Source of the DNA: Isoetes taiwanensis
Lineage: Eukaryota > Streptophyta > Lycopodiopsida > Isoetales > Isoetaceae
Direction of reading: 5' to 3'
NCBI GenBank assembly: GCA_021234155.1
Contig: JAJEKV010000006.1
Location: 18,635,920-18,699,919 of the forward strand
DNA: 64,000 bases
The notes beneath the pieces are model-generated. The model did not search any database and was not told where the DNA came from. It saw only the letters and a program-made list of their open reading frames with translations. How positions within the stretch are numbered: the first letter of the stretch is position 1; each line of letters begins with the position of its first letter. This document shows positions 1 through 64,000 of this stretch, piece by piece. The position numbers were made by a program, and so were the translations under genes.

Positions 1-861
1 TACGCCATGTACATATAAGGAAAATAGTATTACCCCAACAAGTGGGAAAATAAATAGCATCAACCAATGGTGGGAAAAGAAATAGTATCATTCACTGTAA
101 AAAATACAGGATCACCTGCACTCCAACAAAGATTGGATGCAGTTCTCTTCTGCCTAATTGGTCCTCCATCTATAGCAATTGGGAGGATACAACATTAATG
201 ATTGCTCCATTGTGAAGGTGAAATCCCTATTATCTTAAGAAGTATAGCCTATGGGAACGCAGCTCAGTAATGATGAGATTCCCCCGAGCTATATGACACC
301 TTTTTGAGTCAAGGTGATTCCAGTGACTTCATTCAAGGCTCCAGGGAAGCCACCAACTTCATCCAGCCTATCAATGTGCCTCATTGCTCGTATCTACATG
401 TAGTAGGAAGCCTTGCCTTCTCAAATTGGAGACCAATATCGCTAACCAACACTTCTTATGTACCCCAGCCAGCTTTTGTCTACTGCCGAAGCGATATTGC
501 AAACAAAAATAATCCGTATAGTCAGCCTTCCTTCCTTCTAGATCATGATATATACTCTCGAATACATACTGGCGCTTTTGTGTTCGGAATCCCCACAACA
601 ATGTCAACATTCTTTACTTCCAACACCCAGAGTACTTCAAGATATTTTTGTGCCAAACTTCACCGCTTATATGGCCGTGATTATTTTGTTCATGCTTACA
701 TGCCTGCCAAATTGACAAAAGAACCTACTCCTCTTCGGGCTGTTCTATCGTAATGAGCCCAATAGTATCCAACCACACATAGCTGTCATCTCCTTCTAGG
801 GCATTCCAGATATGGCTGGGGCGCTACTGAACCATTGCTTTGTAGTGCTTTCCAACAAATG
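1..861. other. Left edge, no gene recognised
   Basis: AT-rich flank of the large retrotransposon. It holds a 149-codon open frame on the plus strand (304-753) and a 79-codon one opposite. Neither shows a domain, a repeat or a composition that I recognise, and neither has obvious splice or start signals. I see no terminal repeats or RNA gene here. Confidence 0.4.
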
Positions 862-866
862 TCATT

Positions 867-2460
867 TAGGACGCCTTCCTGGGACATATATAATACTCCT
901 TTCTGGACGTGATACATTATGGGGAGGCCTCCTCCTATGCTATCAGTATCTCAATTATGAGTAGCTCTTCATGCCTATTTCGGCTATCTATGAAATGAGG
1001 CCCTCGGCTAGCGACAATTTTAAGGGGCTCATTCCGCCCACGCCACGGGGACTCTTACGCCAGCGAAGCATGAATACAAGGGTTAGCACACACGGTAATA
1101 TACATAAATAACCACCACGAAGGGTGGCTTATCCATCCAAAATACCAACGTATAGAATATGCATCTAATCTCTAAGAAACACCCAAACCCCTGTGTCCCG
1201 CCCTCGCCTCGGGGACTCCCGTGGGATCACGGCCGGGCCTCGCGAGATCGCCATCATTCTTGCATGGCGCTATCGGCATAGAACATTAAGGGGTTGTCCA
1301 CTCCATCCGCCTCTCCTCAGGTAATAATTTTGCAGATGGGTCACCATGCTATGGCTTTGCTATAGCTCTTCCTGAGACCAAAAACCCCGCAGCATCACCT
1401 CCGAGCCTACCTGTGCTCATAGCGACGCCGTCCGATGAGGCGTGTCGGGAAGCTGCCCTTCCGTAATCACAGCGGGTTCAGCGGGTGAGCTAGAGAATAC
1501 GGCCGTGATCAGCTGCACTTCCCCGCGATCCACTCCAACTTACTCACTCCCACCTACTCAGTGTATGTGCTCCATACTTGACCACACCTTCCCACCTGGA
1601 GTGTCGCACTCCATACCCGCCTCTGGGCTATCAAAGCCTAGCTCATCAGAGGGAGTCTCTCGTGAGCCTTTTGTATGCTCATGCAAGACTCCCACCCCCT
1701 CATGTCACCACCGTGTTCCTTGTCCGTGCTGCCGCACTTACAAGCATCTAGGACCGCGGGTTCTTGTGCACGTCAAGTACTCAATGGGACTCCTACAGTA
1801 TGCTTATCTAGGAGCATACTACAATACACCCGCCTCGAGGCTCTACCCCATCCCCCGTTGTGAGTCGACTAAACAAAGAGCTAATAATCCATCCTTCGTG
1901 TAGAAACTATAATTGAATATAAAGAGTACTTGCTTGTAAGCAAAATGGGTTGCTTTTAAGTGATTGAATTACAAAGAGAACAGAGAAACGACATAATCAC
2001 GCTGCTATTCCAGAATTGCAGCTACCGCCTGCCTTGTGCCTCCCCCGCTGGACTCATTCCCATGGGGCGCCCATCTCTCGGGCGTAAGCTGAAGATCTCA
2101 AATGCGGGCTTCACAGACGCATCAGTGGTGGTTCTCTCGTGTGGTTGATGGGCGCCAGCCTCCCCCGCCTTCCCGCACCGATCTTCGGGAGTCAATCCCA
2201 GTGATGGGCCATCCAAACTGGCAACCCCCATGCTGCCCAATCACCAGTGGGCGCCTTCCCAACTGTAATTATCCCACCTCCTGGTGGCTATAGGCCACAT
2301 AATGTGTGCTAAATTAGCATAGCTAGCCTAACTTCCTTTGTAAGGTAACCCCTAGGTTGCAACAAGTTCCCATACCCCCATGGTAGCGCATCTTTAGGGA
2401 GGACGCAGCTTGCATGGCATGTCTCCAGAGTAGTAGACCGTGGAGGACGGGAACGCCACA
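867..2460 (-). repeat. 3' LTR of the large gypsy element
   Basis: Homologous over its whole length to 12290-13893; for example, 1080-1190 matches 12480-12590 and 2335-2460 matches 13765-13893. It ends in CA at 2459-2460, directly followed by a pyrimidine run that is the polypurine tract on the element's own strand. The outer edge follows TCATT. The terminal TG is not clear at this outer edge but is present in the partner LTR. Confidence 0.85.
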
Positions 2461-2471
2461 TTCTCCCTCCT
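2461..2471 (-). other. Polypurine tract of the large gypsy element
   Basis: TTCTCCCTCCT on the plus strand reads AGGAGGGAGAA on the element strand. It abuts the inner edge of the 3' LTR, the place where plus-strand DNA synthesis is primed in LTR elements. Confidence 0.75.
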
Positions 2472-3747
2472 AAAATAATGCCGCCTCAAAGATAGGGGTT
2501 AGCTAATTGGAATACATATACGTAGCAATTTAATTAGAGAATGAAGTTAAGAATATAACATAATAATGCTAGATGGTGTACTTGGACAAGAATACATTAG
2601 TTAAAATATCAAAAGTACAAGCACTGTGGTGCTCGGGAGTACAAACTTATATCAAAGGAGTTTAGGACCTGAGTCCGACATTTAAAACATCTTTTACAAA
2701 TAAAATCTATACATATGTAGACAAAACTGAACCACGGGATAAGTGGCCACGCTAATCTTCTATAAGGCAATGTGTGTGACTTACTTGTTCATTGGCCTGC
2801 ACACAACCATATACCCGTGGCACATGATTGTTGTGGCTGGGAAGCGACCACCTTCTACAAATGTGCTAAGAAAAAGTATCTAGAAGGGAATCTTATCATG
2901 TGTACGTGCTTGCAATTATTGTGGGTATGAGGAATGTACCGCTTCCTCGTATAGCCGGAATGAACGCGTGATTCTATTTACTAGATGCCTTCCCTAGTAC
3001 TCATGGGTCAAGTGTCAATAACATCAACAATACACCACGCCCTAGAGAACACGGCAGGTGACTTTAACATCGGTTATTACTAATATATACGGCGCGCGCC
3101 TACCCCTCTAAAATAAACATGATTCTTTGGCCAATCAAGCCTTCGCTTACCGCCGGAGCCGGGTTGATAGTGCATCGCGGCGGTGCGCCTTGAGATTCTC
3201 GCGATGAAGTCCTGATAGTGCTTCTCAAGGTCTATCTTCATCACCCGTGTAGCATCTTTTCAACCGTGCTTCCCACTCTGACCAAGTATTGCAACATTTT
3301 GGAGTCCTGGCCCTGCTTTGGGCGCCTCACTGCCAGCTGAGCTCTCAAGCAATTGTCCCCCAGCTGCTCTTCAGCCTCATTTCTAGAGGGTAGTATCCAA
3401 AAACCCTCCCCGGATTAGTGTTGCTTCGTACACTCCTAATGCGGGAAGACTTCCGTGGATTTCGCCGGGTGGCAAAGTCCGTTTATATGCTCGTTCACAC
3501 GCTTCCGCATCCTCAACGCCCAGCCTATCCGGGTGCCAACTTCTTCACAGTTACCAATTTTAAGCGGCTTGTTTTACTTTGATCTTAATGGCCCGATTAC
3601 GCCCACGGAAGATTAAGTGGGGTTAGGTGCTATCCGGCTAGACTCTTAAATGACTGCGTGCATTAATAAGTAACCCGAACTTCTTCCACCAAGGCACGCA
3701 TTTCTAGAAGAAGGAGTTGTTGAGAGACCTCCACTTTAGAAGCGGGA

Positions 3748-6700
3748 TTATGCCGATAATAAGGTAAGACATTGATAGCCATAATTTATCATGAAGGGAG
3801 ACATTCTAGAAGACTCTGCTTTGTCTTTGTTGTGGCCGAATTCTACCAAGTAAATATAATCCGCCCATTGTATTTGTTTACTCCATACATAGCTTCTTAG
3901 CATATCTTCGATATCGACGGTTACGTTACGTTTGACCATCAATGCGAGGATGGTAAAGAACATACTCATGGCAAGCTTGAGTGCGGATGGTGGCGAAGAA
4001 ATCCTTCGAATGCGACAAACTTAGGATCCCTATCCGATACAATTACTCTCGGCATCGTGCAACCTGAAAATTTCCTTTGCAAAGCAAACGAAGCGGTGTC
4101 GAAGGCGGTGTCGAGTGATGCGACATGGAGAAGTGAGCCATCTTTGATAATTTGCCGACCACGACCATTAAGGCATCATACCCACGAAGTGCGTGGAAGC
4201 CCACAATGAAATCCATGGTTATGACTTCCCCTTGGCGTTGGAGGCACATCAAAGTTGCAACTCAGGGAACTCTTAATTGCTCGCCTTGGTTTGTTGACAA
4301 AGCGACAGCATTTGATGTACCCTAGCAATATGCTTCTTCATGGAAGGCCAAAAATATGGGGCCCGGATCTTAAAGTAAAGTTTTCATAAAACCATATGTC
4401 TGCTATAGAACATTTGTGTGTGTCGTGGAGAATCGGCTTTTCGCACCCTGCGGTCATTTGGAACACACAACTTATCTTTGTAATATAATAAATTGCCTCC
4501 TTCTTATATGAGCGGAATGCTTCCGTTCTCTATCGTCTGGGCTTCCTTACCCAAACTTTCCCAAATATTACGAGAATTGGGATGCATGGGCAAGGTGCAT
4601 TCTATCTGCTTCCCAAAACTTTGGTGAGTGTGGAAATGGCATACAATGGGTCTGCGGGTTATGAAGGGATGGCGTGACAAAGCATCCATAACCACGTGTG
4701 CTTTCTGGCTTGTATACAATCTGAAGTCATATTCCTCGGGAATTCCATCCATCTTATTTGTGAGGTCCAGTTGGTGGGTGGATAGAATGGCGGAGACTTC
4801 GATGATCCATTATCCATTTGAAATCTTCTACCAAGAAGGTAGTGTCTCCAAATCACGAGGAAACCGCGAACAGCTGCCGACAATTCCTGGTCATGGGTAG
4901 GGTATCGCTGCTGCATCGTTCATCTTCTTTGAATCGTAAGCAACAACTCTCCCCTCACGCATTAAGAACTCCACCCGGTAGCTATCTTACTGGCGTGGGT
5001 GGCTCTGATTTATCCTTTTCGAGGGATGGGGCAAGGTAAGGGGCTGAGATGTGGATGTTAAGGCATCCTTGAGCTTCAGAAAGCCGACTTGGACTTTGCT
5101 TTCCAATGTTCCATCAATCCTTTACTTTCTCATGCCTTGTGAGATTAGTAAGGGGTGCGGCAATTGTTGCAAAATCCTTAACAAATTTTCGATAATATCC
5201 TGCGAGTCCCAAGAAACTCGGGACCTCAAACATTAGGTGGAATGGGCCAATCCTTTCTTTGCTTCTATCTTAGCCGGGTGCGTAGCAATTCCTTACCTTT
5301 GAGATAATATGCCCCAAAAAATAGTCTACCCTCGGAGGGCGAACTTGCATTTAGAGAACTTGGCAAAGAGCTGCCTTAGCTTTTGCAAAAAGCTAATCGA
5401 AAGATGTTGTTCATGTTCTTTGCAAAGGTTTTACTATAGATGAGAATGTCATCAAAGAAAATGACAACAAAATCATCCAGTATTGGCCCGGAAGATGTCA
5501 TTCATCAGCCGCATAAAAGCGTTCTGAGGGGCATTGGTCAATCAAAAAAGGCATGGCCGGTAAATTCATAATGCCCCATAAGTGCTTGAAAAGCGGACTT
5601 ATGGATGTCCTCTTCCTTAATCCTTATCGATGGTACCGGGGCGCAAATCAATCTTTGAAATATTTTGCTCCTTGCTGGCCCGGTCCATAAGATCATCGCC
5701 TAGGCAAAAGCATAGCGATTCTTGATGGTATGCTTATTGAGTTACCCTATAATCAATACCCATCCTTAAAGACCCATCTTTCTTCTTGACAAAAGAATAG
5801 CCAAATGGTGGCTCTTGGGCGAATAAACCCCAAATTCGGTAACTCTTGTAGCTGTTTCTTAAGCTCTGCTAACTCGGGAGGACTCATTAGGTCACGAGGG
5901 CTTTCTTTGGTAGGCTTAGTACTGGTTCAAGAGTTATCTCACCTCCACCCCCTCGAAAGGAGGAAGCTTGTGGATCTCATGCGGAAAGAGATAAGCTAAA
6001 TTCTCGAAGAAGGGGTAGCAATGTCCAGATGGTAAAGCGTCGATTACTAACTGCGTTTGAGTCCGGAACTCAATGGAAGCAAAGTTTAATGAGGCAAAGG
6101 AGTTCATTCCGTATAGCTTTTCTAAATTGTTTTTTCTTGACATTGAATGCATGGCGGTGTAATGAATCACCTTTTATCGTCACCGTGCTCCATTAAGCGG
6201 CGTTGAAGGTGACCTCCCTCGCCATGTCTATGTGGGCCCCGGCGGACGCTAAAAACTCCATTCCCACAATAAGATCATATTTGCCAATGTCCATTAATCC
6301 CGGCACCCAAGGCAAGCTGGTGCACCGGCAAAATTGCATTTTAAAGGTTAATACGGGTGACCATGAGGTGTGTCGATCTTCAGCTAGCTAATGTGTGGCT
6401 TAGGTGAGGGATTTCAACGTTTCGGTTGCAGTGCACAGGCCATTCTAGGAGAAGCAAAATTATGTGTACTACGTGTCCATCAAAATTATGAAGGACTTCT
6501 TGTCTACTTGGCCTATTGTAGAAATAACGGAAGGTGACTTTCAGCGCGTTACTGTTTTCTATAGCGGCAAGAATGAGGCGCACCATGAATGTACTTTCGG
6601 GAGCCTCGTCTTCAGCGACAAGATTGACCCAAATCTTCCCAATCCGTGTTCGGCCATGGCGGTTGGCGATCTAGGCGTGGTGTGTGGACGGACAATACCG

Positions 6701-8000
6701 CATGAAGTGTCCAGGCCTCATGCACCGGTAGCATGCCTTATCCGGCCGAATTTGTTCTCCCGGCCTCCTTAGGGATGAATTTGTAAAGAGGCCCCGAACT
6801 TCCTTACCCGCATTGTTTACGCTTATCGGCGTGCTAAAGGCTGACTTTCTTCTCTGGCGGCCATAAAATTGTCTTGAGAGGGGGCCGGGACTTGGCGAGC
6901 GGGGTTTTGTAAAGGTGTGGACGGCCGTGGCTGCGAGTAAGGAAGCGGTCGCAGAATCTTGGTTCTTTAGCGTGTCTTCCTCAAGGCTTAATGCCTTAAC
7001 CGCCTCGCGATTTTGGGTCTATGGCCTTGACCATACGTTTAATGGATGGGGCCAACCCTTCAATGTAGCCCTCACGCCCTTTTCTCATTCATTCACGGTA
7101 CATACAACCTCAAGCGCATGAATTCGTCGATTGTAGGCTTTTTGCGACATGCCCATGTTCCAACGTAGAAGGTCTGAATCACGATTGGCATTTGTGCGCC
7201 ACGAGGAGCACGTCGCGATTTAAAAGCCTTAGCGAACTTCTTGAACTTGCATGCTCTGTCAGTGCTTAGCTCTGGCGTAACCCTTCCACCAAATATGGGC
7301 AGCTCGGTAAGGTTCGTGGTGGCGACCTTCTGTATCTTTCTCTATCATTCCATAGGACTTCGAATTCCTTCATTTTCGTCCAACCAAGATTCCGCATTCA
7401 AGCCTCCTCACGGATTTCCCATCAAAGCCCGAGCCAACTTAGGTTTTTCCATATACTAGTGATGGGCGTATCAGCGGTTTTCGGTACTCTCCTTATCCTT
7501 ACGCCTTGAATGGTCATTGTCGATGGCGAGGATCGGGAAGAAGCGAAGTGGTTGAATGTGAGAAGCGGCTATCCTTAGAGGAACCGATGGCTTTTAGCAT
7601 GAGTCCTCCTTTGCAGTGGGGGCTGGCTACGGGAGGAGATGGGCATTTGTGCGGAGGTGGACTCAATGGTCGTGGAGGTAATTCCGGTCCGTCCTCGAAG
7701 TATGTGGCGTGGATTGGTATGCAACACATAAGCCCGTAACTCAGAAGTTGCCTTTTCATTAACATCAATTCTGTTAGGGGGTGAGCCTCTTGGCGTTGGA
7801 GGGTGTTTGCCAAGCGGCGTTCATTAAAAGATCTATAGGAGCATTCATGAATATATATAAGCGATTTATACTAATGTATAATCCCTTTTAAAATAATTGA
7901 GATCAAAAAGAATATACAAAGAAAACAATGTTTTATTTCATTGAAGTCGAGTACAAAACAAGTATATTGGTACATGGGTTAAGGCGAAAGTAGGTATGAT
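3748..8000 (-). pseudogene. gag-pol remains of the large gypsy element
   Basis: From right to left on the minus strand: a gag-like stretch near 7.0-7.5 kb; a CCHC zinc knuckle CYRCMRPGHFMRYC at 6692-6733; a protease end with YDLIVGMEFL near 6.25 kb; the RT catalytic box VIFFDDILIYS near 5433-5468; an RNase H start with YPTHDQELSA near 4.9 kb; and an integrase core and C-terminal part with DYIYLVEFGHN near 3.85 kb. This is the standard gypsy polyprotein order. It is a fossil with many breaks and no long intact frame. Confidence 0.85.
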
Positions 8001-11000
8001 ACGATTGGAAACTCTTAAAATTCTATCCGCTGCAGCAATGTAAACAACAAAAAACATAGTGGAAGAGACCAAGCCTAGGGGTTGGCGAATAAGTCTGAGG
8101 ATGGCGTGGCGAGTACTCTCCGCATGCTTCGGGGCGAGTTTATAAGCGTGCAGGCTTGGACAATGATTGCTTGGTACTCCCATGTTGGGCTGATAATCGA
8201 AGGTTAAGAGCCGCGCGCATAAAGAGTTGCCAAAGATGGTCGTTGGCGTCCTCGAAGGCTTCGTGCACGGTCATATTCGATGGTCAGTGCGACCGCGGGG
8301 TCATCTTGGATCCTCGGCTTCGATCCCCCGAGGATGTTAACTATCTCGCCCCTTTATCGGGTGTTAGGGTTCTCGGTGGCGGTGGTTGATGTCAGCGCCT
8401 TCCTCCCCACTACGGATATTCACCATATATCTCGGCCATAGTCTTGATCGGTGGTGGTTAGGATCGTCCCTCCTAACCATATGGTGATTCTTTCCTCATA
8501 CTCCCAAATGTTTTCCTCTGCAACATAGTTGGAACATTTTGTAATTCCATTATATTCTAAAGTTTTAATACTTTTGAAGAGGATGTCATAAAAGAACAAT
8601 TTAGTTATACTCATCGAAAACTTTGTATTTAATAAGTAGATAAGGTACACCATTTTTCAATATGGTTTAAACAATTGCCAATCAAAATCTCATAAATACA
8701 TCTGTATATATATATATATATATATATATAACAAAATTTATATAGCACCCTTAGTTAGGGAACTAGGCCCCGCCTCTTTATCCTTAGCCCTAGGAGGTGG
8801 TGGAGGCGATTCGGTGTCGCAGCCGAGCTACCCCGGGGTCCTTTGTGGCCGCCCCTAATGGATGCAACCTCGGTGGATAGGCAACGGCCAATGGGGCTGC
8901 CGTGAGGAGCTTCATGCCCATCAAGGCAATAATATCACGGCCCAAGGCCGTGGGGCAAGATCGGGTCGTGCAGTACATCGTAAGCGTGCGATAGGGGAAG
9001 CTTCTTGTGGCGGCCGGTGTAGAAAGTGCGGAGGGCCCACCATGAAACTTCAGCCTACGGCCCTAAATCACGGGCTATGAAGAGGACATGCCCGTATTTG
9101 AAGGCCGACAAAAGAAACGGGTAAGATGGTTACCCGGCACTTTCCCTTTGGCGGCGGTCTCGGATCTTTGCCACTTCTTTATCCGGTCCATGGGGACTTC
9201 TTCCTCCTTGAGCTCTGTTGCTCCTCCTTCTTGTGCTGAGGGGTTATGGTATAAATCTTCACCCTCATCATCGAGTCGGAGGGAACTTCCACCATATTAA
9301 TGTTTGGGGCGTGAGGTCCCATAGCGTGAAGGCATCAGTGCGAGGCGAGGTTTTTGGTTCACGCATCACGAAGTCGTTTTAAGAGCGTAATAGAGTCTCC
9401 TCCGGGATCTAGAGTCTCCGGCCGGGAATCGAAGGAGCTGGTGCACCTCCGGGAAGCTTCGGTAGAAGTGAAGTCGATGAAATCATCCATACAATACTCG
9501 CCAAGCTCGTAAAAATTACATGGTCTTTGCGCTTGCGTCTAAATCCGCCACCACGTGATACGTCCGGATAATATCATCCAAGAGAAGGTATTTCCCCCGG
9601 TGATAAATAACCCGGAAGGCCGTCTAACCCCTGACAAGCCTATCGATTGGTCACGGCGGCGGTAGCTCCTCCGCTAGCTCTTTCCAGCGGGCAAAGTCGC
9701 CCATCCCTATATGCTCGTCATCCCCTCCTCGGAGGATTCGGCAGCTTGCCCTTCTCTGCCGGGCAGGTTTCATCCTCAGCGTATTGTTCCATGAGGATGG
9801 CTAGAGCGAAAGTAGCTTCCAGCTACTGGCGCCCCGGATCTTTGGACCACGGTAGGTGTTTACCCCATCGGAGTTTCCCCTTCAAGGCGTCCATAAGCAT
9901 GTGTGTCCCCGCCTAGCATCTGCCGAACTATCTCCCGCTCCAAATACAAGTGGGGAGGATCCCCAGGAGGAATACCACCGAGGAAGCATTTCCTCCATGT
10001 AAAAATCAAGGAATCGGCGTAGTCAGGATACGCCTACATATTGGCAAGGAGATCTACGCGTTGGCATAGCAAAGGCTGCGGCAGGTCGAAGGGAACTGTG
10101 GATCCCATTTCTCTCCATCAAGGTACCCAAGGTCGGCAAAGGTCGCGGCATAGAAGGAAGGAGAGAGGAAAAAAGCGTTTTAAAATAACCTTCGGTCCCC
10201 TTTTAAACCCTTTTATTAAAGCCGACGTCGGCATTTTATTTTAAATTTAACATAAAAAACATTAAACTTTTAATTCAAAATAAAAACCTCTTTATTAATT
10301 ATCACAAAAAGATATGTACAAATGCGGATCCGCAATTGGGCTAAGGTTGCTCCCCGTATCCTACGGGTGAGGGCTAAATCCTTAGGCATTATGGTGACCC
10401 TCTTTGCGTGGATAGCGCAAGGTTGGCATCACCAAAAGTGCTACCAAGTAGGCTTGGCTGACCTCTTGGAGCAAAAAATTACAAAGGTCCGGAAGCGGAG
10501 ATCGGTCTTAAATTGTCGTCGGGCGATCTCCCCGCACCGACCTGAAAAAGGTAGCTTCGGGATCAGAAGGTCCGTGGACCAAATTTGGCGGATCTCCCCG
10601 CAATGCCATGGTACCGGTCGGAACCGATGAGGCTTCGTGGTGGCCCGTGCCCCGACGATGTTGGCACCGTCTTGGCCCCAAAGAACGTACGGAGTTATCC
10701 ACTCTCTGCGCCTCCCGGCCGGACTGGTCTTCTTCCCAAAAGCCCCTCGGCCAGTCCTTTAACTTATCATTGTATTTGCCGGGCCTTATGGGCAACTCCT
10801 TCCTCCGAGCTTAATCGATTCGGATCGCCGGTTTTGGGTTCGAGCCACTCCCAGATGCACCTCCTCCCCTGTTGGTCCCGCTGATCTTGTCGGTCCGCCT
10901 TGCTCCAACTTCTCGCTCTTCCGAGCTCTCCTTAGGTCTTCTTGGATCGAGGCAAAAGCAAAGCACACGGCGATTAAGTTCGGTATGGTACCTTTGTGGT

Positions 11001-12274
11001 CGAAGACCCATATCTATCTGAATAGTTGTCGATAGTCTATCGATGTCGGGGATTTCTCCCGGACAAAGCTGTTGGAACCCTCATGCCATTGGTATGGGGA
11101 ACCTCAATGGCTCCGCCATCGATGGCGGCAAAGCCGTCTCCGAGGTACCCGGTACTCCCTACCTACGCGATTGCCGGGCTCGCTCAATCTCCGGTGGTCG
11201 CCCCTCCCTGGCAAAACCCCTAATACGATTCGGCCTAAAATCCCGACATCTTCCTCCTCCGTATGGCCTTCCCGCGGGAGGATAAAATTTGATGAGCATC
11301 ATTACCATATCAGTTGCTCAACAAGGGTATATATGGGAGCAAGGCGTAGGTTTAGGATGAGGAATGGCTCGAGAAGTGATAGGCAGGATATGGAATCCTA
11401 TCGTTGTTCTCAAACCTATTGACCGTAGCTCATCCAACAAGATGTCGATGAGGGTTGGGTCGGTAGCCATGTGCTTAGCAATCATGGCGTGATCTCCACG
11501 ATGCTCATGGTGGTTGGATCCGAGCGCTCTTGGTGATGGCCATAGGGAATAGTGAGGCGCTGGCAGCAAAGAGGATGGCAAAGGGGGCGCGTTAAGATGC
11601 ACAAGGCACAAGGGCGCAGGAGCAAGGTCTGGTCTGGCGGCGATGGCGGAGGGCGGCTCAGGCGGTTGGAGGCGCGGAAGCAAAAGCAAATGACAGGAAA
11701 TGGTTTGCTAAACGGCCAATTAACTTTTAAAATTTCAAAAAAATTTTCTTATTAACTTCAAAATTTTATTATTAAAAAAAATTATCTGGCGGAAATATCG
11801 CCACATATCCGGGCCCTGGATGGCATTATCGGGTTTCGCCTCGACGGGTGTCGTCGAAATGCAAGCTGGCCGAAGTTGACTGGGCGGGCCCGTTGACTCG
11901 AAATCCGACGGGTCGAGGCGCCGACGAGATTTGGGCGCCGATCTTGGACCGCAAAGTGACAAAAAGCAAGCGGCGCCCGAGTTCATTTTTGGGCCTGCCC
12001 TTGACCATTTTTCGCCTAGAGTTGACTGTTTTAGGGTAATTCGAGTACGCCCAATCCAATGGAGCCATCATCTTTGTCATTTGAGCTACCCTTGGCTTTT
12101 GCTAGGCCTCCAATCTTGGCCCCTCCACTTCAAGGCTACAATTTCTTAACTTAACCTAACACCAAGCCAAACAACAAAGAGAACTAACGACGCATTGACT
12201 TAGCCTCCTCCTAACTACCGTATTACTTTCGAGTTAGTGTTTGGCGGTGCTATGATTTCAACAACCGAAATCAC
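8001..12274 (-). other. Long leader region of the large gypsy element
   Basis: About 4.2 kb between the 5' LTR and recognisable gag. It is GC-rich in blocks (8.75-9.9 kb, 10.3-11.7 kb) separated by short AT-rich stretches near 7.87, 8.70, 10.25 and 11.75 kb. I recognise no retroviral domain in it. Several 70-120-codon open frames occur on both strands, as expected by chance in GC-rich DNA. It could be an unusual untranslated leader, captured host sequence or an older nested insertion; I cannot choose between these. Confidence 0.4.
8705..8730. repeat. (TA)n microsatellite
   Basis: A run of about 13 TA dinucleotides in an AT-rich gap inside the leader region of the large gypsy element. Confidence 0.9.
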
Positions 12275-12287
12275 GGCTCCGATACTG
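12275..12287 (-). other. Primer-binding site, initiator-Met tRNA type
   Basis: The element strand reads close to TGGTATCAGAGCC, the complement of the 3' end of plant initiator methionine tRNA. The core GTATCGGAGCC is present with one difference, and the outer bases have drifted. It lies two bases from the inner edge of the 5' LTR, which agrees with the other boundaries. Confidence 0.7.
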
Positions 12288-12289
12288 CG

Positions 12290-13893
12290 TGGCGCTCCTG
12301 GAATATATCGACCCTCGGACGTATACATACGGGGACTTCCCCTCCCATGGCGATCATCTCACCATGAGCGGGGCCCTCCGTCTATTTCGGGCCATCTATG
12401 AAATGAGGCAGAAGAAGGACACTGAAGGGGTCATTCGCCCACGCCTTCAATGGGACTCCTACGTCGCCGGAAGCATGAATACAAGGGTTAGCACACGCGA
12501 CGCGAATATACATAAATAACCACCACGAAGGGTGGCGCATCCATCAAAATACCAACGGCATAGAATATGCATCTAATCCTAAGAAAACACCCAAACCCGG
12601 GTTCTACCCGGCTCGGACTCCGTGGGGATCGACCGACTACTGGGCCTCAAGAGATCAGCGAGGCCAGGAGTCTTGGCATGGCGTTGGCGGCATAGAACAT
12701 TGGCTAGGGTTGTCCACTCCATCCGCCCCTCCCCATTGCACACTTTGCGGATGGGTCAATTCATGCTATGGCTTTGCTATAGCCTTGGGAGACATAGAAA
12801 CTCGGGCATCACCCTCGAGCCTACTCGGGTTCATGGCCTTTGGTCCGATGAGGCGGTCGGGGAAGCGTCCCCTTCGAGAATCCGGTGGTTCCATGGGTGA
12901 GCTAGAGAATACGTGCCGCATCGGTGACCCCCGCATCCGTACCCAACTTACTCACCCTAAATCTACTCAAAGTGCAAGGTGCTCCATAACGGATCACACC
13001 TTCCCACCCGGGGAGTGTCGGACCCATACCCGCCCTCTACGCGGACCGCTATCGGGCCTAGCCCATTTGTAGGAGTCTCGTGAGCCTTGTATGCTCATGC
13101 AAGACCCCACCCCTCATGTCACCACTTGTGTTCCTTGTGCGGTGCTAAGCCGGACCATAGCATCTAGGACCCGGTGGGTTCTTGTGCAGAGTGCCGCAAT
13201 TAATGGGACTCTACTGAGCCTATCTAGGAGCATACTACAATACACCGGTTGAGAGGTCTCTACCCCCTTAATCCCCGCTTTGAGTCGGACTAAACAAAGA
13301 GCTAACAATCCATCCTTTGAGTAGAAACCATAATTGAATATATAGAGTACTTGCTTGTACAAACAAGGGTTAGTTTCTATGATTGAATTACAAAGAGAAC
13401 GAGAAACGGACATAATCACGCATTATCTAGAATTCACATAGCCACCTACGAGTTCCTCGGGCCGACTCATTCCCATGGGGCCTCCATCTCTGGCGGTTGA
13501 AGATTCATTTTGTGGCTTCCACGAGGACACGTGGTATGGTGGTTCTCTGCCCGGTGGTTGATGGCGCTCGGCTCTCCCGGCCTTCCTTGGTCGATCTTGA
13601 GTCAATCCGAGGGGATAGGGGTCAAGTTGGCATCCAAACTTGGCAACCCCCATGCACGCTTAATCGACAAGGCGGTGGCGCCTTCCCAATTGGTAATTAT
13701 CCTAATTTCCTAGGTTATAGGTTATTATTATTAATGTGTTAAATTAGCATAGCTAATTTAATCCTTTGTAAGGTAACCCCCTAGGTTGCAATTAAGTTCC
13801 CATACCCCCATGGTAGCGTACCTTTAGGGAGTGACGTGCTTGTATTTGTACGTGTCCCGTATAGTAGACCGTATAAATACGTGGAACGTCACA
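12290..13893 (-). repeat. 5' LTR of the large gypsy element
   Basis: Begins TG at 12290 and ends CA at 13893. It is followed by TCATT, which also precedes the partner LTR. Homology to 867-2460 is easy to follow by eye in blocks separated by small length differences. Confidence 0.85.
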
Positions 13894-13898
13894 TCATT

Positions 13899-14790
13899 AA
13901 GTTCCACAAATAAACTTATATATTCTAAGGGATTATGTGGATATCCCAAAGGACAGTACCACTCAAAGACCTCTTAAGAGAGGCCTCTTCTATTAAAAAG
14001 GTTCTTGGTGAATTCAACCCACCATGTTGTCCTAGGAAATGAAAGTCTTCTTTCCTAAGCCATGCACCAAACCTTTAAAGAGCTTTTCAGCTCTTGCTGC
14101 CTTTCAACTCGGAAATCTATCTTTGCATAATAGAAAAGACCACCCTTCAAGTCATGCCATTCATTCAAAGATCGTGGAGGTAATAACCATCCTATCCAGG
14201 TCGCTAAATATCATTAATAAGGGCCCTCATTCCTTCTCTTCTTCAATATGTTTTCTACACCCATGGCCGATTTTCATTATCCCAGCCCTTACGCCTGACA
14301 CAACGTATACAATTCACCCTTTGGTTGTGACCTTTATTCACTAGAGTCACCAATCCATTTACTCCTTTAGGTATTCGTTAACCATCTTATGGCTTCTAAG
14401 CCGCTATTATATGCCCCTTATGTTGTTAACCCACATATCATTGGGGGTTAGGATTCAACGTTGTCGCCCGCCCTAGAAATGCTAGTCATTATGTCTACCC
14501 GTTTCTTATGTTTTGCCCTCTTGTCGGTCAGCCTAAGGGGATGATTAGCAAAGTCACCAAACTTCCCTTCTACCATCATACGACGGGATAGTTCATACAA
14601 CCTGCCATACCCAAAACCCAATAGATACTTTCATCTTGTAACACTGAATTAATTTATTCTTCTAAAGCCTAGTTGAACTCCAAACATAAACCAACCACCA
14701 TGCTAGCCATAGGAGCCCTCCTCTTTATTTCCAAATAAAAAGATACAACATATTCTTAAAACACTTCCAACAAAAACCCTCATGCTCACC
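13899..14790. other. Intergenic, nothing recognised
   Basis: AT-rich sequence with one 101-codon plus-strand open frame (14039-14344). The frame is low in complexity, lacks recognisable motifs and has no clear start context or splice partners. No terminal repeats were found. Confidence 0.4.
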
Positions 14791-15072
14791 GACGGGTAAG
14801 AGCATGTTAGGGCCTACATGTTTTGGAAACTACCTGGAAAATACTCTGGGTAGTCAAAGATGGTGATATATTTGAGTTCTTAACATCTTCTTGACATCAC
14901 AAAGTACCTTACAACATGTATGTACTACTACTCTTGAACATAACACAATTTCTTTTAGTCAATCTTGTAGTCTAGGTACTTTAAAATACAATTATGTACT
15001 TGCACAGAAGTACACAGAAAAGTACCTTTTTGGTAATTTTTTATGTAGGCCCTAACATGCTTTCACCCCGTC
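14791..15072. mobile_element. MITE with ~30-bp terminal inverted repeats
   Basis: The left arm at 14791-14819 and the right arm at 15043-15072 are reverse complements over almost 30 bp. The core AGCATGTTAGGGCCTACAT is perfect and the outer GACGGG part matches with one extra base. The 280-bp element has no coding capacity. I could not fix a target duplication, so the superfamily is open. Confidence 0.65.
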
Positions 15073-15383
15073 GACCGGGATACTAGAAATTCTTTATGGA
15101 TGAGATCGAGCTCAATAGTGGGAATCTCATAATCGACATTAATGTTTGCAAGGATCATGAAGTCCAAACACCAATATTTGCAATGACACGAGACATAATC
15201 ATAGGGTTCAACTCCCACATAAGTGAATATCAGTGTCCATGGGAATGCACATGCATTTTGCATTTTTTAATTTAGCACCAAATATCTTCTACACAAAGTG
15301 TATCTTCTGCACATGGCATCTTTTGCACTAAACCGAATAAAAGAAATGTTTGTGGCGGTCAATTTCGTCGCATCGAATTTCTA

Positions 15384-15749
15384 GATCGATGGAATTCTAG
15401 AATGGGGCTCGCATGAAAACGACAAAAACCTCCCGAATAGAAGAGAAATTCCTTAGCAAAACGGGATCGAGGACGAAGGTCAAAGGATTATGGCTAAAGA
15501 AGAGGCAAGGTAGAGAAAGGACATGCCACAAGCATTAATTGGTCAATCCAAGCGGGGAAAAGCCCCTCCCCGCATGGTTTCAAAGAGAATAAGGTATCTT
15601 CCGAGAGAGAAGAGGAAGATGAGGCGTTGATGAAGAACCTCGCCTAATATAGCGATCTCCCAACTAGAGAGGCATGCAATACATGCATGCGAGACATGCA
15701 TGCTCGCCCCCTCTAGAATCTCGATCCGAGGGCTTGGATCGATGGAATT
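15384..15749. repeat. Single copy of a ~360-377-bp repeat with CATGCATG motifs
   Basis: Nearly the same sequence recurs in the 39.7-40.8 kb insertion. The copy is bounded on both sides by GATCGATGGAATT (15384-15396 and 15737-15749), as expected for one unit cut from a tandem array or for a short element with direct terminal repeats. Near its right end is a cluster of CATGCATG (RY, Sph-type) motifs around GAGACATGCATGCTCG, partly palindromic. No open reading frame is preserved between the copies. Confidence 0.7.
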
Positions 15750-17689
15750 TAGAGCACATATTGTGCCACGTTGATGCTAGCATTGATATTTTCAGTGAAG
15801 GTTAATACATGGCAAAGCTACTTTTATCATGCTAGAGCCAATGATGTTTTTCAGGTAAATAGTCTACCTGTACGAGATTGGATAATACAATTTTAAGCTG
15901 TGCCCACATGAACTTTCTTGTTCCTAGAGTTTACCTTGCATATATGCGACAGAGCAATTGTCAACCTAACACTTGGTTTTTTGGCTATTTCATGAAGCGT
16001 TGAATTGCTCATATATGCATTCAATGATATGGAACATGCAAACTTGGTTATCTTACAAACATATATGACGCAACATCTTTTCTTGTTGCAAACTTGGTTA
16101 TATATCTCTGCTTCTATACTAGATGGCCTTATAAGCTAGTTATGCCATGCTTTATTTTTGAAGCTCTTATTATTGCTTTAGGAAGCTGATGTAAAACTGC
16201 TCATCATAAAATTATTGAGTGTTCTCATTTTCGTGAATGGAACGAAGTTGGTAATCTTCTAACAGGGCCATGGAACTTGGTGACTCTACTCAGGTTTGTT
16301 ATATGGCTTTAATATCGATTCATGTCTAGAAACCTTGGAAAATCGAATAAAGGTGACATACAAATGGCAACTTACACATATAGGAGTGGTTATATGTAGT
16401 GTTTAAGTGGACGAAAAATCAAATACACATGTTTTTGCTCCATTGTTTAAATAAATCTGGCTCCATGTACATCGTTTTAGTAAAATTCAGTAGACGAGGA
16501 GGCACATCTTGCCATAGAAACAAGCGGCCATGGTGTACGAAAGAAAAACCACTGGCTGACATATGTTTTGAGAAAAATTTGGCCTCTTGCAGTTCCTCTA
16601 TCAAGTCTATAAGCATGGAACTGCCTTGGTATTGCAAGCAGTTTTGGCAAAAGCCAAATTGATGAAGAGCTTTACCTGCAATACAGAATAAAATAGAACT
16701 GCGTAAGTAGTTTCATCAGAAATCAATTTTGATTAACTTTTTAGCCATGTCCAAAAAGAGATTATTTCAAATCTTCATATCAAAAAATAAGCACCATAAA
16801 AGCTTTAAAGATTACGGCCAAGAGGTCCTCGAACATTTGGAACAAACCACAAAGCTAGATTTAAATTTGAAAAAAGCATTGAAGAACTTTGAAGGGGTAA
16901 TAAATTTATTTGTCTCTCAAGTCTGTGAGTGCTAAGCCCTTATTATTTCATGTTCAAGTTTCTGAATATGGTGGATAGTTTTTGTTAAGATTGTCTTTGT
17001 ATGACCCCGTTCTTCCATTAAATATTGAGGTACAAATCTTTTTTCATGAGCGTAGACAAGTGGTTATAAGAATGCACTCTTCATCTTGTTTTCCTTCTAG
17101 GTATCACCAAAGGAGCTAAGAAGCTAGCATCTATTGTCTTAAGAAACATTACAATGGTTTGGAGCTCTAGTTAGCACTTCATAACTACATTAATTCCCCA
17201 TGACGCACTTTTACACAGTTGCAGGGAACAAGAGTATTGTTAGGCTATATGCATAATATATTGATAGACAATTCCTGAGCTTTTAGATGCTTACACTCTG
17301 GGTAAAGGTGGTTGTATATTGATATGAGAAAATATGTCAAATAATTTACATTGTGGGGAAGTAATTCACCAGGTCGAAATGTCATTGTTGCATTTCCAAA
17401 TAAAAGTGTTAACCTTTGTACTACTTAAACTTTATAAAAAAAGTATACAGTTGGACCATCTGTAATATTGAGTGATTATTTCATGGGGGCTAACTTGGTT
17501 GTGGTTTTCTCCAAGGTGTTATTTTGAACCTCTCCTATTATTATGGTACAACTAGTCATTTAATAAAATATTTTGTAAAAAATAGAACCTCCACCCCATA
17601 TAGAAAAATGGACTCCACCCAGACCCGGAACAAGTGTGATTGATGGGCTCAGTCATAAAGCTCTGCTTTATAACTATAGTTCTGCGTTG
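15750..17689. other. Intergenic, nothing recognised
   Basis: AT-rich DNA. Short open frames at 16399-16662 (plus), 16419-16637 (minus) and 16729-16935 (plus) have no motif that I recognise. The last is lysine-rich and could be a decayed exon. No terminal repeats or RNA genes were seen. Confidence 0.35.
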
Positions 17690-17995
17690 CATAGAGTGCC
17701 TTCTAGCCCCGTCACTTGTTCTTTGGATAGAAGCGTCCCAAAATGTGGTATGTTGAATTTCACTCCCAGGTACTTGTAGGTAGGCACAACCACTAAGTGA
17801 AGGAGAGTGGCCTTGGCTGATGTGAAGATGAGATGAGAAGCATCTTAGTCTTAGCCAAATTCATGCACATTCCAGTGGCCTGGCAACAAGTATCCAGGGT
17901 GTCTCTGTCGGGGTGGTCTACATCATCGGTGTATATGAGGGCAAAAGATGCATGATGGATCTCCAGGCTCGGGGGCCAATTGGCATATAGGTAGT
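17690..17995 (-). pseudogene. LINE reverse-transcriptase fragment
   Basis: On the minus strand an open stretch reads LIYTDDVD (catalytic YxDD box at 17922-17933). It continues through CMNLAKTKM and PTYKYLGVKF (about 17756-17787), spaced as in the palm-to-thumb region of plant non-LTR retrotransposons, where the YxDD box is followed by an N-x-x-KT motif and then YLG. Only about 300 bp of the domain is visible, without the endonuclease part or a poly-A end, so this is a truncated relic upstream of the transporter gene. Confidence 0.6.
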
Positions 17996-18060
17996 ATGTG
18001 GAAGAGTAGGCATGTTAACAAGGCTCAATCAAGAAAATGGGCTAGGCATTCTTGAATTTG

Positions 18061-18150
18061 GGCCAATGGTTAGATCGTGATTACCCCAATAGGCGGTTGA
18101 GATGCGTTTGGGCCACGTGGCAGGATCTAGCGTAAATAAAGAAAAGAGCA
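18061..18150 (+). promoter_or_regulatory. Putative promoter with G-box, transporter gene
   Basis: A perfect 10-bp palindrome GCCACGTGGC (18112-18121) contains the G-box core CACGTG, the site bound by plant bZIP and bHLH factors. A CCAAT element lies at 18063-18068, and an AT-rich TATA-like stretch (GTAAATAAAG) about 20 bp after the G-box. The transcription start probably lies within the next 100 bp. Assignment to the transporter gene rests on position and orientation only. Confidence 0.5.
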
Positions 18151-18179
18151 AAGCTAAAAGAACACTTTGAGACATACAT

Positions 18180-19131
18180 GGCAAGACTGATTTGCTCTTC
18201 TTGTTCCTCTTGCATTGCATGCAAAAATGCCGCCATTACTTTCCGTTACAAAGCTTTCCCGATTCAGCTGGAAAGAAAAAAAGAAGAACAGAAAGAAAAA
18301 GCTGCCCCATCCTTTTCGATCTGCCACCGGATTCTTGCATTTCAAGCTACGATCATCAGGTAGGCCCCTCATTATTCCTCTGTCAAGATATTGTTCTTCC
18401 TGGTAATTGTTGTTATAAAATTAGTTTACTTATTCTTCGTTGCAGTTGCTTTTCCTTCAATCTGGCAATGGTGTTGTCTGTTGCCTTAGATTTTCTTTTG
18501 ATTTTGATTGCCACAGCCATAGAAATGTGGTAGCTTAAATCTGGTGCAAACTCTTGGCGCTTATTCTGGCAATGTGTTTTGTCTGTTTGCTTTATTGCTT
18601 GTGTTTACAACGAAGAATCAATGGGGATAAAGTATCGCTTCTATTTTTGCATGCCGTATTTAGTCTCTTTGAAGCAATTCGACGCCACTGCTTATTGGAA
18701 GCTAGAAGTTATGATCTCCGATCCAAACATTCATCACTCCACCGGGAAGATTTTTTCTGGTTATGTTTAGGCTGATCGAATGCGGTCCTTCCGCATTAAG
18801 TAGAAATTGCCTAAAATCAGCAGAAATAAATAAATGGCGAATGCCATGCAATAGCAACTACGGAGAATAATTCTCTTACCTTTATCTAAATCGCTGCTCG
18901 AATCCAGGTCATTATCATTGCTGAATTTCATGTTTTTGTGAAATTGGTGCGACAATTTATGCTAAGTGTTTCTTTTTTGACAAGTTTTAGATACTGGTAT
19001 TTCTACATGCGGGAATCCTAAATGTACATGGTCGAAACGTTTCCTGTTCCTAAACAGGACCTTGCTGATGGTTTTCCACTTGCGGCCAGGTGCATGACTC
19101 CATTCTAAGCCAGTTATCAGAAGCATAAGAA
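18180..19131 (+). other. Putative 5' leader with one intron, transporter gene
   Basis: A leader exon appears to end with the donor CAG|GTAGG at 18360/18361, and a good acceptor with a pyrimidine-rich tract ends near 19089 (GCGGCCAG). Removing this ~730-bp intron places a short leader before the ATG at 19132. An in-frame TAA two codons before that ATG supports it as the true start. The intron boundaries are inferred from consensus only. Confidence 0.4.
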
Positions 19132-22100
19132 ATGACTATTGATGGAAATGGACTGCTATTCGGAGGGCCAAGTAAACGCAGAAGATGCATGGGATGGTTG
19201 GGATCCAAAGTAGGACGGGAACAATTGGATGCTGTGAAGCCTCTCTTGCATCTTATGGCTGCCTTGTTCATGCATGTCACTGCATATTTCATGGTGGTGC
19301 CTGCTCTCACTGATGTAATAATGGAAGCCCTTTGCCCTGGAAAGAAGGAGTGCAGTGAAGCAATTTATTTAAGCAGTCTCCAGCAAGTGGCAAGTTGCTA
19401 GATCGCTAACTCTGTTCGTTTTGTTTTATCAATTAAAGGCTGCGTTACAAGAGTTAATAAGATAAATTGTTATTATTTGATAGGGATAAAAGTGTTCATG
19501 AATAATAAATATCAATCGGGCCCAACATGTTGCAGGATGCAATGTCAAGGATGCAACATCAAGAAACTCCATAGTTTTCGAACAAAATGCCATGGAACAT
19601 GAACAGGATTTATGATTTAGAGTATTGCAGATAATTGAATGATAGTTATCAGATATATCTAGGTTTTAGCCTTCCTCTGTCTTAAACGATCCTATGCTAA
19701 TGTTTGAAATTTTTCATAACTTCGAATATGAGAAGTGCATTGTTATTCTTGTTCGTCGTGTGTTGAGAAATTGGTATCATGATACTAATGACTCTTGTTG
19801 ACCTGGAAAACCTGCAGGTTTCAGGTATTGGTACTATGTTACTAACTCCAGTTCTTGGGAATCTTTCCGATGTGTATGGTCGGAAACCTCTTTTGATGAT
19901 ACCATTCACCTTCGGAATCCTACCTGTTGGTACATTTTCTATCCCCATTTCGTATTCACTAAATAGATGAATTTCACATTTTGATGTGAGCAATTGGCAG
20001 TTGTTTTGGCATACAAAAGAACCAAATACTTCATCTATATATATTATGGCATTCGTACGGTTGTTGCTATGACTACAGAGGGAAGCATAATTTGCCTTTC
20101 TCTTGCCTATGTGGTAAGAAAAATTGTCTATAATTTGTATTAGGCTTCCCTGACTTACTGTTCAATATGAGTAAATTGTCAGGCCGATATGGTTGAACAA
20201 CGCCTTCGTGGACCTCTAATTGGTGTCCTAATGACTTCATTCTCAGCTGGTTATGTCACTGGCATACTTATTGCCCGAGTTCTACCAGAAGAACACATTT
20301 TCAAAGTAAGTGTTCCTTGCCACAGTCACTAAATGCTTAACTTGATCATCTAAAATCTGTCAAATGAATACTGGCATTGTTCTTAGAGCTGCTTCATATC
20401 TAATTTCTGCTCTTTGATTTTAGTAAATTATGTTCGAGTTTGCAATCCTTTTCTTTTGCAGGCATCAGTTATTCTCTATGGCTTGGCAGCTCTTTACTTA
20501 AAGACCTTCTTGATTGAAGAGGAGTATAAGGTGTTTCCAGAAGATGACAAGAGAGAAATGTGCCAGGGAAGACGATCCTCCCGCGGGAGATTGTCACTGA
20601 TAGAAACATTGTCCCTTGTCAAGGAAAGGTGCGTATAACTGATCTCGCTCAGGAAGTGGGTTTAGGTTAGCAATGCTCAATCTATCTCCCAAGTTGAAAC
20701 TGCGTATTAACAATATGGCAGTTGTTACATCTCTGATATATTTTCTTCACTGTGGAATTGCAGCAAGCTGTTAATACAGGTTTCGATTATCTCATTTTTT
20801 TCAAGCTTGGGGGACGCAGGAATACAAGGCTCCCTCTTGGTAAATGCCATCCTATACCGTTTAGTTAATGCACTTTACGGGTGCATTTTATGTTTGTTAT
20901 GTTTATTCCTGCATGTGGAGAAACATCCACTAACTCTTTGAACTGTAGTACTACTTAAAAGCCACCTTCAGCTTTGAAAAAGATCAGTTTGCAGAACTTA
21001 TGCTTCTTGCAGGCATAACTTCTGTAATTTCACAGGTATTGCAGTACTTTTGTATACTTTTGTGGAATATTCAGGAAGAAACCTTGGCTAAGTTTGTATC
21101 AATTTTTCCTTTATAGTTAGTTATTATGCCCGTTCTTGTACACTTAATGGGAGAACAAAGGGTGTTATGTATTGGTCTTCTTGCAGCTTCCTTACATGTA
21201 AGATATCATCAGTCGAGTAATTACTGCTGATACTGGTACTGACTATGGTTCAATTGGTTTTATCCTGCAGGCATTGTTATATGGTATTGCATGGGCGTCT
21301 TGGGTGATGCCTCTCTCCCTCTCTTATTGTCTTATAGACAAGATAATCCACGTTGCGTTTCATTTCATTTCCTTCCTTTCTCACACATCCACACACACTG
21401 TTTTTCAAATCAATTTGTTATCCTTTCCTGAAATCTTCTTTTGATTCCAGGTTCCATATCTGGCTGCTAGCCTTGGAGTGCTTTCCATCTTTGTGTTTCC
21501 ATCTGTATGGCCAAAGTCATTTACCTTTTTATAATTAACAATACAGAAAAACACAGAAGCAAATTGAAATTTCCATGTGCAGATTGGGAGCATGGTATCA
21601 AAGGCTGCAGGAGATACAGAACAGGCAAGTACATATTTGAACTAGAAATTTCCCAGGATGCAAAGAAAACAGCCATATCTTCTGTTCGACTCTATTGCTA
21701 TTTAGAGCAAGAGAACTAGAATTTCGGCTATGGTCCATTCCAGCATATTGAACCGTAAAAACCAAAGCAAGACTCTAAACTGAGCAGTTATGCGAATTTA
21801 TGTAGGGAAGCTTGCAAGGATTTATGGCGGGGGTTCGATCCTTTGCAAACATAATAGCTCCATTTGCTATAAGTCCGTTAACAGGTACAAAGATGTTGCC
21901 ATCAAGGTCCTCTGCACTTACACGGGCTTTTAACACCCTTTTTTGTTTTGGCAGCCTTGTTTCTTTCAGATAAGGCACCATTTCCATGTCCAGGTTTTAG
22001 TATCATCTGTGCAGGAGCTGTAATGGTACTACTATCTACGAATTAAAAAAATGAGTTGACATTGTGAGGGATAACATACCTTGATTCGTGTTGCTTTGAC

Positions 22101-22222
22101 AGATGATGGCTTTCATCCAAGGCACGTTTATGCGCATTCCGCCTACTCTTTCGAGGTTTAGAACAAGCAAGTTTGTCCAAGTTAACGACGAGGACCAGTT
22201 TTCTGCGAGTTCCGTCCACTAG
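19132..22222 (+). CDS. Major facilitator transporter, MEE15/HIAT1-like, 14 exons
   Basis: Predicted 470-aa membrane transporter of the major facilitator superfamily, tetracycline-resistance / hippocampus-abundant-transcript-like branch (Arabidopsis MEE15 and its neighbours). Coding exons: 19132-19386, 19818-19929, 20001-20113, 20183-20305, 20462-20628, 20764-20839, 20949-21035, 21117-21197, 21271-21303, 21451-21504, 21583-21624, 21806-21884, 21955-22025, 22103-22222. All join in frame (1413 nt) and every intron is GT-AG except intron 11, which is GC-AG (donor GCAAGT at 21625). Exon 1 has the family's first helix with FMVVPALTDV and ALCPGKKECSEAIYL. Exon 2 carries the MFS motif A, GNLSDVYGRKPLL. 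Helices follow through exons 3-14, with the conserved LLYGIAWASWVPYLAASLGVL. The substrate is unknown; relatives are linked to organic or metal-chelate transport. The gene looks intact. Confidence 0.88.
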
Positions 22223-24115
22223 AAAGAGCATAGTACGAGAGTTCCGTTCCCTATACTCGTTGAATTCTCAGAAATTCAACTTGGACGGGAGCTTTGTATA
22301 TAATGTTGCGCCAATGCCATGGTAAATACAAGATTTAATCCTCTTGGTAACATCACTAATTTCTGTTCTGACTAATTTGTCTATAATATAATGGGATTAA
22401 TCTGTAAAATGCAAACATATAAGGAGTCATATAAGATACAAGGAAATTCAACCAGCAGAAATACCTTTTTTTGTTACCTGTAAACCATCGATAGGGTGAA
22501 ATTCCTGGTAATTATGCTATTTGTTGTTTTTGGGTATGTCCAAAGCACTGTCAACAACCTGCATTTTTTAGAGAACGAGCCCATGCCCCTTTCTGATCGG
22601 CTATGTAGGTTTGAACAGAACATAGGCTTGGATTTTCTGATCAAAACAGGAAAAAAAACACGGTTCAGAAAGCTCAAGACCGAATCTGTTAAGAGAAACA
22701 AAAATCAGAAAAATCGGGTGTCTACACCTAGAGTTGTGAGCCTTCAAATTAGGGCCCTATCAACATCCCCGGTTCACCTCCTGCTCATCTAGCGTGCACC
22801 AGAATTTTTAGTTCATTTTTTATTAAGAGGCACGATTCGAGCTTACGCAGTTTTAAGCTAGTACCAAAACTGTGGCGAAAGTTGGGCAAAAGGCGAAATG
22901 GGCAACCCCGTAATAAATAGGGCTTCAAGACATAGTTACCCGAGGCGGGAGCGAAACGGGGAACGTAGACCTAAAATCTGGAAGGGCAGGAGCGGTTCGG
23001 AACTGAACGCGACCAACATTTGAATTTTTAAAATTTAAAAACAGTTTTGGCGTTCCCTTTGCCTCGTGATCATTGTAGAACACTTAGAATTTAAAAAAGG
23101 ATACATGAAGACTACTTTGTAGATAAAAACATGCAACTCATTCCATAAATACTTCATTTTTTATAAAACATCATATTAAGGATGTAAAAACAAGAGTATT
23201 ACATCTAGATTTCCAAAACAATAGAAATATAAAAAGTAATAAGACAAAAGATTCATAGATGAGTTTCATTCAACAACATATATATTATATAAGTTTCATA
23301 GATAAGTTCCAACGATATAAGTGCGCATCATGATCATTATTATGAGCATCCATCATTGTTTGCACCTACAAAGATTCAAGAGAAAGAATTCAATTCAAGT
23401 CCAAGATATCCTTTCTACTTTTCAAGAACAAGAAAAAGGGAGATTCATAGGACGATTAAAATTTATAACACATAAAAGAAAAAGAAACACATATGCACAT
23501 TCCTGGATTTTGAGCCCTCCACATTTTGAGCTCCAGTATTTAGCAGGGTCCTCAACTTTACTTTTCTAAATGGCTGGCCTGACAAGCTGGAATTCCCCAA
23601 GCTGGACTTCTATTGTCTACAAGAGAACCAAAAAGGACTTAAGCTTGAGTGCAGCTTTGAAGTAAAACAGTCCAAGACAATCTAGGTAACGCTTGGTTTC
23701 ATAATTCGTTTCTTATTCCATAAAACTGCATTCATGTAAGCTCCAACGTCCTTGATCTCATAGGTAGGCCAGTTTCATAACAGATGCTCTCCATTGCATC
23801 AGACCTGTTGCCTCATATTTTAGCTAGCTGCAGAAGCTCTGATCTGATACTGGTGTTGTGATTCGGGCATGGCAATTTGGAAACACAAGCAGAATCAAAT
23901 ATTCAGAGCCGATTGCAGCAGAAGCTGGAGAAGATTTGCAACCTGTGCACTCTGTAGATGAAGCTACTGACTCTGATTGTTATTGAGAAAATTGGTCTCA
24001 ATAAACGAAGAATCTGGGCACATCTGATGGTTATCTGGGCACAAGATTTGACTAATACTAAGATTCAGAATACTAATACTTACAAGTCTGGTGATGAACA
24101 CATGAGCAGCAGGTC

Positions 24116-24165
24116 GTTTTGAAGCAGGTGCAGGTTGTTTTGAAGCAGGTGCAGGTCGTTTTGAA
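24116..24165 (-). repeat. 24-bp tandem repeat, about 2.5 copies
   Basis: Units of TTTTGAAGCAGGTGCAGGT type are repeated with one or two changes. On the minus strand they stay open and would encode a P-A-P-A-S-K-R/Q repeat inside a 132-codon frame. There is no further sign that this is translated. Confidence 0.7.
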
Positions 24166-24633
24166 GAGGATGCTTTATTGATTGAACTGAGTAAACAAAC
24201 CAAAATATCAAATGACAAATGACCTTGCAATAATAAACTAAAAGTATCAACAGACCTTGCAAATATCAAAGAAAATTGATGTTTACCTTGCAGATAGAGC
24301 CGATTGCGCACTGACTTCGGGCCCGATTGCGTGATGATAGAGCCGACATTGCGCAGACTCACGGGACGCCCGAGACATCAGAGCCGATTGCAGATGATAG
24401 AGCCGATTGCAGCAGACTCAGAGACGTTAGAGACGGCCGATTTTAGCAGCAGAGAGCTCCATAGCAGTAGACACGGCCGATTTTTCGGTGTTTTGCCGGC
24501 AGCTGCGCTCTTCTCCCCTTCCCGCCCGACAGAAAAGGAACCAAAAAGTGAACTGGCATTTCTTTTTTGTCAAATGAACGTTGTTTTCTTGTTGTTTCTT
24601 GTTGGTTTTTTTTTTTTTTTTAAGGGAACTTAC

Positions 24634-24753
24634 CGGGAACTCCGTTCCCATAAATGGGAACGCCGTTTGGAACGCCGTTCCCGGTAACAAACGGTGGCAT
24701 CTTCGGGAACGCGTTCCGGAACGGGAACGCGTTCGGAACGGCGTTCCCGGTAA
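24634..24753. repeat. Cluster of interleaved GGAACG / CGTTCC inverted repeats
   Basis: About a dozen overlapping GGAACG and CGTTCC words, many forming self-complementary blocks such as GGGAACGCGTTCCGGAACG. As single-stranded DNA or RNA this would fold strongly. It lies just inside the right end of the hAT-like element, and a weaker version (CGGGGAACG, GGTTCGGAACTGAACG) lies inside its left end. Confidence 0.8.
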
Positions 24754-24837
24754 CTATGCTCAAGAGCCTATCTGCTCTCCCTCAGCATTCTTCTTGGAGT
24801 GGCAGAATATATTCGATTTGCCCATGTTTTAAAAAAT

Positions 24838-25467
24838 GGAAAATTATAAAAATATCCCTATATCTATGAATGCCCTTGGTTTTTTGTGTAGTTTGATAGA
24901 AATGACCGTAACATTTTTGTGATGATCTAAATGGGAATGTGTTTTTCAGATGCATTGTAGATGAGAATGATATTTTTCACCCAAAGTTAAAATTATTTGA
25001 ATCGGTACAATGAGAATGATATTTTTCACCCAAAGTTAAAATTATTTGAATCGGAGTCTAAAATGTTAAGATATAGTCTCCTGAATCCTTACAATTTTTT
25101 GTATATTAAAAACAACATAACTTGTAATTTTGAATTTCGATTCAGGTGATTTTAGCTTTGATGGGAAGATATTATCTTCTTTTTTTTTATTGAAGGCTAT
25201 GTATAAAAATTGAGAAATGCATGAGATATAGGTATGCATTCTCTAGTCCAAAATATGTAACCAAAGATATGGTTCTTAATTATCCCATAAAGATCAAAGT
25301 CTCATCATTTTCGACCTAATCCCCTTGTTGTCGAGCAGATGGGAAGATATTATCATTACCTACAATGCATCTAAAGGACAAAGTTAGTCATTTCCATGAA
25401 AACTAATCCAAAAATAGGGGCATTTTCATAATTTTGCATAAATATAGGGGTATTTTTATAATTTTCC
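24838..25467. mobile_element. Mutator-like MITE with long terminal inverted repeats
   Basis: Left end GGAAAATTATAAAAATATCC then CTATAT (24838-24863) and right end (25442-25467) are reverse complements with one mismatch, and weaker matching continues inward. A-rich decamers of the TTTAAAAAAT type flank both ends and fit the 9-10-bp target duplication of Mutator elements. There is no coding capacity. Inside, a 49-bp segment is tandemly duplicated (24962-25010 and 25011-25055) with almost no divergence. Confidence 0.65.
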
Positions 25468-25934
25468 CTTTAAAAATATCCTCTTCACAAATGCACCTTG
25501 TATGCTACGATTGATTCTTGCTTGAAAAGGGTTTCTTCTTTCTTCAAAAGCTGATTCGTGCTTCAAGAGAGTAAGAATTGAATCAGTCACAGTGGTTCCA
25601 TGACAGTTTCTTAGCTCAACAACGCAAAAATATACATCTTTTCTTTGTGACGTGTTGAATTGTTACTTTCTTTTCTTTGTGACGTGTTGCATTATTACTT
25701 TTAAGTATTCTAAAGGGAAAAAATTGAAGCATATGCGAGAATGCAAATGAAAGTCTAATCTAAATTATGCCATGCATTTTGAAATTTCAATTTTACTGCA
25801 TTTTGAAATTTCAATTTTGGGAGTAACGTTTAAAAAATGTATGGGCAACCCATTCCACTACTATTCGGCATTTATTGCTACACTGTATTGTGTCTCATAA
25901 ATGAGTCAGTCTCCGAGGACGTTAAAAACCAATT
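25468..25934. other. Spacer, nothing recognised
   Basis: AT-rich spacer between the MITE and the next retrotransposon. It includes a short imperfect tandem duplication (about 25635-25700; CTTTGTGACGTGTTG occurs twice) and the word TGCATTTTGAAATTTCAATTTT nearly repeated at 25775-25815. No gene was seen. Confidence 0.4.
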
Positions 25935-28241
25935 CAATTCAATTTAATATCCAACCTTACTATAATTATACTCCATGGACAATTTTGGGATGTTATTGTC
26001 TTTATAGTTAGATGGATGCTTAATTCCATGGCAACAGGGTTGCTTATAGATATCCGACTCCTTGATCCTTATCCGGTGGTATTCGACCCGAAGATCTATC
26101 TTAGTAAAATACGTAGCTTGACCCAATTGATCAAACAACTCGTCCACCCTGGGCAACGCATACCCGTTCTTAACTGTGATCTGATTAAGCATCCGCTAAT
26201 CAATCCAAAGTATTAGTATGCCATCTTTTTCTTCACAAACAAAATAGGAGCACCAAATGGGGACGTATTGGGCCTTATAAAGCTTTGATCCAACAATTCA
26301 ACCAATTGCTTTTTCAACTCCGCCATTTCTAAGGCATAAAACCTATAAGATGGTTTGGATGCAGGCTCTGCTCCTAGAATGAGCTCAATCTCATAATCTG
26401 CCAGACAACTGTGTCAATTACTCAGGAAATACATCTTTAAACTCATACGAAACTTGTTGTACTTCAGGGGCAATGGTTTCCTCTTCTTGAAGCCTACCAA
26501 GCTATCCCTTAACACTGCACATCCCATTTTGGAGCAACCTCTTCTGAGTTGCTTCTTAAGCCCCTTCCCAACCAATGGAATGATAGCGTACGATGAAGCT
26601 AACCCTTCCAACATATGCTCTTTCCCATCCGGACTAGAACAATGGACTAATTGCTTAGCACAATCAATGCGAGCAGCCCACTGTCTCAACTATGACATTC
26701 CCAGAATGGCTTCGTACTTTTCAAGGCCAATGACCTCAAAATCAGCATGGGAGATCATATCTTTCACCTTAAATTCAAGGCACTCAACCATAGCATACGA
26801 TGGCTTAACCTCGCCATTAGCTAGTTCTATATACCTCGCAGGCCATCCAATCGCATGCAAGTTTAACTTAGCAACCAATTTTGGAGAAATAAAACTATGG
26901 GTACTGCCACAATCAATAAGGAAAACACTTAATATCCATCAATAATACCTAGAAGGTGAATTACTGCAGCTTGACCATCCACATTGCCCTGCTCCACTGC
27001 AGAATATACACGCATAGTTTCGGTAGGCGGATCTCGGATGGTGGCAGCCCCTGCCCCTCCTCTTTCCCGATCTCTTGCTGCCCCTGACCTGCTATCTTCC
27101 CTTCCATAACCTCTACCCACGGCCACCTTTGTCCCCACGCCATGGGCCGCTTCTTCCTTGACCCCGTCTAGGTGCATTGTCTTTAGTATGCCTTGATCGC
27201 TGATTCTGCCTTCCTCCTCTTTGATTTTCAAATCCTGTAGAGGCATTATACCCTCCATATGTCCTGGTATTAGGACAATCTTGCGCCCAATGTCCAGGAT
27301 CACGGCACCTAAAGCAATGCCTCTCATTAATGCACATATACCTTTCCTCCGTAAACATTTGGGACGATCTAATTTGTGGCCCTTGGCTGTTATTGGGCTG
27401 CACATCGCTAGAGTGGGCAGCAGCTCCTCCTCGGTTATTATGCCTTCCTCTCCTCGAGGAATTCCATGTTCGCCATGAAGATTGGGCCTGCCTCTTCCAT
27501 TGAGTATCTAATGCTACTTTTTCTGCCAAACAGTTCTTACAACCTCCTCTAGATCCGTATAGGATACTTTAGACATTGTGGTCTTTATATCCATCTGAAG
27601 CCCTTGCAGAAACCTAGCACAACTTAACCTTGTCCATTGTAAGACAATGAGGCGGCAATCTTCTTCTCATTGTACTCAGCTACTGTGCCAACCTGCTTAC
27701 AATAAAAAAAAAAAAAAAAAAAAAAAAAACTCGTTCATCTTCTCCACCTTATATCCTGGAGGTGTAAAATGACCTTCAAAGGCAATCTCTTGAACTCCGC
27801 TCAGGTAGCCTGCACAAGGGTCTTCCCCATGTCTATCAGGCACGTCTCCCACCAAACACATGCAAATCCTCCCAGCATTGCCTGTGCAAGGAGTGCCTTT
27901 ACTGATTTCTCTACCTTAATTAAATCAAACGGAGCCATGCATCCGCATCATCCCCAGTTGTGTTCTTACCAGTGAGCACTTCCCTCTTGGTGTCTTTCAG
28001 CACCTTCTCTATTGCGTTCTCCGCTTCACTCTTTTAATGGGATGCAGTCTGCTGCAAAGCTTGGTGAATTGCTTGCAGAATACTTGTAACATCGGGAGCT
28101 CCATCAGCTCTAGCTCCACCTGCACCACTAGCATCACCAGCTTTCCATGGTTCCCTCTACTTTCTGCATAATACAGAAACATCATTAGCCAACTCCCCAT
28201 CAAGATGCTCAAACTAGTCTCAAAGTATTCTAGATCAACTA

Positions 28242-28254
28242 TGCTCTGATACCA
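28242..28254 (-). other. Primer-binding site, initiator-Met tRNA type
   Basis: The element strand reads TGGTATCAGAGCA, a perfect 12-base match to the usual plant iMet primer-binding site TGGTATCAGAGC, two bases from the LTR edge. Confidence 0.9.
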
Positions 28255-28256
28255 AT

Positions 28257-30898
28257 TGTAACGTGCTTGCCAAGCTGGCCTCTCCAAGGCAACTTGGGAT
28301 CCTGTCCTTTTACACACTTGATATTGACACATTCACACGGGGTGGTTGGAGCTCCTTAGAGATTGATGCAAGTTCTTATACATTGTGCACCATGGTAAAG
28401 AAACAAATCTTTGTTCCATTAACATTCAACAAGTGTTGAAGATAAATCATATAATATATGTACACATTCAAAATTCCAAGACACTCAAACCACAATCAAT
28501 ACAATTGCTAGTTATGAGAAAAATCTTCAACTAGAGAACTCTTGTCATCAGAGTGTTTACTGATTAAGGCATCAATGGCCGCTTGATCCCCCGAATCCAA
28601 TGAGAGGTCATCTCCTTCACATGCGTACAGATGGACTTCATTGCATTTTAAAGAAGCTTCTGCAAAACCGAGGATAGATCCCACACTAGTTTCTACCCTG
28701 GAAGGATGACTCTCCTCTGATCTCTAGGTCGTCTCGATTACATGCTCACTTAGTGGGGGTTTGGGCACTTAAGAACTATTCATACATAATTACAACTCAT
28801 AATACCATAACAATCATCATTGCTTACCAAATAGCCCCATTACACCCAACCAACCAGGTTAGTATACATACAAGCCACAAGCAACATTTCCATATCTATG
28901 CCTAAACATTCTCATCAGCACACAGTGCCTACTCCGGTTCTAACATGCACCCAGGCTGATCAGGCCCTGCGGCCAATACGGGCAGGGTTTGCCTCATGTG
29001 TACACACCCTTCCATGTTGCGTCCAGCACTGGAGGACCACTTTTGCCATGTAGCGCGACAATCCAGCCAGGATAACAATGCCCGATGTCACGCACAAACA
29101 CAACTGCAAGTCCAAGCCCCAGAGACTATGCACTTATGCAATATTTTATTAAGCACATATGTTCCAATACCATTATGATTGCAATCCACGCAATATCCAA
29201 ATATAACTATAATGATGATATCATAATAGAATACAATTCCCCATGCATTTTTCTAACATGTATACCACAATAGAAATGCTGATTCTATATAAGTCATACC
29301 ATGCATGCATCTTTTCATGATACAATGCCCATTCTGCTCATGGCATAAGGAACATACAACAATCATAACCAAGTATCTATTTTGCCTAGGGTTTGTTAGG
29401 GAATCTCTAGTCGACCCCTATGTTCAAGGATTCCATTACCAACCATTATACTAAGTTCCAGTATAAGGTACATTGGCACCATTTCCCATTTTATATCGTT
29501 TCTCGGCAAGGTCTTTTTATCCTTAATTTCTCCACACGTAAGAAAGGTTCTTCCCATTATCTTAAGTGTGTATTAATCTAAGCCAACATTTCTCCTTCCT
29601 TACTAAGTTTGTTTAACGATTTCCTACTTGTTAAATTCACGTTCTCTACATTTTGCTATTAATTTGCCTAGAACCCATGCCTGCACTCATGGTTCTCATG
29701 CATCTCCTCGGCCTAGAATCCTCCCAAATCTCCGTAACTAAACCAATTTAGTCCCCATTGCAACCCATGGTATTTTTTTGTGTATCTTAGTATTTATTTA
29801 AAGTTATCATCAGTTTTATTTAGTGTTATTTTATAGGCTGATGCTGACGTTCATCTTCAGTCCTAACAGGTCGTGCCCCCAACACCTTCAATGCATAAGG
29901 GATATGCCACCTGTGTGCATAGGGTAGCCAAAAAACCCCTAGTATACGTGTTTCTAATAGGCAAATTTGACCCCTTTTCGTATGATTTTATAACTAGAAG
30001 AGCCGACCCAAAATCCTATGACCCCTAGTATACATACGAAAAAGGGTAAAAAATTGCCCCCCCCACAAAAAAAAAAAAAACGTGGTTTTGGGTTTGACGG
30101 GTTCCACAAGGTGATGTCCCTTTGGTTAGACCTCCTTAGGGTCGATTTGGTGCCCTAGCAATCTGGTTTGGCGACTCCGGCTATGGCAGCTCGGCTTCAA
30201 TCCAGAGTTTATTTGAGCCTCCAGCATTCAAATTTGCCCTTCTAGACCAATTTCAGCCCTTTATCAGGCCAGCCCGACCTGCTTCAGGTCCGTTCCTAAT
30301 CATGCCACAACTCTGTCTTACCCCTGTTTCCAAGCTATCCAACCAGACTTTACCAAGCTCTAGCTCTTCCGGTTAATCCCTAAACTTATTGAGCATTTCT
30401 TTAACATCATATAGCCCTTAAAATCTCCTTTGGTGACCTATCTCGAATCCTCCCGCAATACTAGACAGCCAATACGAATTCTACAACCTGCTTCCTATAA
30501 TAATTTTAATTCTTTAATACTTCCATTCTAACCAGATTATTCATACAAAGCAAGATGCAATTAACTCCATAATTTTTTTATTTAGCCAAGATCAACTTTA
30601 TGCATCCTAACATCAAATGAGTAAGTTGTAAATCACCCACCTGGTTAAGCTTTCTTTGTAGTTGTCTGCTTGGTCTCCAAGCCTCCTTTACAGAAAACTC
30701 CTCCTCAGCAAGTATACTCCCAATGGAAAACTTCAAATTCTCTACAATTTACTATATATAGACCTCCTGTATAAACATCTACATACCATGTATGTGTTTT
30801 TCTTTAAGTCGGTATTAGTTTAATGGTCTCTTATAATCATAACCAAATTGTATTAAACTACTTATGTCACTTGTCAGCTAACACTCTGGGCTCAAGCA
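28257..30898 (-). repeat. 2.6-kb LTR of the second gypsy family, minus orientation
   Basis: Plus-strand ends are TG at 28257 and CA at 30898. Its reverse complement matches the plus-oriented LTR that starts at 34451 and ends at 41028, once two later insertions in that copy are set aside. The terminal ~230 bp (28257-28490 against 40797-41028) agree at about 90 percent by eye. Confidence 0.85.
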
Positions 30899-31275
30899 TG
30901 AAATGACCTAAATACTCCAGTTAATGTATGCAAAATGAAATGAGAGAATGAACCTCTTAATCCCCTAACTTTTCTCTCTATCTGAACAAACCAATGAGAT
31001 TATTCCTTGACAACTTTTCAAGCTATACTATAACCGAGAAAATGACCTAAATACTTCGTTAAATGCATGAAGATGAAATGAGAGAATGAACGGTTTATTC
31101 TCTTAACCTTTGTCTCTATACTTGAATAGATCAATGATATTATTCCTTCACATCTTTGCATTGGATCAATGTAGTAATAATAAAACAATGACCTAAAATG
31201 TGTGCAAAATGAGAGAATGAACCTCTTAATTCTCTTATTTTGTCTCCATATCTGAACATACTAGTGAGATTAGAA
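30899..31275. repeat. Minisatellite of ~143-bp units, about 2.6 copies
   Basis: Three successive units each begin with ATGACCTAAA and contain AAATGAGAGAATGAAC and an ATTATTCCTT(G/C)ACA-type word (starts near 30903, 31043 and 31188). Units differ by scattered changes. The array begins exactly at the outer edge of the LTR, so the retrotransposon inserted at or in it. Confidence 0.7.
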
Positions 31276-31392
31276 GTAGAAATCTTCTTATCCATATGGC
31301 ACCAAAGTTCTTCATCTAAATAAGACAACCAATGTCTTCTTACCAATGCCCATTTACATCAAATGTGCATCTCTATAAGTAACATTCATCCT

Positions 31393-31475
31393 AGAACATC
31401 TAGGTCTTGAATTCGAGACCGCCCAAAGAAACACTATGTATAGACGTTCCATAACCCGGTCTGAGGGGTTCCAAT
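31393..31475 (+). mobile_element. SINE fragment (tRNA-derived)
   Basis: Shares GGTCTTGAATTCGAGACCGCCC-type sequence around the promoter B box with the fuller SINE at 41416-41581, then diverges. The A box and the T tail are not recognisable here. Confidence 0.45.
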
Positions 31476-31592
31476 GGACATTAAAAATAATATCTATCTA
31501 TGAATTGAATTTTACCGTCCAAGAAAGACTAAAAGGCCTATGGGACTCAAACAAAGAACACATCAGCCAATGTGGCATGACATAGAAATACT

Positions 31593-31640
31593 ATCCATCC
31601 ATCCATCCATCCATCCATCCATCCATCCATCCATCCATCC
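31593..31640. repeat. (ATCC)n microsatellite
   Basis: Twelve consecutive ATCC units. Confidence 0.95.
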
Positions 31641-31689
31641 TCTGTCTGTCCATCCATTTATCTACTCTCCAGGATTTAAAAAACCCATT

Positions 31690-31985
31690 TCAAAAGGTTT
31701 TTGAGAAAAAAACCTTAGCAATGGTAGCCTCAATGGTAAACTGGACATTTGTACATATTAATGTAGTGATGAAGGACATGACTAAGTTCGCATGTCCAAT
31801 ACCTCTTGAAGATACAATGCTCGTCTCCTACTGAAACCATTTGCAATATCTAGCGGTTGGTTAGGCATAACCAACCCAACATATCGTACCCTAGTAGACC
31901 CAAATGTTGGATAGGTCTAATGGCATCCAATGTACCATTTGGGGCTCGATTTCAAATTGTGGAGGACTTCCATATCCCATTCTTA
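31690..31985 (+). repeat. Diverged repeat, copy 1 (partner at 42690-42985)
   Basis: Blocks such as ACATTTGTA.ATAT.AATG, GGTTGGTTAGGCATAACCAA / GGCTGATTAGGTGTAATCAA and AAATG.TGGATA are collinear with 42690-42985 at perhaps two matches in three. The function is unknown. A related trailer near CATCCACGGAAACC / ATCGTCCACGGAGACC occurs at 42590 and 43715. Confidence 0.5.
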
Positions 31986-34440
31986 TGATATGTTCTTTGT
32001 AGGTGGGCACCTGCCCGTAGTGGTTCACGCGTGTCCTTCACAGGTGCGTGTGTGTGCTACCATCATGAAAGCTTGAGAAGTTATTGGACTGCCTTTTAAA
32101 CACGCTATGGTCACTATGAGTTTGTGGTGATGCTTGATTTGATTTCTGGCGCCTACTACCTTTATGCGATTGATGAACAATGTTTTTAGACCCTTCCTGG
32201 GCGATTTCATATTGGTGTTCTTTGATGATATTCTAGTTTATTCTAGAACCCTGCAAGAGCATGTGAAGCATGTGAGGTAGGCTTTGAATATCCTGAAAGA
32301 AGAGAAGTTGTATGGAAAAATGTCGAAATGTTCTTTTGCACCGCATAAATTAGTGTATTTGGGCTTTATAATTTTTGAAGATGGGGTTGCGCCAGATTCC
32401 GCAAAGACAAAAGCTGTGAAAGATTGGCCAATTCCATAGTCTGTGAAGGAAGTAAGAGCTTTTTGGGACTTGTAGGTTACTATCGCAAATTCGTCCCTAA
32501 ATTTTCAAATATTGTTGCTCCTCTCACGCCATTGTTGAAGAAAGGGATTAATTTGGCTTGGACGGGTAATTGCCAAGAAAGTTTCCTAGAATTGAAGGAG
32601 GCGTTAATTCGAGATCCTATTTCGAAGACATTTGATATGGATCAGCCCATTCAAGTAGTCACAAATGCCTCTGGAAAAGCTATCGATGGAGCTTTATTGC
32701 AGCATGGAAGAGTATGTGCCTATACATCTCATAAATTGTCGCCAGCAGAGTAGAATTATCCAATGCATGATTTGAAGATGTTGGCAATCATACATGCTTT
32801 GCATGTATGGAGACACTACCTATTAGGTCGTCATTTCTCATTGAAGACTAACCATCAGAATCTAAAATTTTTGTGAAGCAGCCACATTTGAATAGGCAGC
32901 GAAGTGGATGCAATTGCGAGAAGAATACGATTTTGAGATTGAGTATCAGCCGGGCAAGGAGAATGTGATAGCGGATGCTTTATCCCGCAGATCTGTTTTT
33001 ACCTCTATTAGTATGCTTCAGGGTCAATGGAATGCTCATCTCATGGATAAAGTGGCACGGGACCCGTATTTTGGGCCGGTGGTTGCCCGGTATCAAAGGG
33101 GTCTACCAAGTTTCCACAATACTCGTTATCTAATGGAGTCTTGTATTACAAGGATCCGACGTGCAGGATGAGGCTCTTGTATGAAGCGCATGATAGTCCA
33201 TTAGGGGGACATCCCGGGGTGCACAAGACTCAAAGGAAGGTCAGATAACATTTCTTTTGACGGGGCCAGAAGAAAATGGTTAAAGAGTATGTGGCAAAAT
33301 GTTTAGAATGCCAGAAAGTTAAAGCTTCACGATCTAAAGCCCCAGGGGAGTTGCAACCATTGGAAGTTCCTTCATCCATATGGGAATGCATTGGCATTTT
33401 GTAGATCTACCTCGAACATGAGTAGGGTATAATGCCATTTATGTTGTGGTAAACAGATTGATTAAGCAAGCGCATTTTATGCTAACAAAGACGACAATTA
33501 CAGCTATGGATATCTCCAAGTTATTTGTCAAAGAATTTTTTAGGTTGCATGGTATGCCACGTACTATTACCTCCGATCGAGACTCAAGGTTCATGAGTAA
33601 TTTTTGGCAAGGATTGTTCCGGAATGTGGGAACTAAGTTAAATACTAGCACTGCATACCACCCACAGACAACCGGGCAAGTGGAGCGAGTAAATCAGGTT
33701 TTGGAGGATATGCCAAGAATGTATGTGTCGAGCCAGCCTAAGGCGTGGGATTCCTATTTACATTTGTCAGAGTTTGCATACAATAATACATACCAAGAAT
33801 CTATCAGGATAAGTCCCTTTGAGGCAATGTATAGCAAAGAGTGCCAATGTCCGATGAATTGGAGGGATTCTACTTGCAATGTGGAAATGGCCAATGAGGT
33901 AGCCTAGGATTTGGATGCACAATTCAGGGGGACTTTGTCAAAATCTTGCAATGGTTCAAAATAGGCAGAAGCAGTATGCAAATAAAAGGCGCAAACCTTT
34001 AGAATTCACAGAAGGTCAATATGTATTCTTACGGATTAATCCAAACAGAGCTTATTGGCATTTAAAAGTGCGGGGAAGTGGGCTCCGAGGTATGCAGGAC
34101 CCTTTAAGATCCTGGAACGTATCGGGAAAGTAGCTTACAGGTTGGAATTACCCTCGCATGTTAGGGTGCATAATGTATTCCATGTGAGCAACTCGAGGAA
34201 ATATGTCTTTGATCCGTCGCATATGCTTGCCGTGATGATTTAGTAAGCAGAGATGAATTTTTATACCCCCAACCAGAGCGTATTTTGCAAAGAGAGACAG
34301 GCAAGCTTCAATGACAGACAATCACAAGATTTTTGGTCTAATGGTCTGGTTGTCCGATTGAAGATGCAACATGGGAAGATTCAAAGCGGATTCTTTGCAA
34401 TTTCTTGAGCTTGCCCATAAGGACATGGGTTAAATATTCA

Positions 34441-34450
34441 AAGGGGAGAA
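34441..34450 (+). other. Polypurine tract, second gypsy family
   Basis: AAGGGGAGAA, all purines, directly before the TG that opens the 3' LTR at 34451. Confidence 0.85.
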
Positions 34451-35734
34451 TGTAAAGAGCCTAGGGTGTTAGCAGACAAGTGATGTAAGTATTTTAATAC
34501 AATTTGGTTATGATTATAAGAGACCATTAAACTAATACTGAGTTGGGGAAAAATACATACATGGTATGCACATGATGTTTATACATGAGGTCTATAAATA
34601 CTGAATTGTTAGAGGATTTGAAGTTTTTATATTGGAAGTATACTTGCTGAGGAGGAGTTTTCTGTGAAGGAGGCTTGGAGAGCAAGCAGACAACTGCAAA
34701 AAAAGCTTAATCAGGTGGGTGGTTTACACCTTACACAGGGGATGTTAGGATGTGTAAACTTGATCTTGAATAAATAAGAAAATTTTGGAGTTGATTGCAT
34801 CTTGCTTTGTATAAATAATCTGGTTAGAATGGAAGTATTAAAGAACTAAAATTATTATAGCAAGCTGAGGTTATGGAATTTTTATTGGCTGTCTAGTGGG
34901 ATAGGTCATTAGAGGAGAATTTAAGGGCTATATGATGTTAAAGAATGTTTAATAAGTTTAGGGATTAACCGAAAGAGCTGGAGCTTGGTAAAGTCTGGTT
35001 GGATAGCTTGGAAACAGGGGTAAGACAGAGTTGTGGCATGATTAGGAATGGACCTGAAGCAGGTCGGGCTGGCCTGAGAAAGGGCAGAAATTGATCTAGA
35101 AGGGCAAATTTGAATGCTGGAGGCTCAAATAAACCCTGGATTGGAGCCGAGCTGCCATACTCGAGCTGTCAAGCGGCATTGCCAGGGCACCAAATCGACC
35201 TGAAGAGGTCGGAACTGAGGCCACAAGGAACGATTTGGGATGTTAGGCCTCTGGGAGGCCAGATTTACGAGAAAACGAAGGCATAAGGGCTTCGTTGAAG
35301 CTGTTGGGGCCCGCGACCTGTTAGGGCTGAAGATGAATGCCAGCAACAGCCTACAAAGTAACACTAAATAAATAACTAAGGATAACTTTGAATAAACAAC
35401 ACTAAGATACATATAACAATACCATGGGCTGCCATGGATATTAAATTGGTTTAGTTATGGAGATTGGGGAGGATTCTAGGCCGGGAAGATGCATGAGAAC
35501 CATGAGCGTAGGCATGGGTTCTATGGAAATTAATAGCAAAATGTAGAGAACGTGAATTTAACAAGTAAGAAATTGTTGAACAAACTTAGTAAGGAAGGAG
35601 AATTTTAATGAAAACAAAATGTTGGCCTAGGTTAATACACACTTAGGTTGATGGGCGCTCTAATCAATTCCCAGCCATTAGATAGGGGAATATTCCGAGG
35701 GATATGCCCTCTAGTGCGATCCCATCCCTACACC

Positions 35735-36010
35735 TCATCGGGAGATGGGGTCAAACGCTGATGTGGCTCTATTCCGAAGGGGCCGTTGACATCCATTGCA
35801 AGGGATTTTGATGTCAATTGACTTCAAAGTAGCAACTGCCACTATTCCAGGCACTGAAGCAGGAGCGGCTCCTACAACTAAATTAGTAGGCAGTGAGGTT
35901 TCTCCCACAAGCTTCCCTGATACAGTAGCAAAGCAACCGAACAGTTTGGGAGCCATCAAATCCGAGGCTTCTTCAGCACCTGCAAAGAGAATGTACAAGC
36001 AAACCGGGGG
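35735..36010 (-). CDS. Unknown last exon of the Replitron-like element
   Basis: An open frame of about 80 codons, starting after the acceptor TCTCTTTGCAG at about 35990 and ending at 35735. It reads GAEEASDLMAPKLFGCFATVSGKLVG... and ends CNGCQRPLRNR...FDPISR, with a CxxC pair near the end. Codon-like composition and a clean stop argue for past coding function. It has no recognised domain and no sign of a start of its own. It shares the minus strand with Rep and ORF2. Confidence 0.35.
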   Translation of the reverse strand, partial: PPVCLYILFAGAEEASDLMAPKLFGCFATVSGKLVGETSLPTNLVVGAAPASVPGIVAVATLKSIDIKIPCNGCQRPLRNRATSAFDPISR

Positions 36011-36022
36011 GTTTGAACCCCC
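36006..36022 (-). other. tRNA T-arm-like hairpin 1
   Basis: On the minus strand GGGGG-TTCAAAC-CCCCC: a perfect 5-bp stem and a 7-nt loop fitting the tRNA T-loop consensus TTCRANY, which is also the RNA polymerase III B box. No matching tRNA 5' half was found. Confidence 0.6.
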
Positions 36023-36462
36023 TGCCACTGCATTTCGCCATCCTTTTCTTAACTCTCATGTCTGATCATGCAGACAATGAGCAGCCATAACAGAAAGTGA
36101 CATCTCCCGCAGGCAAGGAAGAGGAATTACCTAAGTTTCATTGACTTTGCATACGAAATTGCTAATGCACAAAGTGGATGAGTTCAGATTACTAGCAAAC
36201 ACTATAGGCAGGGCATGTAAATTCGCCACTGTATAGCAATGAATAGAAAATGAATAAAAAGAAAGCGAGCAGAGCCATACCATTGCAGCAGCAGATAATT
36301 CTGCATGCAGCCCAAAATAGAACACAGAAATAGGCATGGGTCTTAAAATAGGAAAGAGTGCAAGAAAAGCTTCCTGTGTGTGGCACCACATACCTGAGGC
36401 AAGCGTTCACAGCCACCATAGAAGCCTGAAGCAGAAGTGCACCTGGAATGAGGACCGTGACC

Positions 36463-36477
36463 GGGGATTCGAACCCC
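36463..36477 (-). other. tRNA T-arm-like hairpin 2
   Basis: On the minus strand GGGG-TTCGAAT-CCCC, a 4-bp stem with a consensus T-loop; the 11-mer GGTTCGAATCC is a perfect B box. A weak anticodon-arm-like stem (GCAGA/TCTGC) lies about 20 nt upstream (minus strand), but no acceptor stem closes, so I do not call a tRNA gene. Confidence 0.6.
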
Positions 36478-36692
36478 TGCAAGATCAAGCAGACTCCATA
36501 ATCTGCGCCCGCCCTTAAAGGGCAGGGGCTATTCCCATGCACATGCACATGCAATCACACCATGTTTTCCCTTAAGTTTTTTTGGCTGACCTGTAGTCCA
36601 TTTCCACATCCATTTTTCATTTTTTAGTTCCTTTTCTGATGCATAGCACCTGCCACACAAAAACAACACAATAAGCAAGCAAAGCACACTGT

Positions 36693-37223
36693 CTAGTTGT
36701 TGTTCATAACAGCATTGTGGCGCCTGGCCAAAGCGTCAATACGCCGCAACTCCCTGAGAAGAAGAGCCCGTGCGAGATTCATATGCGCCCGCATATGCTG
36801 GCGCTCATCTGTGGTGACCTCCACCTCTTCCCACTCCATGTGAGAGACGGCCTCTTCCAATGCTGCAAAGAGGCGCCCAAGCTGCATCCTAAACAATCTG
36901 ACGGAGGCAGCCACAGACTCGGCCAGGGTGTTAATGTTAACAATGCTTGACACAACATCCAGAGCAACCTGCACACGCTCCCTGTTCGGAGAGAAGGCAA
37001 CAGGAGAGGGCACAGCATTGTGAATCACATCATGGACACTTGGCCCGGGAGCAGGAGGCCTGTGAGGAGGGGAAGATGGGGCCTCCTCATCACTTTCAAT
37101 GTTAATGACGGCATCAGCTGGCCTCACCCCAACAAATGCAACGGGACTGCTGCTAACAGCAGCCCCATTCCCAATCTCTATCCCTATAGTCCCACCAGCA
37201 CGATCCATCTCTATTCCAGGCAT
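36693..37223 (-). CDS. Unknown helical protein or Rep C-terminal exon
   Basis: A 176-codon open frame downstream of Rep on the same strand. A good acceptor (TTTCTTTGCAG, ending near 37230) lies just before it and a possible donor near 37313, so it may be a later exon of the Rep transcript rather than a separate gene. The N-terminal half is acidic and proline-rich (NIESDEEAPSSPP near residue 40). The C-terminal half is predicted to be helical (LFAALEEAVSHMEWEEVEV, LARALLLRELRRIDALARRH). I do not recognise a domain. It could be an accessory DNA-binding or multimerisation part of the transposon. Confidence 0.45.
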   Translation of the reverse strand: MPGIEMDRAGGTIGIEIGNGAAVSSSPVAFVGVRPADAVINIESDEEAPSSPPHRPPAPGPSVHDVIHNAVPSPVAFSPNRERVQVALDVVSSIVNINTLAESVAASVRLFRMQLGRLFAALEEAVSHMEWEEVEVTTDERQHMRAHMNLARALLLRELRRIDALARRHNAVMNNN

Positions 37224-37617
37224 AATAACTGCAAAGAAAGATGCAGAATCAAAACAAACAAAGACATATGTACAAGACCTGCAGGCAGCCCCCTACAAGT
37301 CACCCAATTGCCATTGTGTAACCCGTACCCTTCCCAATCCGCTGAATGGGCTCCATCCCAGCCGGGATCCCATACAGCACACATCTAACATCGCTTGGCA
37401 AAGCCACACGGGGTTCGATGTCGGTGCCAAAGTGCCTTCACCCTATGCTCAGATATAAAGGCAGTGTTAGAAGGAAGGATCCAGCTAGTAGACAACACAA
37501 ATTTACCGGTTCTAAGCATCCTAGTGATTGTGTATACAAGGCTAGAGCTCAGATGCCTTCCACCATGATAGTTTACAAAATGAAGAGCCCTTCCCAAGAG
37601 GTTCCTGTTATCCAGAA

Positions 37618-38160
37618 CTACCACATGCTTAATGTCTCCGCACCATCTGCACAGAAGTACGGGTCCTTCCCCATCTCCAATTGGCGTTCGGAAACATTCT
37701 TTGTGTGCAGCTTGAAGTGGGGCTTCCCCATATCCTTCATGCAATACCCTATTAGCCCCTCAAAACAATGGAGCTTCGTATTTCTTAATGCCTTGCAAAC
37801 AAGAACAACCCCCACAGGCTTCTTACCTCCCCACCCAAACCTGCGCTTCATGGCCAAATTGACTACTCTAGGGGACTTCAGAGCAAGCCTAAAGACACAT
37901 TGGTAATGCAGGTGGTCTAGGTCACTCCCCTCTCTCTTTGCACACACGACACACAATCCTCCGGGGAACTTAATCAGCATGTCATAGAACTCTGGGGGTG
38001 CATCCTTGCCTGCCACACCCAGGGTAACACTGACGTCTATGAGGCCTATGCCTTCATCCTCAAGGCCATCTCTGCATGCCTCTATAGCAGACCTGCCAGA
38101 AGAAGACTCTGGTTGCCCATTCCTGCCTGCCCGCCCTGCTCTTCTAGCATCCCTCCTCAT
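37618..38160 (-). CDS. Rep-like HUH endonuclease (Replitron type), probably partial
   Basis: Presumed to nick and rejoin one DNA strand during rolling-circle-like transposition. An open frame runs 38427-37618. The likely protein start is MRRDARRAGRAG at 38160, because the sequence before it reads like an intron end (long pyrimidine tract). Counting from that start: motif I-like strand IDVSVTL near residue 42, metal-binding HUH motif DHLHYQ near 82-87, an RRFGWG block near 106-111, and the catalytic-tyrosine motif GYCMKD near 138-143, then KPHF and NVSERQLEMGK. The order and spacing fit Y1 HUH endonucleases. After NVSERQ the same type of sequence seems to continue leftward (ALHFVNYH, TITRMLRTGKF.LSTSWIL near 37.45-37.6 kb) but not as one uninterrupted frame. 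Activity is doubtful. Confidence 0.7.
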   Translation of the reverse strand: MRRDARRAGRAGRNGQPESSSGRSAIEACRDGLEDEGIGLIDVSVTLGVAGKDAPPEFYDMLIKFPGGLCVVCAKREGSDLDHLHYQCVFRLALKSPRVVNLAMKRRFGWGGKKPVGVVLVCKALRNTKLHCFEGLIGYCMKDMGKPHFKLHTKNVSERQLEMGKDPYFCADGAETLSMW

Positions 38161-39698
38161 GGAAAGAAAACAAACAGAAGAAGGAAGAACAGAAGGGAAT
38201 GAAGCTAACCTGGTTAATATACGCAAGGCGCCTCCAAGGTGACGATTTATACACAGAAATCTGGCCGGATTCCCCATCTTATCCGCAACCACGTCGCCAG
38301 GAACGGCAAGCGTGGCCTTCCAAACATAGCGCCCCGAGCTAGTTGGGCACATCCGCGAATACAGTCTGCCCACTAAACCTAACCATTGCTGAATGCACCC
38401 CAAATGAACAACAGTCGAAAATGGCAAAGATTCCCTTACGCCCCATTCATGTACACTTTTCTATACAATACACCCTAATAACCATTACAACCTTATGTTA
38501 CAAACATACCCTTTTATGAACTAGCAAACTATATGGGACGAACCTTTTTAGGTGGGGAAAAATTAATGGGTAAAAAGATCTTGCCGGGAGAAATCGCATT
38601 AAATGGGAAATGGTACTAGTGTACCTTATATTGGAACTTAGTATAATGGTTGGTAATGGAATCGTTGAACATGGGGGTCGACTAGAGATTTCCTAACAAA
38701 CCCTAGGCAAAATAGAGACTTTGTTATGATGGTTCTATGTTCCTTATACCATGAGTAGAATGGGCATTGTGTCATAAAAAGATGCATGCATGGCATGTCT
38801 AATGTGGAATCGCATTTCTATTGTGGTATACATGTTAGAGAAAGGCATGGAGAATTGTATTCTATTATGATATCATCATTATGGTTATATTTGGATATTG
38901 CATGGATTGCAATCATAATGGTATTGGAACATATATGCTTAATAAAATATTGCATAAGTGCATAGTCTCTTGGGGCCGGAGTCCTTGTGCGGTGGCTTGG
39001 ACTTGCGCTTGTGTTTACGCGTGGCATTGAGATTTGTTATCCTGGCTGGATTCTTTGTCGCGCTACATGGAAAAAGTGGTTCTCCAGTGCTGGATGCGGC
39101 GTGGAAGGGTGTGTACACATGAGGACCTCCCCCTCCCCCCCCCTGGCTACAGGGTCTGATCAGCCCGGATGGCATGTTAGAACTGGAGTAGGCACTGTAT
39201 GATAATGAGAATGTTTAAGCATGCATATGGAAATGTTATCTGTGGCTTGTATGCATACTAACCTGGTTGGTTGGGTTTAGTGGGACTATTCGATAAGCAA
39301 TGATGATTGTTATGGTATTATGAGTTGTAATTATGTATGAATAATCCTTAAGTGCCCCAAATCCCCACTTAGTCTTTAGGACTAATCCCCAGGTTGGTGT
39401 AACCAGTACCTGATGGAGCCGAGTACAGTAAGGCCACAGAGACCTGAGGATCAGAGAGTTGGAGACAAGATCAGGCGTGAGGAGGTGTCTAGATTTCCTT
39501 TACGAATTGGAGGACGAGGCTAGTGAGCATGTAACCGAGACAACCCAGAGATCAAAGGAGAGTCATCCTTCCAGGGTAGAAACTAGTGTGGGATCTACCC
39601 CTAGTTTTTGTGGCCATAAATGCCTTAATGAGCGAACCCTCTGATGAAAAGAGTTCTCTAGTTGAAGATTTTTCTCATAACTAGCAATTGTATTGATT

Positions 39699-40796
39699 CT
39701 ATAATGGGGCTCGCATGAAAATGACAAAAACCTCCGATAGATAGGCTTCTCATTCATCTAGCAGATTTTCTACAATGGTGGATAGTGGATAGCCGCACAC
39801 ATGCGAACCACCCACGAAGAAAAATAAAAAGAATGTCCAATTATACAACTTGGACCCCAGAAAATACAATGCTACTAGATGTTTGGTTTGTGTACCTGCC
39901 GAGAGCTTATCACGGGGATTAAAAAACCCTGCCCTTTCGGGTTTTCGAGGAAAAACCCTAGTGATAAGGCTTTGACAAGGGGCTTAGACAAATGTAAGGC
40001 TGAGAAATTGCTCCTAAAAAACCCACGAATGGAGAAGTCGAAGCGGCTATCACTTGCCAACCTGTACCTGCACATCACCAACACTAGAACAAATGTGAAA
40101 AAACAAACCTCCCAAAGTGGAGAGGCTGATCACGCGTGCCACGCAACAACAAAAGAAAAACCACTTCAAATAGAGGGTCTAGTCACGCGTGCCACGCGAC
40201 AAATACATTAAACAATTAAGGGCGGGGAAAGTGGGCTTCAGAGAAATAGAGAATAAGATACTGCTGAGAGAGAAGAGGAAGCGCCGATGAGATGTTGATG
40301 AAGAACCTCGCCTAATATAGCGATCTCCCAACTAGAGAAAGCATTGAATGCATGCATGCGAGACATGCATGCTCGCTCCTTCTAGAATCTCGATCCGAGG
40401 GCTTGGGTCGATGGGATTCTAGAATGGGGCTCACATGAAAACGACAAAAACCTCCCAAATAGAAGAGAACTTCCTTATAAAAATGGGATCGTGGGTGAAG
40501 GTCAAAGGATTATGGCCAAAGAAGAGGCAAGGCTGAGAAAGGGCATGCCACAGCATGAAAGAAACGCCAAATTGGTCAATCCAAGCAAGGAGAAGCCCAT
40601 CCCCTGCATAGCTTTAGAGAATAAAGAATAAGGTATACTGCTGAGAGAGAAGAGGAAGCGTCGGTGAGACGTTGATGAAAAACCTCGCCTAATATAGCGA
40701 TCTCCCAACTAGAAAAAGCATGCAATGCATGCATGCGAGACATGCATGCTCACCCCCTCTGGAATCTCGATCCAAGGGCTCGGATCGATGGGATTG
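39699..40796. mobile_element. 1.1-kb repeat insertion with 377-bp tandem units
   Basis: Absent from the homologous LTR and flanked by GATT on both sides (39695-39698 and 40793-40796). The right half is about 1.4 tandem copies of a 377-bp unit (CTGCTGAGAGAGAAGAGG begins at 40261 and again at 40638). The left half begins with the same unit (TGGGGCTCGCATGAAAA) but then carries about 480 bp of unrelated sequence with an ACGCGTGCCACGC direct repeat (40134 and 40185). Each full unit contains clustered CATGCATG motifs. No protein is apparent; it is probably a non-autonomous element or an array fragment of the family also present at 15384-15749. Confidence 0.65.
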
Positions 40797-41028
40797 TGGT
40801 TTTAGTGTCTTGGAATTTTGAATGTATGTACATATATTATATGATTTATTTTCAACACTTGTTGAATGTTAATGAACAAAGATTTGATTCTTCACCATGA
40901 TGTACAATGTATAAGAACTTGCATCAATCTCTAAGGAGCTCCAACCACCCTGTGTAAATGTGTTAATATCAAGTGTGTAAAAGGAGATGATCCCAAGCTG
41001 CCAGAGAGGCCAACTTTGGCAAGTTACA

Positions 41029-41415
41029 ATTTCCTAGTTAGCCCGGCCACACTATGACCCTTTGCAAAATTACGTCCCATTTCTATGAATATCAAACTTC
41101 TACCAATGCCATTAAAGATGCACTATCGATCTCTTAGAATTAACTACTTAAATGATCAACGAGGCATACCATTGTTGGTGCTTCAACAAAGCTAATGTTG
41201 GATTCATAATCACCCGTTAGCATAAGTTTGTAATCTCCAAATAAAGTGATTTATAATAAATGTTTAACCTGTACTTACTTGCGTGCTCTATATGGTTTTT
41301 GTTGAACTTCTAGGAGGCGTTGCCTTTCTTTAAATATCTCTAAGAAGGTTTGCCTTTTGGTTCGTTCTCCTTCAATCTTATTCAAAGTGCATTATCCATA
41401 GTACACCCAGAATAG
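41029..41415. other. Spacer, nothing recognised
   Basis: AT-rich flank after the LTR. No gene, RNA or repeat was recognised apart from the ATTTC next to the LTR. Confidence 0.4.
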
Positions 41416-41581
41416 TGTCTTGGTCGTTAGTCTAGTGGTAACACATTAGTTTTAGCAACTATAGGTCTCGAATTCGAGACTGCCCAGAATTGCATTCTGA
41501 GCTGTTGGGCGTCTCATAGATGCAATGTAAAGTGGTTGGGGGCAGAGCCCTACTGCTAGTTTTTTTTTTTTTTTTTTTTTT
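41416..41581 (+). mobile_element. tRNA-derived SINE with T-rich 3' tail
   Basis: A-box-like TAGTCTAGTGG (41428-41438) and B-box-like ATTCGAGACT (about 41472-41481), with the ~33-bp spacing of an internal RNA polymerase III promoter, followed by a ~75-bp body and a run of about 22 T. A T-tail instead of an A-tail is a feature of the plant Au SINE group. The B box sits inside the perfect palindrome GTCTCGAATTCGAGAC. No target duplication was resolved. Confidence 0.65.
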
Positions 41582-44500
41582 GGTTCATTTTATTAATGTT
41601 TTTTGTATTAGATCAAGTGGAGTTTTCTTGCAACGAAAATAACGATGACGACAATGCAAGATTGGTTGACGATATGCTCATATGATGTTGATATTGCTCT
41701 TTAAACAATGCCCCCACTTGTTAACATGTTCAACACATAAATTTGATAATTTAAATAGATAAAAAAGATTAAACTACGTACAATGTTGCATGAAACTCAA
41801 GCATGTAATCAAGACAATATCGATAAGCTAACATAGCATGCATCATTGTAGCCAAAAACTTAATTAAAAACTTAAAATATTGAATAGATAAAAAGAATGA
41901 AAGCACTCTCATGTCACAAGATACTTTAAGCATGTAGCCAAGACTGACATTTCATATTTAAGTGAGGTGTAAACTTGAAAAAACAATGGAAGATAGAGTA
42001 CCACACAACCATAAATAATATTCACATGACATATCCATATGAAATAAGAAGATCAAAATTGATCATGAATAAGATGTCTGCAAGCTCTAATAAAGCAATG
42101 AAGCTACTTCCAAGAAAATTGGAAAAGCTGGGATGTGAGCACAAACGTTATAAATGTTGTTTTTTAACATCATGGGAAATTGTAATTTCACATCCCAAGG
42201 GTTTTTAATTAAAGTAATTGTTCCCAAATGATTAAAGATGTTTGATAATGTGATGAAACATATGTTCGATGAATATTGGATATTGAGTTTTTTATCATCA
42301 ATGGAATCTTATCGTGGAACCTACAGTTCCTCGTGATATGTCATTCTACCATCCCAATGTAGAATCTAAATCGAGAGGAACATCGCCAGGATGAAGATAT
42401 ACCCCATATCTATTTCTGGCAGTCTTTAAAGAACAATGCAACTGCGCAGAGCCTGTATTTACCTTGTTTGAATAAATATAGATAGTTGATGAACACTATT
42501 TTTGCTCCTTAATACTTCTAAGGAGTAGATTGTTCTTCAACATTTAGGACATGAATTATCCCATTAGAAATGAAATGAATTAAGGTCTATCATCCACGGA
42601 AACCATAAGGTCTACCAGACCCAATACAAGAAAGAGAGCACACCAAGACCATTACTTCCAATGAATAAAAAACGTCTGCCACGAAAGGTTCTACGAGTGA
42701 AAAATCTTACCAGAGAAACTATACATTTGTATATATCAATGCAAAGATGGAGGACTCATTTCATCTCACTTATCGAGAACCTCAGGATATAGGATGATAA
42801 TGCCATTATTGCAGGCATCTGTATAAGCAAAGATAGTGGCTGATTAGGTGTAATCAAGTCAATATATTGTGCTCGTATAGTTGCAAATGCTGGATAAACT
42901 TGAAAAATGTGGCATTAATCTTTAGTGGCTTCCCTTTGATAATATTGGTATTTCCATGCTTCTCATGGCCCATCTACCTGTTTCTATTTTGAGGCAATGT
43001 GTACCAGTGTGATTGGATGCAATTGTTTACATGTCTTCATAAGTAAATGTGATAACAAGTATTGTTGTAGGCTAGGGGGAAGTGTGGGATTAATCTGGCT
43101 TTTGTAGTGTGATATTTTAGCCTTCGTCAAAGCACTGGCATCCCAAAGCTTATCAAGCAAGCATGTATCGAGATATTATTTCAAGTGAGTGTGATCTTCA
43201 TTATTCTGCATCTATACAGGGCATGAGCACGCTGCTCGCCATCACTTTTGGAATCTGCCAAAGTTTATACACTAGGTGCTTCTGGAATGGGTATTGTTCC
43301 TTGTTCTTTATATCAAAGCTAATTCTTAAGTTCAAAATAAAAGTCAAGAACATGGTAATATTCAAGGTTAATATGAAGACAATACTATTGAAGGCCAAAA
43401 TGAATGCATCCAATTTAACACTTACTAATTAATGAGACTTTATACAAGTACCTACTACCCAGTGTTGGGTACTCCTTTAAGTAGTTTTATGATCCCTTTT
43501 TAATACTTTTTATGGTAGGGTATAGCATGCTTATGCCCTACAATCATTTCTCCTATGCATTCCATCTAGAGAACCAATATGCATATTTCTTCTTCCAACA
43601 TGCTTTAAGATGTTATGGACTCATGACGACTGTGTAGGCAAGTTTCAGAAATCGGGTGTCTCCCATGTTTACCACCTTTTGGCAATCGAATAGAATAGAA
43701 TAGATTTTTTATCGTCCACGGAGACCAATAGAGTATGTATCGTCCAAAGTGGAACACGGTCACTGAAGCACAAGAGCATAGGAGCACAAGAGCCACATGG
43801 CGTTGGTGCCATCACTTCACCCAGAAACTAACCACATATCACCCAAAAACAAAAACAAAACCAGTTGCGATCACCTCGATACTATTTTTACCGCATAATA
43901 GAATGCGTTGCTCTAGAAGTCACCCCAACCTAAATAAAAAACAACTAAACAACAAATACAAAAACCAATGCAGCTTCGTGTAAATGACCATTCATACAGT
44001 TTCTCCACAGCAATCTATATTTTTATTAAAGCCTAGGCATCAATGCCATAACTATGCTCATAGCCAACTAAGTGATAATAGCTTGAGTTATTGCCGGCCT
44101 ATGATTTTCATGATCCATAACCATGAGCCATAGATCAATAGATGCATTGGTACCAAGCACTTCTACTAGCTAAAAAAATGAAAGCATTATTTGCCATAAA
44201 TCCATCAATGGAAGAAACTCATTAGCTTCAATTATCTTAATATCTGACTCATGGGAGAGATGCAGTCGTGATTCCGGGTTGTGGTTCAAAGGATGTATCC
44301 CCTCTGATATAGAAGCATACACATGAGAAGCAAAAAAAAGGGTCAAGGACCTAGACTTCTTTGAAGTCTCGGATACTTTTTTATGAGAGTAACCAGGAGT
44401 AATAACACTCCGACACACTAGATAGTATGTCATCTACATTACAAATACTTAAAAAGAAAAAAAAAAAGAAAAAAAAGAAAAGGGGAACTAGCAAGCAGCA

Positions 44501-44640
44501 CACCAGAAGGCTTTAGCAAGGTAAACCTTATTAGGTTTTTATTTAGGCTTGGTATCACAATGTCTTAATGGAGCTAAATCTAATCTGATTAAGCAAGAAA
44601 TGGTGTGATAAGATGGTTGTGAAAAATTGTATTCTTTTAA
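41582..44640. other. Intergenic, mostly unrecognised
   Basis: AT-rich DNA without a convincing gene. It includes the second copy of the repeat at 31690-31985 (here 42690-42985) and two short words of a GTCCACGGARACC type near 42590 and 43715. There is also a purine-rich AAAAAAGAAAA stretch at 44452-44482. Open frames of up to about 90 codons (for example 43163-43432) show no motif. Confidence 0.4.
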
Positions 44641-45720
44641 TGTTTTTTTTTGAAGGACGACAAACTTTATTGAAACTCCAAGCCAAAAAGCAAAATACAA
44701 ATGCAGAGGCGGGAATAAAGTCTCAGAGGATAATCATGATCCACTGAGTAGAACCAGCCTATGCATAAGACAACACACTCAAATAGGACTCAAATATCAA
44801 TTGTCGCTTGGCAGGAGCAAGCGAAGAGAAATGGTAAGCCTTAACAATTCTAGCTTGTGCGTCTTGGAGGACAACTGCAGGAGGAATATCCAAACCCTGA
44901 AAGATAGACAGTCTTCTGCGCTTCCAGATGGACCATAACAACCATCCTGATGCTAAATGAAATGCTTGGCTCCGCAACTTATTCCAAGTATCTGGATAGA
45001 CAGCCAGAAGCACTTGCTGACTTGTCAATGTCACATGAAAAAGAGAAAGCAGCCAAGACCAAACAGGCTGGAGATGAACACATAAAAAGAAACAATGCTC
45101 AATGGTCTCGTCCCTTTGCTTGCACAGTGGGCAGAGTGCTGACACTCGAGGATCAAATCTGTGGACAAGCACGTTCACACGAGGACATCTGTGAAGAATC
45201 TGCCACCAAAGCACAGCCACCTTAGGATGAAGTAGTTTATCCCAAGCCCAAGTCCACATACGTCTCCAATTAGGAGGTGAAAGCTGAAGGGACCACCTAG
45301 TGGATGGCGGAAGGATATCACTATTGACAAGCAGCCTATACATAGAATTCACAAGCCTATGCTCATGAATACTCTGGTGGGAAACCCACATGCACCCTTC
45401 AATAGCCTCTGGAGCAACCAATGGCAGAGTACTAGCAACCTTTTGCCAAATAGGTTTGTCCCATCGAGACAATGAGAATTTTGTTTGAAAGATTTGCCAT
45501 GTCGCTAACTGGCCAGAATCATACCATGCCGCAACTGTCAAGATTCCTGCTAACCTCCAGCGCCGTTGAGTTAATGGATGAACCGAGGCACAAAGTGGAA
45601 GATTATTTTCCACAGGTATCCACCAACAAGGGGCATTCAGCTGATGACATGCAACAAATGTAGTCATCGAACGGTTTGTATTTGCAAAAATCTGGAGCCA
45701 TTTTCTTGTTTGGATTTTTT
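44641..45720 (-). mobile_element. 5'-truncated LINE (L1-like), 3' end
   Basis: Minus-strand element ending at 44641 in a short poly-A (T-run on the plus strand, about 44643-44652), preceded by an AATAAAG polyadenylation-type signal at about 44667. The coding part is the C-terminal portion of ORF2. The 5' break is somewhere near 45.7 kb; no endonuclease or RT core is present. 5' truncation is normal for target-primed insertion. Confidence 0.75.
44759..45667 (-). pseudogene. LINE ORF2 C-terminus with zf-RVT domain
   Basis: 302 uninterrupted codons. Residues ~160-215 read DKLLHPKVAVLWWQILHRCPRVN...CPLCKQRDETIEHCFFLC, the plant reverse-transcriptase zinc-binding domain (zf-RVT) with its CPxC, E-x-x-x-H and final C. 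The tail KAYHFSSLAPAKRQL is typical of the region after it. The frame is open but lacks endonuclease and RT, so it cannot work alone. The open length suggests a fairly recent insertion. Confidence 0.75.
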
Positions 45721-45789
45721 TTGTATTAGTAGATCCTTTGCTTTAAGTTTCTCGATTGGATTATATACTTCTTCATAGTTAAATAGTTA

Positions 45790-45842
45790 TCGAGTATATT
45801 GTGATATACTTAAATCTTCATCGAGTATATTGTGATATACTT
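45790..45842. repeat. 31-bp tandem duplication
   Basis: TCGAGTATATTGTGATATAC recurs at 45790 and 45821. The word itself is near-palindromic (GTATAT/ATATAC arms). Confidence 0.85.
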
Positions 45843-46238
45843 GTGTTCCTGTTTGGCTTGTACCTAATTGAACATTTGGACTTTTATTTTTGTTGTTTGT
45901 TAAACAATACCTATTGCATGTGTGTCATGGGAATGAGATGTCTAGTAGTTGTTTCTATTTTTGCAAATGGTTGTACGTTAGAACTCTCTATGTTGAGAAC
46001 TCTCTATGAAAATGTGAATTGCAATGGGATCCACCTTAGCAACAAACCTCCACACATGATCATGAAGGCATTATTTGCATCTCTGGTTAAAGAGATGCTC
46101 ATTTACAAATTGATCATTCCGTAAGAAACACACTTACCATAAATGAGCTAAGCCTAGGCAAACTTGAACTCGCAAAACTCATGGTTTTTTACTTTCTCAT
46201 AATTTTATTGTTAAGAAATCTATGCTGTTTATTTTTTT

Positions 46239-46414
46239 AAGTAGTACATATTTTTGCATAAAAAAGGAAATAATTTACGATGTTTTGCCTTTCTCCATCA
46301 GACGTTCTATTTCCTTGGTACAATCTTTTATGGTTATATTTTAAAGCAATACATATTTCTGCATGAAAAATAGAACGACCTAGGATGTTTTGCCTTTCTC
46401 CATGCATGGAAGCA
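46239..46414. repeat. ~106-bp diverged tandem duplication
   Basis: Two blocks share TACATATTT(T/C)TGCAT, a GGAAATAATTTACGATG / AGAACGACCTAGGATG segment and TTTTGCCTTTCTCCATC/G, at 46247-46303 and 46353-46409. No coding content. Confidence 0.65.
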
Positions 46415-46816
46415 TTGCAACACAAATTGTATGTTCATCTAGAAAATGCAAAAGAAGATGTGCAAAATAATGTAGATGGACTTCGACTATATATGCAAGT
46501 AGAAGACTGCATGTTTAGATCATCAAATTTTGATTAAGGACAATGAGTGTCATGCCTCGGATGCATAGCATGCAATTGTCAAATTGAATTAAAAAAGACA
46601 CTAAGTCAATTAAGCTCAGTAATGTGATATAGAATGAGTATGTCGCATGCAAACAGTTACATTGCGAGTCTTTTGATTTAAGACACGGTAATTTGTTCTT
46701 TGTCTATTGATCCAGGCAATTACAGTTATTAAGCTAGACAATCCTAGACAATAAGATCCAGACAATCCCATATACAAGAGAACATTTCTTACTTGAAACC
46801 TAGTTGATCCACGGCC

Positions 46817-48217
46817 ACGAACGATTTTGGTTGGCGTATATTTGCATCCACTTGTTGGACGGATCTTTTTATCTGTGGCAATGGGTGCATGATAAATTTA
46901 ATAAACAGATGGAGGAATGTTGGAACAAATGCGAAAAATGATGAGAAAAGATATACAGAAAAAACAAGGAGGACTTGGAATGACTTCCTCTTGCTTGAGA
47001 AACAACTGCCAGAGGAGCTATGTGTTCAATTGGACAACTGTTGGAAAGAAAACAAGAATAGATGGATGTTTGGGGCAATGCCATACTTGACAGCAGTGGG
47101 AGCATTCAAGATTGTGAAGGTGGGGTTCATGAGAGTTGGGCATACACATGATGATGTAGATGCATTCTTCGGAACTTTCTCTACCAAGCTCAAGAGAGAA
47201 AATATGACTAGTCTCCCTGAACTAATAGATATGCTTGAGAGCTGAATAATCCAATGGCTTTCTTGATGGATGAGGTTGCAGATTGAAATCATTTGTCGAG
47301 GGATACTTATTGGATGGTAAGGATCAGTTGACATGACACACAAAGCCACTTTAGTTCAAGTTTTGGGTCAGGGAGGGAATACCGATCATGCAATATAAGT
47401 GGAGACTAGGTGATAAGTTGTGGATGCCTGTACAAGGAATCGAGTTGTGGCAAAGAGGGGCTACAGGTGAAGTTCTTATTCCTAGAGGGAAGCCAAAACC
47501 ACTCTCTCCCTTCAAGACTATTAAAGACTCTAGCCAACTAGTGAAGGGCATCAAGGATTATATAATGCACTGGGAGGATGTTCGAAATGGAAAGCACACC
47601 TCCTTCCTGAAGAAAAATCACATGGACTCCCTAATCAATTATTGGGAGAAAGTTTGTGACATGCTTAGAAACAGAACAGCCATGTGGGGGGAAGCTAAGA
47701 GACGGGTTCTTACCAGAGTCTAGATGGAAGGGTTCTCATGGAGCAAGCACATCAAAGAAAGTTGACTTGGGTCCTAACAATGGCTCCAAGTGGTTTGTGG
47801 GAAGCAAGGCCTCAAAGCCGAAGTGGTTTGATCTTCCTGAGTGGGATCCTTTTGAGGACATCAAGGAAGGATACTTTGTGCTAGTAAGGCCTGACGATGA
47901 GGATTGTCCAACATGGTTAGGGGTGGCACTTTCTGATGTTACCACCACCATGCCTGATGGAGAGGAGTTCAATAGGAACCCCCGGATTCCGGGTTCAATA
48001 TTGGGAACCCGTTGGAAGGCAGAAGAGGGGCAACTTGAAGGAGCAATATACCGACTGCTGGGAGAAGAAGTGGAGGGAAAATCATGCTGATCCTCAAAGG
48101 AGGGAATTTGTGGAGTGTGTGGTATGGTCATATCCAACTTGTCACATTTCAAAGGACAAGACCCACAAGGTCCCCAAAGGGGAGATGGACAAAGCCATGA
48201 GCAAAACCTCCATGCTA
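46817..48217 (+). pseudogene. DUF7869-type transposase-like relic
   Basis: Plus-strand frames at 46889-47245, 47388-47723 and 47656-48090 look like pieces of one protein. The first holds LCVQLDNCWKENKNRWMF...VKVGFMRVGHTHDDVDAFFGTFSTKLKR. This matches the DUF7869 pattern as I remember it (DNC..ENKN, then VGHTHxDIDxxF), a family widespread in plants, algae and invertebrates and usually found in transposon-like genes. Conserved acidic and histidine residues suggest an RNase H-like nuclease, but that is inference. The middle piece begins with IMQYKW; the last has WDPFEDIKEGYFVLVRPDDED and W-G-rich sequence. The frame shifts at least twice and no start region is seen, so it is decayed. No terminal repeats were found. 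Confidence 0.5.
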
Positions 48218-48492
48218 TAGCAACCTCCATCTTGTATGAGGGTAGATAAAATTAAGAAGCTTGAAAACTTTTCTCAACTTCGTGGTTTGTAATATTTATG
48301 GGAAAACAAGTGACCCAATTCTTGGTGTATGATGTGTAATTCTATACAAGCATTCAATTCAAATTTTATTTTATCATTTAGTATCGTTCCATTTTCAAGC
48401 ATAAAGTAAGTAGTTAGACAATAGTTAAATAGTTGGAAGGAAATTGAATACAATTTCTAAGGAAGATAAATGTTTTTAGCCAAATTGGACCA

Positions 48493-48561
48493 TTGCTTCA
48501 GAGTTACGCCTGAACCACTCTTGGCAACCCCAAAATGCCCCCAGGCACAATACTAGAGCAA
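48493..48561. repeat. ~70-nt fold-back hairpin, copy 1
   Basis: Arms TTGCTTCAGAGTTACGCCTG and CCAGGCACAATACTAGAGCAA-type sequence at the two ends pair imperfectly. The loop shares CAAAATGCC with copies 2 and 3. A long A-run (about 48584-48619) follows. Confidence 0.6.
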
Positions 48562-48586
48562 AGGCCCTTGCTAGACCCCCAACCCC

Positions 48587-48623
<37 letters not shown>

Positions 48624-49044
48624 GGGTGAGAGGACCAATAAGGGTATCGAACTTAGGAACACGAAATTAGCTAGGATAACATCTTGAATCTGTCCGAATT
48701 CGACAAGACAAAGTGAGTGACCAATGATATATTGCTGGCAATATAGGAGGTAACAGATATGGAGATCGTCCAACACTTTGAGGACACTTTAGCATGTGCC
48801 TTGCGTGCAAGGCGGATCATCTGGCATGCCAAGAGACATGCAATTGGCATGTTTCTTTAAATATAGGTAGATATAAAATATTATACAATTTTGTGAACTC
48901 TGTATAAAATTTTTTGATCTTGTATAAAAGACCTTTTTTTAATATAGAAAGTTCAAATTTAAGTATATAATTGTCTCATTTTGTGTGATTCATCATGTTC
49001 TAATTTATTTTAATTGCAAATAATGAAATAGCAAGTTCTGAAAA

Positions 49045-49105
49045 TTGCTCCAGAGTTGTGCCAGGACCACTTTTACGGAGGTCAAAATGCCTCCTGCTAT
49101 AGCAA
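49045..49105. repeat. ~60-nt fold-back hairpin, copy 2
   Basis: The left arm TTGCTCCAGAGTTGTGCCAG is conserved. The right arm is partly decayed (CCTGCTATAGCAA). The loop contains ACCACTTTTA and CAAAATGCCTCC like copy 3. Confidence 0.6.
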
Positions 49106-49235
49106 CTGCCGTGTTTTCATAAGTTTGATGATGAATTTCTGAAAATAAAGTATGTGTATAGGCTAACTAGGAGTAGAGTTGGATTATGCCCTTACTTTTA
49201 CATTTTGGATTTATCTTGCCCTTCAAACAACCCAA

Positions 49236-49304
49236 TTGCTCTAGACTTGCGCCAGAACCACTTTTAGCCTTTTCAAAATGCCTCCTGGCGCAACTCTAGA
49301 GCAA
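49236..49304. repeat. 69-nt fold-back hairpin, copy 3 (best preserved)
   Basis: TTGCTCTAGACTTGCGCCAG pairs with CTGGCGCAACTCTAGAGCAA, 19 of 20 positions plus one offset. The loop of about 29 nt contains ACCACTTTTAG and CAAAATGCCTC. Confidence 0.75.
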
Positions 49305-49488
49305 CCCAAAATTTGATACTTAGTAATTTAAACTAGACAATTCTAAATGACCTTCAAAATTATTGCATTTGGAATCTTTTGACTATCTAGAACATGTTCT
49401 TGACACCCAATTAACCTAGAAACACCATATATTTCCCCAAAATAATCAAAAGTTTTCCAAACTCTAGAATTTCTGAATCAGGATTTCT

Positions 49489-50950
49489 CTATAAATAGAA
49501 GCATAACCCTAGTACATTCTTACAAGTTTGTTCTCAGCTCTCAAGGCAATTTTACAAGTGCCAGAGGCGCTTCACTCGTCGTTTTCATAACCCTAGCTGC
49601 TAGTGCAACATGGCCACCAGCTCCTTCATTGAATGTTACAACATCTCTATAATCCTTTACAAAAGGAACTTGATGTCCATGCAACCTTAGCTGCAACCCC
49701 CTTTTACCGGCCTATTTTGCTAGAATTGCAACAGGAAGTAGGTCCCAGTATATCAATTACCCCCTTGCATAGAATATTTTATACCAAAGGACTCCCTCCA
49801 TGCAGCTCTGAGTCGTGTGCCCAACATTGCCAAGGCATTATCTAATAGATCCTTACGCGTGCTCGGCTATCATGACAATGACTATCAGGCGGACGAAGTA
49901 CTTTTTGTACAATGTTGCTTTAGCCTTATTCCTCTTATAAAGCCTAGAATATCGTAGGTGAACCATCCATTCAGCCAACGCCCTTAGCTTCCAGGGGGAG
50001 CAACAGATGCTTCTAGAATAAGGAGACATCTCAGGAAGAACGGATTGTTGAAGACGAAGACTTCATCGACATAGACCCCCAAGAGGAACGGGAGATTGCA
50101 GAGTGGAGTAGCTATCCTTAGAGTCTGTTGATCCTAGTTGAAGCACTCCATCACAAGCCTATCCCCCATCATCGAAGGTCAAGAATATCTCTTTTTGAAT
50201 GACATCACGAATCTTCTGGAATGCTTGGAATGAGAATACAGAGCCGACGAACTCTTGCCACTCCTACAACAACAGGAAGACTTGGATAGCTTCATTGACA
50301 AGGAGGCACAAGATTTTCCAAGGATGGTTTGAGAAGCGGAAAGCTACACAGGGCAAACCATCCTAGACTTTGAGGCATATAGCAGGATAGATGACCCCAT
50401 ATCCGATGAAGACTTCATAGCACTCAGGAGTAGCTAGGGATTAGAGGCAAAACCAAGAGTGTACTCCTACCAACGTTCCCTATATCAACTTCCAGACCTC
50501 GAGGAGTCAAACTTTCAACCCTTCGATCACTTCACGAGGACCATGAAGACTTCATGACGGTGCACATATATGAGTACACCGTAAGGCACAGGGGTAGCAC
50601 TTAGGTATTACCTTTCGGCCCTTACAGATGGCAGAGTCATTGTCTTCCATCAAGCCTTCAGCCCACGAGGAGAAGAAGGAGTGCAAATGCTCATGGCACT
50701 CTCAGGTTTGGGGAGACATACAAGGCTGGCCAATAGGATTAACCACGTTATCTTACTGAAGCGGTCCATGCCCTCAGCATCTTCGACTTCACGGTCTTAC
50801 ACCTCCGCCAAGGAAGACAAGTAGTGATGGTGGCACACGACAGATATAAGAGTTGAAGACCTAGTGTCAGGCATCCATGGGGGTTTTTTAAAACTTAGGT
50901 CGAAGAGTTGGCACGATCAAAGTGAAGAAATTTCTTGAAGATCATCCAGA
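49489..50950 (+). other. Unidentified decayed transcription unit behind a TATA box
   Basis: TCTCTATAAATAGAAGC (49489-49505) is a strong TATA-type promoter word with a plausible leader after it. The next 1.4 kb is less AT-rich than its surroundings and reads in short plus-strand pieces. These include ATLAATPFYRPILLELQQEV (about 49.7 kb), an acidic EDEDFIDIDPQEEREIAEW (about 50.07 kb) and VFHQAFSPRGEEGVQMLMAL (about 50.65 kb). I recognise no domain. An old retroelement or pararetrovirus-like copy is possible but unsupported; it is broken many times. Confidence 0.35.
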
Positions 50951-51256
50951 TCACCGGTGATCAATTGTATTATCCACAAAATATTATCTATGTATCAGAT
51001 ATATATAGAATGAAATTATGACTTGTTTTGTTTTATAAATGTTTGTTGATATCATTATTGGCAACAACTAAACAACTAAACAACAACTAAGCTCATAATA
51101 GGTGTAATGCAATGTATGCCACAAGGATGCACGGGCATATCAGAGTGGCGCACACTAACCAATCTTAAGGAGAGGATTAGCGCCCAAGAGCCTTATTTCC
51201 AGATCCCGTCATGCAGACACCCAACTAAGGTCAGAAGTTCAAGAGCTATGGCAACA

Positions 51257-51918
51257 AGAAACTAATGTACCAATAATATGGACCAATACCAAGCCCAAAA
51301 CAGCACGTATCGTGGCAATGGCACACTCAGATTCAATAAGTGCTTGGGTTAGCAGGAATACCGGAGGAAATAAATCCATATTCTTGCCATTATTTGAAGA
51401 AACAAACAAAAAGGTTGTATTCACTTTAGCTTTATTTTGAACAAACCATCAAAAAATGACACCTCTTACCAACAATAGATGAACAAGAAAATAAACATGC
51501 AAAGAAACTTCCATTTCAAAGACAAAATGTACCAGTAATATGGACCAATACCAAACCCAAAACAACATGTGTCGTGACAATGGCACACTCAGATTCGTGT
51601 TAGCAAGAATACCTTGTCCAATTATATCTCCAAGGCGTCAAGCCAAGCAAGGATGAGTTCATTCGCCTCAACGAGTTTTTCTCAGGAATGGTGAGATTGA
51701 TTTGCAGTCAAGATCAAGAATGAAGATTCACTTGGTCTGACACGCTTCAAGTAATAATAGGAACAGTTTTTCTTGTGTTAGGAATGTTGAGTTTGATTTG
51801 TGGTCAAGGTCAAGAAGGAAGACTCACTTGGGCTTGCCGCACTTGAAGTAGTAGACGATTGATGCAAACTACCTGATGATGTTGCTCGAACTAGCACCAA
51901 CGGCCGCCAGGTAGTTTC
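51257..51918. repeat. Upstream segmental duplication, copy A
   Basis: 51380-51918 is homologous to 54087-54637 over ~540 bp at high identity by eye. The word ACCAATAATATGGACCAATA and what follows also occurs a second time inside copy A (51269 and 51537). The 3' part of copy A runs on to a CACGTG-containing block (51980) that has a counterpart at 54743. Confidence 0.8.
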
Positions 51919-51979
51919 CATCAGCAAATTGGTATGCTGATGGAAACCATCTAGTGGCGCACTAGAACTAGAACCTCCC

Positions 51980-51985
51980 CACGTG
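51980..51985. promoter_or_regulatory. G-box core CACGTG, copy A
   Basis: CCCCACGTGGCC; the equivalent position in copy B is CTCACGTGGCC. Confidence 0.5.
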
Positions 51986-52985
51986 GCCACCAGGTTGTTT
52001 GCTTGTGCACTTTGTGCCGGGTTGGCTTGATAAATACGGGAGGTAATAAATTTACGGGAGGTAATCCGACATATGCTAACAGTAAAATTCAAGAATGTGA
52101 GGTGAAATGCAAGAATGCCACATAAAAACTGATAACAACTCCGTTTAAATTTATCTTAACCTACTTTTACGTATCTTAAATCATAGTGCAACACTTTGTT
52201 CACTGTGCCTATTTTATATCTCAAGTATCCGTAAATCATAAAGTTATTCATTACACAATATCATATATGTAAGTTAGCTTGAAGTATTTCCCTCAGTTCT
52301 ATAAATTGACCTGCACAGGTTCGTAAACAAAACTTTTGGCCTAAGAAAACGACATCCTGTGTTCATATACAAAAGACTCGACATGAAACGATGAAACAAA
52401 ACCATGAAAATACACTTTCATGCCATTGGAAGGCAACCCCTCATGCGCAATACCTTGTTATTGTTAGTGGTTGTGTCCTGTGATAAAATCCAATTTCTTC
52501 AAAAGCATATACACCTTATGATGAATGTAAAGCAAGCAACCCATTATTCTTGTTATTATTTGAAGAAACAACAAAAGGTTGTTCATTTTAGGAGCGTATC
52601 AAAAAATGGCAAATTTTGTTTTCGTGTGTTATGGGAGATATTGTTTTTTGGTTTGGAAAAAAAAAAATTCAAAAAACATTGGCCAGTTCATGAATGACAT
52701 ATAAGCCTTCAATAGCACAAATCCCATAACATACCAAAACAAAAATTGTTATTTTTTTTTCGATAAAAAAACAACTGGCAACAATCTAGTTCCAGTTGTT
52801 TGCAAAGAAAATGGAGCTTTCCATGTATGGTTGTTGACAATGGCTTTTTGCTATTTTATTTTTATTTTTTTTTAACCAAGATAACCACAAGATAAAAATT
52901 AGAATTTTCTTGTTGAAGTGACAACCATAGCTAAAACAACAGGGAGCCATATCCAAAACCAGCTGTAAGAATTGCCAGCTCATCT

Positions 52986-52995
52986 GCCACGTGGC
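52986..52995. promoter_or_regulatory. Perfect G-box palindrome GCCACGTGGC
   Basis: The same 10-mer as upstream of the transporter gene. It lies in a stretch (52.97-53.7 kb) with open frames on both strands and a pyrimidine-rich tail but no recognised gene. Confidence 0.45.
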
Positions 52996-54080
52996 ACTTA
53001 CGTGTCTAAATGCCCAGGCAATGGACCACATAACTCTAATGCTGGCTATGGTGGATCCACAGAGGCGATGGACCATGGCGAGAAATACAAAGCCAAATCA
53101 AATTCTCTACAAATCCACCGAATCTCTGGCAAACCCTCACCAAAAAATTTATTCACAAAACTGTATGGGTCCAATTTGATGACAAGAAACTCTAGCAATA
53201 AATTGGCTATGGTGGTTCTCATGTTTTTTGCCTTTTTCCTTGGCATGCAGGCTTATTACACCGATCTATCAGTCTTTTGCCACGAAACCAAGCTTCTGCA
53301 CTAGAGATTACGATGGGTTTGCACATACACCGAGAATTAAGAAACCAAATCAAATGAAACAATCTACTGCCATCATCATCACTGATGCATGGATCTACTT
53401 TTTTATGCTTGTAAATCGATCTCGTTCTTTTCAGACCTTTGGCCATTTTTTTGCTGATTAGGGAAAGATGCTTCGTCACCGGACTTCAACTTTCTATTTT
53501 CCTTCGATCTACTAGCTTATCCTTATCTCCTTGTCGTCCCTCTGCTTCTCCATCTGTTATTCGCCAAACCCTTGTTGCCCCCTACTTCATTCAATGCCCG
53601 CCATTCTCCAAATCCTTGTTGCCCACTTGTTCCCCATCTAAGCTACTCCTCCCCCAAATCCACCATCTCTCTCTCCCTGCCCTTGCCCCTGATAAGGAAC
53701 TAAAAAAAGATCGATGCATTTTGTTAAATGTGGCTTATATATTATATATAGTAGTTTATACAATGGTTTGGCATATAAAATCACGCACAAAAATCATCCA
53801 TTCTTAATTTTTTTCCCAACCAAAATTTTGGTAAAAAGCATTTGCCAATATAATAAAAAATCAGACGTGCACTTCAATTCATTAGTATGAGATATAAAAT
53901 ATATACATGCTCTTTTCTCTATCAGTAGAGATCTAATCTCAAGCTAAATATAGATGAGCGGCCAAAGATGCACAAGTCCAAATAGTATGGTTGTGCTACC
54001 ATTTATGTTGTTTGTGGTTGTGTTACCACGTCTTGTGATAAAATCCAAACTTTTCAAAAGCATACACTTTGTGAAGAAAT
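52996..54080. other. Intergenic, no gene recognised
   Basis: Open frames at 52972-53304 and 53439-53807 (plus) and 53219-53479 (minus) look coding-like in places. One has a hydrophobic stretch LAMVVLMFFAFFLGMQA near 53.22 kb. I find no domain, so these may be chance frames or a decayed gene. The 3' part has diffuse similarity to the 52.4-52.6 kb area (TTTCAAAAGCATA word). Confidence 0.3.
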
Positions 54081-54640
54081 AAATCCATATTCTTGCCATT
54101 ATTTGAAGAAACAAACAAAAAGGTTGTATTCACTTTAGCTTTATTTTGAACAAACCATCAAAGAATGACACCTCTTACCAACGATAGATGAACAAGAAAA
54201 TAAACATGCAAAGAAACTTCCATTCCAAAGACAAAAGGTACCAATAATATGGACCAATACCAAGCCCAAAACAGCACGTGTCGAGGCAATGGCACACTCG
54301 GATTCAACAAGTGCTTGGGTTAGCAGGAATACTTTGTCCAATTCGATCTCCAAGACGTCAAGCCAAGCAAGGGTGAGTTCATTCGCCTCAATGAGTTTTT
54401 CTCAGGAATGGTGAGCTTGATTTGCAGTCAAGATCAAGAATGAAGATTCATATGGTTTGACGCGCTTCAAGTAGCAATAGGAACAGTTTTTCTTGTGTTA
54501 GGAATGGTGAGTTTGATTTGTGGTCAAGGTCAAGAAGGAAGACTCACTTGGGCTTGACGCGCTTGAAGTAGCAGTCGGTCGATGCAAACTACGTGACGGC
54601 GTTGCTCGAACTAGCACGAGCGACCGCCGAGTAGTTTCAA
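54081..54640. repeat. Upstream segmental duplication, copy B
   Basis: Direct repeat of 51380-51918, in the same orientation and about 2.7 kb away. It continues into the G-box-bearing block at 54743. It ends about 1.0 kb before the COI1 start codon, within reach of its promoter. Confidence 0.8.
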
Positions 54641-54742
54641 CAGAAAATTTGCCTGCATTTACTTTGGCAAATCGGATATTTCCAACTTTAATCGGATATT
54701 CTCGGGAGGAACCCCCTAATTTCGACCCTTCTAGGACCTCCT

Positions 54743-54748
54743 CACGTG
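54743..54748. promoter_or_regulatory. G-box core CACGTG upstream of COI1
   Basis: In known plants MYC2-type bHLH factors of the jasmonate pathway bind CACGTG. Its presence ~970 bp before COI1 permits feedback control, but a 6-bp word alone is weak evidence. Confidence 0.4.
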
Positions 54749-55019
54749 GCCGCCAGGTAGTTTCTATAAGCACAATGTTGCCACATTGCGTAGCAGCCTG
54801 GCAATGCAAATACAACGTGTGCGCACTGTGTGAGGAAAAAAACACGAGAAACAATGGAGAGCGGAGATCTAACGCCATTGCAAATCCACGGTCCTGATAA
54901 TGCGAGATCCAGGTAAAACCTGTGTGGACTTTGGAGAGCAGAAGAACCATCAAAAAAACATACTCCCGTGTGGTTTGAGCCCTACCTTTTCGCCTTGTCC
55001 CTGTCTCTGATGCTCCCGT

Positions 55020-55714
55020 CAACAAATCTGTTCTGTTCCTCAATTTGCAGCCGATCTGAAAGGGTTTTTCCACAACCGACTTGATCTGCTACTGCCCATT
55101 TCGTTCTCAGCTTCTCTTTCGTTGCAGTAAAACTCTTTAGCAACCAAGTGAGTATTCTTTCGGGTATTTTCAATTCTGTTCGCAGACCCCCTTCTTGTTG
55201 GATTTCCACTTCAGAGCCGGCCTTGACTTTCTCGGCTGTTTCTTATATGCCTATCAATCTCTGAAGGTTTCTAAAACTTGCAGATATGGAGTCCATGATT
55301 CTGCCAGTTCGCAGGCCTCTTTGTTTTATGCAGAGGCGGCAATGATGAGATAAAATATTGCTGCATCCAAATGGTGGGTACATGCAGCTTGTTATTTTTT
55401 GTTTTAGGTCACTGCTACTTTAATTGACATTTCTGCTGTTTCGAGGCGCCAATTTTATAAGAATTTTTTGTTTCCACTCTTGGAGTGTTTCTCTGCTAAC
55501 TTCAGTAAGCCACAGTTTTATTTGTAGATCCGGCAAATGTACTCTTCATCTGCTGCCAGGGAGTTTTGGATGATATTATACGAAGGTTATGTACTTCATG
55601 TGGCAGCTTTTAGTTGGGCTATGTCATCCAGCTTGCTTGAGTTTCTCCTATTTCGGTGTCCCCTGGTCTAGAACAAAGTTTGGGGACTTACTATAGCTGA
55701 GTTCAGATTCTGAG
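55020..55714 (+). other. Putative spliced 5' leader of COI1 with short upstream ORF
   Basis: Splice-like sites suggest leader introns from about 55147 (donor GTGAGT) to 55283 (acceptor CTTGCAG) and from about 55371 (donor GTGGGT) to 55528 (acceptor TTTGTAG). An upstream ORF of 19 codons, MESMILPVRRPLCFMQRRQ, runs 55286-55345 in the leader exon between them. Such a uORF would be expected to lower translation of the main frame. All boundaries are consensus-based guesses. Confidence 0.35.
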
Positions 55715-58096
55715 ATGGAAAGCAAACGGTTTGAGGGTTTTATTTCAGATGAAATTTTGGAATGTGTATTTGAACATCTGGATGATCCATTAGATCGAAG
55801 TGCTGTTTCCCAGGTATGCCGCCAATGGCATAATACTGATGCCCAGACCCGTAAGCATGTTACAGTGGTTTCGTCTTATTCTGTGAATCCTTCTGTCCTT
55901 GTGAAACGCTTTAGAAATTTAAAGAGTTTCAAGATTAAGGGAAAGCCTAGGCCTTATGATTTTGATCTGATTGTAAGAAACTGGGGTGGATATGTTGGAC
56001 CTTGGATTTCAGAGCTTGTTAGAGCACGAAAACAATATGGTGCCTTCCCTGCCCTTCAGTCTATTCATCTTCGTCGTATGGAGGTTACTGACGAGGACCT
56101 TGATGATTTAGCTGGGGCGTTTGCTAACTCCTTACAGTCATTGACGCTGGATAAGTGCGCTGGATTGACAACTAATGGTTTATATGCAATAACATCTAAG
56201 TGCAGGTATTGTTCTCTTGATTGTGGAAACTGCTTTTTCTTTTCCCTCTTTGTTTGCATGAAAAAATATATGATTTATTTTTTGGTTTCTTATAGGGGAT
56301 TAAAAAAGCTTTATCTCGAAGAGAGTGCAATTGAGGATAAGGGTGATGAATGGCTGAAGGAGCTTGCATGCCATAATTTTCATCTAGAAGTGTTAAATTT
56401 TTCATTGACAGCGCTTGAGGTCGAAATGGAAGATTTGGCAACGCTATTAAGAAACTGCAAGTTGCTGACTTCTTTGAAGGTCTGTGAAATCAATGCAGGA
56501 AAGATGAGAGGAGCTCTAAAATCTGCACAATCTCTTAAAGAGCTTGCAGTATCTTACCCTGCTGATGACCACTTAAATATTGATGTGCACATTGAATTAC
56601 CCAGGACTCTCACATCTTTTTCTGGTGATATTCCGTTGCCATTAGATTCTCATGTTGCATCAAATCTTATCCAGCTGAATCTTATGTCAACGTTCACTAC
56701 ATTAAATGCTGAAGCGCACAGTGAAGTCTTCAAATCATGTCCAAATCTTGAAGTTCTAAAGGCAAGTTGTTCCTTTTATGGCGTGCACTAGCAATCCAGT
56801 ATTTTAACATAAAATCGGACCAGTTCCTTTCCTGATTTATCTATTTTTTCATCTCTGATCTAATTTTATTGCTTCCCATGTTTCCTTTTGAGTTAATTTA
56901 TAAGTGCTATTCCTTTATTCTTGTTGGTCATGTCGATTTGGAATTTCTTTGCTTTATTTTCTTGTTAAAGTCATCAGCTTCTTGATCATTATTTTTTGTT
57001 TAAGCCAAGTGCTTTTACTAAAATTGCATTATATGTCTTTTCTGTATATCTGGTTCAACCCCACATATGCACATATGAAGATGCACAAATATTAGGCGTA
57101 TTATTCACTGTTGGATCTCAGAGCCAAAAGTTCCCATCCAATGGCATACTGTAAAAGAGTGGCTTTTTCTGTGATATTTTTTAAATTCTTTTCCATGTAA
57201 CTTCAGAATGTAGGAATTGACAAAATGCTTATTGTTGCTTTTCTTACTCGTCGTTTTTTAATTACCAGGTAAGGAATATTATTGGAGATGCAGGTCTTCA
57301 TGTGCTTGGGGATTGTTGCAAGAAGCTGAAGAGTATAAGGATTGAGAATCTTGAGGACCACCATGGCTTTGTCTCACAGATTGGAATGACTTACCTGGCT
57401 AAAAGCTGTGTAAACCTCCAATTTGTTGCAGTTTATGTATCAGATATCACCAATTCCACGTTGTCTGCTTTTGGAGATGCATGCCCGAATTTGACAGACT
57501 TCCGGATTGTTCTACTGGAAACTAATGAGCATATTACAGAACTTCCTGTAGATGATGGTGTTAGGGATTTGTTATCTGGATGCCAAAAGCTTGAACGGTT
57601 TGCTATTTATTTACGGCATAGGAAATTGACAAATCAAGGCTTTGTACGGCATGGGGGATTGACAAATCAAGGTTTGGCTCATATTGGGCGATATGGTGGT
57701 AAACTTAAATGGATTCTTTTGGGCTGTGTAGGGGAGGACAGTGAAGGATTCAAGTATCTGTCTGGTTGCCAAAAGCTTCAAAAGCTTGAAATCAGGGATT
57801 GCCCTGTTAGTGAGGCTGGTATTGCAGCCACAGTTAGTCGCATCCCATCATTGCGGTATGTGTGGGCTCAAGGCTATATAGAAAGAAATAGAGAGGATCT
57901 TGTTGCAATGGGGCCTGGCTGGAACATAGAGTATTCCCCAAAAATGCAGCGAGATTCGCAGGAATTGCCTTTCCAGTTTGTTGCTTATCGCTCATTAGCA
58001 GGTCCAAGGGCAGATCATCCACCTGAGGTAATCCAGATCTGCCCAAAAACCAGGGACCTTGAGGTTACGAGGTGCATTTTTGTTAGTCATGCATAA
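55715..58096 (+). CDS. COI1: COI1 jasmonate receptor, F-box/LRR protein
   Basis: F-box subunit of an SCF ubiquitin ligase in the nucleus. With its hormone ligand it binds JAZ repressors and marks them for degradation. Exons 55715-56205, 56296-56761 and 57269-58096 join in frame to 594 aa (Arabidopsis COI1 has 592, also three exons). The F-box is at residues ~10-50 (ISDEILECVFEHLDDPLDRSAVSQVCRQWH), followed by LRRs. Hormone-pocket residues are present by alignment from memory: R85 and F89 (KGKPRPYDF), R348 (SIRIE), A384 and Y386 (VAVYVSD), R409 (DFRIVLL), Y444 (AIYLRH), R496 (LEIRDC). Intron 2 uses a GC donor (GCAAGT at 56762). An 11-codon tandem duplication (57614-57679) lengthens one LRR loop. 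No other damage is seen. Confidence 0.93.
57614..57679 (+). repeat. 33-bp in-frame tandem duplication within COI1
   Basis: Two adjacent 33-bp units encode RHRKLTNQGFV and RHGGLTNQGLA. Arabidopsis COI1 has one unit here (RQGGLTDLGLS). The frame is kept. Confidence 0.9.
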
Positions 58097-59295
58097 ATGC
58101 TATAAGGACCAGTCAGCCATAAGAGGTATTTTGTTTTTCTTGAGATGAATAGGTTCAACATATGCTTGAGGAGTAATTATATTGGCATGAGTTTGCTTCC
58201 AGAAAACATTCTTGTTTGAAGACTGCCCATCAACAAATCAGAGGAAATAATTAGCCACAAGAGCATATATTTGTTCCTCTGAATGCGTTGAATTGTGTAT
58301 CATATATAACATCATCATGTGAATTTGTACCGTGGTAATCTTGGGAAACGGTTGGACATATGGTTCTGGAAAGATATAAAAGTAATTTTTTATTTGAAGT
58401 TAAATTGGCCTCCAAAGTGCATTTTTTTTTTTACATGTTTACAGTAAGTGTAGTAATCGTCTGTCATTAGCAACTACTGTGGAGATCAAAAATTCCTTTT
58501 CTAATTTTGTCCTTATATTACAGGACAAAAAGGATTATGTAGTTTGTTCGGTTTTAGATAAACTTTTGTCGCATTGTTTTTCAAAATTTGGCATTGTTTC
58601 TAAAAATTTTAGCAGCCAATTGCTTAAGAAAAATGTGACTAGGTGTTCCGATTGGTCATGGGGCATTGCATTCTTGCAATTGGGCTCGCCATTCTATATA
58701 TGGCATCTTGTGGTCAAATTTTTTATCTATCTATTCTAGCTTCTATAATGGACATAGGGCCATTTATTCTTGTTGTGATCAATTTTGTTGTATGGTGACA
58801 TGGAAAGTGGGGAGAGGATTCCAGGAAGTCCCACGACCAGCGGGAGCGAGTAGCGGGTCCTGAAATACTCTACCCATTTTTCATATGCCACAAAATGGCA
58901 ACTTCGAGAAGAATGCACATAGGATGACATCAAGAATAGGCATGCAACTCCCATGGCACATAATTGGCATGGGTCCACCCTTTTGGCCTTTAAGCATTGG
59001 AAAGTCGGTTACCTTTCGATGGGATTATTCTACATAATATAGCCCTCTCAAATGTTGTGTCACGATGTATCCATTTAGACCTTTTTTTTGATATACCGAG
59101 CGAAATATTGGCTCCCAAAAGGGAGTTGGATTCCAAAAAATGGCGAGCCAAATACGCCGCCGTCTATTTTTAAGTCGAATAGCATAATCATTATGTTTTA
59201 TTATGATGTAAGAATTAATTTTAATGTAGTAACAGTTTATTAATTTATTGGGTCTATTCTCTGTTGAATATTTCATCGCCATAGCCAAGCTCTGG
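58097..59295. other. COI1 3' flank
   Basis: Contains the presumed 3' untranslated region and AT-rich spacer. No second gene was recognised. Confidence 0.4.
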
Positions 59296-59590
59296 CCAAT
59301 AGCACAACCAAATGCGTATGAAGTCATGGCTGCAACTATATTTGTATGTTATCATTACTTTTGGATCCGTTCATTGTTTTTACATCACTCTTTGTCTTTT
59401 CAAAGTAGATGTGTCTTCAAATATATGGTATCATAGTTGGATGTTGTTTATCTTAGAATGAAGCACTTCAAATTATAAAGTTGCTTTCAAAGCATTAAGC
59501 TAGCATCAACATGGAACTTGGCATTTTCAGAGATGGATTTACATTTTTAAATGGGTTTATCTTTTGCAGATTGATTCATGCTACCCTAAG
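59296..59590. repeat. Downstream direct repeat 1, copy A
   Basis: Collinear with 60097-60373 at high identity (both share GAAGTCATGGCTGCA, TATCATTACTTTTGGATCCG and AGAGATGGATTTACATTTTT). Both copies end just after a possible splice acceptor TTTGCAG followed by TTGATTCATGCT.CCCTAAG. Confidence 0.8.
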
Positions 59591-60096
59591 AGCACATGGT
59601 TGAGGCAAATCCTGGGATATTGCTGGGATTCAGTTTATAGGACAAGGTCGCCGTAGCCAAGCTCTGGCCGCAATCCTTCGGCCACAAAGCTGCTCAAGGC
59701 AAGTTTTTTTAATAGGGCCTTTGTTGATGGCAAGGTTGCAAAACAGGGTGTGGTTTTGTGAGCAGAGCAGAGCAATGAATTCTTCTGAAGTAAGGCTAAT
59801 GCATTTCTTACAATCATCTTCTCTTTGAAAAATGCTCCATTAAACATTTGAATCTGATTTCCCTTTCTTCTGTCTTCTATTAATGGACGTAAATTTCTAT
59901 CAATCGACGTAAATGTAAAGATTTTGATGTGTGATGCTTATTGGTGGGGTTTCTAAGTTACAAATACCTCTGGCATTGGCATGTGGTGGCAGTTTGCTTG
60001 CCACAATATGCAGATGGTGGTGGTTTTGATATTTGTAAACTTGCATTGTAACAGTTAAAATCTAATGTTTAACCATGCATGTAATAAAACAAAGCA

Positions 60097-60373
60097 CCAA
60101 TAGCACAACCAACTGCGCATGAAGTCATGGCTGCATCTATATTTGTATGTTATCATTACTTTTGGATCCGTTCACTCTTTGTCTTTTCAAAGTAGATGTG
60201 TCTTCAAATATATGGTATCATAGCTGGATGTTGTTTATCTTAGAATGAAGCACTTCAAATCGCAAAGTTGCTCAGCATTAAGCTGGCATCAACATGGAAC
60301 TTGGCATTTTCAGAGATGGATTTACATTTTTAAATGGGTTTATCTTTTGCAGGTTGATTCATGCTGCCCTAAG
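60097..60373. repeat. Downstream direct repeat 1, copy B
   Basis: Second copy of 59296-59590, about 800 bp away, same orientation, with a few small length differences. Confidence 0.8.
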
Positions 60374-60656
60374 CATTGAATTTTGAATGAAGTAATGTTC
60401 AATCATGAAACCGGAGGAACAAAGTAGTCATCACTTGGAAAGAGCAGCTGTTGGAACCCATCAATCTGGTTATTGTGGGCGAGCTAGTCTGCTCAGGCTC
60501 TTGGCACAACTACTATGCCCTTTTGGGTTGGACCCGTATGAATAGGGATTAGAGGTAAGATATAATCAATGAATAAGTTACCCTCAGAAAGGTATGAGTC
60601 GCTGTTATTATTTTCGTACATTCGGTTTAACAAATTTGTATGGCTCATCTGCAGTA

Positions 60657-60812
60657 AACACAGATTGCTTGATGGTGCATGGAGCTCTGATGGTCTTTCA
60701 ATGGTAATATAGCTCTTTCATTTCATGTTTTGTTGTTATTCTGCAACCCCTTCTGACAAGTATATGCTTTTATAATTGTTGTTGCCGTTCAAATAGATGC
60801 ATTCAGGACAGA
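60657..60812 (+). repeat. Downstream direct repeat 2, copy A (exon-like)
   Basis: CACAGATTGCTTGATGGTGC ... TTTCAATG|GTAATA; an acceptor-like AG and donor-like GTAATA bracket a ~45-nt block also seen at 60986-61113. Confidence 0.55.
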
Positions 60813-60985
60813 GGCTTATCCCAGGGGTATGCTATTGTGTCAATAGGCTTAGGAAGCTTAGCAAGTGTATTAATTTAATGCAAGCATCTCTTATGCTATG
60901 CAACATCCACACGTATTTAAATACATTGTCAGCAATCAGGCAATTTGCAATTTTATGATGCATTTGACTAACTCACATCTAATAA

Positions 60986-61113
60986 TCACAGATTGCTTGG
61001 TGGTGCTTCAAACTCCGATTGTTTTTAATGGTAATAGTCCTTTGTTTATTTTGCAACCTTTTGATTCATCATCAGTTAAGAATATGCTTCATCATCGAAT
61101 AGATGCATTCACC
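60986..61113 (+). repeat. Downstream direct repeat 2, copy B (exon-like)
   Basis: Diverged copy of 60657-60812, keeping the same AG...GTAATA edges and the later ATAGATGCATTCA word. Confidence 0.55.
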
Positions 61114-64000
61114 ATTTCTGTTGGGGTCATAGATTTCGCTTGAATGTTAATGCAAGCTAAATTCTAAGGTTAACAAAATTCTTTTCTTACTTCTGTTATG
61201 CGCTTTGGGTTTGATACAGAGCTGTGTTTCATCTTTAATCTTGAAGATCCAGAAATCTTGGTAAGTTTGCTGAGCTTCAAAAGTGGTAAATATTAAATGC
61301 TGGATTTTCTGGTAGCTTAGAATATCAATTTTTTCTATAGTGCAATGGAGCTTACTTTTTCCTTATCTTTACCCTTATCTACTTTGTTTTATTGTTAATT
61401 TGCAGATTCTCCTTAGCATAACGATTAATTGTATCTATGTGAACCATGTACTACATTTCAAACCTGGAGGATAGTGGATGATTTTCTAGGATTGATCCTA
61501 AGCCAATATATCTTATGTATTCGTGTACATTGTTCTTAGAGTATGATAAATAATGACCCAAAACAAAAAATCTGAGTCCAGCACTAACATGTTACAGATA
61601 GAAACAAAGTATCACCACTGACAAAATATATGCCACAATGCCATAATATTTAAACGCAAAATCTTCCATCAGGTATGACTACTTGGGTATAACCAGCCTC
61701 TATTGGCTTTATATCCAAAAACCATTACAAATGCCACTTTGATTTCATTTACAACCATGCAAGTTTTGTAGAATAAATGTGTATGCCCAAATATGTAGAT
61801 AAATATTGTAACTATAGTTCTGCAAATGAGCACAATAAAATAATATCCATTCTTTCAGAATATCACCCAACAATTATTGCAAATGAAGCACAATGGTAAT
61901 TGACTAGAGTACAATTATAGCCATCAAAACCAACATCTGTATTCTTATTCTTATTCTTAATCTCATAGTTGCAAAGTAAAACCTACTTCTCAAAAATGCT
62001 AAACAAGTTCGAAGATGAGCGAAGTACAATCTATATCCCCTAAAAAATGCTACAAGGACAAGGAGGCACTGTCCATAGTTTACTATATGTTGCATTGGTT
62101 CTTGCATAATTATTTTGTAGTTATCCCATAAAAAGTATGTATGGTTGCATGTTGAATCATAGGGTATAACGGAAGTTTAGCTATAGAGTTCCCCTCCCAA
62201 GAATGTGTATATAGGTAGCAACTCCATTTACACCCATGGCAGTAATAACTACATTTAACACATTCTGTTAGCTTCATACAATGGCATTACCAAGATTCTT
62301 TATCATCTACCAATCCACGAATTGCTATATGTTCATAAGGAGAATGATAATATCTACACCTTCTTTATCATCTGCAAATCCACAAATTGCTACATCTTCA
62401 GAAAAAGAGCGATACTAACTATGCCTCCTATTGACGTATGTGCAGGATGTAAATGATTTTGAAGATTTATACAATGTGAATGAGGATCTCCATTCAACAC
62501 TGAAAGATGCTTGGTTGGTTTGTTTCGGGATGACATGGAATGGCTTGAATACCCTTAGGAAGCTCCGTGAATTATAACATTAACTTCAACTATATAGGTA
62601 AGTTGATCAAACTTTAGAACAACATTGTTTGCACTTGCAGATCTGGATATTCTGTTTTTACTATATCCATGGTACCAACTTGACACATTGAATGTCACCA
62701 ACATATGTTGGCAAAAGGAATGTTGTTGCAATTGTACTTACATTGGCATGTTTTACAGAAGCCTTAATCAAAGAAGCAGTTTATGTGTTTATTTTTGGGT
62801 TATTCTTGCTTGCTAACATTATGTTTTTGGCCATATCTAGGTTCTAGAGGAGCTGCTGTAACAAACAATAGAGGATCTTTTGATATTTGACAACTCATAT
62901 TAATATAACAAGCCATGCGTGGCGTGATTCATCTGCTAAGACAATCGGATTTTTCGCCTATGAAGGTTACCCACAAATTCCCCACTCATTCTTCTTGTTT
63001 GGTTGCATAGTGTTATACATGTGCTTGACAAAATGATATAATTATGTTCAAACGAAAATATCCATCTATTGGATGTTGGACTAGAGCAAAACATGACTTT
63101 ACACTATATGAATGTATGAATATGGGAGCAAGGACTTCACAAGGAAAGAGCTTCATATTCAATCTGTAAAATTCAAACCCTATTATTAGAGATGCAATAC
63201 CTACCATGAACAATGATTATATAGATTGCTCAGTACTATTCTTTTCTAAGGGTCTTTTCAAGGCATTTGCAGAACATGCTGATTAAAAGGGTTATTTCTC
63301 CGCATTGAAATATCGTAAGAAAAAACCAATTGTGTATGCATTCTTATGCTCAGCGCAACATGTTTAATGAGCTGGATGTTTAGATCAACTGCATTGCAGG
63401 GCTTTGCTACCATTTTGAATCATAATCTCAAGTGACAGCCATAAAAAAAGCACCTATATGCTATAATAATGTACCCGTTCTTTTTCAATTATTATCAATT
63501 TGGAACATTTAAGTCCAGTGCCACAATGCACCATAGCGAATATGTCCCTTTTTCTTTTCAAATTTTAAATTGAAATATCTAAGTGTGGAGAGCCACAATC
63601 CACCATAGCAAATGATGCGCCTTTCGTTTTAACGCAAATGTATAAAACAAAATGGTAGTTTTGAAAAAGTGGACAAGAATTACATTTGTTATTGTTTGCA
63701 CTCATTGTTTTGATGCACGATATCGAGGAACACCTATCCAAAAATGTTCAATATCCTATGTGCACTTAGCCACCTTATTTTATTAAAGCTATCAATAACA
63801 GGAAATCTAGCAGTATTCTAAGGAACATGCCTATATGTTCATAGTAAGACATGGTGTTTGTTTGAAGTGGTTGACACACAACTATAACATACAATAAATC
63901 AAGCAGAGAATTATTCATAGGCTCTATGCATCGTACGTTTGTACCATCTGCTTAAATGGTATCGCTTGCACAGTATAACTTGCACGCAATGAAGTCAATT
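61114..64000. other. Right edge, possible small exons, no gene recognised
   Basis: AT-rich. One candidate exon follows the acceptor ATGTGCAG at about 62445 and stays open to a stop at 62577 (DVNDFEDLYNVNEDLHSTLKDAW...LRKLREL); I recognise no family. A donor-like CTTG|GTAAGT occurs at 61259. Two near-identical words about CACAATGCACCATAGC/CACAATCCACCATAGC lie near 63521 and 63594. Nothing else was seen. Confidence 0.3.

Follow-up and report, generated by a model that had tools for sequence, protein, structure and literature searches.

The insert in the 3' LTR of a Ty3/gypsy retrotransposon of Isoetes taiwanensis belongs, in all likelihood, to the Replitrons, a newly named group of eukaryotic HUH transposons on which the literature searched holds little, and it is one copy of a family with shared ends. 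The copy in the window (the whole 64,000-nucleotide stretch of DNA that was analysed) is dead, judging from its broken frames and the loss of ~130 bp. Comparison with its relatives revealed a second conserved frame, ORF2, besides the Rep gene (ORF1); neither this frame nor the death of the copy figured in the sequence-only reading that the analysis followed up. One possible reading is a two-gene lineage in which the transposase gene would be the intron of the second protein's transcript and insertion would take place between A and T, like that of Helitrons, without target duplication, a combination that we put somewhat short of an even chance.

The sequence that hosts the insert is a genuine Ty3/gypsy LTR. 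The left LTR copy ends in ...TTACAA and is followed by TTGGTATCAGAGC, which we take to be the tRNA-Met-type primer-binding site of plant Ty3/gypsy elements, and then by a zf-CCHC gag frame, while the right copy starts with TGTAA after a purine tract, downstream of RNase H and integrase fragments. The left copy is inverted and aligns to the right one on both sides of the ~2.9-kb insert, with flanking blocks that are 86-88% identical, and no insert sequence was found in it by this alignment, which bears out the sequence-only reading of a bounded insert absent from the homologous LTR. The retrotransposon is older than the Replitron copy nested in its LTR. A second insert lies inside the same 3' LTR at ~39699-40791.

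Coordinates of the element, its predicted features and the host LTRs in the window
Feature	Position	Strand	Basis or remark
Whole copy, very probably a Replitron, group A	35646..38533	- (coding strand)	Absent from readable empty LTRs; 45 genomic copies and 4 empty LTRs compared
5' terminus TATAGTTTGCTAGTT, preceded by A	38519..38533	-	Comparison of copies
3' terminal region ending ...TTAGAGCGCCCATCAACC, with GAGGG(CATAT)CCCTC inverted repeat	35646..35730	-	Common to group A copies
TATA-box-like TATAAA	38246..38251	-	Pattern search; putative function
Splice-donor position AG|GT	38208..38211	-	GTTAGC here; other copies have the stronger GTGAG/GTAAG
ORF1 remnant, Rep HUH endonuclease gene, broken here	37300..38160	-	PF21859, E 1.3e-11; compared with intact copies
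HUH motif DHLHYQ	37900..37917	-	D-H-L-H-x-Q invariant in 20-row alignment
Presumed catalytic Y139 in GYCMKD, single-Tyr type	37744..37746	-	Y-C-x-K-D-x-G-K invariant in 20-row alignment; putative catalysis
Splice-acceptor-like CAG after T-rich tract, just upstream of ORF2	37229..37231	-	
ORF2, 176-aa second conserved frame (MPGIEMDR...MNNN), open here	36693..37223	-	Kept across copies
Host Ty3/gypsy 3' LTR	34451..41028	+	LTR ends, purine tract, alignment to inverted copy
Homologous 5' LTR without insert (empty site)	28266..30893	-	

The sequence-only reading had assigned the insert to the Replitrons from three motifs in the order of single-tyrosine Rep endonucleases, and profile searches support the assignment. 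The 38160-37618 frame (180 aa) has VSVTL at residue 43, DHLHYQ at 82 and GYCMKD at 138, and is a broken remnant of a ~331-aa frame in better-preserved copies. The frame scores 45.4 bits for Pfam Replitron_HUH (PF21859), above the cut-off of 28.5, and a reversed-sequence control gave no hit. When the window frame was aligned with 19 of 40 fetched copies, chosen for long open frames, all 20 members matched PF21859 at E ≤ 1 (best 8.3e-21) and three matched the Replitron C-terminal domain PF21860 (E ≤ 1, best 0.029). Most of the window Rep's PF21859 score (39.6 bits) is carried by its Tyr half. The HUH half alone (69 aa) has none, at least partly because residues 66-77 differ from those of intact copies, and its one match, to Endonuclease_7, stays below threshold (16.9 bits, cut-off 23.6). 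Weak profile matches (Endonuclease_7, 0.033; an HNH phrog, 0.43; an unnamed phrog, 0.015) were judged to be chance, as were three PDB matches of the 180-aa frame (best E 0.19). The Rep profile had no PDB sequence match up to E 10, and a single-sequence structure model of Rep gave a pLDDT of 36. Among 5.8 billion proteins, the 180-aa frame drew 173 candidates, none at E ≤ 1e-3, and a 458-aa read-through 7994 scored candidates, none at E ≤ 10; no relatives appeared in the viral and prokaryotic contig scans.

Two other origins were weighed for such a Rep. CRESS-DNA viruses combine a viral Rep endonuclease with a superfamily-3 helicase, and the motifs of a CRESS Rep run U-H-U-x-Q, then Y-x-x-K. 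An endogenised fragment of a CRESS-DNA virus or plasmid Rep would thus share the motif order seen here, but is extremely improbable given that Pfam, PHROGs and NCBIfam returned no viral Rep or superfamily-3 helicase match, that copies elsewhere have common ends and that PF21859 is matched throughout the alignment (20/20). Helitrons have a two-tyrosine Rep fused to a Pif1-type helicase, and their termini are TC...CTRR. A Helitron, or an element derived from one, that lost its helicase would account for the HUH-type Rep, for the absence of inverted terminal repeats of 7-12 nt and for insertion at AT, the Helitron target in the relevant passage of a review (PMC10741241). This origin is nevertheless highly improbable: the Isoetes element has one tyrosine, in a Y-C-x-K-D motif, and different termini, starting TATAG and ending CSA, and no Helitron family was found in the scanned insert frames or in the profile matches of the 20 aligned members. 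Nor was any helicase detected in the scanned frames of the insert, as the sequence-only reading had noted, or in the family matches of aligned ORF1 and ORF2 members, and no Pif1-like helicase frame was seen in the copies scanned.

A search of the host genome with the window Rep returned at least 151 matches at E ≤ 1e-3, among them copies at other sites that share the element ends. Neither outcome that the sequence-only reading had named as contradicting it, a best profile hit to an unrelated family lacking the HUH fold or a lack of further genomic copies with these ends, was obtained. The copies fall into four diverged subfamilies, A-D, with median ORF1 dN/dS values of 0.13, 0.24, 0.10 and 0.20, respectively, in a set that leans to intact copies (17 of the 19 chosen for long open frames); by these sequence ratios, purifying selection maintains the Rep frame in all four. 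ORF1 ends in TGA in 17/17 copies of this set, partly a consequence of choosing long open frames. Two sets of copies each go back to one insertion: the window copy with its duplicate L009, and L011 with L013. With its size, its open copies, its four diverged subfamilies and the readable empty LTRs, this family makes the ends, target rule and gene content of the element testable.

With the window copy added to the 45 others, 39 of 46 copies have the same 5' start or a group-specific equivalent, and the base before these recognised starts is A in 34 and T in 5; they represent ~37 independent insertions. At the other end, a count of 14 copies was obtained with a pattern that already demanded a following T, and the last bases depart from the consensus in L011/L013, L012, L021, L028 and window/L009. 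The sequence-only reading had taken the empty LTR to give the exact ends, 35656 and 38532, which needs correction at one of them. Copies at other sites retain CCAT and further conserved bases past 35656, and the four empty LTRs that can be read show CCCATTAT(C/T)TTAAG, without the conserved sequence that copies keep there; three of the four are independent, since two are the window's left LTR and its duplicate. The low end therefore lies at ~35646, and the pairwise LTR comparison misplaced it by ~10 bp because the terminal CCCAT of the element is identical to the CCCAT of the target.

With the ends at 35656 and 38532, the single ATGGG in the empty LTR and the two at the insert could be read as a true 5-bp target duplication, which would agree with the duplications of 2-8 bp given for Replitrons in the review passage (PMC10741241). 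This reading would also accommodate the small excess of 5-6-nt flank matches across the insert elsewhere (9/20 A/B copies, against 22% for randomly paired flanks of different copies), including CATGA in L011/L013, and it expects CCCATCAACCTAAG in empty LTRs more similar to the right LTR of the window. It is quite improbable, however, in view of the conserved bases that copies elsewhere keep past 35656, of the mismatches between readable empty LTRs and the window at 3 (4 in one LTR) of the 6 bases after CCCAT, and of the varying positions at which other copies have their flank matches. We conclude that target duplication is probably not the source of the ATGGG repeat; the small excess of flank matches may still reflect short homology to the target or its duplication.

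AT is found at the target in this family, and the window element probably entered an AT, either between A and T without duplication or with a 2-bp AT duplication, which would fit the sequence equally well. The filled LTR is ~7 nt short of a clean AT insertion product and a deletion must therefore be assumed. Between the end regions of the window copy, neither inverted terminal repeats nor direct matches of 7-12 nt were detected, and the 3' terminal hairpin region folds no better than shuffles (z -0.74). Complementarity between end and target was weak and not significant, and guide pairing of the target CCCAT with an internal ATGGG was no better than chance, ATGGG being common. A ~20 bp flank duplication in a single copy (L017) is more plausibly a tandem repeat within its target, and tRNA-like T-arm motifs in the insert (36009-36019 and 36465-36475) gave no tRNA by ARAGORN or Rfam. 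Tandem 14-17-nt repeats are present at the 3' end of four copies (L032, L036, L037 and L038).

Searches recovered ORF2 from 41 of 45 copies (E ≤ 1e-3), with a median dN/dS of 0.28 (79 pairs). At E ≤ 0.01 it matches nothing in Pfam or the PDB; the 11 PDB matches of its profile up to E 10, of which the best (0.013) is to a surface-layer protein, and a DUF5563 match (0.055) in one of five ORF2 rows were judged to be chance. Splice-site-like signals precede both frames. An AGGTRA donor lies within ~80 nt upstream of the ORF1 ATG in 35 of the 41 copies with a recognised start (5 of 46 were left out for want of one), compared with 3.7% of random stretches, and is missing in the window copy, L009, L010, L012, L015 and L025; a narrower count of 27/31 omitted copies without a donor, such as the window copy, L009 and L025. 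Most of the copies inspected for it also have a CAG a few nucleotides upstream of the ORF2 ATG, the exceptions being L009 and L035 (CAA), L027 (none) and L043 (TAG), and a strict acceptor test picked out 16 of 26 copies, with 0/3 in group C.

Taken by itself, the window copy made it likely that a single protein is spliced from two exons, ORF1 and ORF2, across an ordinary intron of ~70-100 nt, with a T-rich tract and CAG upstream of ORF2 and possible donors near the ORF1 end. Comparison with better-preserved copies renders such a fusion unlikely. In groups A-D together, 20 of 40 copies keep an open frame with a common end (TMA(I/V/M)(G/N) or a near equivalent, followed by a stop), and the distance from the CAG to the conserved ORF2 ATG differs by 5 nt between groups A and B, so a joined frame would be broken in one of them. 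The signals around the two frames could instead place Rep within an intron of the ORF2 transcript, with splicing as a switch, a layout that we propose tentatively.

By analogy with other HUH transposases, the ~331-aa single-tyrosine Rep would nick the element end, stay bound through its tyrosine to the 5' phosphate of the DNA and move a single strand to a new site. ORF2 of better-preserved relatives would encode a ~176-aa protein with a putative accessory role, and one promoter probably drives both frames. Rep would be made from the unspliced RNA, and splicing of the donor just upstream of its start to the acceptor just upstream of ORF2 would remove Rep as an intron and allow ORF2 to be expressed.

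IS200/IS605 elements are single-tyrosine HUH transposons, and the Isoetes element resembles them in its one presumed catalytic tyrosine and in the single-strand transposition expected of it, but differs in its eukaryotic splice signals and in having no match to that family in the profile libraries searched. According to the review passage, Replitrons measure 0.9-4 kb, lack terminal inverted repeats, have short direct terminal repeats of 5-11 bp and count lycophytes among their listed hosts (PMC10741241). The Isoetes element agrees with these in its Pfam Replitron HUH domain, its length of ~2.89 kb, its lycophyte host and its want of inverted terminal repeats and of any helicase found. It differs in a target that looks like plain AT, not a clear longer duplication, and in its second conserved frame and inferred Rep-in-intron layout, which that passage does not mention (PMC10741241); an arrangement of two genes with one embedded in an intron may represent a new Replitron variant. 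The conserved donor, together with ORF2, hints at a means by which a transposon of this kind might hold its own transposase in check: if splicing does choose between transposase and accessory protein, the element would carry a built-in switch for self-regulation.

The minus-strand frame read as a candidate HUH endonuclease (Rep, ORF1) matched the Pfam Replitron_HUH profile (PF21859) at E 1.3e-11, its 45.4 bits exceeding the 28.5-bit cut-off, which bears out the Replitron membership proposed in the sequence-only reading. The same frame had no match in NCBIfam and nothing in PHROGs beyond an HNH family (E 0.43), and its reversed sequence, as a control, gave no match. When the frame was split in two, the Tyr half scored 39.6 bits, and the HUH half alone had no Replitron match and an Endonuclease_7 match below threshold, at least in part because residues 66-77 of the window copy are unlike those of better-preserved relatives. 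An alignment of the window frame with 19 copies picked for long open frames keeps D-H-L-H-x-Q and Y-C-x-K-D-x-G-K without exception, and each of its 20 rows matches PF21859 (best E 8.3e-21). Of 40 fetched copies, the open frame carries HxHxQ in 34 and YxxKD in 35. The element fits Replitrons, as characterized in section 3.1.7 of PMC10741241, in domain, size, host group and the absence of both helicase and inverted repeats; its terminal direct repeats and target duplication gave no clear sign for or against. The words Helitron and HUH are absent from the main text of the I. sinensis paper (PMC10541799).

Features of the window
Feature	Coordinates	Strand	Remark
Repeat shared with second insertion	15386-15749		
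Left LTR	28266-30893		without insert
Right LTR	34451-41028		holds insert
Replitron copy	~35646-38533	minus	
B-box-like motifs	36009-36019, 36465-36475	minus	GGTTCRANYCC
ORF2	36693-37223	minus	176 aa, open in window copy
Rep frame (ORF1)	38160-37618	minus	
Second insertion	39699-40791		~1.09 kb
zf-RVT frame	44759-45742	minus	327 aa
DUF7869 frame	46808-47245		E 4.6e-29
COI1-like gene	55709-58096		

A search of the genome (1,658,258,908 bases, 1110 contigs) with the Rep frame gave at least 151 matches at E<=1e-3, window copy counted, a lower bound in that 150 of 3027 first-look candidates were scored. Other genomic copies, for which the sequence-only reading had proposed a search, are therefore present, and a group-specific 5' start was recognized in 39 of 46 (the 45 copies read, L009-L053, plus the window copy). 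Sorted by identity and not by tree, the copies form four main groups and a few broken copies, with group A window-like and group D at ~50% protein identity. Median dN/dS of ORF1 among selected open copies was 0.13 in A (10 pairs), 0.24 in B (6), 0.10 in C (6) and 0.20 in D (6), dS being saturated or not computable between distant groups. The window copy, which has lost the Rep frame past ~residue 170 and ~130 bp near the ORF1 end, is dead. The assembly is described as resting partly on Nanopore reads (PMC8566536), so sequencing errors may account for some of the small frame breaks in repeats.

Repeat alignment placed the insert in the right LTR and found it missing from the inverted partner, the left LTR; the adjoining blocks align at 86-88% identity between the two, confirming the nesting first noticed. 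Its sequence identifies the insert-bearing repeat as a Ty3/gypsy LTR. The left LTR runs into TTGGTATCAGAGC, which we take to be a plant primer-binding site, and then into a minus-strand gag frame with a zinc knuckle; the right LTR begins with TGTAA after a purine tract, preceded by RNase H and integrase fragments. Between 28266 and 41028, two LTRs of one Ty3/gypsy family stand head to head (5'LTR-gag minus, pol-3'LTR plus), so that either a retroelement was rearranged by inversion or two elements meet. On contig C1107, copy L009 is the same insert at the same LTR place (93.9% over insert and flanks), and LTR matches lie in the window's order with the Replitron inside (L009, L055), which suggests that the insertion predates the window/C1107 duplication. 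The second insertion in the right LTR has GATT at both flanks and contains a 377-bp-spaced repeat.

The base preceding the recognized 5' start is A in 34 copies and T in 5. At the 3' end, A/B copies elsewhere have CTAGAG..CCATC, a few variable bases and CSA, and this sequence extends past 35656, so the element probably does not end there as first placed. A strict 3'-end pattern, which itself demanded a following T, fits 14 of 46 copies, and the last bases depart from consensus in window/L009, L011/L013, L012, L021 and L028. Four empty LTRs read CCCATTATCTTAAG (L054, the window's left LTR; L055, its duplicate; L057) or CCCATTATTTTAAG (L056); for the fifth LTR match, L062, no alignment spanned the site. 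Given these empty sites and the bases kept in A/B copies, the window 3' side, CCCATCAACCTAAG, is read as the element end joined to LTR sequence that lacks ~7 nt; the ATGGG noted at both sides is probably the element end coinciding with its target. This target is probably AT, entered either between A and T without duplication or with a 2-bp AT duplication, which give identical letters. HUH enzymes are described in PMC13231165 as cleaving and attaching covalently via a catalytic tyrosine; by analogy, Rep is predicted to cut a single strand at the element terminus, remain bound to it through Y139 and transfer it to an A/T target. In 9 of 20 A/B copies examined for short duplications, the flanks match over 5-6 nt, versus 22% for randomly paired flanks of different copies (means 4.4 and 3.9), a small excess at varying positions and partly due to duplicate copies; a short target duplication or short homology is possible. 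Tandem pairs of 14-17 nt at the 3' end of L032 and L036 (group C) and L037 and L038 (group D) may reflect how the element transposes; L016 (group B) has an 18-nt pair, flank included.

A second conserved frame, ORF2, is present in 41 of 45 copies and open over >=170 aa in 14, with a median dN/dS of 0.28 (79 pairs, degraded copies included). Five ORF2 rows had no Pfam match at E<=0.05, and the PDB gave none at E<=0.01, its top match being to a surface-layer protein (E 0.013). No second gene is described in the portion of the Replitron literature covered, PMC10741241 included, and we do not claim ORF2 or the Isoetes families as unpublished. In L020, a 79-bp stretch (2527-2605) between ORF1 and ORF2 resembles the host LTR family (80%).

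The arrangement of the two frames suggests, tentatively, that one pre-mRNA may have two outputs: unspliced RNA would yield Rep, and removal of Rep as an intron would yield ORF2. Of the 41 copies with a recognized Rep start (5 of 46 were unrecognized), 35 carry a donor, AGGTRA, within ~80 nt upstream of the Rep ATG, versus 3.7% of random stretches: 8/13 in A (window included), 12/13 in B, 6/6 in C, 6/6 in D and 3/3 broken. As copies within a group are related, independent support amounts to four groups. The motif is absent from L009, L010, L012, L015, L025 and the window copy, where the donor is a weaker GTTAGC. By eye, an acceptor-like CAG stands shortly upstream of ORF2 in copies from all four groups (exceptions L009, L027, L035 and L043); a strict test for CAG plus a T-rich tract passed 16 of 26, with 0/3 in group C and a background of 1.9%. 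A simple two-exon ORF1-ORF2 protein is disfavoured, because 20 of 40 copies retain an open ORF1 frame with a common end position and the CAG-to-ORF2-start distance differs by 5 nt between A and B.

Four tRNA B-box-like motifs occur window-wide versus 0.37 expected, two of them in non-coding sequence of the insert, yet no tRNA was detected. Elsewhere, the window holds a DUF7869 frame, and the zf-RVT frame probably represents the terminal part of a LINE reverse transcriptase. The COI1-like jasmonate receptor gene is sister to a Selaginella protein (100/98), among lycophyte rows of a 17-row tree.
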